From NCBI GenBank assembly GCA_029962745.1, contig CM057171.1, forward strand, positions 20,600,457-20,664,456: a stretch of 64,000 nt of DNA, given 5' to 3'. The position numbers and the translations under genes were made by a program. The notes under the pieces are model-generated. The model saw only the letters and a program-made list of their open reading frames with translations, was not told the origin of the DNA and did no database searches. Position 1 is the first letter of the stretch; the number at the start of each line of letters is the position of its first letter. This DNA is from Echinometra lucunter. Its lineage: Eukaryota; Echinodermata; Echinoidea; Camarodonta; Echinometridae. This document shows positions 1 through 64,000 of the stretch, one piece after another.

Positions 1-946
1 ACAGAAAACAGATTACCATTACTACTGAATGGTAGTATTGGTGTAGGTTACAGACCTTTGGCCATAAAACAGAAAACAGATTACCATTACTACTGAATGG
101 TAGTATTGGTGTAGGTTACAGACCTTTGACCATAAAACAGAAAACAGATTACCATTAATAATAATAATAATATTCTGGATTTATATAGCGCCTAATACAT
201 CTCCAAGAGAGTCTCTAAGCGCTTTACAGAAATATTATTACCCCGGTCATCGGATTCAGGCTTGCCTGCATACAATGCATGCACCTTCTCCACTCCCTAG
301 GGAGCATTCCAGCCAGGCGCCTTTTGCAGGCGCGCACAATGCTAAACAAATCACAGTGACTTTCGCATCCTACCGGGTACCCACTTGACACTTGGGTGGA
401 AGTGGCAAATGTAGATTCATATCTTGCCAAAGGACATTAGTGCCGCGCCGGGATTTGAACTCGGACCACGAGATCTACAGTCCGAATGGTAGTATTGGTG
501 TAGGTTACAGACCTTTGGCCATAAAACAGAAAACAGATTAGCATTACTACTGAATGGTAGTATTGGTGTAGGTTTCAGACCTTTGGCCATAAAACAAAAA
601 ACAAATTACCATTACTACTGAATGGTAGTATTGGTGTAGATTACAGACCTTTGGCCATAAAACAGAAAACAGATTACTATTACTACTGAATGGTAGTATT
701 GGTGTAGGTTACAGACCTTTGGCCATAAAACAGAAAACAGATTAGCATTACTACTGAATGGTAGTATTGGTGTAGGTTTCAGACCTTTGGCCATAAAACA
801 AAAAACAAATTACCATTACTACTGAATGGTAGTATTGGTGTAGATTACAGACCTTTGGCCATAAAACAGAAAACAGATTACTATTACTACTGAATGGTAG
901 TATTGGTGTAGGTTACAGACCTTTGGCCATAAAACAGAAAACAGAT
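1..946. repeat. 68-bp tandem satellite in SND1 intron 8
   Basis: The motif GAATGGTAGTATTGGTGTAG recurs at 27, 95, 484, 552, 620, 688, 756, 824 and 892, an exact 68-bp period. The array is split by a SINE between about 160 and 485. A 3-unit (204-bp) higher-order pattern is visible: the variants in roughly 539-742 are repeated in 743-946. It begins within 10 bases of the exon 8 donor, contains no donor copy of its own, and runs off the left edge. Confidence 0.93.
160..485 (-). mobile_element. tRNA-derived SINE, family A, inserted in the satellite
   Basis: Read on the minus strand it has a Pol III B-box-like GAGTTCAAATCCC (around 445-460), then CACTAATGTCCTTTGGC, a body with GGAATGCTCCCTAGGGAGTG, GGGGTAATAATATT, GTAAAGCGC and GGCGCTATATAAAT, and an (ATT)n tail at 160-172. 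The same block order appears at 63115-63390 and, in a diverged form, at 56170-56445. It interrupts the 68-bp array. Confidence 0.8.
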
Positions 947-955
947 ATGACTTAC

Positions 956-1062
956 TTCTCAGCTGCCCTGAGTTTATCAGCTCCAGATGAGACCACTCCC
1001 ATGCTCCAGTCAACACAGCGTGCAAAACCATCTCGCAGCAAACATTCCGCAATGTTCATGTT
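956..1062 (-). CDS. SND1: SND1 exon 8 (SN domain 2), last exon in window
   Basis: 35 codons plus two bases; acceptor ctatttag, donor gtaagt. It reads [20 protein letters not shown] followed by GADKLRAAE, the counterpart of [18 protein letters not shown] ... GAEKLRAAE. Nine bases past the donor the intron becomes a 68-bp satellite that reaches the left edge, so the next exon lies outside the window. Confidence 0.95.
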
Positions 1063-4000
1063 CTAAATAGAAAATAAAACACAAACAAGATGATCTAATT
1101 TGACTACAACAAGTTTATAATGTCCAGTGCAATACTGACTATCTTATGTCAGCACAATGTGTATCATGTAAATGTCTAATGTGAATTATACAACTCCCCC
1201 CCTAGATCCTAATCAAGTGATTAGTTGAGCACAGTCACGTGTGATTCAGTTTTTGAGCCTATCACATTCTTTTCTGAAAAGCATGCAATAGCTTCCAGTC
1301 CTATCACACATTGTTTGTTTTTTTTTCCTTTTAATCTTTTTGTGTCATTTTATATGGCAAGGACATTGATGCGCATGCATTATGTGCGCGTACTACTTGG
1401 AAGCGCATTACATTTAACTTGGCTGCACTTATTGTACGTGATGCGAGTATGTCACACAAGAAAGCAAATGGCGGCTTCCATGACTGTGCAAATCTTTGGG
1501 GGAAGTAGAGAAAATTTTGTAGAATAGATCCAGTTTGTTTTCATTTCATCAAATAACAGGATCTAGAAGAGTTGATGCATAAAACCAATGATGCATGTCT
1601 TCATTCGTTCATTATACAATCTATCCACTCTCATTGAGGCTGTTTGCATCTATCACACTCACCCTGACGGCTTTGTGGGGATAGACGCACACAGCCTCAA
1701 CTCGAGTGCAGATAGATCATATAATGAACTCATGCGCATGCATCATTTGTATAGTGATTGTGTCATGCCAGCACTAGTTTCTTTACCAAATTAAAGGCAT
1801 TGGTTAACATTGTTATGATTTTTAAAAATCTTGTTTTGTTACTTGAAAATGGGATAAACATAAGGGTTATAGTGTAAAAATACCAGTCTGAAAGTTTCAA
1901 AGTATAATATCCACAGGAAGTATTTTTAAATATTCAAAATGTGAACCAATGTTTGAAAAATATACGAGGGTCGGTTGCACAGAATAGACATAAGGAGTGC
2001 GCATGCGCGTATGACTCACCTAACCGTACTGTGTGTATTGGCGTATCACACGGCGGGAGGCAAATAACGGCATTTTCAAATTCAAGCAAAGTAGTCCTCT
2101 TAGTGATTGTCTCGTTAGACGAAGGATAATAAAATTGCCGTTTGCGTCTAACTTACACTTTTTCATTCCAAATTATGGTTGGTTTCAGGGTTTTTGAGTA
2201 CAAATACAAGTACTCATACACATGTTTCATCTTAGTTTGAGAATTTTTTAAATCAGCTACTCACAAAGTTAGCCAATGCCTTTAATCTCTCCTTTTTACC
2301 ACACAGCATGAACACTTCTAATGGAATGGCACATAGCTCATCCTCTGAAATAGCTATGTACATAAACTTCCTCATTCTTACAAAATTTTCTTTTCAAGAT
2401 ATTTACATCACTAATTTTGGTGAAAAAGGAAACAACGCTCTGTAAATGACACTAGAGGCTTGTCCACATATGATATGGTAAACCATTGCCTGGGGATGGT
2501 TGGTTATGTTTTGATTTATGTTTTGGGTTTTTTTTTTTTTTTTTTGGGGGGGGGGGGGGGCGGGGGTTGTTTTTTTGTTGTTGTTGTTTGGTTTGTCTGT
2601 TTGTTTTTGTTCATCTCTGTTTTTGTTTTGTGTTCGGTGGGGGTGGGGGGGAGTTTCACATGAGAAAGAATGGTAACGGTTATGTTGAAATGAAAAAAAA
2701 AAAGGTGGTAACATAGGTCCTTTAGGTACTCATGTATCGGTGTGCTAAAAGATACACAAATATGTAGTGCAGTATGCTTGCATCATATTTTGATCATGTA
2801 ATTCAGCAGTGATATGGAAACGTGGTTGAATGTTGCAGACTCACATTGACAGGATGCAAGATGGTTCCCAAGAAATTCTGGTTTGATACGCCTTCGAGAA
2901 TGATCTTGACTTCTCTTTGTAGCAGTCTGGTTTCAGTGAAAAACTTGGCCTGATCAGCAAATGGTTCAGGAACCTCTGTCTCACCCTCCCTCTTGAACAT
3001 AGGACACTGTTGTTCATACATAAAATTGTAATAAACAAAAACAAGGATAATGTAGTCAAAACTGTACAGAAAGAACACCGAAGGGAGACAATACATGTAA
3101 GTCTCAAAGTCTCTACAGGCAGTCACAGAATGATCAAAGGAGTGTGGTCTTTTATTCTGCTGATAGTCTATACATAGCAGAGAAGTAAAGCACAGTCTCT
3201 AAGGTTGCTTATAGCATGTTTTACTTTATCATTATTCACGAGATATTGTTCATCCCACAGCTCTCAGATGGCCCCTGTGCACTTGATGTGTCTATCACAT
3301 GATATAATCACATGACCAGATGACATGATAGGATCATGTGACCTGATCACATGACATGGTACATCTGAGGGACAGGATGCTGCCCTAGACCTAAGGGTAT
3401 GCAATCTTATCCCCAGGGTGCAACTCATCACAGAGGCTTGTAATCAATAATTCTATGTCAAAAATGATGAAGTACAGGTGAACCTTGTTATAACAAACTC
3501 CTCCGGACCAAAAAATTTACCTCTTTATATCAAAACCTTGTTATATCAGGGTTATCAAACAATAAAATACAAAGAAGTGGGAATGGCAAAATTGACTTTT
3601 TATAACAAGAGTTTGTCATAACAGTGTTCTTTATGAGGTTCCAATGTAATATTAAAACTAAGGCAATTCATGTGACAATCTTAGAACTCTATCATTTTCT
3701 ATCATCTTCTGTCAAATTATTTTTCTAAGTCAGCTCTCATTATCCCAAATTACTAAATTTGTTCCTTTCCTTGTCTGATACATACATTTCTGTCTTATTT
3801 TTGATACAATTTCCGTTATGCTCTTTGAATAGCCCATCTTCTAAATCAGCGCTTCTCAACCAGTGGTCTGCGGCCCACTGGTGGGCCGCGAAACTTTCTT
3901 AGGTGGGCCGCGAGTTGAGCCAAAAATACAGAATTCAAAAATTGAAATATAAGTGTATGGTATTTTGAATGACACAACTTGAATTCAGCTTCAGTGTTGA

Positions 4001-7000
4001 ATAAAATCAAAAGTAAACTGCATGAATTTATTGAAATAAATCATGAATGCAATGTAATGTTAAATTTCTTCAGAGATTTCTTTATGAAATTGGGAAGGGG
4101 TGAGGGTAGGTAATGTATTCGTGGTCCAGATAATTACCAAACAATTCATTCTCTATTTTCTGTTTTCATGTTTTATCCTCCCTTTTCTTTATTAAGATTC
4201 TGTCCCGGATTCAGTGAGGTGGGCCTCGAAAAATTTCTAAGAGCCAAAGTGGGCCTCGAGGTGAAAAAGGTTGAGAAGCACTGGACACTAGAATATACCA
4301 ATCTCCCCAATCCCCCAAAAGCTGATCAAAAAAGGCTTCAAATAATTCCTGTCATAAATGGGTTAACTAAACTAGAAGAATACCTTAATTCCAGAAAGCA
4401 TGACCGTCACATACTGGAAACTGGGTAGTAAGAAGGCACGAAGTGTACACCCATCACGAACATGCTCCACAACAGCTGCAATGAGATCAAAGACAAAACA
4501 TTGTACCTTTATTTTAAGCCACACAGGGCAGTATTGGTTTGCTGAGCTGTGCAATGTTATGCTGCTGCCGACCTCTATATTTGAGGGTAGAAATCACTAC
4601 AATAATCAGTAAATTCTTGGAAAATATTTGCTTTTTACAGCCTAGGATTAAGCCTGAGTCGATTCGATTCGAAAACCGGTGCTTGATCGATGCTATCGAG
4701 CCCCGGTCCAGTTTTGGCTAGGCCGCACTGATGAAATAAAGAATTAGATAACAAAATGACAATGTCAAAAGACTTTGAAATTTAACCTGTTCAAGACCTA
4801 TATTTCTTTAGAATCACATGATATTTTGTTTCAAACCTTATATCAATGAAATTGATGAAAATTACATTCCCCCCAAAGATTAAAATGCTCAGCGGTAAGG
4901 AAATAAGGACGCGCTGTCTTCCGTCTCCGCTGATTTATAGCATTAGCTCTTGTGTTTAGATGAGCATGTTGTGTGTGTATGTGTGTATGAAAAGGCATGT
5001 TTGACGGGAAAACCAACAATGTTAGCTCGCCGAGACATGCCTAATAGGCATACACAATAAGGATGCATGAGCGCTGTAGCGACTTTGTCATTATATCATC
5101 AGTGTGATGAAAAATAGGCATGATGCTTTTAAAAACTCATTTTTGAGAATCAGAATTTTATATTAGACTGCAGACATTAGCAGCCTGTGCAATAACCCCA
5201 ACCAAAATGATATTTCCATTAAATACTGGACGATAAAGCAAGTAATTGAACGGTATATTGTCTGTATTGGTGATATGATTCCATATTATTCCCTCCTAAC
5301 GTTACCTCTTTCTGTGAGGACATAACAAAAATCCAGGTGAAATAAAGTGAAAGTAATTCCAATTTGCTTGCCATTCTCTGATAACTTTTCACGCCATTTG
5401 TTTGTCGCACGAATTTGTTAATTCAGGAATAAATCAGTCGCCAAAAGATGGTGCTAAACCCTGAAGCGCCAAAACCCTGAAATGTACCGACATACACCAA
5501 AACGTTTCAATTACGATTACCGTATGTAAGCATGGCACGGGGCATACAGTTGATTCGAAATCAGAACTTGGCCTGAATGATTTCATTCCCACTCTAAAAT
5601 TTAGTCAGAAGGGTACTAACGAACAAGCTCTTGCTCATACTGTATGAATATTTATCATTTAATAATGTCCATTCGTTTTTCATTTATTTCTTTCTTCAAA
5701 ATATCTTGTCAAGACTTGTCATACATTTTAGAGCTTCCGTTCATTGTTGCTTTTTCATGATTACGTGTGTTCCTTCTCTCATAAGTACAGTGACGTCGGG
5801 GCTCAACGATTTACACCACAAAATTTAGTCAAAAGGGTACTAATGAACAAGCTCTTGCTCGCTGTATGAATGTTTATTTATTTTTTTTAAATAATGTCCG
5901 TTCGTTTTTCATTTATTCATTTCTTTAAAAATATTTTGTTAAGACTTGTCATACTTTTTAGAGCTTCAGTTCGTTTTCTTCATGTTTACGTGAGTGAGCT
6001 CCTTCGCTGGTAAGTACAGTTACATCTGGGCTGAAATAGTACATTGGCTTCGAGTAGTTTTCACCCACGTCCGCATACAGTGCTTATAAATGTGTTTCCC
6101 GCCTTGGCTGTTTCATTTATCATAACAAAAGTCGATCGGAGCAGAACAGTAGTAACTCGTTTGTTGGTCGTACTTGATGATCAAAAGCGATAGTCTGAGG
6201 TGAATTCTAGGCATTTTCAGCGTAATAAATTGACATCACCATACCTTCAAACTTTCAAATGTAAAGATAATTCATGATTCTAGCCATAATTACACATTTG
6301 GCGGAGTAATTCATGAGTTGAAGTTATGTTTCCCAGTAACTTAGTCTGTGGAAATTTTAACATTCGTGTAGACTAGAGATCTTATTGGGCGTGTATTCGA
6401 GAAATTAAAACAAGAAAAGTCTCTTTGTTCCGAGTGTATTTTCGACTTACACGACAACATTAAGAATATTCTCAACGAAGCCACACATGTGTGGAGCCCT
6501 GCTATTTTAAAGAAATAAACATGTAGGTCTTAAACCGGTTAAATTTAACGTCTTTTGACTCTCAATTTTTTTTAAATATATTTCTTTATTTCATCGGTGG
6601 ACCGGTGTTTGACCGGATCAAAGCCGTCGGGCCCCGGTTTACGAAAAAACCAAAATGACTCAGGCCTACCTAGGATGATAAAATATCTTATTTCAAGCCC
6701 ATTCCTTCAATTGGATCTTGATCATCTTGATCAAGCAAAATTCTCTGACTTTTTTTTATCACTGCTCTTCCTCCTCTGAAACTCACACATCAGTTATGGA
6801 ACATTAATTGCCTACTGTCAGCAATTTCCCTGTACAAACCTACAAGGGTGTAAGGTTATTCATTACCTTGCATTTGTGTAAGTGACTCTGAGCAATGCAT
6901 TTTTAGTGCAGAGGATGGGTGGAATGATGCAGTCATTTTAATATCATGGGTTGGAATTCTTCCTCAAGAATGTTAATATTGAACAATTTGTTTTAACGAC

Positions 7001-10000
7001 TAATATATAATACATGGAGTTACATTTTCTTCATTATTAGCCCTTATCCAGCCCTGGCCCAACATTGTAATTCATATACCATGGAGTATTTGAAGATTCC
7101 TGAACAAAATGGGGTTGATAAAAAAGGAGAAATGAATTATTCATATGGGATTTCACATGAAGCCTCATCCAGAGGTAGAGTGATAAACTACCTAAAACAC
7201 ACTGCCTTGTCATAAGAAAATACATTTACATGTAATAGTAAATACCAAACTTGTGAGGATGAAAACAAAATGTAGCTGAGTGCAACAAAGGCTTCTTTCT
7301 ATGCATGCTCACTTATTCGTTCATTGATAGATATTAATAATAACAATAATAACAACAACAACAATAACAATAACAACAATAATAATAACAATAATACTAA
7401 TAACAGAAGGCCTTGAACTAGAAAGAGAAGTGAACAATGAGAACAGAACTTGTTTGACAGAATAGAGAACAGATAACCCTAAATTTCTGGAAGAAGTCTG
7501 GTTGCTGTTTAATATACCAACAGAACATCAAGTTGTAGAAAAAGGAAATAATAATAATAATAATAATGACAACAACAATAGCGGTGAAAACTTATAAAGC
7601 ACACACACCATCCAATGACACTCATGGCTATAGTCTAGCAACTGTTCTCTTTAATGCATATATACTACAATTTTATTTTATATTGGATTAACTTAAAACA
7701 AGTTCACAACATTGCATCACCCACTGTGACTCTCAGCTCCATCCAGTGAGGCCCGGTGTCCTCTTTGAAGCAAAATTTGAAGTATGCAACACCTTTGTCA
7801 TTTTACCTCCAGTTTGTTTTGTAAGAAGGCTTTACTACAAAGGTTCATTCAGATCTGCAGTGGCACACCATGGGTGAAAACCTTGGGGAGGGTTTTGCCA
7901 CACAGCTTATGATAATGGGATGAACATTAACACATCAAAAATAGTTCATGCTCAAATAAAAGAAAGTTTTGACAAACTTGAGACCTCATACACCTGCATG
8001 CTGCGCTAATTTTATAAGAATTTGATTGGTCCACCCTTTTTGCCACCAGGGGACAAAAAAATATGCTTCTTGCCTCTGGTCTATATTTGTTGCTTTATAT
8101 GTGAAGAAGCCTAGGGGATAACTTACCATCCACTGGTTTCTGATGCAGTGAGTCATTTAGCCTAGGGGATAACTTACCATCCACTGGTTTCTGATGCAGT
8201 GAGTCATTTAGCCTAGGGAATAACTTACCATCCACTGGTTTCTGATGCAGTGAGTCTACTAAATGACGAGGGTTCTCAACCGTCCAACTGATCTCACGTA
8301 CAGCATCAGGAGACTGCTCCTTCGCCCATTTACCCTTCCCAGCAGCCTTTGCTGCATCCTCAAGATCACACAATCTAGACTGGTCACTAAACACAAAGAG
8401 AAGAGAAAGATTGGTCATACAAACTTATTGACATCTATTTAGTGCCTTTACATCATACACACGCTCAAAACACTTTACAATGATATATACAACAGAATAC
8501 AATACCAGTAATTATTTTGCTTTCCAAGTATATACACAGTAAATTTGTTGCGTAATGCTGTGTAAAGTTATTAGTATTTAAAGGTAGTGCACCATATGAA
8601 CCAAGCCTGGGTCATACAGTACACAACTCCATTCAGATCCCACATAGCTCTACACAATGCCTTGTCAAAACAATCATGAAGGTCACTTACAAGGTCATAT
8701 TTAAGCTCATCTACATGTACAAGGTCACGTATAAGGTCACAGAGCCTAGACTAGGCTTTCCATACATATGAGAAGATTATAAATCTTAGAACTCATACTC
8801 ATATTCACACAATGAGCTCCCTTCTCACAAACTATCAACTTGCAAAATGTGATTTTTATGAGGTAGCTTAGCGAAATGGCAAGGTGCCAAAAGACGTGTA
8901 AAGAATGTTTGTTTGCATAGTTTGCCTTCTACTGATGCATCCTTTCACACCACTCAGTTTCATTAACCCAAGATAATTCACTGTCAAACCATAAACAGAT
9001 ATTTCATTTTCCATGGCAAGCTAAAATAGCCAGAAAAGACAGGTTATCTTGGTTTCCTCAGAAGTGTGGTCTTCCCCTCTAGATGTAAGCTTTAAAGTTT
9101 CCTGGGCTTGGTGTATAGGTGGCGCTTCATGCAATGCTTGCAAAAGTCCCTGTGGGCAGTACCATGCCATGAACCAGCCTAGTTGGGAATAGACAAACAT
9201 TATGCCCGCAACTACGAAAAACTACTACGTGCACTATAACTGTATATGGACCGAACACTGACTCGGCCTCACTATATGCACCGACCCTGCATGCATCAGT
9301 GACTTTGTGTGTGTGGCTTCTTCATCTCTATGGCGCGTGTGTTATGCATCGCTGCACCGCAACGCATCACAAACGAGAGTGAGTGGGAGCAAACCTAAGT
9401 GCTATGTATCCCCCCACACCAAAACCCTTTGCAGAAGCTGAGAAGCAGTGATGGCACTGCACAGTGGGAAGCTTTATCTATACACCACTTCCAGCCAACT
9501 TTAAAGAAATATGCTACTTACTCGCTTGGTTTAATACCTCCTCTCCTCACCTCCACCAATCCTTCAGATACAAGAACCTCTGTTACATTCTCTCCTGATG
9601 TATCTAATATATTAAACACATAACACAACATACTCTCATTTTCAAATATGTGCATTATGATACTTTTCAAATGGTATTACGTAATGTTTTATTAGTTACC
9701 TGTTGAACCTCAAAGGCGCTTTCAGATATGATGTGACTTTGTGCCACCACTTTGTGTGATCACATTTTGTGTGTTCATATGACTTTGTGTCACCACTTAT
9801 GCTAACACGTCAACTCTCAAATAAGAGAGCATTTTGTCAAAACTTGAGCAAACAATCTTGTGGCAACAATTTTTGCGCTGACTTTTTAGGAATTTGATTG
9901 GTGAGCATTTTTTGTAGCCAGGTAGCAAACAAAAATGTGTCCTGCATCGGCGACATTTTTCTGTCCCCTATACCCATAGACCTGTACACAAAAAATGTGT

Positions 10001-13000
10001 GCACACAAAGTGGCGCCATAACATCGTTTCATATCTGAACGCACCTTAAGCCTGAGATAACTTGGACTTGGGTCTATGGAAAATGCATGTTATACTAAGT
10101 GAACATAAATAGTACTCAACAGATTTAAAAAGCAGATATGCCATGGCTCTCCCTGCTCTTGCACAAGCATGGCTCTAAAACAGTCGCATTCAAGTACATT
10201 GTACATTAACAAAACTTACAGGCCACCCCTGTCAAGCAATATTCAACTTTTAATGGTCAGGAAATTCCATGATATTTTTGGGACAGAATGGCAAAGCGCC
10301 TTTGATTAGGCAACTAAATATTGGCGCTCTACAAATACATTGATTGGATTGGATTGGAAAGTACATTCTGATTTACATATAATTTTCAAAAGTCAGCGAT
10401 TTTGTGTCTAAAGAAATACCTGTTTTACTACTGCGGATCTTGTAATAACAAACTTGTGGTCCCTAAAATTGCCTAGAGCACCATGAAAATACACTATTCC
10501 TGTGGATTTCAGTCTTCATAGAAGCCATGCATTCACATTCTCATATGGCATAAAGCTTTAAAAATTCAAACTATGGCTACATGAATATTACTTCTTTGAA
10601 CTCAGCCCTCCTACTAGGCAAGTACCACATGAAATGGAGAAAGATTATGAAGTTATCAAACTTGATTTCTCTTTATAGTAGAAGAAGCAAGATGTTAGAA
10701 GGACTAACCTTTACCAATGTAGATACAACCATACGCTCTACCTGATCCCGGTACAGTGTACTCTATGGTATAACATACGGTCTTCCCAACAAGCTTGCTA
10801 CGCAATAGCTCCCTTGCTTGCCATGCGTAAGGCTACAGAAAAACACAGAAAAGAGACAATACAAAATACTGTAAGAGCTCAAATTTTCGAGGTGGTTTTA
10901 TTTTCGTGAATTTCGCAAATCACTCACCTATCGCAAATTTAATGATACACGAAAATATCCACATGTATGCTTTAGCTCTCCTCATAGGCACAGTTGCCAT
11001 GCACTATGCAGAAAGTGCAGTAGTCCTCCGTGTGTAGCATATCACAACACACAGAGAAAGTGTCACTCACCACAAGTTAGTTTCGTAGTCACCTCCAAAA
11101 CCTCTATAAGAAGCCAAATTCTGCTACCAAAAATACAGAATTGGTGCCATTTTCCAAAGCATGCGGGGCCTTAGTGGGTGGCAAGAGAGTCGCCGAAAAC
11201 GCACTTATGATGGCTTTTTTTGTTTATCGCAAGCTACGAGTGTGATGGTACTGGAAAAACTAGATGAATCCTCGACCGCGCGCGGTCGAAATTTATGCCT
11301 CCGCAATTGCCAGATCGGAAATATATGGCACATTTATGTTGATTTTTTATTTTCATGTATAAAATGACATCTTTGACCTTGTGACCCCCAAATCTAATGA
11401 GACAATTATGATACTTTCATATGCATGTACATGAGCCAAGTTTGGAGATGAACCATCACAGAGTTAAGTTATCGCAAGAACAAGCAATTTTCATGTATAT
11501 AATGACCTCTATGACCTCTGACCTTTAACCTTGAGACCCAAAAATCTAATCATATCATTGTCCCTCCCATATGCATACATGTGCTAAGTTTGAGGTTGAT
11601 CAGTCAAATGCTTGAGTTATGGTGAAAACGAACCATTTCTATGTATGTAAAGACCTCTATGACCTTTGACCTTTGACCTTGTGACCCCAACATCTAATCA
11701 GATCATTGTCCCTTCTATGTGCATACATGAGCCCAGTTTGAAATTGATCCGTCATATGGTTCTTAAGTTCTCGCGAGAACGAGCCATTTTTATGTGTATA
11801 CCTCTATAACCTTGACCTTTGACCTTGAGACTCCAAAATCTAATCAAATCATTGTCCCTCCCATATGCATACACGAGCCAAGTTCGAAGTTGATCCGTCA
11901 AACGGTTCTTAAGTTATTGCGAGAACAAAAAGGGACGGACGGACGGACGGACAACCCGAAAACATAATGCCTCCGGCAACCACCTTCGGTGGGCGGAGGC
12001 ATGAAAAAATTGAAAAACAAATCCTCTGGATCTGCCGATATGGCTCTTTTATGTACGGCGCAAAGAAGTTTACTATACGTCGGACCCGTCTTCCTACTGC
12101 TCTTGTGCTCGCGAAAATGTTTGTGAGCCTCTGTACGCGGAAATATTGGCTTATACAGTATCTTTATTAACCCATTTTCTATAAGATTTCATTTAATCAG
12201 CTTTCCCTCCTCAAATTGGCACCAATTAATGATTAATGATTTTTTTTTGGGGGGGGGGGAATTATGAATGGATATACATTCAACCAATATCAATGAACAT
12301 TGCAACATTTAAAAGAAAAATTGTCAAGTTGCACACAAAAAAATAGCAATTAATTTATCATCACTATACTGCCAATTTAAAGAGTTTAATGATTAGTTAT
12401 AATTAAATTGCTCTTATTAAAAATCAGACTCTTTCGGATGGTGACGTTTAAGGTCGGTCCCAGATGTAAATAATCATATCAGATTGATACTAGGATTTGA
12501 TACATGTCTGTAGAAACCTAATAACACACATTGATGGTCAAGAGTGAGTAGGTTTGATGATGTCACCAAGGTATGACAGGGAAGAAGTTACCTCATCTTT
12601 AGTTGGTAGCGAGTTCTCAGTATTCGGTAGTGCTCTACGTGCCAGCTTTGGGGCAGTGATATTAGACAGACAGATCTGCTTCTCTGGTGGAGGTCCATTC
12701 CTCGGTTGTTCTCTGATGATCACTGAATCACCAGAAAGCACCTAAAAACAAAACAAAATGAAATAAACAGACACATTTACTTTTAAAAAACACACACACA
12801 CACATGTGCAAGCAATTAATACTGGGCATACAAAGAGCATACATGTATCACCCCAAGCATTGGCCATACTACCTTGGAAAGGAAATGCAAGACTCAACAT
12901 CTTTGTTTTACTGAAAAGGTGTTTGGTACTGCAAAATCGGAAAATAGCATTGAACACGGACATACTGTATTGTTCCTCCACTTCCATTATATACTGTTTC

Positions 13001-15859
13001 GATTTGGCTTTCTGTTCATTCATGCGATTTTACTATGATGAGTGCATGTCGAAAAGCTTCAGTATGTCCGTGATCAATGCTGTTTTCCGATCTTTGTTTT
13101 AATAACAGAGTAACCATTTGTGTTACATCTGGGAAAGTTCCCTTACAAGAATGCAAGATAACCTTGCACCCATGTAGTAGGGGAAATTGCTGACAGTAGG
13201 CAATTAATGTTCCACAACTGATGTGTGAGTTTCAGAGGAGGAAGAGCAGTGATAAAAAAAAAAGTCAGAGAATTTCACTTGATCAAGATGACTGTGATCA
13301 AACTGAAGGAATGGGGTGGAAATAAGATATTTTATCATCCTACTTTTCCTAGGGGATAGTTTATACAGTGCATAGACTGGCAGAGACAGCTGAAACTCGA
13401 GGTATGTGACAAGTCCATAATCAAGTTCAAAATGACTTTCAAATTTGTTTTAATCAGGAGATTATGGTATATTACATTGGCCTCCCGGCTTTCAGATTTT
13501 TTGGTTCTTTAATGAAAACCATTTTGATTCCGGCCAGAAATGTTGTCAAACTCATAAATGTTTCACCACTGAATCTTGTGCAGATGAAGACCCCCTAGCC
13601 TTTAACAAGCTCATCCTTCTAGTACAAAATCCAAAACTTGTCCATGCCACTTCCAATCAATTTAAAACCCTTACCCAGACATTATTATTATTATTATTAT
13701 TATTTTATTTGGCAGAATCAACAAACCAAAGAACAAATACAAACAATAGTAGAATAAAAGGAGAGTCACATGGATGCCGGGAAAAGAAAAAGATTAACTT
13801 AATAATTATAACCCGAAGGTCTTCTTTTCCATTCCATGTGACTTTATATAAATAGAAGTACATACAGTAATGTCAAGTCTTGACATGTCAAGTCTCACGC
13901 AATAGGCGTGAGACTCCCGCATTGGGGGCTCTTGCTCATCCCCCAAAATCTCTTTCTCATGCCTACATCACAGCCTATCCCCATATATATTATACACACG
14001 CCTGTTAAAACCTCCCGCATTACTAGCCTTTGAGTCTGACCGGTGTCTCTGCTTACCTTCAACTTTATTCTACAGATCTACACCTTACATGCCTTAATAT
14101 GTACATCTGTACCCCAGCCCACTAAGTAAGACCATACAAAATGACCTGCAACAATTTGCTGATGATCTCCGACTTTAACGGAGGAAGAAGAAGATCCCTA
14201 CTGCCGCTACGTTACAAGCATTGACAAGTTTTGCATGAAGTTATTATAGCCTATGTTAGATCTCTGATCTAAGTTAGATCTTCCTTTTTCTTCACCATTC
14301 ATCATGTTCTTCTTCTTCACTCCCTCCGCTTTTGCTGGAGATCAACACAGAAAGCTGCATAATATAGAAATCGCTCATCAGTACGAGAATATTGAAGTGA
14401 ATAGACCCTCTACTTATTTCATTGAAGGAGAGTGTAGGCTACCGCTGGGCCCTGCTTAGTCCAGGGACGTCTGGAGAGAAAAACAAAACAAACGCTAACA
14501 CTATTTACTCTCCATGACTTCCAGCGTTTTTACCCCCTATTTGTACATAGCAAGCATCTTGGCACTTCAAAACTACTTGTGAAAAATCACTTTCCCATGG
14601 GCCAATGACACCACCTTGTAACTATCGGCTGTGGTCATCACGAAACCATAACACTTGGGACTAAAAATCGGACGTACGAAAACCAAAATTTAGATCTAAA
14701 TCTAAATCTGAATGGTTTGGTCAGCAAAATGTCTCTTCCCGACACATCCACGCTACATCTATCGTAGGGTAGCTGGAAAAACTCACAGCTTGTTTACGTT
14801 TCCCCGGCGTCCTTTGAAATGCAGAGAGAAATTGGCGACTAACTTGTGCATACGCACCAATGCGCGACTAGATGCGAGCGATCTGGCAGACGTTTACAAA
14901 AAATTTACAGCAATTCTCGCCGTAAATTTTCCAGGGTTGTTTTGTTTTGAAGTGCCAAGATGCTTGCTATGTACAAATAGGGGGTAAAAACGCTGGACGT
15001 CATGGAGAGTAAATAGCGTTAGCGTTTTTTTTTTTTTTTTAACTCTCCAGACGTCCCTGGACTAGCCCTGCTGCAGTAGGACTGGAAGTCTAAGTTAGTT
15101 AGATCTACAATCAGACAGTACGGTACTCATCCTGTGTAGTCTACTTACTTGGTCAATCAATGAAACCTCATCCCCCAAATGTGACAAGTCTGTACCGAAA
15201 CTAGGCTACATAGCATGCTTTTCTAATATTGATAGTATTGGTTACTCGACGACATGCTGTCGACCTACGAGTCTGATAAGTGTCAGTTTTCTTCTTAAAA
15301 TTCACCATTTTCAGTTCATTCATCAGATATGAAGCACGACATGCAGGAAGGGGAAAATTGACTTATTCATTGACAATGATTGAGAGCGAGACCGAGACCG
15401 AGAGCCTCAGGCATGTCAGGAACATTGCTGGTAAGCAAAATCAAAACTTTTCTTCTCTTTTATAGAAGATCCAACTGTAAAGTCAATATATTTCGCGTTC
15501 GCGTCGGCAATTTGTTCCGCTAAATAAAATACAAAACGCCGTTTTGACCTGTTAGTGTTACGGCCCAGGTGCAATACGGTGCACCGGACTGTGAGCTGTG
15601 CACGTTGCATGTTATTACAATGTCAATGTAGTCTACACGACATACGATCCTGTCCCCGACTCTCTGACTCTGCCGCATATGTCTACAACTTATGACCGAA
15701 ACAGTGTAACTAAAGCCAACATTTCAATGTCATATGGAAGAATTCATTATAATTGTATTACTTTTACATCGACTGTTTAAATTTCATGTATAAAATATGA
15801 AATAATACCTGTTTTACGATACCAATTTGGAGAACCGGACGAGGGGCTTGGTTTGCCAT
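956..15859 (-). CDS. SND1: SND1 / Tudor staphylococcal nuclease, N-terminal third (8 coding exons, partial)
   Basis: Joined minus-strand exons 15809-15859, 12592-12741, 10709-10832, 9522-9603, 8229-8386, 4384-4475, 2845-3006 and 956-1062 give 926 nt, about 308 codons, with GT/AG borders and consistent phases throughout. The translation follows vertebrate SND1 from the initiator through the first staphylococcal-nuclease-like (SN) domain and into the second. Recognisable stretches include [57 protein letters not shown] and [13 protein letters not shown]1 is an RNA-binding protein of cytoplasm and nucleus with four SN domains and a Tudor domain, linked to RISC, transcription co-activation and splicing. 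Vertebrate SND1 is about 910 residues, so roughly two thirds, including the Tudor domain, lies beyond the left edge. Start choice: the ATG at 15857-15859 opens the only frame joining exon 2 correctly. Odd point: the exon 5 donor is triplicated in frame. Confidence 0.95.
1791..2285. mobile_element. MITE family B (TTAAAGGCATTGG ends)
   Basis: Terminal inverted repeats TTAAAGGCATTGGTTAAC and GTTAGCCAATGCCTTTAA bound 495 bp. Two more copies exist at 35011-35490 (inverted) and 45978-46464. No transposase coding is present. The TTAA at each end may be the target duplication or part of the inverted repeat. The interior contains GCGCATGCGC. Confidence 0.8.
2519..2663. repeat. Low-complexity T/G-rich tract
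   Basis: About 17 T, then about 14 G, then GTT and GTTT repeats, then more G runs. It creates spurious poly-Phe/Gly and poly-Pro/Lys frames on either strand. Confidence 0.9.
2845..3006 (-). CDS. SND1: SND1 exon 7 (SN domain 2)
   Basis: 54 codons, phase 0 both sides; acceptor aacaacag, donor gtgagt. It opens CPMFKRE, contains [20 protein letters not shown] and closes [10 protein letters not shown], matching the CPxFRRE ... [21 protein letters not shown] ... ILGTILHP block of vertebrate SND1. Confidence 0.96.
3473..3648. mobile_element. pogo/Tigger-like mariner MITE
   Basis: Inverted ends TACAGGTGAACCTTGTTATA and TATGAGGTTCCAATGTA with TA at both borders. The GAACCTYGTTATAACRAA motif is typical of Tigger/pogo ends (family knowledge). 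About 175 bp, no coding. Confidence 0.65.
3847..4283. mobile_element. hAT-type MITE (CAGCGCTTCTCAACC ends), copy 1
   Basis: Ends CAGCGCTTCTCAACC and GGTTGAGAAGCACTG are inverted repeats. Subterminal GGGCCGCGA and GGGCCTCGA motifs are shared with the larger copy at 35826-37055. The end sequence resembles hAT/Charlie termini. I do not see a matching 8-bp target duplication. Confidence 0.75.
4311..4366. mobile_element. Remnant end of the TTAA MITE
   Basis: The segment GCTGATCAAA...ATAATTCCTGTCATAAATGGG plus TTAA matches the right end of the full TTAA-flanked MITEs (for example 36310-36360). The remainder of the element is missing. Confidence 0.7.
4384..4475 (-). CDS. SND1: SND1 exon 6 (SN1-SN2 linker and start of SN domain 2)
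   Basis: 92 nt; acceptor cattgcag, donor gtattc. After completing an Ala codon with the G carried from exon 5 it encodes [18 protein letters not shown] and TVMLSGIK, matching IIEHVRDGSVVRALLLP and VTVMLSGIK of vertebrate SND1. Ends in phase 0. Confidence 0.95.
4641..6674. mobile_element. Long-TIR DNA element, non-coding
   Basis: About 180 bp at the left (4641-4820) reappears inverted at the right (6490-6674): outer CCTAGG, then GCCTGAGTC, an ACCGGTG/CCCCGG block, GATGAAATAAAG, GTCAAAAGAC and AGGTCTTRAAC. The arms are diverged by substitutions and small gaps. The interior has no transposase; it contains a tandem duplication at 5596-6040. Confidence 0.7.
5596..6040. repeat. Two-copy tandem duplication, ~224-bp unit
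   Basis: AATTTAGTCAGAAGGGTACT begins the first copy at about 5598 and AATTTAGTCAAAAGGGTACT the second at about 5822. Both continue through AACAAGCTCTTGCTC, TTCGTTTTTCATTTATT, AAGACTTGTCATAC and TAAGTACAGT. Lies inside the long-TIR element. Confidence 0.85.
6655..6860. repeat. Dispersed repeat C, copy 1
   Basis: About 200 bp that reappears inverted at 13150-13345: GATGATAAAATATCTTATTTC, CACTGCTCTTCCTCCTCTGA, AACTCACACATCAGTT, GCCTACTGTCAGCAATTTCC. It adjoins the right end of the long-TIR element. Type unknown. Confidence 0.75.
7327..7403. repeat. AAT/AAC microsatellite
   Basis: Interspersed AAT and AAC triplets; a further (AAT) run lies at 7548-7580. Confidence 0.9.
8110..8262 (-). repeat. 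51-bp minisatellite carrying the SND1 exon 5 donor (3 copies)
   Basis: On the minus strand each unit is the exon end (GACTCACTGCATCAG ... CCAGTGGATG) followed by gtaagttatc and CCCTAGGCTAAAT. Donors lie at 8223-8228, 8172-8177 and 8121-8126, spaced exactly 51 bp. The unit is a multiple of three and the exon frame stays open across all copies to about 8095, so the downstream donors would extend the exon by 17 or 34 codons. The units differ at one visible base (8219, TTCCC versus TCCCC). Confidence 0.95.
8229..8386 (-). CDS. SND1: SND1 exon 5 (end of SN domain 1), donor-repeat exon
   Basis: 158 nt; acceptor gtgtttag at 8387-8394, donor gtaagt at 8223-8228. It encodes [26 protein letters not shown] and HQKPVD, matching the vertebrate AKAAKKGMW ... 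ENPRHFVDSHHQKPVN segment. The last ~32 exon bases plus donor are part of a 51-bp tandem repeat that continues to about 8110, giving two further perfect donors at 8172-8177 and 8121-8126. Conservation with vertebrates supports the donor nearest the exon body as the canonical one. Confidence 0.95.
8387..9521 (-). other. SND1: SND1 intron 4
   Basis: 1.1 kb. A short stretch near 8425-8480 resembles the tail of a SINE. An AGGTCAC-type repeat (AAGGTCACTTACAAGGTCAT) lies at 8681-8740. Nothing else assignable. Confidence 0.5.
9522..9603 (-). CDS. SND1: SND1 exon 4 (SN domain 1)
   Basis: 82 nt with acceptor atattag and donor gtaagt. With the single base carried from exon 3 it reads [19 protein letters not shown] then RRGGIKPS, the counterpart of DTNGENIAESLVAEGLA in vertebrate SND1. 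It leaves two bases (GA) for the next exon. Confidence 0.93.
9604..10708 (-). other. SND1: SND1 intron 3
   Basis: 1.1 kb. Around 9710-10050 there is an imperfect inverted repeat (GGCGCTTTCAGATATGA near 9716 versus TTCATATCTGAACGCACC near 10028), with CACTTTGTG repeats inside it, suggesting a small MITE of about 340 bp. A SINE-tail-like GGCGCTCTACAAATACATTG lies at 10322-10345. Confidence 0.5.
10709..10832 (-). CDS. SND1: SND1 exon 3 (SN domain 1)
   Basis: 41 codons plus one base; acceptor ctgtag, donor gttagt. The peptide opens [17 protein letters not shown] and contains VCYTIEY and [11 protein letters not shown], matching the AREFLRKKLIGKEVCFTIE and REYGMIYLGK segments of vertebrate SND1. 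This exon has no long uninterrupted ORF of its own and was found by reading the reverse complement between exons 2 and 4. Confidence 0.93.
10867..12160. mobile_element. TACTGTA-ended DNA element in SND1 intron 2
   Basis: Left end TACTGTAAGAGCTCAAATTT and right end AAATATTGGCTTATACAGTA are imperfect inverted repeats, with subterminal TTTTCGTGAATTTCGC-type motifs near both ends. A second element (11260-12003) is nested inside. No transposase coding seen. Confidence 0.5.
11260..12003 (+). mobile_element. AGGTCA-rich DNA repeat, copy 1
   Basis: Starts CTAGATGAATCCTCGACC and TTTATGCCTCCGC, ends with (GGAC)n and an ATGCCTCCGGCAACCACC/GGGCGGAGGCAT inverted end. The body has about four degenerate ~125-bp units, each carrying TGACCTTTGACCTT(GTGACCCC), ATCTAATCA, CATTGTCCC and CGCGAGAACG. 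A second copy lies inverted at 50239-50982. Confidence 0.85.
12238..12591. other. SND1 intron 2, 5' part
   Basis: Contains a poly-T/poly-G run (12240-12258) and, at about 12430-12525, a segment (TCTTTCGGATG, AGGTCGGTCCCAGATGTAAA, TGTCTGTAGAAACC) shared with the SINE fragment upstream of the SLC5A start codon at 37305-37380. Confidence 0.6.
12592..12741 (-). CDS. SND1: SND1 exon 2 (start of SN domain 1)
   Basis: Exactly 50 codons, phase 0 at both ends, with acceptor tttttag and donor gtaact. It opens [10 protein letters not shown] and contains [13 protein letters not shown] and APKLARR, matching the first strands of SN domain 1 in animal SND1. It ends TKDE, where the vertebrate protein also has a DE before the PxAxxAREFLR segment of the next exon. 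Confidence 0.95.
12937..13092. repeat. Short foldback
   Basis: CGGAAAATAGCATTGAACACG with GGACATACTG at about 12939-12968 is the near-perfect reverse complement of CAGTATGTCCGTGATC with AATGCTGTTTTCCG at about 13062-13091. Stem about 30 bp, loop about 93 bp. Confidence 0.8.
13150..13345. repeat. Dispersed repeat C, copy 2 (inverted)
   Basis: Reverse-complement match of 6655-6860: GGAAATTGCTGACAGTAGGC, ACTGATGTGTGAGTTTCAGA, GGAGGAAGAGCAGTG, AGATATTTTATCATCCTAC. Confidence 0.75.
13681..13855. repeat. (ATT)n-headed dispersed repeat
   Basis: Nine ATT units (13681-13706) followed by TTTGGCAGAATCAACAAACC and a segment ending near CCATGTGACTTTATATAAAT. Internal AAGAAAAAGATT...AAGGTCTTCTTTTCC pairing suggests a retroelement 3' tail on the minus strand. 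Family not identified. Confidence 0.4.
14457..15064. mobile_element. hAT-type foldback element with 8-bp target duplication
   Basis: Inverted ends TAGTCCAGGGACGTC...GACGTCCCTGGACTA. The inverted homology continues ~130 bp inward (CTCTCCATGACTTCCAGCG, TTTTTACCCCCTATTTGTAC, AGCAAGCATCTTGGCACTTC). Flanks are an exact 8-bp duplication, GCCCTGCT (14449-14456 and 15065-15072). The interior ORF at 14712-14987 has no recognisable homology. Confidence 0.9.
15809..15859 (-). CDS. SND1: SND1 exon 1 (start codon)
   Basis: Seventeen codons beginning MANQAPRP and ending QIGIVKQ, followed by a gtatta donor at 15808. Vertebrate SND1 has a similar short, variable leader followed by a GI(I/V)K motif before the VLSG that opens exon 2 here. 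The ATG is the only in-frame methionine near the conserved segment. A 5' UTR probably continues upstream (15860 onward), but I see no clear TATA box or TSS motif before the hAT element at 16278. Confidence 0.88.
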
Positions 15860-16277
15860 GTCTGCTGCATGCACACGCACACGTTGTAAAATATCAGCTG
15901 CTACAGAACGGTGCCAATTTGATTAAAAATTTTTAAGTCCGGAAAAAAATACATTAAAAGAAATTTTTTCAGTTACCCAAACTCATGAAACATAAAATCA
16001 TTTTCTAAAATTATTCATTCTTTTCATAAGTAAATATTGTGTCTTTATGCAAAAAAAAATACGAATAAAGAATTACATGATTGAAGAAAAACCACGTAAT
16101 ACAATCACAGAACTGATATCGCATCATCTACACGTAGAAAATATGCTCTCGATCGCTCGCGTGATGTCACCGGAAGTGGATAATCCGCCCCATGAGTAAA
16201 CCCTATGGAGTAAACCAAAAATCGCGCTGTCTGTCCCTGTGATCTTTGAGAGCTTTACTTTCTTATTTCACTGTGGG
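15860..16277. promoter_or_regulatory. SND1 5' flank / probable promoter region
   Basis: Sequence between the SND1 start codon and the first hAT element. It should contain the 5' UTR and promoter of SND1, but I see no TATA box or clear initiator. A GCATGCACACGCACACG stretch lies just upstream of the ATG. CGCTCGCGTGATGTCACCGG (16149-16170) holds a TGATGTCA CRE/ATF-like site. Placement is inferred from gene position only. Confidence 0.4.
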
Positions 16278-17503
16278 CAGTGGCGGTAACAAGGGGGGGG
16301 GGCATGGGGGGCATTTGCCCCCCCCCCCACTCATCAGAAGCTTTGCCCGCCAGTTGCCCCCCCCCCCCAGAAATTTTGAGGACTGAAAAAAAAATTATAC
16401 AGTAATTTGTAAATAAGTAGATGTCATAAGCATCATATTCAAGCTGCGACCCAGATAACAAGGTTACGTTGGCCCAACGTTGGCCCAACGTGTGCACTTA
16501 TGTTGGCCCAACGTCATGGATATTACGTTGGGCCAACGTTATTCTTGCCGGTGGGCCAACGTTGGCACAACGTTGCATGTATGACGTTGGGCCAACGTTA
16601 GTCCAACCACTGATTCTGACGTCATATGGACGTTGGGCTAACGTTTAACCAACCATTTGCTATGACATAATTTTGACGTTGGCCCAACGGTTAACCAACC
16701 ATTTCAATGTTGTATTGACGTCGGGCCAACGTTAAGCCAACGTGTTACCAACCCTTACCCAAGCATTAACCACCTTTTTGCCAACATGTATCCAACCATT
16801 AAGTGATCTCATTCTACCCTATTTTATTCATTTTATCTTTTATTTAGCGTATTTACACTTAAATCTGGTTTGAGCTAGATCTAGGGTATATATATAGCCT
16901 AGATCCATAGGATTTTACCATGTTGTTGGTGCCGTACGGCACGGTATTTCAGATCTGAGCTGTGATTGTCTCATTTAAACAATACTGTTACTGTTTTATA
17001 AATTCTATGGCTGCACTGGCTATCGTTGTGTACTTCGAAGTGCTCTAAAATACCATTTTCCTCTCTTCAAAAATTCGATTGAAAACCAAAAAAGTGGCAA
17101 TTTTTGGATCGCTCGCTTCGCTCGCTCGTCATATTTTTAAATTTCTTTTCTAAAATGCGATTAAAAACAAGAAAAGTAGCCATTTTTGGCTCACTCGCTC
17201 GTCATATTTCAGAATATTTATTCGAAAATGCGATTTAAAACATAAAAAGCGGTTATTTTTTGTTCAGCTTGCAAAATTGATATCAAAATGTGTGTAAGAG
17301 GAAAAAAAAAATAGTCCAAAAATTCCATTATCCCCCCACTCCTCAAGTGGATTTACGCCGGCGACTAAAAACTCTCGCTTCACGCTCGATTTTTTCCATA
17401 CACGCAAAAAAAAAATTGACTGCCCTTGCCCCCCCCCCACCATTTTCTTTTGCCCTCCATTTGCCCCCCCCCCCCCACTTTAACAATCCTGGTGCCGCCA
17501 CTG
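16278..17503. mobile_element. Non-autonomous hAT element with exact 8-bp target duplication
   Basis: Ends CAGTGGCGGTAACAAGG and CCTGGTGCCGCCACTG, flanked by ACTGTGGG at 16270-16277 and 17504-17511. Poly-G/poly-C runs sit just inside both ends. The interior holds an array of ACGTTGGCCCAACG palindromes (16467-16800) and GCTCGCTTCGCTCGC motifs near 17108. No transposase frame. Confidence 0.93.
16464..16800. repeat. Palindromic ACGTTGGGCCAACGT array
   Basis: At least eight degenerate copies of AACGTTGG(C/G)CCAACGTT with loose 20-50 bp spacing. The sequence decays rightward into CCAACCATT motifs. A related CCCAACR-rich stretch occurs at 26864-27060. Confidence 0.85.
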
Positions 17504-18449
17504 ACTGTGGGGCAACGGTATAAAAGAACTGAACACGCATAATGTAACTGGGACATGGGGAGAAACTTTAAACAGCTATGACAGTTGAAAAACAAACCAT
17601 AAAAACATTACCCTTGCAACTGAAAATAATAATAATGTTTCATTTCAGGAAGATGGGAGTTTGACAAACTCCCATCTCCCTGATTTAACTTAAATTAATA
17701 CTTACAGATATTTGTAAAATGTATTATTTTTCATATGAAAATTTATTTTACATATATATTGTTCCAATAATAAGTGTGTTACTTGCATTATGTGTAAAAT
17801 AAAGTAACTTCAAACTTCAAACTTCAAATATATGAGCCTGCAAATCCATAACCCAAGAGCGTCAAGGGTCTCCGCCACCTGAACCCCAGCAAGGGTTCTT
17901 ACAGCCCGATTCGGGAGTCAGCCCCCCCCCCCCCCCTAGAAAAAAACGTTCCGCGGCCCCTGAAACAAACAAAAAAAGAAATCTTATCTCTGCCTACGGG
18001 GTGCTTAGTATAGACACACTAATACAAAAAAAAATCCTAATTGAACAGCGCAAACTCAAGTGAAGTTTGTAGTTATATAGCTATATAGATTCATATTTTA
18101 TTAGATGTGCTATTGTAAATGAGATTTTTTCTGTAATTAATATTTTGAATTTGAAGGATATTTGTATTGCTTTGAATTGATTCAATCACACTGCAATATT
18201 AACGGCAACGAGATTGTAGATCGGGCCCCCCCCCCCCCCCAAAAAAAAAAAAAAAAAAAGTCACGAAAAAATGTATAGGCATAGTTATACCAAACACAAA
18301 AAGTGAAGTAGTAGCCTCTCGTTTGATCTATTACAACAAATTATGGCAAACGGAATGAAACAATTCAGAAAGAGAGAATCAAACTGAACAGTCTGAGAGA
18401 TTTATTAACATCTAACCCAATTTTCACTCGCGAATTATTGGGTTATATG
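17504..18449. other. Intergenic spacer between two hAT elements
   Basis: AT-rich with poly-C runs at 17921-17935 and 18225-18240 and a poly-A run after the latter. An inverted pair GATGGGAGTTTGACAAACTCCCATC at 17651-17676 forms a perfect short hairpin. No coding seen. Confidence 0.6.
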
Positions 18450-19793
18450 CAGTGGCGTAGACAGGTTCTTACACCTGGGGGGGATGATTTGCCGTTCACA
18501 CCCGAATGCACAGACATGAATAGACGGGGCGGCGGAGCGTCTTTCAAAGTGGGGGGGGGGGGGCACTAGCGAAAAAAGGGCACTTTGGGGGAAAATGGGG
18601 GCACTTACAAAGGCTGAACACGAGAAGGAAAATATACCCCTACATTCTATTTAACACACTTCTAAAGTGCATTTTCGACATACTTTTACATGATAATAAC
18701 TACTTTGCAATATTATTGTATACTGCTCTGTCTTACTCAATTGTGAGCGAGCGAAGCGAGCAAGCAAAAAATGATAGGTACCTTTGCTGAAGGGCATGGT
18801 ATTTGCAGTATATTTCGAGTGGCCTATAATGATAAAGGCTCCTGGAAATTCATTTTATACCTGTTCCTTATTGTGACCAAGCTATAATGTTTAAATGCAA
18901 GTGAGGTCTCATAGCTACCGATCATTTTTTATTAGAGAAAATATTCAAATTGAATGGGGTTTTGAGCACAATACCAACAGGAACTTAGGAGAACATATAA
19001 GACTTTATGGTTACAACACACTTGGAGTGCCTTGCGTGAGATATCATAAGTGCGAGCGAGCGTAGCGAGCGAGCTTTAGAAAGAACAAGTAGAAAAATAC
19101 CCACCAATTAAGTTGCACCGTTCCTTCTAATTACAGTTGTGGGAAGCACAAGCACTTGCCCGAATGGAAAAGGGACACTATCAGAAAACAAAAAGGGCGC
19201 TAATTGCCCTTATCTTACATGAACAGATGCAGAAATTGGACAAACTAGAAAGGAAAAGGGGCACTTATCAGAAGTAAATGAGGGCATGTATCAGATTTCA
19301 AATGGGCACTTATCAGGGGTGAAAAGGGGCACTCTGCAGAAGAGAAATTGCACTGTGAAAAACGAAAAGAGGTAGTGAAAGGGGGATAATAATCACATAT
19401 AAAAAAAGACATTCATTTGAAGTGTAAAAGGTGCACTTCTCAGAAGGGAACAGAGCGCTATTAAAAGGGAAAGGTCATAAAAGAGCGCATTTCTGTAGAT
19501 TTTAAGGGTAATCTATCTGAAACGAAAAGGGGCACTTATTAGAAAGCGAAAGGGCACTTGATCAACAAAGGAAATGGGCCCTTCTAAGATAAAAGAAAGG
19601 CACTGAACAGGTTTGAAAGGCGGCATTTTTGTTGGGTAAAAAGGGGCACTTTTGGGTGCTTCTAAAAAGGGGGGCACTGTGCCCCCTGCCCCCCGGGAGC
19701 GCCGCCTCTGTAAATAGAAGATATAGGCACCGTGACAAACGTATATAGAATATGGACTGACACACACTATTGCATATAATACATTACTAATTA

Positions 19794-19879
<86 letters not shown>

Positions 19880-20060
19880 TATCATTATTATTATCATTAT
19901 TGTTGTTGTTGCTGTTGTTGTTATAATGATAACGTAAGCAAACATCCTTCCCCAAAACCTGGGGGGGATGATTGTACATGACTCATCCCCCCCCCCCCCC
20001 CCCACCTCACAAGGTGGGGGGGATGCATACCCCTCATCCCCCCCGCTGTCTACGCCCCTG
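18450..20060. mobile_element. hAT-type element with exact 8-bp target duplication
   Basis: Ends CAGTGGCGTAGACAGG and GCTGTCTACGCCCCTG, flanked by GTTATATG at 18442-18449 and 20061-20068. GGGGGGATG-type subterminal motifs occur at both ends. The interior has many AAAAGGGGCACTT motifs on the plus strand (18570-19680), GAGCGAGCG(A/T)AGCGAGC motifs and an (ATT)n microsatellite. A nested element may end at about 19705 (CCCCCCGGGAGCGCCGCCTCTG). No transposase recognised. Confidence 0.9.
19793..19923. repeat. (ATT)n/(ATC)n/(GTT)n microsatellite
   Basis: Over 20 ATT triplets, then CATTAT interruptions, then GTT triplets. Gives spurious poly-Ile and poly-Asn frames on the minus strand. Confidence 0.95.
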
Positions 20061-20068
20061 GTTATATG

Positions 20069-22360
20069 ATACTTATTGTTTTAGATAGCATTTTAAGCTA
20101 TCTTTGACATCTTCCTGTATAACTGATCATGAAGTAATATTTGGTAAATCCTTTGCGACTTTTCCATGAATAGTCGCAATGAACTCCATCTTTTCCAATT
20201 ATTGACTGCTTGCGTATATTGATATCGTAGTGAATGATTACAATTATTCACGATCATTTTTTTAAAGAAAAACTTAGATACACTGTACTAACATGTTGTC
20301 ACAAAGTGACCAGGAATTTAAATGAGGGAACAGCAATTACTACCAGACCCATAGGAACAATAGTCTCTTAGGGCAGAGTGCACGTATTGAATGGGAGAGT
20401 TATGTGAGTGATGTGTGCTGGACAGTGATACCTTGTGCAATGAGCTATGCAGAGCTGAGCAGGTATGCTTGGTGTATGTTGCATGAGTTAGCTACTGGGC
20501 AGAGCAACTTCAGCATTGGTCAAGGCAGGACCTGTGTGCTGAGTGAGTGTGAGAGGAGATAGGATGCGCAGCAATTAACTTCATATTTTGGTGCCATCTT
20601 CTATGAAAATCTGGGCAAAGCAGGCCAGGAGAAGACTCCTCTACAGCTCCCATCATGATTTTGAGACCAGTAAGTTTTTTTTGCAGTAATTTTCCATGAT
20701 TTGTCCTATTTTCTTGTATATAGTGTAATGCCACAAATTAAGGCGTGGCACAGGAATCAAAATTCATTTGCATAAAGTAAGACACAGAGTTCTAGCATTT
20801 TAGCTGAAAACAAATGAAATGAATTATTTAATTAGTTAATTAGTATATCTGTGCCATGAATCTTTGTATTTTCATCAGACAGAAAGAAGTTGAAATATTA
20901 AATTTTGGTGATATTTTGTGTAGAATAAATTGTGTGGATAAAATATTACTCAAATAAGCTAATAGATAAGTGATATTTTTTCTGTGGCACATTGGAGAAA
21001 AGAAGAGATTTAATTTGTAATTTAGTGTGCAGTGACTTGAACGTATAGTAAAAGGAATATTTTGTAATATAGATGTTTAGACTGCTAAATGAAGATGAAT
21101 TTTGTATAGAGCTTTGAGAGCCAAGAAATGTTTGCATTATAGTGATCATGAAATTCAGTGATTATATTTTTTTAGATATTTACCTGAATCAATATTTGGA
21201 CATATTTGATTATTGCTTTTCTGATTCATTTTTGATACTTCAATTGTCTTTCCTATACATGCAAGAGGCAGTCTCTTGAAAAGGTTTCATGAATGTATAT
21301 ATTTAGAATTATTGGGTAAACCTATATGCTGTGACTCGTAGGTTGTATATATGTTTTAACAGCAGACAGGCAGCTGGGTTCCAGGACATATCTTGTCCTA
21401 TACCACTGAGATGGGATCCTCCGTCTACTAGACGAGCTACGTGTAACGTCACCGAGTTCGACAGAGCGTCGATGACGACTACGTCGATGACATCGAGCCC
21501 GAAAGCAACTGTTATCTCGAGCACCCATGGTCATTCTGTCACAAGTCTATGTGCGGTTCGCTATAAAGACTCACCTGAAGCACAGAGCGATAGAATGTAA
21601 GGGCTGTCCATAGGGTTGAGAACAGTCGCGAACACATAATTTACAGTTTATCAAATAGTCCGGAAATATTGCACGTGCTATGTAAACCCAAGTATTTGAT
21701 TAGTTGAGCTCAAGTTTGTATTTTTGAATGTTTGCAGTACTGCTGTACCAAAAGGGGGGTAATTTTATTTCTTACAGAAGAAATGGAAAGATTTGGTAAC
21801 CTGTTGTATTTATATAGTCAATATTTCCTTTTATGATGTGAAAGTCATTTATCACTGGAATACATCATATTGCATGAGTCATGTAAAGCTATTTCATTGA
21901 CATATGAAGTGAATATATTGTTGAAGAATGTAGGTTGAATTTATGAGATTATACTCAGTGTGAATATTGAAGAGTTGAAGAAAAGAAGGAGATACATTAA
22001 AATCACAAGAGTTGATTAATATAATGGCAATGAATCTCGAGTAATTTTTTTCTTTGTGTATTCCTAACCAACAATCCTATATCACAGAACAGTACTTATC
22101 GCCAGACTTTGCAAAACAGTGCATTGATCTGACACATGTTACCAGACCACACTAATTGTGACCACTAATATTATTTTCATACAAACTATGTCGCTCGTGG
22201 GCTTTCCGAAGCCCACGCCAATCTTCGAAAGTGTCTGGCGCGAATAATCTTAAGAGATTGTTAAAGAGCGCCATCATAATTATCAAGGACGAACCAACAA
22301 AACCAACCGCTACATGTAGCTAAATGAATTTGAAAGGAGCTATAGGCGCTTGCTCCAATC
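20069..22360. other. Intergenic, unassigned
   Basis: Unique-looking, mostly AT-rich. Two stretches have distinctly higher GC: 20340-20680 and 21355-21610. The second carries an 89-codon plus-strand frame (21331-21600) and overlapping minus-strand frames, with a possible acceptor ttttaacag at 21354-21362. I recognise no protein family, so it is not called as a gene. TTTTGGTGCCATCTTC at 20585 resembles an LTR primer-binding region but has no supporting LTR pair. Confidence 0.4.
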
Positions 22361-24560
22361 ATTCAGGGCCACGGAACGTTTATTATTAATTTTTAAGGGG
22401 GGGGGGCTGACACATTAAACAGGAGGAGTCCAGGGGCAGTAGGCATCCATGGGTGTTGATTTGTGTTCGTGCTTGGAGGGGGGGGGGGGGGAGATAATTG
22501 ATGCCGAATATCCTCGGCAAGGGAGCAAAGTGAACGAGCGGGGAAGGTGTGGTGTTCAAATGTAAAGGATCGACTAAGCGAAGTCTAATTCTAGGTCTAA
22601 TCCACCGCCCTTCCAATTTTAGAGTATGAACCACCCTGATTCTTATTTTGCGTCCGAGCGAGCGAGCCAAAAATTCCAAGTTCTTGCTACAGAAATGTTA
22701 TATTGTCATCAAAATACACTCTAGGACTATGAGATTATTTGAATATTATTTCGGCAACCATGCTGCCAAATATGACTATTTTAGCACCTCGCTGGTCCAA
22801 CTATTTATTGTCCAAACTACCATGTTTATGTATAATACGAGCGAGCGAAGCAAGCGAAGCAAAACACACTCTTTTGAAGATAAAGTATTATTTCGTCATC
22901 AAAATACACTACAGGCGTATCAGATATTTGAATTCAGCAAGTGAGGAAAATTTGATACGCCTGAAAGATATCTAAATAGTATTTCCCATTACGACACTCT
23001 CTGGCTCGTCGCTTGCCATCCGAAACCTTTCTGTTTCTTTGAGCGAGCGAAGCGAGCTACCGACAAACAAAAAAAAGAAGAAAAAAATCACCTCTGCTTT
23101 CTTTAAAACATAGAATTGCCGACAAACTAACCTGGATGATTCTGATAATTTTATTCTGACGATGTACATCTTCCCGGCACAGAATTCGAGGATACTTTGA
23201 CACCTAGCTGCAAAAATATTGTGATATTCGGACAAGTTGGTGAAGGAATAAGAATGCTTGCTGCTCGAAAATATTGTATTTCTAGATTTTATGAGCGAGC
23301 GTAGCGAGCGAGCGAGAAAAAAATGGATTTTTTAATATACTGACAGCAGCTTCTATAGTGTATTCTTACTCCATTCTAATTATTTTAGTGACGTACTTAT
23401 CGCCATCTTCTTTTTTTCATTTTGCTATGATAGAAAATAATAATGATTGGTCACAGGCCAATATTTCCTAAAATTCTTTTATGTTATATAGGTTTCTTTG
23501 CCGTTCGACTACTTGCTGTTATATTACTAACATTTTATGACTACAGAAGAATAACATTAGATAGAAGAACAAGATGCAAACCAATTTCCTTTATTAAGAA
23601 TAGTAATACATGTATAACCGGCATTCAATGCAAGAAAGAACATGACTGTCAAGTAAAAAATTAGTTAGACAAGATACCCATTTCCTGTCAAAAAGATATA
23701 GTACTACGGTTTGTCCCCAAAAAAAGTACGATGAAATTATAATCAATTATATAAAAAAAAAAAAAATCAGTCTACAATATGAAAAGTCATTGTAGATTAT
23801 GAAACAATAGTCATTTCTCTACCATTCAGTGAAGACCCCATCTGAATCGGTCCAGTATAGAAATAGGGATTGTTGTAAACGTCGATCATAAGTCCCTGCT
23901 GTCCAAGTTTGAACAAAAGGGACCGTCAAATCACCTATGGACAGATCACACTACTTTTTGAATTCCTTGCAAGGGTAATCAATATTTTCTTTTAATTTGT
24001 GCTTAGGTTGTGATGAAAGAAGTTTATTTTTGTCATAGTTACCATCATTCTTGATGTTGTTGTTGTTGCTGTTGTTGTTGTTGTTGCTGCTGTTGTTGTT
24101 GCAAATGAAGCGAATGTGGATATGTTTTTTCATTACAAAATAAATCATGAATGAGAACAGACGAGTAGTTTTCAGTGTGTTTAAGATGTTGGTCATTAAT
24201 TTGTATGGCAAAATTCAGTGATTATAAAACAAAATCATGAGGCTATTTCATAAGTGCCTTGTCTTGATCTTTAAAGCGAGTTTGTATGTTTGTTTGTTGG
24301 GTTTTTTAAAAAGAATCTGGAGCAATTTTAGTTGAAATAGTATGCATAAATTTGAACAAATTAGTAAACTAGTCTCCAGCCTGTGAACAAGATACACTAT
24401 TTTGTGGTTCCCAAGGACATTATTGATAAAAGATAGAGTAAATGGACCAATGACGCGCTTTACTAAACTCCCCGATCTTTTGACTATTGGACTACAGAAG
24501 AAATACATGTAATTACCAATGATGATACACCACTGAAATAACTCCATTCTCATGATTTTA
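22361..24560. other. Intergenic, transposon debris
   Basis: GGCCACGGAACGT (22368-22380) followed by a poly-G run and GCTGACAC matches 26328-26365, so both are probably ends of one repeat family. GAGCGAGCGAAGCGAGC motifs occur at 22839, 23041 and 23293. A GTT/GCT microsatellite lies at 24057-24100. No supported gene. Confidence 0.5.
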
Positions 24561-24566
24561 GTAAGT

Positions 24567-25150
24567 AAGGCCCTATCTCACCAATAGAGACGTCTCTGCG
24601 ACGACTCAGAGACTGCAGTCGCGGAGACGTCTCTATATGCTCTCACCAAAGGGACGTCTCTGCGACAAGTTTCAAAATAATTATGATGGAGCGCTTGCAG
24701 GATCATGCACCTGACTTGGACCAGGAGGAATGTCAGCGCGCGTTCAGTCACGTGGTTTCTAAAGTGGGTCAAACATCATCAAGTAGAGTCGAGGAGACGT
24801 CTCCGCAACGTCTCATCAGTCTTTCTTGTCTCTTGCAGGTCTCCGCGACGTCTCTGAGACGTCTCTAAAACGTCGCGGAGACATCGCGGAGACGTCTCAG
24901 CAGTTGCGGATATAATAATGACTCCGCAACTGATGGAGACGTCTCGGAGACGTCGCAAAGACTTCGCAGAGACTGGAAAAAGTCTCCCTCTGCCTCCTCC
25001 CCCCCCCCCCCAAAAAAAAATAATCGAACATGTTCGAATTTCTTGCGACTCCTCGGAGACTCCATAATTTTCAGGAGACGTCCCAGAGACGTCGCGGAGA
25101 CGTCTGCAACTAGCAAATTCTGGAGTCGCAAACTATTCGCGAACTAGTTT
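24567..25150. repeat. GAGACGTCTC-rich repeat element
   Basis: About 580 bp with at least ten GACGTC cores in GGAGACGTCTC/GCGGAGACGTC contexts on both strands. It begins AAGGCCCTATCTCACC. The dense inverted motifs look like a MITE with subterminal repeats, but I cannot define the right end. Includes a poly-C/poly-A run at 25002-25021. Confidence 0.65.
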
Positions 25151-25516
25151 CAAGCCCATGCAGTTAGATACATTTTATTGGCATCTTCCTTTGCCATAGT
25201 TGGTATGCTTGTCACAGGCATATATCTCCTAAGATTATTTTTTTTATATATATTTTAGGTCTTCTTGCCTTTCGACTCCTTGCAGTTATAATACTAACAT
25301 TAATTTCATGACTAGAAGAAGTATTGCATAACATTGGATGTCTTATTGTTATTGTCATGATTGTTATGACATAATATTTTCAGATTGTGCTTTATTTTAT
25401 TCATTTTTACTTAATCTGTCTTCCTGATCCATGCTATTATACATGGCCTATTTTTATTTATATGACTGAATTTTCCTTTGTTTCAATATCTTGTAACATT
25501 TCAGCCACTCCTTTTA

Positions 25517-25797
25517 TGATTCTTATCCAAACAGTGCATTCATAACATCTGTGATCGGATATTCTTTTGTTTTACTTTTTTTGTGCAATATTCATGATGA
25601 AATTCATGTTTTTCCGGGCCATATATAAATTCCTGATTATACATTATCCAATTAATATGTCAAGATTCTTACCCGACTGCATTCATAAAATCTGTGATCG
25701 AATAAATCCTCTGTTTAACTTTTGTGCATTATTCACAACTGAATTTATGTTTTCCCGGGCCTTATAAATTCTTAATTATACATTATCCAATCGTTAT
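25517..25797. repeat. Two-copy tandem duplication, ~144-bp unit
   Basis: GCATTCATAACATCTGTGATCG (about 25536) recurs as GCATTCATAAAATCTGTGATCG (about 25679). The two continue in parallel through GTGCAATATTCA/GTGCATTATTCA, the CCGGGCC block and TACATTATCCAAT. Confidence 0.85.
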
Positions 25798-27369
25798 TTT
25801 CTACCATTCCTTTCATATTTTTGCATGGATCATATAAAGATAATTGATCATTACTATCTACTCAGACCATAAATTTCTCCATCTCACTACGGATACATTT
25901 TTAGAAGTCTATATGTATAATGTGGTAATTACCCACTGAACAGATGGGGGGGGGGGCAACTGCCCCCCCCCCCATGAAATCCAGATGTGGATCATGTATA
26001 AATTCGATACGAGTGATTTACACAAAAGTGCTGAAATGTCATAATTTTCCATGTTTTCCACACTTTTTGTAACTTATGACCTGAAACTCTTGCTCGCTTC
26101 GCTCGCGAGCATTTGAATCTATGTCTATTGCCGGTGTGATAGTCGATGTGTTCCGGGTTCCGCAGGAACGAAATGGCTAGTGGATTCGTTCCATGGAACC
26201 AAACGACTAGCTGATTCGTTCCGGCGGAACCAGACATCTGATACTACTTTTGGCTGATAATAATTATACGTTACGAAAGCCGCCGTTTGGTTCCAACATT
26301 AGACAAGAGTTTCGCGGTACATTTCGGAGGCCACGGAACGTTATTAGAGGGAGAGGGGAGCTGACACCAAAACAGGCGAAATCCAGATCCTGCAGATAGG
26401 GCCCTAGGGGGTTCATGGGCGGCATCCTCCCCCCCCCCCCCCCCCTCGGTCCCGGAACCCTTGGTTTTTCTGATTTTGAAAGTCCATTCCTTGATTTACA
26501 ATTTGAAATATATTAAGTTTTTTAAACTATAATAAGGTTTTTATTATTTTTTGGCCGAAAGTGTGGGGAGCCCCCCCCGCCCCCCCCCCCCCCCTTCCGC
26601 TGCACCTGAATTTTGATTATTAATATTGTCAAGAGTATTATTACACATTTTCATTGTCAGACGGTCTCTCAAGTCTTTGTAAATGCATTTTATATTGAAT
26701 AGGTTTATCAGTCATTAAAAGTTCTGATAAATCTCTATATTCCGGATATTCTGATGTGTCTGCAAAAGAGTTAACGAAATGTTTATATTTCTATTTTGAG
26801 AAGTCTTATTCTCATTAAGTTATCCTAAAGCATATGCACTGTGAAAAAATCGGCAAATGCTTTACCCAGCGTTGGGCTTATAGTCAACCCAACGAATTGT
26901 TAGGCATTGTTTTGCCCAAGGTTATGCATTTCCCAACATATTGGCTTTTGCCTTTGGGTAGCTTAAAATGCCTTCTATATCATGTATATTGCTTGGTTGT
27001 TGGTCAAATCTTTTTGCCCAACATTTTTTTTTTACCAACATCAACTTACCCATTTTTTGGTCACATTGTGGCTGCAAAATAATATCCAGCATCAAAGAAA
27101 ATACTAGTACCCTCTAATAAAATTTTCCCTGAAAAAACAGTGGCGTAATTAGTCAAAATAATTTGAGGGGGAAGAACATAGGTTCGGTGTAAAAATGTCA
27201 GAGGTAAAAATGTCAGAGGCAAAAAAAAAAGCCAGTGGAGAAAATGTCAGCTCTGGAAATGCCGAAGTGAACATGTTACAGTACAGGTAGGCCCTCTCTA
27301 CGAATATTGAATTAGAAAAGCTTTGGCCGCTTCACATGCACTGTGACAATTGAATAAGTAGTAGCAGTA
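25798..27369. other. Intergenic, transposon debris
   Basis: Poly-G/poly-C pair at 25946-25975; GGAACGAA/TTCGTTCC inverted motifs at 26150-26235; poly-C runs at 26429-26446 and 26577-26595; CCCAACR motifs at 26864-27060. At 27138 the hAT-like head CAGTGGCGTAATTAG begins, followed at 27184-27270 by AAAAATGTCAGAGGT repeats that are the reverse complement of the 15-bp array at 31781-32045. Confidence 0.5.
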
Positions 27370-27495
27370 CAGGGCCGTCGCCAGGGGGGGTGCGGAGGGT
27401 GCGAACGCACCCCCCTTCAGAACCAAAAAATAAATAAAATAAAAAATAAATAAAAAAAATAAAAAATAAAAAAAAAAACAAAACAAAACAAAACA

Positions 27496-27979
27496 AAACC
27501 GGAGGCGTCTTTTTTTTCCCTACCTTTACTGCGTAAAATTGCAGAACTTCACTCAGGAAGCGACTAGTGCGAGAGGCTATTATCAATATAGAGAATATGA
27601 TTTACGCAGTACACCCGCACTACGCATGCGCGTGGACTTCGTTCGTCGATCGCGTCGGCTTGCAATGCATGTGATATGGGCTAGCTGCGTACACATAATG
27701 TAAGCTAGATTTGAAGAAAAATAACTATATCAAAAGTCACTCATACTTTGTGGTAGAGAATTATGAGAGGTTTATATAGTTTTGGATGGAATTGTTCATG
27801 TATTGAAGTGCAGCTGACACCGCGATAGTTGGTTGATGGACGCCCGAATCTTCGGGCGAAAAGCAGTTATTAACCCTAATAAGTGTTCTGTGTAGCCTCT
27901 CGCACAAGTCGCTTCCTGAGTGAAGTTCTGCAATTTTACGCAGTAACGGTAGGGGAAAAAAAAGACGCAAACCGGAGGG
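27496..27979. repeat. Foldback inside the hAT element
   Basis: About 80 bp at 27496-27581 (ACCGGAGGCGTC, TGCGTAAAATTGCAGAACTT, CACTCAGGAAGCGACT, GCGAGAGGCTA) is repeated inverted at 27892-27979. The arms are nearly identical over a ~310-bp loop that carries CGCCCGAATCTTCGGGCG, a perfect small hairpin, at 27841-27858. Confidence 0.85.
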
Positions 27980-28179
27980 GGGGGGGTAGGGATACTTGAG
28001 GGCTCTTTTGAAAAAGATCTAGGCGAAATACTATCAGTATTAGTAGATCCATATTCATATCTACCTTAGATCTACCAGTTAACGTACGTTCACTTCGCAA
28101 GTTTTCCGAAGTTAATAATAAATAAATAATGTACTTTGAAACTGAATTTGACCTTTTTGGACCGGCCCCATTTTTTTAG

Positions 28180-30749
28180 CTGAGTTTCGTGCTCGCTCTT
28201 GCGCCCCGGCCCGCGCGCGGGTCATGCCTATGTCGCACCCGATGGGCAGAGCGCCAAGCAGCATATGACCATTTCTACACTTCTTATGTGTTCATAGTTG
28301 AAGCACTTGAACATATAGCCCATGGACTACATACTGACGAGTATGAACTCCAGGATTTCTCTGGTTCATGGTCGGCTGCTTCCAGAAGTGATGCAAGTTC
28401 CTTGTGCCATAGCATTGCCTCATTCAAGTTTATCACTGTGTTCATGGTGGTATATCAAGGACTTGGTGCTCTAGCGGAGATTAGCAAGGCCCTGCAGAAG
28501 AGAGCTCTTGATGTTTATGACGCCTACAACAAGGTAACATTTTGTTTGAATTAAAATACTTTGGAACACTGAATATTTTATAACCTCATTATAATGTGGT
28601 TGGTTGTAACATAACCTTCTTATTTTGCTGATGCCACCTCTCTATTTATGTATTTCCTTTTTACCGATATACCGAGAAACTTAATATACATTTATGATCC
28701 CAATTAGGATGTCCTTATAATAAAGTTTCATTGTACATTACAATTAATAGAAAGTTTTAGTATGATATAATATGTGGTGAAAATAAAAAATGAGATTCTT
28801 TTTCATCAAATCATGATTTTGTGGCTGCTTGTAAATAATTTTAAAAATTGACAAAATTAGAAAAGATATTGCCATTTCAATGGAAAAAAAATGATATGAA
28901 GACTTTGAAGTATTAATTGTTGGGTCACTTTGTTTGTATAATTATATATTGTGTTTTTGTTTACAATTCAACTACACTTGATTAAATAACCCTTTTATTT
29001 GAATACATTTTACATTATTCCTAATCCAGGTTGATGATGTAATTGCAGACTACAAGGATCTGAGGGAAAACATTGAAGCAAGGTTCAAAAAGTGGTTTGA
29101 ACATGCCCAGAGGATGGCACAGAGGGTAAGTGTTCATGTATTCTTTAAAGGAGAAGAATCCACAATCTCTAATGCATAGGATAATTCTTTTATAAGTTTA
29201 CTTTGTGTAAATTCATTTGCAGCAGATTTCTTAATAGTGTGCTGCTTGTATTCACTTTAGAAAATCACAATCAAAGGACTGCATTGTACATTTTGGGAAT
29301 GGTTTTATTATAATTATAATATATGGTGTCATTATTGACATGCTTTTAAATTTCAAAAAGTAATTGAAATAAGCAAGTGACAACTGTTGTTAAATACCAG
29401 ATAAAAAATACAAAAAATCAGATAATAAAACTTATCATAAATGTAATGATTAAACACTAACGGGTGACTTTGAACAGATGGCACTTCATCATATTTCCCA
29501 AAAGAATTACACTCAATACTTAATTTATTATGCAAATCAGACATCAAGATAGAGCAAGTGAAAGACCTGCTCAGATGTTTGACAATCATATATAATGCTC
29601 CCGGAACATAAAGAAAATTATATGTTTTCTCATTCCAGGTTGATGTGTCAGTGGAGATGCCCAGGCTTGCAGCAAGACAAACTCACAGACCAAATGCAGA
29701 GGCCACATCCTGCAACTGTGAAGAAGGAACATGCGACCACAGGGTAGAGACTTACTTCAGAGTGAACTATGCTGTGCCCTTTGTAGATCACATCATTACA
29801 GAGCTTGAGAAGCAGTTTTCAGGTAATTAGAAAACATCACCTGACACCATTTCATCATCATTATTTTCATCATCACCATCAGAATCATTGTCATAATCAC
29901 ATTGAACTGAAATTAAACAACAACAACAAATCTTGGTAGAGAAGTATTTTATTTGACCAATTGGATTTTGACATGAAATTTCCATATCATTTTCTCTGCT
30001 GTCCTTTGGAACAAGGTATTGATTTATTACACAGTGAATCAAATGTTAATGAACCTCTTATGGGAATACCTGTTTAGCCACACTGTAAAACTAAATAGCA
30101 TATCAAACTCTTTTTATTTGCCCTTTTGAATATTATTAATTTGATTTAACTGAAGAAAATATACATGTATGTTAACATGGTAACAATAAAAATAATGATA
30201 TCCAAACTAAAAAGCAAATAGTGGTATCAAATTGAATATAATAAGTGCAACATTTGTCCACTTTTATTTCTAGATCTTTCCAAGAGGGCAAGTAAATTAC
30301 TCTGTCTGGTTCCTCAAGTTGCTGTGAAGCGTGAGTGCAACATTGACAGCCTGATTGATATGTACGCCGATGATCTGCCATCACCAGGATTAGTGCAGGA
30401 GGAATATGAGCGATGGAGAGCCAGATTCCAGCATCACTCAAACCCACCAGATTCCCCTGCTCTTGCTATTAGAGTATGTGATCAGCTCATGTATCCCAAC
30501 ATGTATGTCCTGCTAAAGATAGCATGCACACTACCAGTGACGAGTGCAGAGTGTGAGCGGTCAGCCAGTGTCCTTCGCAGACTACATCATTACACGAGAG
30601 CAACAATGGGCATGGAGCGGCTGTCTTCCCTAGCTTTGATACATATCCATTACAACTATCCTCATGACACAGAGAAGATAATTAATAGGTTTGCTAATAT
30701 GCATCCCCGGAAAATGGCTTTGGCCAACCTCGTCTATGTTGACCAGTAG
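28180..30749 (+). CDS. hAT-family transposase, C-terminal part (ZMYM1/P52rIPK-like), 4 exons
   Basis: Exons 28180-28533 (118 codons), 29030-29125 (32 codons), 29639-29822 (61 codons plus 1 base) and 30274-30749 (stop TAG). All have GT/AG borders and matching phases, and no internal stop. Exon 1 has CRTRWAERQAAYDHF, the conserved C-x-TRWxER motif of this hAT group. Exon 3 has YFRVNYAVPFVDHIITELE. Exon 4 has the hAT dimerisation signature LLKIACTLPVTSAECERSAS and LSSLALIHIHY. The N-terminal zinc finger and the first catalytic aspartates are missing: only ~800 bp lies before exon 1, mostly foldback, and exon 1 opens after a plausible acceptor without an ATG. It is either an internally deleted transposon or its 5' exons are unrecognised. 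Open frames suggest recent activity or constraint. Confidence 0.85.
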
Positions 30750-30982
30750 GCAGTACATTTGTATGACCATCTAGCAATGGTAAGCCAGTATCCTTCACAG
30801 ACACCGAAACTGCATTGAGGAACAATAGGCATGTTGACCAGTATGTACTTTCTATATCCATTCTGGCCGGCGGGCTATATAACTGCATGAAATTGAGTTA
30901 ATACGTTGTTTTTTGTGTTTTTGTGTTTTTTTTTCATAAAAAGCACCCCCCCCCCCCTAGAAAAAAGCTGGTGACGGCCCTG

Positions 30983-32300
30983 CAGTAGTAGTATTTATTT
31001 CCGTATAAAAAACATAAAAAACAAAATATACGGTGGATTGCCCGCATTCAGCTAAACCAACATGGGAAAGCTGGTCTTCCGTGGGGTCCGGAACTAATAC
31101 ATAAATAAAGACATAACATAAACGGTGTAAAACAAACATAAGTAAAACAAAGTAAATTGCGCCTTCTGCGTAAGAAATGTCACGTGGGATGATGTCCATT
31201 GTTTTCTTTGTGAGATTAATGGGAAATAAGTTCTTAATGAAATGACAGAGTGGAAAGAAAATATTTGCGTTTGATGTTTTGCATATGCTAACACAATTAA
31301 CTAATTAAGTACAGGTAATTCTTTTGAAAAGATGTAAATTCCGCAGCGTATCCGATGAGTGACTATATACAAAGATCGAATTAGTTCCATTCGCTTGCTT
31401 CGATCCTATTCCACGTATTAGGAAAATGATATTCAGGCATTTGTTCACGTACACCACGCTTTATATACGAAGAGGAATGTGCACATTTATAATCGTAACT
31501 CATGTGAAATGAATGTTGTCAGCTAATAATGTTACAAGTCAAAGTTTTTCCCACCATCGTTTTTACAATGTTCATTAACGTACAATTTTTAACTGTACAT
31601 AATATATGCTTAATTCCCCCCTCACTCATACATGTACTTTTTTCCCCTACATAATCAGTAATGTAGAAACGATGAAAGATTGAACAAAATAGGCAGATAT
31701 CTCGCGTGCCCCTTCCTTTCTATAATTCAATATCTGTACCTGTAACATGTTTACTTCAACATTTTCTAATCTGACATACCTCTGAAATTTCTACCTCTGA
31801 CTTTTTACCTCTGTCATATTCAAATCTGAGATTTTTACCTCTTGCATTTTCACCTCTGGAATTTTTACCTCTGGCAGTTCACCTGGCATTTTACCTGTGA
31901 CATTTTTACCTGTGACATTTTTACCTCTGACATTTTTACCTCTGACTTTTCACCTCTGACATTTTTACCTCTGACATTTTTACCTCTGACATTATTACCT
32001 CTGACATTTTTACCTCTGACATTTTTACCTCTGACATTTTTACCTGGCACCAGAACGTTATGAAGCACATTTCTGAAAAGTTGCCAGCTAGCGAAGAGAC
32101 CAATTAAAAAATCGACTTAATGAAATGTTATTTTGTCATAGATCAGGACATATATCCGGGAGGTAATTTAATTTTTTTCCCCTTTCCCTTGTTTTAATTT
32201 TTTGAGTGGATTTTTCTCTCTTTTTTTTGAGGGAGGGGGGGGGGGAGGGGGCTACGGCCCCCAAGCCCCATATATGCCGGTGCTGAAAGAATATTAGCAC
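30983..32300. other. Repeat-rich intergenic region right of the hAT transposon
   Basis: 30990-31200 looks like a retroelement tail (TATTTATTTCCGTATAAAAAAC, GGTGGATTGCCCGCATTCAGC). 31201-31780 shows nothing assignable. A 15-bp minisatellite follows, then a poly-G run at 32229-32247 and a CCCCCAAGCCCC end-like segment. Confidence 0.5.
31781..32045 (+). repeat. 15-bp minisatellite CATTTTTACCTCTGA
   Basis: About 17 units, near-perfect in 31905-32045 and degenerate to the left. The reverse complement appears in short form at 27184-27270, on the other side of the hAT transposon. Confidence 0.9.
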
Positions 32301-34945
32301 CTAACATGTTTTTTTTTTTCATTTTACACATTGAAATTACAATTGTTATATCTTGTGTATAATAATTAATGTCATTATCTAATATAATGTTGAATTCTCG
32401 ATGAACAGATGTGGTGATTTCTAATGAATTACATGTAACTTTTAAATATTTTCTTAGAAATTAGAGGAGCAACCAATTATACATTGTATTTGACAGCACA
32501 CTTTTACAGTGGCATACTCCAAGTGGCACTTTAATGTTTTCTTTTTTTTTAATTAGGACAAAATATCGTTTGAAAAAATCTTTGAAAATACAACAACAGC
32601 AACCTTAACAACATAAGGCTCATGCTGTTTGTCATGATCCCTTCCTATCAGAGCCCAAATGATAATGGTGTGTTTCTTGTTGTTGTTGTTGTTATAGTTT
32701 ATTTTTGTTTTGATTTCTTCAGTTTTTAGAAATAACAGTGAAAAATTTATGCCTACTAGCGGAAGGGCGGAAAACACAAGTTCATTAATGCAAACTAAGC
32801 AACATTAATCTGCAAAATATGTTTAGCGTACTCGGATGAACTTCAAAAGAAAACAACGGAATAAAAGGATTAGTTACGTCTTATCGACCTATCGGGAAAA
32901 AGTACGATTGCAGTAAAGTGGAAACTAATTTTCCATTTTATCTTGAAAATTTCACATGATACATGCACCTTTCAACTATTACCTCATAGATATAAGAAAT
33001 TATGCCACTTATCGTTTTCTTCATAATGCGGTAAGAGATATAAATCAAAAGTTAAACCAATGGACATGGTTTCGAATATATCCCCTGCAATATACCCGCG
33101 GGACATTACCATTCCTTGACGTTCACTCCCATAGGACAATTATCCCTACTTACCCGATTTACACCCCCCCCCCCCCATGAATATTAGAAAACTTAGTTTT
33201 CAAAAAAGTTTGGGGCTTACTTATTTCATGCAGCTGCACAATACTTTCGAAATTGCCCATAGTCTCTGCCGAGAAAGTCACGAAAAAAAAGAAAAAAAAA
33301 AAACACACACACACACACACACACACAAAAACAACTCTGGAAATGTCCTTTGTGTGACGCTTTTTACCATAATTCACAATTTAATTTTTGTCTTTTTTTT
33401 TTAAATGACGATCTTTCGGCCCTTCGATTAAAGTAACGCACTGACCTGTAGATACATGCATGTAAAGATGTATATTTTTTAAAAGTATTTTTAAAAACTC
33501 AAAATCCTTGTATTGTGTCCAGTGGCGTAATGAGCCAAAATATTTGGGGGAGGGGCTCAATCTTTGCGAGGAACGAAGCGACCAATCCTGAGGGACAGAG
33601 CCGGGGATACCCCCCCCCCCCCCTCACGACACGGAGCTTTTTCATTTTTTCGACTTATGTGCAATCTGTAAAACCTGAAAAGAAAATTCCAACTTCAGTT
33701 CAGTTCAATTTGTATTTTTTCTCATTTCAAACAAAAGAAGTAAATATCATGAAAAATAAACATTTGAAGTACAATACATGCAATATGAAACATTGAATTT
33801 GATGACATGTACTATTATGGATAAGCGTGCCATGAATCTACCGACCGGAAAGAATTTTTTTTTCATGAATTTGGAAACATGCAGCCCACATAATCTTCGC
33901 AAGTTTCAAACAAATGCCAGCGTTACACAAAATACCTTATTACTAATAATACAGAGACAAAGACACTATGAAATAAAAGGGACGAGTTTGGAGAGGGTGT
34001 GATGCAGTGGGGTACCAGGGTTTCACCCCCACAGTGGCGTAGCTAGGATTTAATTTTAGGGGGCGGTAGTGAGCACCACGCGAAGCGTGTGAATCAGTTA
34101 ATGAGAGCGCGAACGCGCTCCTTAGGGCGGAGGGTGCAGGGAGGGGGAGTTTCCCCCTCCCACGCGAAGCGCGGAAGCTCCGACATTTCTTTGAATTGTT
34201 CCTGTCTGCTCCCGCTCCTTTTACGTTCTCTTACCTTCTTCTTTTCTCGTCCTGCTTTTTCAATGCGTTACTTAACAGTAGAAAGGAAGTCTAGGGAGAA
34301 ATAATGAAATTCACGTGATATCACTATAATTAATATATCAATATAACATTGAAAATAAACCATGGTTGAAATTTATTTGGTACGCCAGTGATTTTGTCAT
34401 AATCATTTCATCATCTCATCTTATTTCAGTCCACATCATCATCATAATCCTCTTCCCACACTCTGCCTGTATGTTCCCACACTCTGTTTGTTTTCAGTCT
34501 GATAATCTCCTCCCCTGCTCCGTCACTCAGATGGCAGCGAGCACCAGACATGTTATGTAACTGGTAGTCTGGAAGTATAGTATATGAACAAGTGATCAAA
34601 AAAGGGGGGGGGGGGAAGGTGTGAGAATTTGGAACCGAATCGGATGACCAGCCTCCGATACACATAAAACAAACTGAATTACGAGTATGAAGAAGGATTC
34701 TAAAATTACCAACGTAGCAGCTGACGCGAAAGCTAATTTGATACATCATGTTCATTTAATGAATGAGAGTAAAATGCATGTTAAAACATTTCAAATTTGG
34801 ACCCCCCCCCCCAAAAAAAAAAAAAAAAAAAATGGGAAGGAATGAATAAATGACTATGAGAGAAGAACTTTATATACAGGATAGAGTTATCGAAATACAA
34901 TCCCATTCCTCCCACCTCCACAAGCACAACTGACCTTATTCTCCG

Positions 34946-34976
<31 letters not shown>

Positions 34977-35010
34977 CCAACGCGTATGGCTAATCGATGG
35001 GAAGCGGGAA
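32301..35010. other. Intergenic, transposon debris
   Basis: Includes a (CA)n run (33301-33327), poly-C runs (33167-33177, 33611-33623, 34802-34812 and a ~28-base run near 34947-34975), and two hAT-like heads, CAGTGGCGTAATGAGCC at 33520 and CAGTGGCGTAGCTAGG at 34032, whose partner ends I could not find. No supported gene. Confidence 0.5.
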
Positions 35011-35490
35011 TTAAAGGCATTGGCTAACTTTGTGAGTAGCTGATTTTAAAAATTCTCAAACTAAGATGAAACATGTGTGTGAGTACTTGTATTTGTACTC
35101 AAAAACCCTGAAACCAACCATAATTTGGAATGAAAAAGTGTAAGTTAGACGCAAACGGCGATTTTATTATCCTTCGTCTCACGAGACAATCACTAAGAGG
35201 ACCACTTTGCTTGAATTTGAAAATGCCGTTATGTGCCTCCCGCCACTTGATTCGCCAATACACACAGTACGGTAAGGTGAGTCATACGCGCATGCCCACT
35301 CCTTATGTCTATTCTGTGCAACCGACCCTCGTATAGTTTGCAAACATTGGTTCACATTTTTTATATTTAAAAATACTTCCTGTGAAACTTTCAGACTGGT
35401 ATTTTTACACGATAACCCTTATGTTTATCCCATTTTCAAGTAACAAAACAAGATTTTTTTTAAAATCATAACAATGTTAACATTGACCAA
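35011..35490. mobile_element. MITE family B, copy 2 (inverted)
   Basis: Begins TTAAAGGCATTGGCTAACTTTG and ends ATGTTAACATTGACCAACG (right terminus decayed). The interior matches 1791-2285 in reverse complement, including the AGTACAAATACAAGTACTCA and TATAACCCTTATGTTTATCC blocks. Confidence 0.8.
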
Positions 35491-35946
35491 CGATGGTTCT
35501 GCCCCCGGTTCTGCCATGTGTGACTGATTTGAAGGAGTTTGAATGGCTCCAAAAGGTGACCAGAAGAGTACATTTTTCTTTAGAAGTGTGTGACCATGAC
35601 GTGATACGTTAGCACAACAGAGATTCGGATCGCCTTCGCAGCTAAATCCTTCGTCGAATGGTCGAAAGGAACGAATTGCCTGGTCGGAACCAAACGTCTA
35701 TGACGATCGCATTTAGTCGACCGTATCAAAGCCCGGGATCAAAGCGAATCTAATCGGCGGGTAAATATTCAGGCGATTGGTTCCGGAGGATCCAATCGAC
35801 TGCATGCCCGGAACAAAATCGTCTATCACTTCTCATGTGGTCCGCGGCCCACTGGTGGGCCGCGAAGCTTTCAGTTTGCTTTCTTAGGTGGGCCGCGAGG
35901 TCAGTCCAAAATATTTTGGAAAAAATTCTGGAATTCAGCTTTCCTG

Positions 35947-36360
35947 TTAACCCATTCGTGACAGAGGTCCACATTTTGTGGTTTGGCCTAATATCTTTTG
36001 ATGCAAAGCCCTAAAAATCATACCAAATACATGAGCAGAAAGAGCAAAAAAATTCTACACAAGCTGTGCCTATTTTGGTTGCGTCAATATTCTTTGTTTG
36101 ATGCTGAAAATTTTTTAAAGGAAAATAAGCATTAAAATCCTTAAATTGGCAATGTTATAGAGGGTTTAAAATCACTGTTTTCCCCTGCAAATAGGCAACT
36201 TTTTGACTTATCATAATTTCTGTCAATTTATATTCATTTCAGATACATGATGTTTTATAAGAAAAATGTAGCAATAAAATAAAAATGTTGGTATTGCCAA
36301 TTTGAAGAATAAAAGCTGATCAAATTAGGCTTTAAATAATTCCTGTCACGAATGGGTTAA
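35947..36360 (+). mobile_element. TTAA-flanked MITE (piggyBac-like), copy a
   Basis: Perfect inverted ends TTAACCCATTCGTGACAG and CTGTCACGAATGGGTTAA, 414 bp, inserted in the hAT-type element. TTAA target duplication plus CCC start is the piggyBac pattern (family knowledge). No transposase. Confidence 0.88.
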
Positions 36361-36474
36361 CATCAAAGTGAATTGAATTCATTAAACATATTAGAATAAC
36401 ACCAACAGTTGTCATGGTTGTGGATTATCGTCGATGCAATGTGCTAAAATTTTTCGAAAATTTCTGTGCATTTA

Positions 36475-36818
36475 GGGTGGGGGTATTATATCAAACTTTC
36501 ATTTATTCACTGTGAACGTGATGGACAAAGAAAGTGGACAAAATAAACAACCCCTCATTCGACCCTTCACAATGGTTCTGGTAGTCAAAAGAACATCCCT
36601 TCACTAATTATCTAAAATAATTATGTGAAACAGGTGTAACATGCATATTCACCTGGAACTATACATGATTAAACATAATAGCTGCGAAGGGATGTTCTTT
36701 TGACTACCAGAACCATTGTGAATGATACATCTGAGATGTTGTTTATTATGTCCACTTTCTTTGTCCATCATGTTCATAGTGAATAAATGAAAGTTTGATA
36801 TAATACCCCCACCCCAAA
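36475..36818. repeat. Foldback element
   Basis: Arms of about 130 bp: left GGGGGTATTATATCAAACTT, TTCATTTATTCACTGTGAAC, CACAATGGTTCTGGTAGTCA and AAAGAACATCCCTTC; right arm (36687-36818) is the reverse complement with few mismatches; loop about 85 bp. Confidence 0.88.
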
Positions 36819-37080
36819 TGTTCATAGTGATTGCAACCATACTTGTAGGTTGGATTTTGTAATGTAATGTAGGTAGTGGTCCGATAATTACCACACAATT
36901 CGCTATTTTCTTTTGTCATGTATTATTGATTTTTTTTTCTCTCACTGAGATTATGTGAGGTGGGCCTCAAAATATTTTAAGAATGAAGGTGGGCCGCAAA
37001 AAAAAATTCAATTGCCAAAATGGGCCTCGAGGTAAAAAAGGGTTGAGAAGCACTGGTCCATGACATGTCGACACGTATAC

Positions 37081-37469
37081 ACAGGCCGTTCCGACCCAGT
37101 AGTGCGTACTACAGATTTGACCGTACTGTACTTTTCGGAGATCGAGATCGAGTGAAATCTTGCTCGGCCGCTGCTTCGCTGTGCTCTATTTATTACGGGA
37201 CGTAGCAGCAGACGATCCGGACGATATCGAGCCCATATATAGCACTATACTAGCCTGTAAAACTGCTTACAGGCCCAGGTTCGAGTCTGAGTCCCGGGTC
37301 TGAATCACGTCTTTCGGATGAAAAGGTCGGTCCCAGACGTAAATAATCATATTTTTGATTGAGACACGTCTGTAAAAACCCAATTCAACAGCGCTTTTCA
37401 CTTCGCATCTTGACTCGCGTAGCACTAAGTTAATTAGCACTGAGACGGCTAATTTAAGCTCAAGCAAGC
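37081..37469 (+). promoter_or_regulatory. SLC5A 5' flank / candidate promoter
   Basis: The sequence between the hAT element ending at 37055 and the start codon. CATATATAGCAC at 37231-37242 is TATA-like, about 230 bp upstream of the ATG. A SINE-like fragment lies between them, so it may form part of the 5' UTR. The transcription start is not determined. Confidence 0.35.
37240..37400 (+). mobile_element. SINE-like fragment overlapping the SLC5A 5' flank
   Basis: CCCAGGTTCGAGTCTGAG (B-box-like) followed by CACGTCTTTCGGATG and AGGTCGGTCCCAGACGTAAA. The latter part is shared with 12430-12525. It ends ~70 bp upstream of the SLC5A start codon. Confidence 0.55.
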
Positions 37470-37583
37470 ATGGATGAGGTCGAGAAATTCGTATCTCCAA
37501 TGGATGGAAAACAAGGACTGGAAGCTGTGGATGTTGTGGTGTTGGTGCTGTACTTTGTCCTTGTACTTGCTGTTGGATTAGGG
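37470..37583 (+). CDS. SLC5A-like exon 1 (start codon)
   Basis: 38 codons, [20 protein letters not shown] followed by a hydrophobic helix [17 protein letters not shown]; donor gtatgt. A short hydrophilic N-terminus then a helix is usual for SLC5A proteins. Phase 0. Confidence 0.9.
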
Positions 37584-40500
37584 GTATGTATTCTCTTCTC
37601 CTCTCATTTTTGCTTTTGCTTTTGCCTTAAAAAAAAAATAATGGAGTAGAAAATCCCAGAACATCACTAGCTAGCTAAACTGTAAAATAAAGAGGAAGGC
37701 TAGGGGAGCATCTCCCAGAGTCCCAGCCCATGCAGACCCAGTTAACCCATTCGTGACAGAGGTCCACATTTTGTGGTTTGGCCTATATCTTTTGATGCAA
37801 AGCCCTAAAAATCATACCAAATACATGAGCAGAAAGAGCAAAAAATTCTACACGAATATTTGTTGTTTGATGCGGAAAATTTTTTAAAGGAAAATAGACT
37901 CTAAGCATTAAATTTAAAATCCTTAAATTGGCAATGTGACAGAAAGTTTACAATCACCGTTTTCCCCTGCAAATTGGCAACTTTTTGACTTCTCATAATT
38001 TCTGTCAATTTATATTCATTTCAGATACATGACATTTTATAAGAAAAATGTAGCAATAAAATAAAAATGTTGGTGTTGCCAATTTGAAGAATAAAAGCAG
38101 ATCAAATTAGGCTTTCAATAATTCCTGTCACAAATAATGCAAGTGAATTCGTTGAGGCAGGTAAGGCCTATAAAAGGTTATTGAAATGAAAGAAGAAACG
38201 GTACTTTAAAGAGTTGCATCATGTACTTCTCGATTAGACTACAGCCATGCCGCCAGGCTAGCTGCATGCACGTATGCCCGTTCCATAGGGATACATACGC
38301 ATTCACACGCAGGCGAACCGTTCCAAAGACTCCCGTTTTCACAAACATTTGTAGTTCCGAAGCCTGTTCCGAAGACCCTCCTTTTCACAATAAGCCCATT
38401 CCAAAGCCCCCGTTTTTTGTCTCACCCGCGGCATATACCTACCACTTTTGGAGTCGAGTACCACCCCCCCCCCCCCGGGATTATACCATCGGCAACTCCT
38501 GGACCAATGCTCTCTGCTTTACAAGATTCACTATGGACTAGTCAACATGCCAATGCCAGCTGCAGTCACTCCAGCAACATCTTGCAAGGAAAGACCATGC
38601 ACTGAAGTTTGCAGTAACAAAATCGTCAACAGACTCCTACAAATATTCCTTCTTCCCAAGGACAATCCGGATATGGAACCACCTGCCTGGCAAAGTTGTA
38701 TATACAACTGGACTACCAGCATTCAAAGAAGCTGCACTCCCCATTATTAGAAATCTGCAGCCCCCAGCTGGATCTCTTGTTCTTTAAGATGTATCCAGAT
38801 TTTTACTTGCATAGCGCACTCTCTTTTTATTGTAAAACAGAGATCTTCACTATGACACCCTCTTCACAACATATTGCTAAGTTCATTCCAGTTTAACTTT
38901 TTGGAGCTGCAAGAGGAATTATTTCATCAAGTATCAAGTCCTGTTCGTATTCTTGAGCTAATAGTTCGTTTATTCAATCTTATTTTAGACAACGGAGTTG
39001 TACCTACTGATTGGTTTACTGGGAGTACTGTATTATTCCTATCTTTAAAATAAAAACAGGTGGTGATGCAGTGAACCCTGGTAATTATAGGGGTATTACC
39101 CTGTTGAGTTGCCTAGTAAAATTGTTTACTTCTATATTAAATTGTAGGATATCACAATTCTTAGATGCCAACTCAACATTAGGAGAGGATCAGGCTGGAT
39201 TTCGTGCTGGTTACTCAACAATAGATTATGTTTCTGTTTTAAAATGCATAATAGATATTTATCTACATCAGAAGAAAGGCTTTTATTGCACATGTATTGA
39301 TTATAAAAAGCAGGGTTGGCGATATTTTTGATTTTTTTTTTTAAAAATCAAAAAAATCGGATTTTATTTATTTAAATCAGATTTTTTTTATTTAAATCAG
39401 ATTTTTAATTTTTTTTTTATTTCTTTAAAGTTCATTGGAAAAAAAGTTTAATTACCAAAAGACCTCATACTACAATGACATCAATTTTAATGTTATCACA
39501 CATGTACATTTCACTCTTAATATTTTTCTTAACCATAATGATTTGTTTAAATCTAGTCAAAATGGGCAAATAAAAATGAATTTGAGGAATCATGTTTATA
39601 TATGAACTTAATTCTATCATACATACATGTACATGTAGGGCTATGAAGGAAACTTCCATAAGGAGTTCCCAGTGAGTAGAGAATATTTCCCTCTGTGAAT
39701 TTCCACTCAGTATTTTTAAAAAAATCCCAGAGGAAAATCTCCAGACACTCCTCAGTGAAAATTGTATCTAAATGTGCACTCAACAGCTTTGTGACAGTTT
39801 TACAAATTGGTATTAAAGCTCATCCATCGCTACAGATAGAGATGCAAAACTGTCAGTGTTGGAGACCAATATAAGAGACAGCTTAGTCAAAGGGTGACTA
39901 CACTAGATTATGTTACTGTGATTTTTACATTAATCTACAATTCTTATTCACATGTTCTCTAAAAATCTGTTTGATACATGAAGTAGAAAAAAAACTTTTA
40001 ACCCTATACAACTGTAAGTTTGACTTAAAGGGGGTACCCAATGCTGAAACAATGTTAGCTCATTTAACCCATTCGTGACAGAGGTCCACATTTTGTGGTT
40101 TGGCCTAATATCTTTTGATGCAAAGCCCTAAAAATCATACCAAATACATGAGCAGAAAGAGCAAAAAATTCTACACAAACTGTGCACATTTTGGTTGCGT
40201 CATTATTCGTTGTTTGATGCTGAAAATTTTTAAAAGGAAAATAAGCATTAAAATCCTTAAATTGGCAATGTGATAGAAGGTTTAAAATCACCGTTTTCCC
40301 CTGCAAATTGGCAACTTTTTGACTTCTCATCACAATTTCTGTCAATTTATATTCCTTTCAGATACATGACGTTTTATAAGAAAAATGTAGCAATAAAATA
40401 AAAATGTTGGTGTTGCCAATTTTAAGAATAAAAGCTGATCAAATTAGGCTCTAAATAATTCCTGTCACGAATGGGTTAAAAGAGCATGATTTTATTAGCA

Positions 40501-43500
40501 GAAAATCATCCGCCTAAAGTTTTTTAAAAAGTCGTGTTGCCAAGGAAACCCCCAAATGTGGTAAGATTTCAGGATATTTTTTGGCCCCCCAGCTGTGACC
40601 CAGTTTCAACTGGGTACCCACTTTGACGTCATAATGACGTCAAAGTGGGTACCTTGTCGTGCACTTCTAGCAAAATGCGCGCAAGGTGTAATACATGTTG
40701 TACAGTCTAGCGCGTAGCACAACTGCAATGCGCGAAGCTGGGTACCCACTTTTACGTCATACCTCATACTCAATTTTTTTGGGTCAGCTCATAACTTTTT
40801 ATGAGAAAATTAGCCAAAATGCATTGATTTTGATTGAAAATCATCATATTTTTAATGTCATTCTTCTTAGAATTCTATTCTCGATCATATATCAAAATTC
40901 TGTTTACCATTGTGTAATCACTTTAAAGGATAAAACCAGCAAAACTGCTGATATTACAACATATATGTATTACAAAAAGAAGTATTGTATTTTAAATCAG
41001 ACACAACTTACAACTGTAATTGATTGTAACTTGCATGTAAGTACCTACATCAAGATTTAAATGTAGTTTTTAAAGTTTATTTTGAGTTTTGCAAATTGTT
41101 TTTATAGATCCTCTTTCCATTGCTACATGCAAATACAAAACTTCCATAGCAATGAACATAAAATGAGCTAGTGACATAAAAGGTATATGAGAAAGCTTTT
41201 TTCAACAGTCAAATTGTGACTGTACTAATGTAACAAGAAGAAATAAGCATGTGGAATCTGTTGATTTTTTGATTAGATGATTTTTTTTTTTAATTTCACA
41301 TGATAGAAGTATAACTGTGAGGGATCAAAACTGGAAAACTGCCAACAAACCTTTTTTCATTGACTTTTACATATTATATTTTTTACACTACTCCTCTCTG
41401 AAAAGTCTTGGATTGTGTGATAAATGATAAGAAATAAATAAGAAACTTGTTTCACTATTAATAATTGACAAAGAATGTAAGATTTCAGAAGAAAAACTTG
41501 ACATTTACAAAAAATGTAACTGTTGACAACACAAATCTCTTTTTTTTTAAAGGAATCAGCTGATTTTATTGATTTGATTTTAATTTGTTGTAAGTAGATG
41601 GAAAGGATTTGTTGATTTTTTGTTTACATAAAGTTAATTCAAAGTTTTTCAGTTGATTTGAAGAATTAAAACTGCCTTGAACAAACAATTTGTCAATGAT
41701 TTGTACATGTTTCAATGGAAGTGATTTAAATCAATGATTTTTTAATAAAAATCATGGTGATTTAAATCGCAATTTAAATCATGATTTAGATCAACGTGAT
41801 TTAAATCTGCCAACCCTGATAAAAAGGCTTTTGATTTGATTGATAGATTATGGCAAAAAATGCTCAAGTCTGGTATCAGTGGTAAAATATTAAGAGTTAG
41901 CCTATAAGAAATATTTATGAAAGTGCCAAGTCATGTGTGAATGGTACAATGTCAGAATATTTTCGTTGAAACATTGGGGTAAGATGGTGAAAATCTTTCT
42001 CCCTTATTATTTACAATCTGCTTCAATGATTTTGAGAGTTGTCTTAGCAAGTTCTATAATGATCTCAGTCATCTGGCTAATGTGATGCATGAAGAGGAGT
42101 TAGATACCTTTCTAAATCTTTGTTGTTTATTATATGGTGATGATACAATTGTTTTAGCTGACACCCCAGACCAGCTACAGCTGGCTCTTGATGCAATGGA
42201 TGGATACTGCCAAAAGTGGCAATTAACGGTAAATACCAATAAAACAAAGATTGTTGTTTTTTCACGTGGAAAAGTGAGGAAAGTACCAAGGTTAACTTTT
42301 CGGAATGATGAGTTGGAAGTATTATTATGATTTTGTTTACCTAGGAGTAACATGTAATTACAATGGCTCTTTTAAGCTGGCATTTTCAAAGCGGATTACC
42401 CAAGCTAAAAAGGGACTTTATAGCATGTTAGTGAAGGCAAAACAACTGCATTTATCTACAATGTATAGACACTCTTACATATTATGGAAGTGAAGTTTGG
42501 GGTTATGAAGATATACGGCAAATAGAAGTTTTTCATAGGAAATTTTTTATTATTACATCACATGACCAAATGAGTTATGGCTGGTCTCAGTGAAAAGGAT
42601 ACAATTTTCTCTTTTCTGGACCTTTTTTTGGCTCTGCTTTTTTGGCTTTGCTTCTATCCAAAAGGGATATAAGGTTAAGCAATGTTTTGGGGCATCACTA
42701 TAGCACTGCACCTTAACTATCAAAACTATCTTTGAAACCAACCTACTATGAAGGCCACCAATATGGCGGCCTACAATGCCATAAACCCCCAACCATACAT
42801 GTACTTCTCTTCAGAAATTGATTGTGACACGGAAGAGGAGGCTTACAATAGTAGCTTTATTAAAGTCATGTCGAAAAATGCTAAGCAATCCCCAAGAAGG
42901 CCCAGAATAAAACGCCCCCACAAAGACAGCCAAAGTATAGAAAGTCTTAAAGCTGCCCACACTGACTCCGACAGCTCTACATTCGAGGAAGCCTTGGCAC
43001 ACCCTTTCCACACAACAGAACTCAAGATCACTTCAGGATATTACTAGTCCCCATCGAATCATCCAAATCCCTCAACAATGTCAACCCAATTAAAATAGCT
43101 AGAAATATAGAACAATGCGTAGGATCCTCACGAGTAGACTTTGTACAGAAAACCCGCAATGGCATACTAATAAAATGTCAAAACACAAAACAGCATAAAG
43201 CACTCTCAAACCTAACAGAAATAGGCAGGATGCCAGTACAGGTAAAAGAATGATCAAAAACAATAAAAAGGAGTAAGCATGGGTGTTCACCCAGACATAT
43301 CAGAGGAAGATATTGTCGAGTCACTCGAAGCCAACAAAGTTGTGAGTGCTAAAAGAATCACACGAAAAAAGCAAAGAAATAACCAGACCATGAAAAGAAA
43401 GACAACTTTGCATCTGGCCAAACCCCTAACCCTCCAAAAGTACCCACCAAAGTAGTCATTCTCTCCTTTGATAGCAAGACACTACCCAAACAAATAATAC

Positions 43501-46500
43501 TGTATTACCAGGAATTCAAAGTAAAAGACTATATCCCGCCCGTCCCTAGATGCTTCATTTCCCAGCGCATGGGACATGTCGCTCCCGAATGTCATTCAAA
43601 ACAAAGATGCGTCGTGTGCGGACAAGACCATCCCTTTGATCAATGCCAAAGGAAATCCGACCCATACTGTATTAACTGCAAAGGAAACCATTCTGCAGCC
43701 TTTAAAGGATGTACAATGTATAGAAGTCAAGCAAGCTAAATTAATCCAAACAATCATAGTTGAAAACAAAATAAGCTATGCAGAAGCTGCAAAAAAATTC
43801 AGAGACGACCAACAAGGAGAAAGAAATAACCAACAGCAAAGAACAAAGCGCTACTACCAGCAATACCGTACCCACCAAACAAGCAAGAAAGATGATAGAG
43901 ACAGAAAAGAAAATAACATCAACACCAAACGGACCAAACTAACCAAAATAACTGCTACACTGTACATGTATTTTTTTTTTTACGTTGAGAGAAAATTGGG
44001 GGGGGGGGGGGAGTGCACATCAGCATTTTGCTATTTTTGTAAAAAATTTTGTTCTTGATCCCTCTATTTTCAAAATGTTCTGTTCCACTTTTGATTCACA
44101 GGTATTCTGTTTGTGACAGAGTATGTTATGTCACCATTGCACACATCTGTGCTGAGTATCATGCATCAGATCATGCATCATAGAGAAAGCGCCCTCTAAA
44201 GTTCTGAAGTTGGCCATCTTTGCATGGGCGTCTTTTCATCATACATAGCTAAAACCTGTACCCTTTCTTGGATTTAGGTACTTCAAGATATGCCCTTTCC
44301 AGGCAATTAAAAAAAAATATACATGTAGACTTCATCACTGACGAAATTGGCCAGAATGGCTGTCCAATATCACGATATTCATGAAAATGGCGAAATGACT
44401 TCAACTTGCTCTAAATTCTCTAATCTTGTAGCTAGACCTTTGAGACTTGGGAGGTATTTGTATCTATGTATTTGAAAAGTGGCTGCCAGGTTTGGTGAGA
44501 GCAGCTGATGTCAGCATGAAATTATTGTGAAAAAAATCTCATTTTCCAATGTCTTACAATGTGGCACCTTAATTTCTTGTAAATATTACACTCGCGCAAT
44601 TAGAAATAGTCTCTGAAATTCCCTTTTCATTGATCCCAAACAAAGCATTTGGTGTCACAGAAAATTTCAAGTTCATTCTAATTGAATGTGAGTCAGAACA
44701 CAGATTTTGTGCAGTTTCTGCCGAAAAGTTATTACCAGTGTCTTTGGCAGAAATCGCAAATCGGTAACACGCATTTGACCCATAAACCAGGGATATGCAA
44801 CAGTACATGTAATTGTATTCAAACGTGGCAAGCACATTCTTGGTGGCCAAACGCAGGTCATCTCGAAGCCAGATTTTCAAAATATGTCTTGATTTTGCTG
44901 TAAAACATTATTTTCACTCTCGAACATTATAGTGAATAATCTCTTTGTCTTACATTAACCCATTCATGACAGGAATTATTTAAAGCCAAATTTGAGCAGT
45001 TTTTATTCTTCAAATTGGCAACATCAACATTTTTCTTTTATTACTACATTTTTCTTATAAAACATGTATCTAAAATAAATATAAATTGACAGAATGTACA
45101 TTGTATGATGAAAAGTCATAAAGTTGCCAATTTGCAGGGAAAAACGGTAATTTTAATATTTTCATCGCGTTGCCAATTTAAGGATTCTAATGCTTATTTT
45201 CCTTTAAAAAAATTTCAGCATCAAACGACAAATATTGATGCAACGAAAATGGGCACAGTTTGTGTAGAATTTTTTGCTCTTTCTGCTCATGTATTTAGTA
45301 TGATCTTTAGGGCTTTGCATCAAAAGATATTAGGCCAAACCACAAAATGTGGACCTCTGTCACGAATGGGTTAATAATGATAATAATAGTAGTAATAAAT
45401 ATTTGTAATGCACATATTTTAGCACAGTACCACTCAGGGCGATACATAATAATTGAGATATCAACAAGAATACTTAAGTAGTCTTATACAGGGAATAATT
45501 TCACTTCTCAAATTTGCTTAGCAGTTTTGGTCGACGGGAAAATACTTTCAACAAAGTTCTGTACAATGCTACATGTATGTGAAAAAACCTGCTACACAAA
45601 AGAAATTTTGTGTAGCAGTCATATAAAAAATGCATAGCAAATTGCGATGCAATACCAGGAAAATTATTCCCTGTTACAAAACTGTATAGAGAAAAAAATT
45701 TAAGCAATATACAAAAAAAACAGAAAGAAAACAAAAAAAGAAAAATCCTTCCTAGTAGCTTTGAATGAAAAGAAAATGTTTTAGTCTTGTTTGGAAAGCT
45801 GTGAGACAAGTCGTGTTTTTTTAAGGTCACTGCGCAGTCTATTCCACAAGACTGGTGCAACTGCAACATGTCGGAAAGCACGATTTACATTGCCTGCGAT
45901 TCGCAATAAAAATGACAAAATAAAATTGTCTTTCCATTGATATCAAACACAGCATATTAACTCATAGTACTCTTAACGATATTGGTTAACATTGTTATGA
46001 TTTTAAAAATCTCATTTTGTTACTTGAAAACGGGATAAACATATGGGTTATAGTGTAAAAATACCAGTCTGAAAGTTTCAGAGTATAATATCCACAGGAA
46101 GTATTTTCAAATATTAGAAATGTGAAGCAATGTTTGAAAAATACACGAGGGTCGGTTGCAGACCAGACGTAAGAAGTGCGCATGCGCGCATGGCTCAACG
46201 GACCATACTGTGTGTAGTGGTGTATCATGCGGCGGAAGGCAGATAACCGTATTTTGTAATTCGGGCAAAACGGTCCTCTTAGTTTATTGTCTCTGAGACG
46301 AAAACTAATAAAATCGCAGTTTGTGTCTAACTTGCAGTTTTTCATTTTGAATTATGGTTTCTTTCAGAGTTTTTGAGTACAAATACAAGTACTCATACAC
46401 ATGTTTCATCTTATTTTGAGAATTTTTTAAATCAGCTCCTCGCAAAGTTAGCCAATGCCTGTAACATAAATATTAGGGGCTAAAAAGTGGTTGCATGTAC

Positions 46501-49500
46501 AGTAATGTCTATAGAGGAAATCAGTATAAACCAGAATGTATGGGGAAGCACCATTCAGTACCGGTAGTTGTTGGACATTGTGTATGTACCCATTTAAAAT
46601 GATTATTAGAAATAGCCCATACCTCTTCACTTTTTTTTGTTTAATTTTGTCAGTCCAATGTCATGTGTTATTTATCTTTCTCTGCAGTCCATGTGTCGAT
46701 CCAATCGTGGTAGTGCTGAAGGATATTTCTTGGCTGGAGGGGCTATGCTATGGTTTCCTGTAAGTATTAAACTTTTCAGGGGTGGGGAGGAGTGGAGAGA
46801 ACTCCACTCATGATTGATGATTACCTAACTTTGTGAATGCTCGACTTCAGAGGGGTCAGATGCAGAATTTTAAGAATTTATAAGCTGAGTTGCTGAGATA
46901 GGTATTAGAGGTGAAAAGATTTGGTGCCTAAACTTAAAATTCAAAATCAAATTCTTAAGCTGTACTTCCTGCACATGGCATGAAATGGTGAACACATTAA
47001 TACTCAAATGAAAAGTAGTAGTACATATGTCAGCTGGAACTCTAGAAAGGCTCCTCTATTAAGCCTTTAGAATGGAAATAATTCTGTAAGAAGTGGGTTG
47101 GAGTCTAGTAAAGTGCAATAGTTTCATGTCACTGTCCTCATACTCAATGTACATGTGGACCACATTTCCTACACAGATTTAAAGGTATGTTGTATAGATA
47201 ACAAGAATGCCAAAAGTTTCTTTGTCGGAAAAATAGACCAAAAAAATGAAAGAAAAAAGGAATCTTTACTACCTAGATTTTCATTTGTGCTAGTCATGCA
47301 CGAGGTCAAAAAGTTATCAATTCATAGTTTTTCTGCTGACTATGCTCTGAATACAGTATACATCTATCATAAATGCTGGGTATTGACATTATGAAGTTGG
47401 TTTGGTTTTGGTAATTAGACTGCTATATGTGTATCAAAAAGATATCATGAACGGTGCTGTTGATTTGTTGTTATGATGCCATATCATTTGTCAAGATTGG
47501 CATCAGTCCAAGGAAGGGTGGGGATTGGGGGGGGGGATGATAGCATACACACATGTAATTTATGTTTCCCTTTCATTTTTTTTCTGTTCAAACTCAAATG
47601 CATGGAAAGGCTTATGTTTAACACTCAGAATATATATAGCCTTTGCTACAGGGAGATGTCAGGCTTGCCTTCTCTGCTCCTCATTCTACTTTCTAGCATA
47701 ATGCCTCTACCTCCCCTTTTTTTGAGAGCCTGTTAATACCCGTGGGTGCTTCCACTTTGTTTTGATGCTGCTGTCATGTGTAAAAGAGATATCCTGGCAA
47801 AGGTTCCGAGATGAAACTCTCACATGATCCAGAATTCAAGACAAGTTCAATGTTCCCTCCCCCTTTCCTCGTTTTTGGGGATATTTACTCATGAATACAT
47901 TGAAAGGCATAACACAACTGGGGGGAAAAAAAAACCCTTATGTTGGGAGTAGGGTAGGGAGCTTCCTTCTTTGCAAAGTGTTTTACTTTTGAGAATGCAT
48001 TATTGTCCTTAGGTGCATTTACATGTAATTTGTTTTCATTGCCAAGTGTAAATGAGATCTGATAGGATATACAGGTAACTGGACTAGGTCAATAGATAAA
48101 ACTCACATAATCCAAAGTACAATTCAAGTTCAGTGACACATATAGGTTTTTTTAAAAAAAGGTCTAAGAATTATCAATGAAGAAAAGGAGAAAAAGCAAA
48201 ATTATTTTGAGGGTCATTTCTTTTTTTGATTCTCTGTTTCCTGATGTATTTGCCAGTAAAAATCATCAATCATCAAAACATCAAGCATAATATACAGTAG
48301 TGTATATCTTTCTTTTGCTTGATAAGGCATGTCAAGGTTATAGCTCCATATACTTGGGCATAATCTGCCACTCACTGCACAGGAGGGGTTTTCAGTGAAC
48401 AAAGGAACTCCTGCAATCTGGGTATTAAATAAAGCCAATACTGTCCAGGCCACAACTTAAAAATTGAAAGTTTAAACTACTACCATCATTACAGTTTGCA
48501 TGCAGTAATCAGTGACTATTTTGAGTGTAAAGAATAAGGGACAAAATAAGAAACTTCTGTGGAAAGACTTCATTATGAAACGTACCTGTTTTGATGGGTC
48601 GTTATCTTTTTTTAGATCGCAGAACCAATAATGTTTTTGAAGAATAAGTACTTATCTTAAATCTAAAATAAACATGGATTTCACCTCAAACCTGAGGTCA
48701 GGTTGCTTGATCAGATCTCTGATTCAACATACATGTACATGTCCTCGCGTTCAGACTATCTCCTGGTAAACACATAGTGTGGACGCTCGCTGGGACTTCT
48801 CCCCGTCTCCCCCCCCCCCCCCCAACATATTGGGTTTTTGGACCTTGGCTCGTAATTCGATATCTCGCACCTGTTTTTATCATAAGTGCGCATGTGCGAA
48901 ATTCACCATGCACGTCATGTAATCTTGAGATGAAATTTAGGGAATCTATATGTCAAAATATCTTCTACATTATACAAACAAATGGTGGAGTATGATTTTT
49001 TATTTTCTTTCTATCTTCTTTTCAAATTCGAACAAATGTTGATTTTTCACTTCTTTACTAATCAAGTCGAGCAAATTTCTGAGTGTACTATAAGTTATTT
49101 CTTCAGAACAGTATAATACCCATTGCGTATGACATCTGCCCTTCTACAACATTCTTTTCAGACATCATCATCATGAATAATATGAAACAAGGCAGCAGAC
49201 GTATTTTTAGAATGTGTGATATATACACAGTGAAAGTTGCTATGATCTGATTAAGAAAATGATACTTGTCAGACTTGGAGCCACTTTTGAAGATGGTGGG
49301 GTTTGAATTTGCCCCAGAATTTGGGTGATTTGAAACGGAATGACACCCAACAATAACATTACCTACCCAAATTCCTTATTTTAAGAAGGAAGAGGAGGAG
49401 GGGGGGGGGGCCTTGGTCATATGATAGATATTTGGCTCCTGTCCATTGGCATGGCACTTGTCACATGAATTTTTTCTTTGTCAGTTTTGGCCACATTTCT

Positions 49501-51514
49501 ATTTTTCCTCCGCATGGTGAAGTTGCAGTTATGGCTGGCTGATTTTCCCATGTGCTTATTTGGAAACACCTGGGTCCTGTTGCATAAAACTTTTGCCAGA
49601 GTTTTTTATGGCAAAATTTGAGGAAACTACGGCAAAAAAAAAAATTGCCATAGCTTTCCACTACATAAAAATTTGCCAGACTTTTTTTGCCAGAAAAAAA
49701 GTCTGGCAAAAGTTTTATGCAACGGGCCCCAGGCTTTTATACCATACTTTAACATTTTATTTTGATGGAAATTTTAATTTGATGTACATTTTAGATATAC
49801 ATTACATGTACCTTATAAACTGTTTGTGTAGGTGTTTAAAGAACAGAAAATATCAGTCAAAAGTTGTTAAAGCCCTCTTATTAAACTGTAATGTTATGTA
49901 CTTTTGTTTTGTTATTCATTTAGAAATCAAAGGGTCAGATGATAAATATTTAATACATACTGGAAAAGAGATTAAAACTTGGAAAGAAACTGAAGAAATA
50001 TCATTTCATCTAACTACGCATTAGATGTGTAATGTATGACCAAACATGACCCTTAATTTTCTATGTCCTTTTTTTTTGGGGGGGGGAGGGGGGGTGGTAA
50101 CATTACCAAAATTTTAGTCACTGCTCTAGCTCCATGGATTGCCCTAATATTCTATCTACATGAAACTTACCTTTGGTGTTGCAGAGATTAAACATGTCCA
50201 ACGATTCTTTTTATGAGGCCCAAAAGGCACAGTTTTTTATGCCTCCGCCCACCGTAGGTGGTTGCCGGAGGCATTATGTTTTGGGGTCGTCCATCCGTCC
50301 GTCCGTCCCGTTTTCGTTCTCGCGATAACTTAAGAACCGTTCGACAGATCAACTTCAAACTTGGCTCGTGTATGCATTTGGGAGGGACAATGATCTGATT
50401 AGATTTTGGAGTCTCAAGGTCAAAGGTCAAGGTCATAGAGGTAATAATACACATAAAAATGGCTCGTTCGCGATAACTTAAGAACCATTTAACAGATTGG
50501 CTTCAAACTTGGCTCATGTATACACATGGAAGGGACAATGATCTGATTAGATTTTGGGGTCACAAGGTCAAAGGTCAAAGGTCATTATGTACATAGAAAT
50601 GGTTTGTTTTCACCATAACTCAACAACCATTTGACCGATCAACCTCACACTTGGCACATGCATGCATATGGGAGGGACAATGATCTGATTAGATTCTGGG
50701 GTCTCAAGGTCAAAGGTCAAAGGTCAAAGAGGTCATTATGTACATAGAAATGGTTCGTTCTTGTGATAACTCAGTAACCATTTGACAGTTCAGCAGTCTT
50801 GATTCATGTATGCATATGGAAAGGGCAATGCTCTCATTAGATTTGGGGTCACAAGGTCAAAGGTCAAGGTCAAAGATATCATTGTATAAATGAAAATAAA
50901 TCAACATGAAGTGCCATTTATTTCTGATTTGGTAATGGCGGAGGCATAAAGTTCGATCATGCGTGGTCGAAGATTCATCTAGTCTTTTAGTGCTACGATG
51001 TTACGGTTATCATGGTGCATTGAACTTTACAATTATTATGTCTATAGGTTGGAGCTTCATTGTTTGCAAGTAACATTGGAAGTGAACACTTCATCGGCCT
51101 GGCAGGGTCAGGGGCATCATCAGGCATTGGGGTTGGAGCCTTTGAACTTAATGTAAGTATATTCTTACAGATTTGTTTACACAAGCATCAAGCATCCACT
51201 CATATTGTACCAGAAGTGCTAGTAGTTTTGGAATCAACATACCAAGATGTAGAACTGAAAAAGGAAAGAAAAGAATATCATTCGATGGCCCAATATTGTG
51301 GAATAGTTTACCAAACTCATTCAGAATTTTAACATCCATAAAATCCTTCATTTCCTCATACTGGCGAGTAAACTTAAGGTTTACAACAATCAACACTGCA
51401 AACTTTGTCAAACTGTTCGTATCCTATTTGTATCTTCATGTATACTTTTTTCAACAGGGCCCTCTAGGAGAACAGTGTTTGTCACTGAAAGAGCTACCCT
51501 GTATAAATAAGACT

Positions 51515-51566
<52 letters not shown>

Positions 51567-54500
51567 GATAATAATGATGATAATGATAATAATGATTATA
51601 ATGATGATAATGTTAGTAATAATGATAATAATAATAATTGTAATGATGCTAATGATAATGATAATGAAAATAATAATGATAATAATAATAATAATAATGA
51701 TTATGATAATAATAATAATAACAATAATAATAATAACAATAATAATAGTAATAATAATAAAGTTAAGCATAGTGATGATGCTAATGAAGAAGAAGGAGAA
51801 GAAGGAGGTGCAGAAGAAAGAATCAAGAATCAGAAAAAAATAAGCAGAAGAAGAAGGCAGATGAAAAAGGATAAATACATGTAGAAGGTTGTTTTGATTT
51901 AAATCCTCTGATTCGAAATATGTATGTATGCGTGTATTATTGAATGTTAGTGACGATTCTATTGGTGAAATTGATATCTCAATATGATTTTTATATTATT
52001 TGCTATTTTATTGTCGTTACAACTTTTACATCGAAATTCCTTTATCTGTTCGAAATCGAGTATTGTATTACATTTTAATTTAACCATTGCAATTCAGTCT
52101 TCGGACTGTGAGAATGGATGTTTTTCAATTTAATTCAATTAATTTATTTCACATTTGCATAAGAAATACAACACAAATTATATGTATACATAGTATCACT
52201 GAGGAAAAAAATACAAAGAATACAAATGTGCGGTATTCACGAAGGCCATAGGACTATCAAAGGCTAATCCCAAACAATAAAACATGTTATATAGTACAAG
52301 AAGGATCAAAATACGAGAAAAACAAAACAGAAGTAACATACGTAACGACATTAAAAAAAAACAAGGTACAAGTCAATGAGAATCCCTTTATATTTACTTT
52401 TAAAAGAGTTGAGGGAAGGGCAAGATTTACATGTACCGTACTACAAATAGGTATAAGCTATTCCAAAGGATGGGTCCAACATATTGGATTGTGGTTCGGG
52501 AGAACTTGTATTTAAAATTTGGTAAGTGAAAGTCATCGGACTGTCTGGTATTTTATTTGATTAGATATTTGTTTTTCACAAATAATTCACCATAAAATGG
52601 GGGGAAGTGAATTTCGAACAAATGAATACATGAAAATTGCAGTTTGATATTTGTTGATATTATGAACAGACAGTAAGATTGATTTTTTAAAAAGAGGCTA
52701 TGTACTTGATCGAGGGGAAAAATTATAGCTCTGGCTGCACGTTTCTGTAAAACAAATATTTGGTTTAAGTGAACCATTGCACAGTTACCCCAAAGTATAT
52801 GGCAGTAATTTAAATATGGCAAAACTAAAGATTGATATAACATCAAAAGTATGTTTAATGGAATTGATTTCATTAGTCTGTTAATTTCACCAATACATTT
52901 TGATACTTTACAGGAAATATCATTTATTTGCTCTTTGCAAGTGAGTTTATCATCTATGACAACACCCAAAAATCGTGTAAAATGAACAACAGGAATTTTA
53001 CTATTGTCAATATAAGTAAAATCCTTCAATCAGTTCAATGCTTGTTAATCCCCTCTGTCATCATAGGCACTGGTAGTTGTACATACATGTACCATCTGTT
53101 CCTGGGAAGGCTGATAAATGCATCGTTTTTACTTTAAATATTCCCCATTGCAGACAGTTTTATTTGAGAGTTGGTGCGTTATTCATGCTCATTAACATAT
53201 TTTGTGGGGCAGGGAAAAAAATACACGGGGGCTCGGGGCAAATTCGCCCCCGAAACACCAAAAAGAGCCCTGGAAAACTAAAAAAAGAGCCCCTGAAATT
53301 CTCATATGGTCCAATGTAAACTGTAATACAATGTAGAAAATTTGGGATGGTGAGCTCAAAAAGTAGCCCCGGAAAAAAATAATTAATTTTTTCCCTGTTG
53401 TGGGGTGGTTTGTGGCACCCTATCTGAACAGTAAAAATATTGCGGGAATTTGTTGCCTAATATCTGGGCCCCGTTTCATAAAAACTAATCATCAATAAAC
53501 AGTTGCGATAACTGTCATAATCTACTGAAATCCTTGCATCTGATTGGCCGAGAGCAAATATGTCATAGAAATGTGTCAGTTGTTTTATGAAACGTAGGCC
53601 CTGAACAAGCCTTTATTGTTTGTTTTTCAGGCCATTATCTTGCTCCAAGTAATGGGATGGGTGTTCTTACCAGTCTTTATGGTTTGTTTTTCAGGCCATT
53701 ATCTTGCTCCAAGTAATGGGATGGGTGTTCTTACCAGTCTTTATTGTTTGTTTTTCAGGCTATTATCTTGCTCCAAGTAATGGGATGGGTATTCTTACCA
53801 GTCTTTATTGTTTGTTTTTCAGGCCATTATCTTGCTCCAAGTAATGGGATGGGTGTTCTTACCAGTCTTTATTGTTTGTTTTTCAGGCCATTATCTTACT
53901 CCAAGTAATGGGATGGGTGTTCTTACCAGTCTTTATTGTTTGTTTTTCAGGCCATTATCTTGCTCCAAGTAATGGGATGGGTGTTCTTACCAGTCTTTAT
54001 GGTTTGTTTTTCAGGCCATTATCTTACTCCAAGTAATGGGATGGGTATTCTACCAGCCTTTATTGTTTGTTTTTCAGGCCATTATCTTACTCCAAGTAAT
54101 GGGATGGGTATTCTTACCAGTCTTTATTGTTTGTTTTTCAGGCCATTATCTTACTCCAAGTAATGGGATGGGTATTCTTACCAGTCTTTATGGTTTGTTT
54201 TTCAGGCCATTATCTTACTCCAAGTAATGGGATGGGTGTTCTTACCAGTCTTTATTGTTTGTTTTTCAGGCCATTATTTTGCTCCAAGTAATGGGATGGG
54301 TGTTCTTACCAGTCTTTATGGTTTGTTTTTCAGGCCATTATCTTGCTCCAAGTAATGGGATGGGTATTCTTACCAGTCTTTATTGTTTGTTTTTCAGGCC
54401 ATTATCTTACTCCAAGTAATGGGATGGGTGTTCTTACCAGTCTTTATTGTTTGTTTTTCAGGCCATTATTTTGCTCCAAGTAATGGGATGGGTGTTCTTA

Positions 54501-57500
54501 CCAGTCTTTATTGTTTGTTTTTCAGGCCATTATTTTGCTCCAAGTAATGGGATGGGTGTTCTTACCAGTCTTTATTGTTTGTTTTTCAGGCCATTATCTT
54601 GCTCCAAGTTATGGGATGGGTGTTCTTACCAGTCTTTATGGTTTGTTTTTCAGGCCATTATCTTGCTCCAAGTAATGGGATGGGTGTTCTTACCAGTCTT
54701 TATTGTTTGTTTTTCAGGCCATTATCTTGCTCCAAGTTATGGGATGGGTGTTCTTACCAGTCTTTATGGTTTGTTTTTCAGGCCATTATCTTGCTCCAAG
54801 TAATGGGATGGGTGTTCTTACCAGTCTTTATTGTTTGTTTTTCAGGCCATTATTTTGCTCCAAGTAATGGGATGGGTGTTCTTACCAGTCTTTATGGTTT
54901 GTTTTTTCAGGCCATTATCTTGCTCCAAGTAATGGGATGGGTATTCTTACCAGTCTTTATTGTTTGTTTTTCAGGCCATTATCTTACTCCAAGTAATGGG
55001 ATGGGTGTTCTTACCAGTCTTTATTGTTTGTTTTTCAGGCCATTATTTTGCTCCAAGTAATGGGATGGGTGTTCTTACCAGTCTTTATTGTTTGTTTTTC
55101 AGGCCATTATTTTGCTCCAAGTAATGGGATGGGTGTTCTTACCAGTCTTTATGGTTTGTTTTTCAGGCCATTATCTTACTCCAAGTAATGGGATGGGTGT
55201 TCTTACCAGTCTTTATTGTTTGTTTTTCAGGCCATTATTTTGCTCCAAGTAATGGGATGGGTGTTCTTACCAGTCTTTATTGTTTGTTTTTCAGGCCATT
55301 ATCTTACTCCAAGTAATGGGATGGGTATTCTTACCAGTCTATCTTGCTGGAGGTATCTATACCATGCCAGAATATCTTCAGAAGAGATTTGGAGGCAGAA
55401 GGATTAGAATGTACATTGCTGTTGTCTCACTCATTCTCTACATCTTCACCAAAATATCTGTAAGAATATTATCCTCTATCTCTCTTTCTAATCTTCACCA
55501 AAATATCTGTAAGAATATTATCCTCTATCTGTCTTTCTAATCTTCACCAAGAAATCTATAAGAATACTACTTGTAGGTTTTATCCCTCTTGTGTCTAATC
55601 TTCACCAAGAAATCTGTAAGAATACTACTCATAGGTTTTATCCCTCTTCTGTCTGATCTTCACCAAGATATCTGTAAGAATACTACTTGTAGGTTTTATC
55701 CCTCTTCTGTCTAATCTTCACCAAGATATCTGTAAGAATACTACTTGTAGGTTTTATCCCTCTTCTGTCTAATCTTCACCAAGAAATCTGTACAGTGTAA
55801 GAATACTAAGATTTGTCTCTCTTCTCTCTAATCTTCACCAAGATATCTTTGAGATCACTGTATTTTTCCTCTTATCACACCTGTATTTTTGTAATCTTTG
55901 ATACAATATCTGTAAGAACACTTCCTCCCTTGTATATTACCATCCTTTCACTCATTCTAATACATCTTCACCTTCTCATCATTTCACCCATATTCCTTTA
56001 AAATTCAGCAAGATGAATATTATTTTTTTTATCCTTTACCAATTCTAATGCAATCTTTTCTTATTCCTCCAGAGCATTTTTTATCATCATTATTTTCAAT
56101 TTTCTGGAGTTATATAAGTTTATATCAGTTTTTTCATGCTAAATTCATCACCACTTTAATATATCTGATGTAGCAGAGTTGTTTATGGTCTAGTGATTAT
56201 GTCTCCCGACTGAACCACAAGGTGAAGGGTTCAAATCCCTGCCCCAGCACTGATGTCCTTTGGCAAAGCATTATCCTGCATTTGTCAAACTTGACCCAGG
56301 TCTAGTGAGTAGGTACATGTAACTGGGAGAATTTATTTGTTGAATGCACTGAGCCTTTAATAGGTTTCAACGTTAAAGCTGGGGAAATATGATTGGAGGA
56401 CCATCAGGGAGAACAGTACTGAAGGCGCTATACATGAAACATGATATTGGTTTTTTTCTCTCTCTCTCTTGCTGGTGTTCAGGTTGATCTGTATTCTGGA
56501 GCTTTGTTCATCCAGCAAGCTTTAGGATGGAATCTGTATGTGGCTATCTTCTCTCTGCTTGCTATCACAGCATTATACACTGTGACAGGTGGATTGGCTG
56601 CTGTCATCTTCACTGATACTGTACAGGCCATTATCATGTTGACTGGAGCTCTCTGGCTCTGTATTGAGAGTAAGTGTGTCTTTTGGCAAGACATTTACCT
56701 CCATTTGCCTCTTTTCACCCAGGTCAGGCCAGGTGTAGTAACACCCCCATTCCACAGAGGGCATGACCTCTCAAAGACCACTGAAAGACAAAAAAATTTG
56801 ACAGATCTCTCAATGATCTTACAGAACTTTCAATGATCACCAAGGTTTTTCATGATTCCTCAGTGATCTTTCAATGAATTTCAGGATCTCTGTGGTCTCC
56901 ACCAAATTTTGAACTGGTTCAAAATAGTCTTTCATTGGTGTTTCAGCGATCTCCCAACGAGCGCTCAAGGATCTTACTAGTCTTACAATTGTAAATGGTC
57001 TTTCAGAGATCTTAGTCTCTCAGAGCTCTTTTATTTATCACTCAAAGATCTCAGTCAGTCTGTCAGATGATCTTTCAGTGATCTCTCAATAGTCTTTTTG
57101 GTCTCTCAATGAATGCTTGGTGATCTTCAAGGTCCCACAGAGATCTCTTAGAAATTTTGCTGGAAATTACTTCTTGTTCTTTCAATGATCTCTTAAAGGT
57201 TTTTAGAGCCATCCCGCAGAGACACTATTTTTCTCTGGTCTTGGATACTGCTGGGAGATCTTGCAATTTTTGGTCTTTCAGTGGTTTCTCAAGGGGTCTC
57301 CGCTCGTTGAATAGGGGCCTAAATGGGCTCCTGATAGGAAGGATTTCTTGAAATGTGTGAGCGCTGTTGTGGCAGCTTGGCTAGAAATATTGGAGTGCAA
57401 GGAATGGCTAATGGGTGCCAGACTTAAACACTATACAAGAATCTCCCAACATACACTGTACATGGATGCACTTCAACTTCTCATCACAACATTAGTTCAG

Positions 57501-58389
57501 TCTCAGTTCGAATTGAATGAAATCTCGCACTGAACCAAAATGTGCAGAGTACACAAAATTCGCTGTTCTCCGTTTCTCCGTTTCCAATGTTATTTCCTAT
57601 GGAGAAGCAGTATTGCACAAATTTTGCCGTTTTTTAAACGGCTACAAAACGGTGATAAAAGAGAGATAAAAGAGAGAATTTTAAGCTACAAAATGGCTTC
57701 ACCCTCACAGCCTTTGTTCATATTTCGCCATTTTCTAGCCATTTTTTAGTAATTTTGTAGCCATTTCCTGGTTGTTTCCTCTCCTTGCTTCTCAAAAGAA
57801 GAGAGACAAAACAGAGAAAAAGGGCAAAAAAAACGGCGAGTGGCCACAACAGAGCTCGCTCACTGTGCATGGCTTTGCTTGTGGGGGGGGGGGGGTGAAC
57901 TTTGCCAGTTAAAAGAGAGGATTACATGTTTTAATCATCATAGACAGTGATTCCAGTCTATTTTCACATTAGCAGTGTATTCATGCCTGGAAGAAGTACT
58001 ATGAGTGAAAAAAAAGTATTTTCTAGTCATAGAACTATACAGTAACTAAAATTTCATTTATGTGCTATTTTGAAATTAATTTTGTCAAAGCTCTGCGGGC
58101 TATGGCCGCAGGTTGGCCACCCCTGGTCCACATGTATTATTGTATTTAGTATGTTGTATTTTTCTCTGTATTTTTTGAAGGTTTCCAAGCTATTGGAGGT
58201 TACCAGAACCTAGAACCTCTGTATGCCCAGGCTGTCTCCAATGATAGTCTCTCGTCCAACAACTCCTGCGGTCTTCCACGAGATGACTACTTCAATCTGT
58301 TCCGTGACCCTGTGAACTCTGACCTTCCTTGGCCCGGGTTCATCTTTGGACAGACCGCAGCCTCTCTCTGGTATTGGGCAACGGATCAG
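37470..58389 (+). CDS. SLC5A-family sodium/solute cotransporter (SGLT/SMIT-like), exons 1-6, partial
   Basis: Exons 37470-37583, 46688-46759, 51048-51152, 55295-55459, 56483-56669 and 58181-58389 give 852 nt (284 codons) in one open frame with consistent phases. Family motifs in order: [14 protein letters not shown] (first helix), [86 protein letters not shown] and WYWATDQ. This is the sodium/solute symporter fold, acting in the plasma membrane to move a sugar or polyol with sodium. The His and Glu that contact sugar in SGLT1 are present (SEHF; GAFELN). By eye it lies between SLC5A11 and the SGLTs, with SMIT-like [11 protein letters not shown] and FGQT. The usual Cys of WYWCTDQ is Ala. NDS and NNS in exon 6 are possible N-glycosylation sites in an external loop. 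About half the protein lies past the right edge. Confidence 0.93.
37742..38140 (+). mobile_element. TTAA MITE, copy b (3' end decayed)
   Basis: Starts TTAACCCATTCGTGACAG and follows copies a and c throughout. The right end stops at CCTGTCACAAATAATGC, without the terminal TTAA. Confidence 0.85.
38505..38787 (+). pseudogene. LINE reverse transcriptase C-terminal fragment
   Basis: A frame with YKIHYGLVN, then after a frameshift [32 protein letters not shown] and PAFKEAA, ending at TAA 38785-38787. The FFPRTIRxWNxLP motif near the end of ORF2 is typical of CR1/L2/Jockey-like non-LTR retrotransposons. Truncated at the 5' side and frameshifted. Confidence 0.8.
38902..39310 (+). pseudogene. LINE reverse transcriptase, 5' portion
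   Basis: Encodes [38 protein letters not shown] and CIDYKK, the RT fingers/palm region of a non-LTR retrotransposon. Earlier codons (from about 38902) read [20 protein letters not shown]. The frame is interrupted at 39310 by an hAT element and resumes at 41827. A small frameshift lies near 39040. Confidence 0.88.
40064..40479 (+). mobile_element. TTAA MITE, copy c
   Basis: Full-length copy with TTAACCCATTCGTGACAG and CTGTCACGAATGGGTTAA ends, nested in the hAT element. Its minus strand keeps a ~93-codon frame ending CGPLSRMG at the TTAA. Confidence 0.9.
40500..40760. repeat. Unassigned inverted segment with GGGTACCCAC motifs
   Basis: CTGGGTACCCACTTTGACGTCATAATGACGTCAAAGTGGGTACC (40610-40653; given here as landmarks only: GGTACCCACTTTGACGTCA and its mirror) forms a near-perfect palindrome around ATAATG, and a third copy GGGTACCCACTTTTACGTCA lies at 40740. 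It contains paired TGACGTCA (CRE) sites. Confidence 0.6.
41827..42560 (+). pseudogene. LINE reverse transcriptase, 3' portion
   Basis: Continues the interrupted [22 protein letters not shown], then [16 protein letters not shown], the catalytic-motif region [18 protein letters not shown] (YGDD in place of the usual YADD), [32 protein letters not shown] and [12 protein letters not shown]. Several frameshifts and stops interrupt it, so it is a dead copy. Confidence 0.88.
42748..43965 (+). pseudogene. LINE ORF1 (Jockey/CR1-like gag with zinc knuckles)
   Basis: Opens with [20 protein letters not shown] and a polar Ser/Asp-rich leader. It then shifts frame and encodes an RRM-like middle ([29 protein letters not shown]) and a zinc-knuckle block [43 protein letters not shown], then [10 protein letters not shown]. 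The first knuckle has lost a cysteine (CFISQ). Frameshifts near 43050, 43250, 43280 and 43570. It lies downstream of an RT fragment, so it belongs to a separate insertion. Confidence 0.8.
44955..45374 (-). mobile_element. TTAA MITE, copy d (inverted)
   Basis: Ends TTAACCCATTCATGACAGG and CTCTGTCACGAATGGGTTAA. The orientation is reversed relative to copies a-c. A plus-strand frame of ~89 codons is kept, again ending CGPLSRMG at the TTAA. Confidence 0.88.
45375..45905 (-). repeat. Retroelement-like dispersed repeat
   Basis: Begins with (AAT)n, AAATATTTGTAATGCACATA and GCACAGTACCACTCAGGGCG. Ends near ATTCCACAAGACTGGTGCAA, GTCGGAAAGC. Read on the minus strand it looks like a SINE/LINE tail with an (ATT)n 3' end. 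Family not identified. Confidence 0.4.
45978..46464 (+). mobile_element. MITE family B, copy 3
   Basis: Begins ATTGGTTAACATTGTTATGA and ends GTTAGCCAATGCCTGTAA. Same orientation and block order as 1791-2285, including AGTGCGCATGCGCGCATGG. Left terminus slightly decayed. Confidence 0.85.
46688..46759 (+). CDS. SLC5A-like exon 2
   Basis: 24 codons, [18 protein letters not shown] then AMLWFP; acceptor tctgcag after a pyrimidine tract, donor gtaagt. EGYFLAGG is a hallmark of the SLC5A family. Phase 0 both ends. Confidence 0.94.
49572..49730. mobile_element. Palindromic MITE (GGGYCCTGTTGCATAAAAC)
   Basis: GGGTCCTGTTGCATAAAACT, TTTGCCAGA is mirrored by TCTGGCAAAAGTTTTATGC, AACGGGCCCC. The arms nearly meet in the middle, so it could form a long hairpin. 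Confidence 0.85.
50239..50982 (-). mobile_element. AGGTCA-rich DNA repeat, copy 2
   Basis: Inverted copy of 11260-12003. ATGCCTCCGCCCACC and (GTCC)n at the left, units with AAGGTCAAAGGTCAAAGGTC, GAGGGACAATGATCTGATTAG, CGATAACTTAAGAACC, then GCGGAGGCATAAA and GGTCGAAGATTCATCTAG at the right. Confidence 0.85.
51048..51152 (+). CDS. SLC5A-like exon 3
   Basis: 35 codons from [20 protein letters not shown] to GVGAFELN; acceptor tctatag, donor gtaagt. It includes the conserved SNIGS(G/E)HF motif whose His, with the Glu near the exon end, contacts sugar in SGLT1. The SEHF form is SMIT-like. Confidence 0.95.
51173..51517 (+). pseudogene. LINE ORF2 C-terminal fragment
   Basis: Encodes [37 protein letters not shown] and SIKSFISSY, ending at TAA 51515-51517. 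YNTRSA...GPxLWNSLP is the standard C-terminal signature of CR1/L2-type LINE reverse transcriptases. The repeat starts only ~20 bp after the exon 3 donor. Confidence 0.85.
51515..51785. repeat. AAT/GAT microsatellite
   Basis: About 270 bp of AAT, GAT and AAC triplets at the 3' end of the LINE fragment, consistent with the simple-repeat tails of CR1/L2-like LINEs. Confidence 0.93.
52130..53029 (-). pseudogene. LINE reverse transcriptase C-terminal fragment, inverted
   Basis: Minus-strand frame 52553-53029 has [35 protein letters not shown] and LQKRAARAI, the thumb/connection region of a CR1/L2-like RT (FLGV-x-ID-x-LTW, LP-x-L-x-YC, LQKRAxR). 52130-52552 is its 3' continuation with stops, ending in ACATTTGCATAAGAAAT. 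Confidence 0.85.
53466..53601. mobile_element. Palindromic MITE (GGGCCCCGTTTCATAAA)
   Basis: GGGCCCCGTTTCATAAAA and TTTTATGAAACGTAGGCCC are inverted ends. The middle has ATCCTTGCATCTGATTGG, shared in reverse with 61485-61624. It directly precedes the acceptor array. Confidence 0.8.
53611..55341 (+). repeat. 64-bp splice-acceptor minisatellite (27 copies)
   Basis: Each unit is TTGTTTGTTTTTCAG, then GCCATTATCTTGCTCCAAG, TAATGGGATGGGTGTTC, TTACCAGTCTTTA. The exon-start GCC (GCT in copy 3) falls at 53631, 53695, 53759 and so on to 55295: 26 intervals totalling 1664 bp, exactly 26 x 64, with one 63- and one 65-bp interval cancelling. Every copy keeps a pyrimidine tract and CAG acceptor. Sequence variants are few: C/T and G/A in the CTTGC segment, GTG/GTA, TAA/TTA, TTG/TGG. 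Copies 11-14 match 20-23 in all these variants, and 16-17 match 18-19, showing block duplications within the array. Confidence 0.97.
55295..55459 (+). CDS. SLC5A-like exon 4, flanked by splice-site arrays
   Basis: 55 codons, [20 protein letters not shown] to [10 protein letters not shown], including [14 protein letters not shown]. Acceptor ttgtttttcag (55284-55294); donor gtaaga (55460). The acceptor and first ~46 exon bases are the 27th copy of a 64-bp array, and the last ~18 exon bases plus donor are the first copy of a 49/58-bp array. The 27th acceptor is the functional one because only this copy continues into [14 protein letters not shown]. Confidence 0.95.
55440..55860 (+). repeat. 49/58-bp splice-donor minisatellite (7-8 copies)
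   Basis: Unit: AATCTTCACCAA(A/G)A(T/A)ATCT then gtaagaata. Donors or donor positions at 55460 (exon 4), 55509, 55558 (ATAAG, GT lost), 55616, 55674, 55732 and 55790 (GTACAG, with GTAAG at 55797), plus a degenerate copy near 55836. Spacing is 49, 49, then 58, 58, 58, 58. The unit shares the exon's last ~18 bases. Confidence 0.95.
55861..56482 (+). other. SLC5A-like intron 4, 3' part
   Basis: AT-rich sequence followed by a SINE. TTTTTTTCTCTCTCTCTCTT (56451-56470) is the pyrimidine tract for exon 5. Confidence 0.7.
56170..56445 (+). mobile_element. tRNA-derived SINE, diverged family A-like copy
   Basis: A-box-like TGGTCTAGTGATTATG, B-box GGTTCAAATCCC, then CACTGATGTCCTTTGGCAAA, CCCAGGTCTAGTGAGTAGGT, and a tail with GGCGCTATACATGAA. 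It shares block order with 160-485 (reverse) and 63115-63390. Confidence 0.8.
56483..56669 (+). CDS. SLC5A-like exon 5
   Basis: 62 codons plus one base: [39 protein letters not shown], then [13 protein letters not shown]; acceptor ggtgttcag, donor gtaagt. The segment covers two membrane helices and the highly conserved [15 protein letters not shown] motif. Confidence 0.95.
56670..58180 (+). other. SLC5A-like intron 5
   Basis: 56760-57340 is a degenerate tandem of TCTTTCAATGATCTCTCA-like words (over 20 occurrences of GATCT). 57880-57893 is a poly-G run. 58090-58127 ends in GGTTGGCCACCCCTG, the typical end of an hAT element (CAGGGGTGGCCAACC in reverse), with no left end found. A reversed GAGAGA/AAAAACGG region at 57600-57840 may be a small element. 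Confidence 0.6.
58181..58389 (+). CDS. SLC5A-like exon 6, last exon in window
   Basis: 209 nt; acceptor ttttttgaag, donor gtctgt. It encodes [57 protein letters not shown] and WYWATDQ. The NSCGLPR-D segment is strikingly like SLC5A11. Ends phase 0; the next exon would start with the VxVQR segment and is not seen before 64000. Confidence 0.93.
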
Positions 58390-58506
58390 GTCTGTAACCA
58401 TAGCAACCATTCAAACAGTTACATATAGACACCAAGTGTTGCTGACTCAGGGTTTGACCCTAACAGGCGCTGGGGACACACTGGTTCCCAATACCTTCCC
58501 TCCCCC

Positions 58507-58537
<31 letters not shown>

Positions 58538-61484
58538 AAAAAAAAAAAAAAAAGCTGAGGCATACAGAATGACAAAAAACTTGTCATTCTGGACCTTCAC
58601 AAGGGAAAATAGTTAGTGTGGAACTCTGGATGATATGCATTCCTCAAGTCTCATTCAGATATGCTTTGACAAACTATGCAGGTTTTACCATGAGGAGGGA
58701 TGGGGCGTATGCATAATGTGCTTCCCATTTGCTAGTCTTTAATATAACACACAGACAAGGGAGCTTGCATCGACCTTTGTTTCCCGTAGCTACTCTTTTT
58801 TCAGCAACACTTGCCTTTCATTTCCACAAAAGAAGATAAAAAACTAGCTCGTTTTATGGCTTCATGTTTGAATGAACCTTGAAAAAAATCAGGGTTCCCA
58901 TCTATCTGGAAAAACAAGGAAACCCTGGAAAAAGTATTTCCTTTTTTCCTGTCAATTGAAAGGTGTCAATTTGATGATCAAATCATTTTATTTCATTGGC
59001 CCCAAGGAGGAAATGTAGTCAGTCTTGTGTTTAAACAGCTCATCTATTAGATGATTGGATTTGATAGTTTTTTTTTTTGTTTTTTTTTTAGTGTTTGAAA
59101 GCCTCCTTTGATGATTGGAGAATTTTGAAATTTCATGGGGGAAAATATTCTCATCTAGGATATGAGCATGCTTCTGATAAAACATTATGCAACAAACACC
59201 AACTTTGTTACAGCTCTGGATACTTGGTATTGTGGAGTCAAACATGTTGAGAAAATGTCTAATTCAAGTAATATTTCTTTTGAAGCTTGAAATAGCTTTC
59301 TGGAATTTAAACCAGTACTAGCATGGAATAAGAAAGTAGACATTGGGCCTAGGGTGTTATTCTGAAAATGATGCTGTCTTTTATGTTTAATAGTAAAACA
59401 ATGTTAGTGTTCATGATATACATGTATATGCAGGCAATTTCAAATTTCAGATTAAATCTTTTTGTGAGCAGTCATAGGGGCTGCCAATCATATTATACTT
59501 CACATAGTGATTGCATTCGGCTGTACTTAGCCCAATTTAATACCAGCTTGTATAATAGACAAGTGCAAGTTGTTTTGTAATTTGATGTCTCATGCATTAC
59601 CAAGTATTCTACTATTCTACACATAAATTGACATCACAAGTGTCATTTACATACATATTTCATCTGATCAAAGCTATAATCAGGCTATCATCAAATAAAA
59701 TTGTCAGATATTCTCATATCTGATATGTTGTTGATGGCTTATGGAGCAGAAATAGGTTGGACATGCCCAGATATCTTTGACATTGATTGATTGATGAAAT
59801 GAATAGCACAAACACTTATACTCGTTGATAGAGATTTAGCATGACATGCTGGTACATCATGTGCTTATGGGTGTAATTAAACCCATGCATATTTAATGAC
59901 AGTATAGAGTTTTCTTAAGTTCCAAGTTAATCAGCTTTTTCTTCTCAAACTTGCAACAATTTTATTTCCATGTCTACACTGTTGAAAACAAATCATGATG
60001 TATATAACATGAATCAAAGTAAATGAAAATTGCAAATTTGTACACCTAAATACAGACTAAATAGTTTTCACTACACTGCCAATTTAGAGAGTCTAACAAT
60101 TGATTACAATTAAATCGATCTTATTATAAAATGATACAACATACTGCATTGAAAATGGAATCAAATGTTACAGTAAATTTTTGTCTTTTTGCTCATGTAT
60201 AATGTGTAATTCCCAGCATTCTGAATCAGAAGATAATGAGAAAGTATCCCTGAAAGGAGATGCTCTACTGCTATGGCTTCATTTAAAGTTAAGACACAGT
60301 GGTTGGTATTCTATTAATTCAGTTAAAGCTGGTCTCTAATCTTGGTAAATCTCTGAAAGTATCTTTCACTATTTCAATTCATTGCCAAATGAGATGAAAG
60401 ACTGTGTCATGAAACCGTTATGATGTATAGGATACTGAATAAAATCTCATTTGTGTGGGTGTATTTTACAATTAAAATGTTAAAACTTTAGTTTTCGTTC
60501 CTGAAAACATCGTCAACACAGCATCACCCGGTGCCTGCGCACACGTAAACACAATGGGAGTTTCATTTTCCCGTATATGCACAACAAATCGCTGGGTGGG
60601 TTTTATGCCGAGCTCATTGGTGTGGAGGCGTTAAAGCCTACCGCTGAGTTGGATTGCGTTCCTCTCAGACATTTACACTGAAATTTGCTGGAATTCATGG
60701 AAGGAATATCATACAACATCACTTCAAATCTTTTTATGCAAGGCGGATCATATGAGAATATACTTGATCAGTTTAATGCCAATTCTCCTTTTGCTACCAA
60801 AACTAGATACAGGCTTAGGCAATGCTTGGTTTAAAGTCATGCTTCACAAAAGGAAACTTCAGTCTTATTTCCTTTGTTCCTTGTTAAACTTAACTTTACA
60901 TCCAGGAAGGGGTTAGGTTTTAGCAGAATACAGAGCAATAGGTTTCAAAGTCTAAGGGAGTCAATCAAAGCTTGGTTTCTGTGTCAGTTTGTTTGTTTGT
61001 TATTTTAATGTTTGGTAAGCACCTAAAGACAGAAGACTTTGACCTGCATGTGTAGGAGGATTGAAAGATCTGGGTCACATATCAAGCACTTGTGGGTCAC
61101 ATATGGTTCAGCTCTTCTTTCACATTTAAAGGATGCCAGGAAAAGCTGTAGTCTATTCTTTCAAGTAATGGAATTTAAAAAGATCCTGGAGTTTTGAGAA
61201 ATGTGAAAAAATAATTTTGTGAGCTTTCTAACTATTTTTCAGCCAGTATGGAAGAGTGATAATGATTATAAAAGTGGCTACATGTACAGTGCAGAGGTCT
61301 GCCTTTCGGCGCTCATGACACATAGAGAAAAATATCATAATGAAAATATCACTTGAAAAGGACTGCCTTTAAAATATCCTCATTTGCAAAGTGGCAAGAG
61401 ACTGCTGAAGTATTTGGGCAGAACACAGGTGTGTAATTCCATATACCCATTTCTGTGTTCATTTATGCTCTGTTCTGCAAGGTC

Positions 61485-61624
61485 AGGGGAGCATTTCATG
61501 AAGTGTCTTGTCAGTGATTTCTACTGACAAATTTGCTCTCAACCAATCAGATGCAAGGATTTCGGTAGCTTATAACATTTGTCAGTAAAAATCACTGACA
61601 AGACATTCCATGAAATGCTCCCTA
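61485..61624. mobile_element. Palindromic MITE (AGGGGAGCATTTCATGAA)
   Basis: AGGGGAGCATTTCATGAAGT, CTTGTCAGTGATTT mirrors AAATCACTGACAAGAC, ATTCCATGAAATGCTCCCT. The middle AACCAATCAGATGCAAGGAT is shared with 53466-53601. Confidence 0.88.
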
Positions 61625-63114
61625 GTTTGATTTCTTATCATTTGGATGATTTTCAAAACCTTTAGGTTATGGTATGCACTAATCAGTATTACTTCCATAA
61701 AAATCTTTTCCTACTGCTTTGAAAAAGTTTATTGTAAACAAATGACCAGAAGTCAGTCGGGAAAAAAATGATTTAAATATTTTTTCCAGGGCTACTTTTT
61801 GAGCCCACCCAACCAAATTTTCTACATTGTATTACAATTTACATTGGATCCTATGAGAATATCAGGAAATCTTTTTGGCATTTCGGGGGGCGAATTTGCC
61901 CCGAGCCCTCATGTATTTTTCCCCTGGAAGTCAGGTTTATACAATTCAGTGCTTGCATCATTTTGTCTTCTGATTATGGAGACCAGTTATTAATTCCTGA
62001 GTCAATATAATTACTTTGAAATGTTGTTCCAAAAAGAATAAATGAAAGGCCACCAAATGTAACACTTCTGATTTAAAAAAATTCAACAAAATCAATCTGA
62101 GCAGATGGTTTTGTTGACGAAATCATTTCCACATTAGATTGCAAAATCGAGATCAGTTGGTAAGATTGATTTTTTTTAAAGAATCATTGATTTTTATCAC
62201 AAGTGTTTTTTTATGCCGCAAGGCCACATGATTAATATTGATCAACCTGATTGAAATTCTGTTCAAGTTGAGACAGCTGTTTATGCCATAAGAAGTCAAA
62301 ATCTTGGGATTTATATTATCATTATCGTTATCTCTGAGGTCCATTCATTGTGGAATATGGACCTAAGTTATTGAGAAACGATTGCAAATTTATTCAAGTA
62401 CAGTTGTATATTTTATCTCGGTGGTAGCTTTCTTTATAATACAAATATTGACCCACGTGAGATCCTGGGTATGTGAGATAGGCTGGTAAAAAGAAAAAAG
62501 AAAAGAAAAACAATAATGGATGTTGATAACTAAATGGTTCACTGCTTTATTCGCAATACAACTTTTGACCCATAGCATGTGCGATCCTAGGGCACTTGGT
62601 GTGGACAGGCATGTGAGGTAGGCTGCTAAAAAGAAAAGAATAAGAAAAACACCAGATATTGATAACCAAATGGTTCCCTGCTCTACAAGAAAGGAACCAT
62701 CTTTATTCCTTGTTTTTAATGTTTGAACATGGTGGCATTGTTGTATAGTGGATGGGGAAGGGGGGGGGGGGATTTGCTATTTGGTTTGTCTCTTTCCAAT
62801 TGTCACCCAAGCACATGAGAAGGAAGGAAGAGGCTTTGAAATGTACAGGTCTATGTAAAATGCTTTTAGACGTCAGAGATTCAAATAAAATCAAGAATGC
62901 TGTTACCGGGGTATATATTATTACATGTAGCTCTAGAACTTAATGGCAAGGTATAATTTTTTTGTTTTGAAACCCTTTGTATGGTATTTGACAAGGCTGC
63001 ATGTACTGCTTTGCATTATCACTACATTTGCCTCAAGATTGTGTCCCTGTAATAGAATCTTGGATTTTCTCCTTTTTTAAAATCAAAGTCAAGATTGAGT
63101 GTGTACACATAGTA

Positions 63115-63390
63115 CATAATGGTATTGATTCTGAGTAGCTGAAACACATGACTGATAGGGTCAGAGGTTCAATCCCATGGCATGGCTTAAGTGCCATGCC
63201 AAGACATTTTATCTACATTGCTTTTCTCTACCCAGGTTTAGAATGGGTACCCAGTAGGATGGCTTCGTCATTGTTTTGACCAACATTGTGCGCACAACTG
63301 TACAATGACGCCTGACTGGAATGCTCCCCGGGGAGTGGAGAGTGTGCAACCGGGGTAATAAAATATTTGTAAAGCGCGAAGAGATATCAT
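63115..63390 (+). mobile_element. tRNA-derived SINE, family A
   Basis: GTCAGAGGTTCAATCCC (B-box), GGGTACCCAGTAGGATGGC, TGGAATGCTCCCCGGGGAGT, GGGGTAATAAAATATTTGTA and AAGCGCGAAGAGATATCATA parallel the element at 160-485 block by block. Confidence 0.85.
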
Positions 63391-63521
63391 ACATGTAGAT
63401 GTATTAGAAGCTATATGAAAAAAGAATACCATTTATTTTTGTTATTACTATCATTGATATTATTTTAGCTTGCATGTTCAGTTTACCCATTGACTACGGA
63501 ATCATTGAATCCCCATAGGAT

Positions 63522-63939
63522 TTAACCCATTTGTGACAGGAATTATTTAAAACCTAATTTGATCAGCTTTTTTTTCTTCATATTGGCAACACCAACATTT
63601 TTCATTTCATTGCTACATTTTTCTTATAAAACATCATGTATCTGAAATAAAAATAAATTGACAAAAAGTATGATAAGAGGTCAAAAAGTTGCCAATTTGC
63701 AGGAGAAAGGAGTGATTTTAAACTTTCTATCACATTGCCAATTTAAGGATTTTAATGCTTATTTTCTTTTTAAAAATTTTCAGCATCAAACAACAAATAT
63801 TGACGCAACCAAAATGGGCATAGTTTGTGTAGATTTTTTTTCTCTTTCTGCTCATGTATTTGGTGTAATTTCTAGGGCTTTGCATCAAAAGATATTAGGC
63901 CAAACCACAAAATGTGGACCTTTGTCACGAATGGGTTAA
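63522..63939 (-). mobile_element. TTAA MITE, copy e (inverted)
   Basis: Ends TTAACCCATTTGTGACAGG and GTCACGAATGGGTTAA; same orientation as copy d. A plus-strand ~93-codon frame ending CGPLSRMG at the TTAA is kept. Confidence 0.88.
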
Positions 63940-64000
63940 ACCATGGGCCACCTGGTTCCAGTATTCAATGGGTTAAATGTATGTACATGTAGTCTTGATC

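Follow-up and report, generated by a model that had tools for sequence, protein, structure and literature searches.

A 27-copy array of splice acceptors at exon 4 of an SGLT-like gene in Echinometra lucunter: probably a minisatellite across an exon boundary

Introduction

The intron upstream of exon 4 in a sodium/glucose cotransporter-like (SLC5A) gene of the sea urchin Echinometra lucunter ends in 27 tandem copies of a 3' splice site, which raises the questions of how the array arose and whether the additional copies have a role in splicing. The locus presents a natural test in which the spliceosome has to choose among 27 near-identical acceptors without local cues and with an array of donors opposite. 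Minisatellites across exon–intron boundaries, termed mirages, have to our knowledge been reported so far in cephalochordates. In amphioxus they are described, in the available text of the reports, for Adh3, the globin genes BflGb6 and BflGb9, PGBD5, and troponin C (PMC3087553, PMC3902484), and RT-PCR suggests that splicing is left undisturbed (PMC3087553). A search of the open literature for such arrays in other animals, with subscription papers mostly outside its scope, gave only these two reports as relevant, judged from titles and the beginnings of abstracts.

Results and Discussion

The SLC5A Gene and Its Neighbor

The window (the whole stretch of 64,000 nucleotides that was analyzed) contains six SLC5A exons on the plus strand, located by tblastn with a human SGLT1 query: exon 1 (37500..37583, with a likely start codon identified by eye and the donor gtatgt), exon 2 (46688..46759), exon 3 (51048..51152, ending at the donor gtaagtat), exon 4 (55295..55459), exon 5 (56483..56669), and exon 6 (58181..58389). 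Exon 4 is 165 nt long and codon-complete at both ends, its acceptor is copy 27 of the array and its donor reads gtaagaat. Joined together, the six exons encode 272 residues without a stop codon, and the product has SGLT1 (1.4e-106) and SGLT2 (1.2e-97) as its best PDB matches and matches the Pfam family SSF (6e-73); a protein search with exon 4 alone returned one short match. The assignment of the locus to exon 4 of an SLC5A gene in the first-pass annotation is thereby supported. That annotation had also considered a pseudogene copy. Five further SLC5A exons are located in the flanking DNA downstream, and the last exon or exons, encoding approximately the last hundred residues at the C-terminus, were not found in the window and the flanking DNA. 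The open SGLT-like frame and the five downstream exons thus argue, as far as the gene was read, against a fragmentary pseudogene. On the minus strand the window carries SND1 (5.2e-110 to the solved SND1), the exons of which extend beyond the window.

Tandem Arrays at Both Junctions of Exon 4

The acceptor array occupies positions 53611..55340 on the plus strand, where TRF reports a period of 64, 27.0 copies, and 96% matches. Each 64-bp unit contains the pyrimidine tract, the CAG, and the first ~46 nt of exon 4. A total of 27 TTTTTCAG acceptors were counted, with first exonic bases from 53631 to 55295 and a spacing of 64 in 24 out of 26 cases (63 once, from copy 7 to copy 8, and 65 once, from copy 20 to copy 21). 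The exon body continues from copy 27 only, just as described in the first-pass annotation, and copies 1–26 are decoys. Tandem (mutually exclusive) exon duplication, in which an entire exon is copied together with its two splice sites, was rejected, since each decoy carries only ~46 of the 165 nt. A search of the genome (742,976,193 bases in 2266 contigs, 21 of which are 23–61 Mb long and the next 95 kb) found the array in a single place on the chromosome-size contig C21.

Over positions -20..+3, 17 of the 26 decoys match the true acceptor at every base, so that models limited to these positions cannot separate them from the true site, and the earlier view that choosing the last acceptor needs more than the local acceptor stands. 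A CTTAC motif lies at -26 or -27 in every copy, the functional one among them, except copies 1 and 8 (25 out of 27). It resembles a branch point and may act as one. The motif comes from the exon sequence of the preceding unit, and the upstream context of the functional acceptor is therefore itself a product of the duplication.

The copies differ from each other in a mosaic of variants, and the block of copies 11–15 is repeated as copies 20–24, an agreement matched in 9 of 5000 shuffles. At the duplication junction a 2-bp CT match was read by eye. That every copy has kept TTTTTCAG says little about selection, given how few independent variants a young array contains, and the argument for selected retention was dropped for this reason. 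Folds of two units and of the exon end were not better than those of shuffled sequences (z = -0.77, -0.61, and 0.25), and neither Rfam at gathering thresholds nor ARAGORN gave a match within the 64,000-nt window. The sequence TTCTTAC, which is complementary to GTAAGAA, occurs at 26 sites in the acceptor array and exon 4; a sequestration of the exon 4 donor by array units was set aside as the motif is coding sequence.

Exon 4 is arrayed at its donor junction as well, with different units. The donor array (55437..55940, plus strand) repeats the exon end and GTAAGA in 49-bp and then 58-bp units, in about nine copies with the functional one included (the TRF rows end at 55848 and one degenerate copy was added beyond). 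Decoy donors are located at 55509, 55616, 55674, 55732, and 55912, the last being the farthest and degenerate; the GT has been lost at 55558 and 55849 and the donor is shifted at 55790/55797. The first-pass annotation included neither this array nor the recurrence of arrays at other exon edges described below.

A Probable Boundary Minisatellite

The reading that we favor with considerable confidence is a boundary-anchored minisatellite of the mirage type with inert decoys, in which the exon-proximal sites are used. In both arrays the unit straddles a single junction and so contains exon as well as intron sequence, and the exon is entered from the exon-proximal copy only. A 64-bp segment across the junction of intron 3 and exon 4 would have been tandemly duplicated and then expanded to 27 units, presumably by unequal exchange and block duplication, and a separate event of the same kind with other units would have occurred at the exon 4 donor. 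The real 165-nt exon would then consist of the exon-proximal acceptor and donor and what lies between them. Most likely the decoys are ignored because the nearest acceptor–donor pair defines the exon, and the use of the exon-proximal sites is most likely what makes such young boundary minisatellites tolerable. Published work is in line with this reading: the RT-PCR results on amphioxus mirages cited above suggest undisturbed splicing, and beta-globin constructs in which the 3' splice site had been duplicated were spliced, with low efficiency, to the distal site only (PMC5389562). The acceptor array is real and striking; as a boundary minisatellite it belongs to a class already known, and it is probably non-regulatory.

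The minisatellite of the human gene IFI6/6-16 (G1P3) reportedly contains multiple splice donor sites. It is similar in that a minisatellite bears repeated splice sites, and its repeats reportedly supply splice donor sites of a transcript; by contrast, the main array at exon 4 consists of acceptors. According to the available text of the reports, amphioxus mirages are likewise minisatellite-like tandem duplications across an exon–intron boundary on either side of an exon, and their units (10–72 bp in Adh3, ~150–160 bp in the globins) bracket the lengths found here. The two BflGb6 haplotypes described there have 6 and 3 units, compared with 27 acceptor copies in E. lucunter. Within the same limits, the sea urchin locus differs from the amphioxus mirages in that one exon is arrayed on both sides, in that several exon edges of two neighboring genes are affected, and in that the variants of the acceptor array outside copy 7 are exclusively synonymous (see below). 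Intron gain by tandem genomic duplication, in the available part of the literature, also copies splice-site sequence, whereas the intron here is pre-existing and no new one was formed. Two points are new: one exon bears arrays at its acceptor as well as its donor, and arrays recur at the exon edges of neighboring genes. This suggests that boundary minisatellites are not limited to amphioxus and are possibly dense in one region, and it bears on the lengthening or gain of introns and on what would draw tandem duplication to exon edges.

Arrays at Other Exon Edges

Within the window, SND1 contains two further arrays on the minus strand. The array at the exon 5 donor (8108..8256; exon at 8229–8386) has a 51-bp unit in three copies including the functional one. 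The exon 8 array (1..946; exon at 956–1062) has a 68-bp unit and starts 9 nt into the intron past the donor, beside the boundary and not across it; it carries a SINE-like insert at ~160–484 and runs past the window edge (40.9 copies in all and 73% matches according to TRF). Outside the window, for instance, SND1 has one donor array with ~31 copies of a 53-bp unit and another with 11 copies of a 55-bp unit, and at a donor of SLC5A a 61-bp unit occurs 15 times. The donor array of SLC5A exon 7 is degenerate, with GTAAGT in only two places including the functional one.

A total of 68 exon boundaries were mapped in SND1 (35), SLC5A (21), and a neighboring SLC5 paralogue on the minus strand (12); this set does not include one acceptor of the paralogue, the terminal SLC5A exon or exons, and two exons of SND1, namely exon 1 and the one that lies between E17 and E19. 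A boundary was scored as copied if at least 25 of 30 bases matched within 2.5 kb. Ten boundaries have such a local tandem copy (SLC5A 4/21, SND1 6/35, and the paralogue 0/12); the arrays at the exon 7 donor of SLC5A and at exon 8 of SND1 touch boundaries too but, with fewer than 25 of 30 matches, do not count toward the ten. Over the gene spans, 37 arrays with a period of at least 12 were found, 12 of which lie at most 25 nt from a boundary (nine at donors and three at acceptors), and in the merged list each of the eight arrays that reach 4.5 copies and a period of 30 lies within 25 nt of a boundary.

Whether these numbers exceed chance depends on how the arrays are counted. With uncollapsed arrays there is no excess: 10 out of 68 boundaries are copied, and so are 16% of 2656 intron windows, a background that is high because the arrays are long; in the window alone the corresponding values are 3 out of 25 boundaries and 8.5%. 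With each array collapsed to one unit, the control falls to 2.1% of 13,253 overlapping windows, and the enrichment is significant for the full set (10/68, P = 1.8e-6), without the exon 4 acceptor array (9/67, P = 1.3e-5), and for the boundaries outside the window only (7/43, P = 3e-5). An assumed background of 5% gives P = 0.002 (10/68) and P = 0.005 (7/43). All of these P values refer to boundaries from two genes and one paralogue that are not independent within a gene. A wider sample consisted of 20 stretches of 10 kb, taken at the same 10-Mb position on each of the contigs C1–C20, which is not a truly random choice, and runs of N were present in four of the stretches. The sample contained 35 arrays with a period of at least 25 and gave no clear excess at exon edges. 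Three of the arrays were boundary-like by eye: an acceptor duplication at a PI-PLC exon, which was confirmed, and two donor-like arrays without a Pfam match. The excess of boundary arrays is convincing for SND1 and SLC5A and unproven across the genome.

In a further reading, splice junctions in this genome are the target of tandem duplication. Exon edges, and mostly donors, given the nine donor and three acceptor arrays, would be hotspots at which new minisatellites arise by a mechanism coupled to transcription or splicing, and the arrays would be continually re-seeded from the functional copy, with coding selection shaping intronic repeats. We regard this extension as possible but doubtful.

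Reading Frames and Variation of the Decoys

A more functional interpretation is that some transcripts use decoy acceptors, which leads to premature stop codons and nonsense-mediated decay (NMD), so that the copy number sets the output of the gene. The reading frames agree with it. When exon 3 is joined to each of the upstream acceptors, a premature stop is met before the end of exon 4 in 26 out of 26 cases, in accordance with the non-productive decoys predicted in the first-pass annotation. An acceptor one or two units upstream shifts the frame and three units keep it, again as predicted; copies 16 and 18 read AAGTTATGG and thus have no TAA, yet a later stop is met on reading through. All six GTAAG decoy donors of exon 4 give a premature stop too, and skipping of exon 4 leaves the frame open. 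The 17 decoys that equal the true site and the CTTAC motif in 25 of the copies also fit a regulatory use.

The variation among the copies points in the opposite direction. Over seven arrays, the splice cores display five variation events in 14 columns and the wider motif 12 in 48, compared with 35 in 162 other exonic and 86 in 130 other intronic columns (these counts take in a few out-of-register rows, acceptor copies 7 and 21 among them). Exonic positions vary less than intronic ones, and a comparison of the splice motif with all other columns shows no significant difference in conservation (P = 0.17). A gapless scan of ten arrays found GT or AG kept in 103 of the 109 decoys that it detected; it overlooked two copies at the exon 4 donor and the decoys at the exon 7 donor. 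In these two SLC5A donor arrays the GT or the donor consensus has been lost in several copies. Arrays with few decoy losses are young and older arrays lose the decoy splice cores. The loss in degenerate arrays argues against maintenance of the decoys and hence against the tuning or NMD role proposed earlier, and it is still compatible with weak incidental use.

The examined paralogues do not have the array either. No boundary-spanning array is present at the corresponding exon of the neighboring SLC5 paralogue or in six more SLC5 paralogue stretches (700–800 bp around the corresponding exon). The acceptor is at the same place only in the neighboring paralogue and in one of the six stretches (L031); in the other five the exon match begins 20 residues later. 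A TCA microsatellite lies close behind the donor in another stretch (L035). Taken together, we consider tuning of expression improbable.

Under the favored reading of a boundary minisatellite with inert decoys, the exonic variants of the acceptor array have a simple explanation. When copy 7 is set aside, five exonic sites vary (GCC/GCT, ATC/ATT, TTG/TTA, GTA/GTT, and GTG/GTA), and every one of these changes is synonymous in the SLC5A frame (P = 0.0006–0.0022 depending on the transition weight, in a post hoc test). Copy 7 is the exception, with a 1-nt deletion and a change of GTC to GCC at the unit edge. The raw tally over the seven arrays is 20 synonymous and 18 other changes, with stop codons among the latter, and includes five non-synonymous and one synonymous change added by reading copy 7 out of register; it indicates that decoys are generally not under coding constraint. 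The simplest reading, judged from the pattern of variants, is that the copies of the young acceptor array have a recent origin in the functional slot, which is under selection. Copies that keep passing through this slot would have their exonic variants filtered to synonymous ones.

Landing Pads and Assembly

Slightly less probable than tuning is a function of the arrays as landing pads for U2AF and U1 that strengthen the recognition of the neighboring exon. The presence of arrays at both the acceptor and the donor of exon 4 would fit, as would the binding, in the absence of ATP, of a second U2AF35 to a pre-mRNA in which a strong 3' splice site had been duplicated, according to the available text of PMC5389562. 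In the same text, weaker duplicated-site constructs were spliced very inefficiently, which speaks against this function. The absence of significant extra conservation in the decoy splice motifs and of an array at the corresponding exon of the examined paralogues speaks against landing pads as well.

An assembly artefact or an inflated copy number is the least probable explanation, even though one amphioxus mirage was apparently misassembled in a draft genome (available text of PMC3087553), as the variants form a mosaic among the copies, the array was found in one place on a chromosome-size contig, and other exon edges bear arrays with other units.

Motifs and inserts associated with the splice-site arrays

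Almost all units of the acceptor array at the intron 3/exon 4 junction of the SLC5A gene (window 53611-55340) contain the motif TTCTTACCAG, and a donor-like CTGGTAAGAA is therefore found on the opposite strand. The same motif is also complementary to the donor of exon 4. A palindromic, MITE-like element recognized by eye (window 53466-53601) stops ~10 nt ahead of the first unit of this array. At window 160-484, the 68-bp array that adjoins the SND1 exon 8 donor harbours a SINE-like element, likewise identified by eye, whose head is tRNA-like and whose tail is ATT-rich.

Donor-like repeats of 15 bp with the form AGAGGTAAAAATGTC are present at window 31777-32045 and 27189-27225, with no exon close by among the exons mapped in this analysis. 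On another chromosome, the acceptor of a PI-PLC exon is duplicated, giving two copies that lie at positions 4687-4865 of the sampled stretch L028. In the DNA flanking the window, between roughly 31260 and 30450 bases ahead of window position 1, there are several repeats of a small exon-like unit that is preceded by CAG and followed by GTAAG. This repeat looks as if an entire short exon had been tandemly duplicated.
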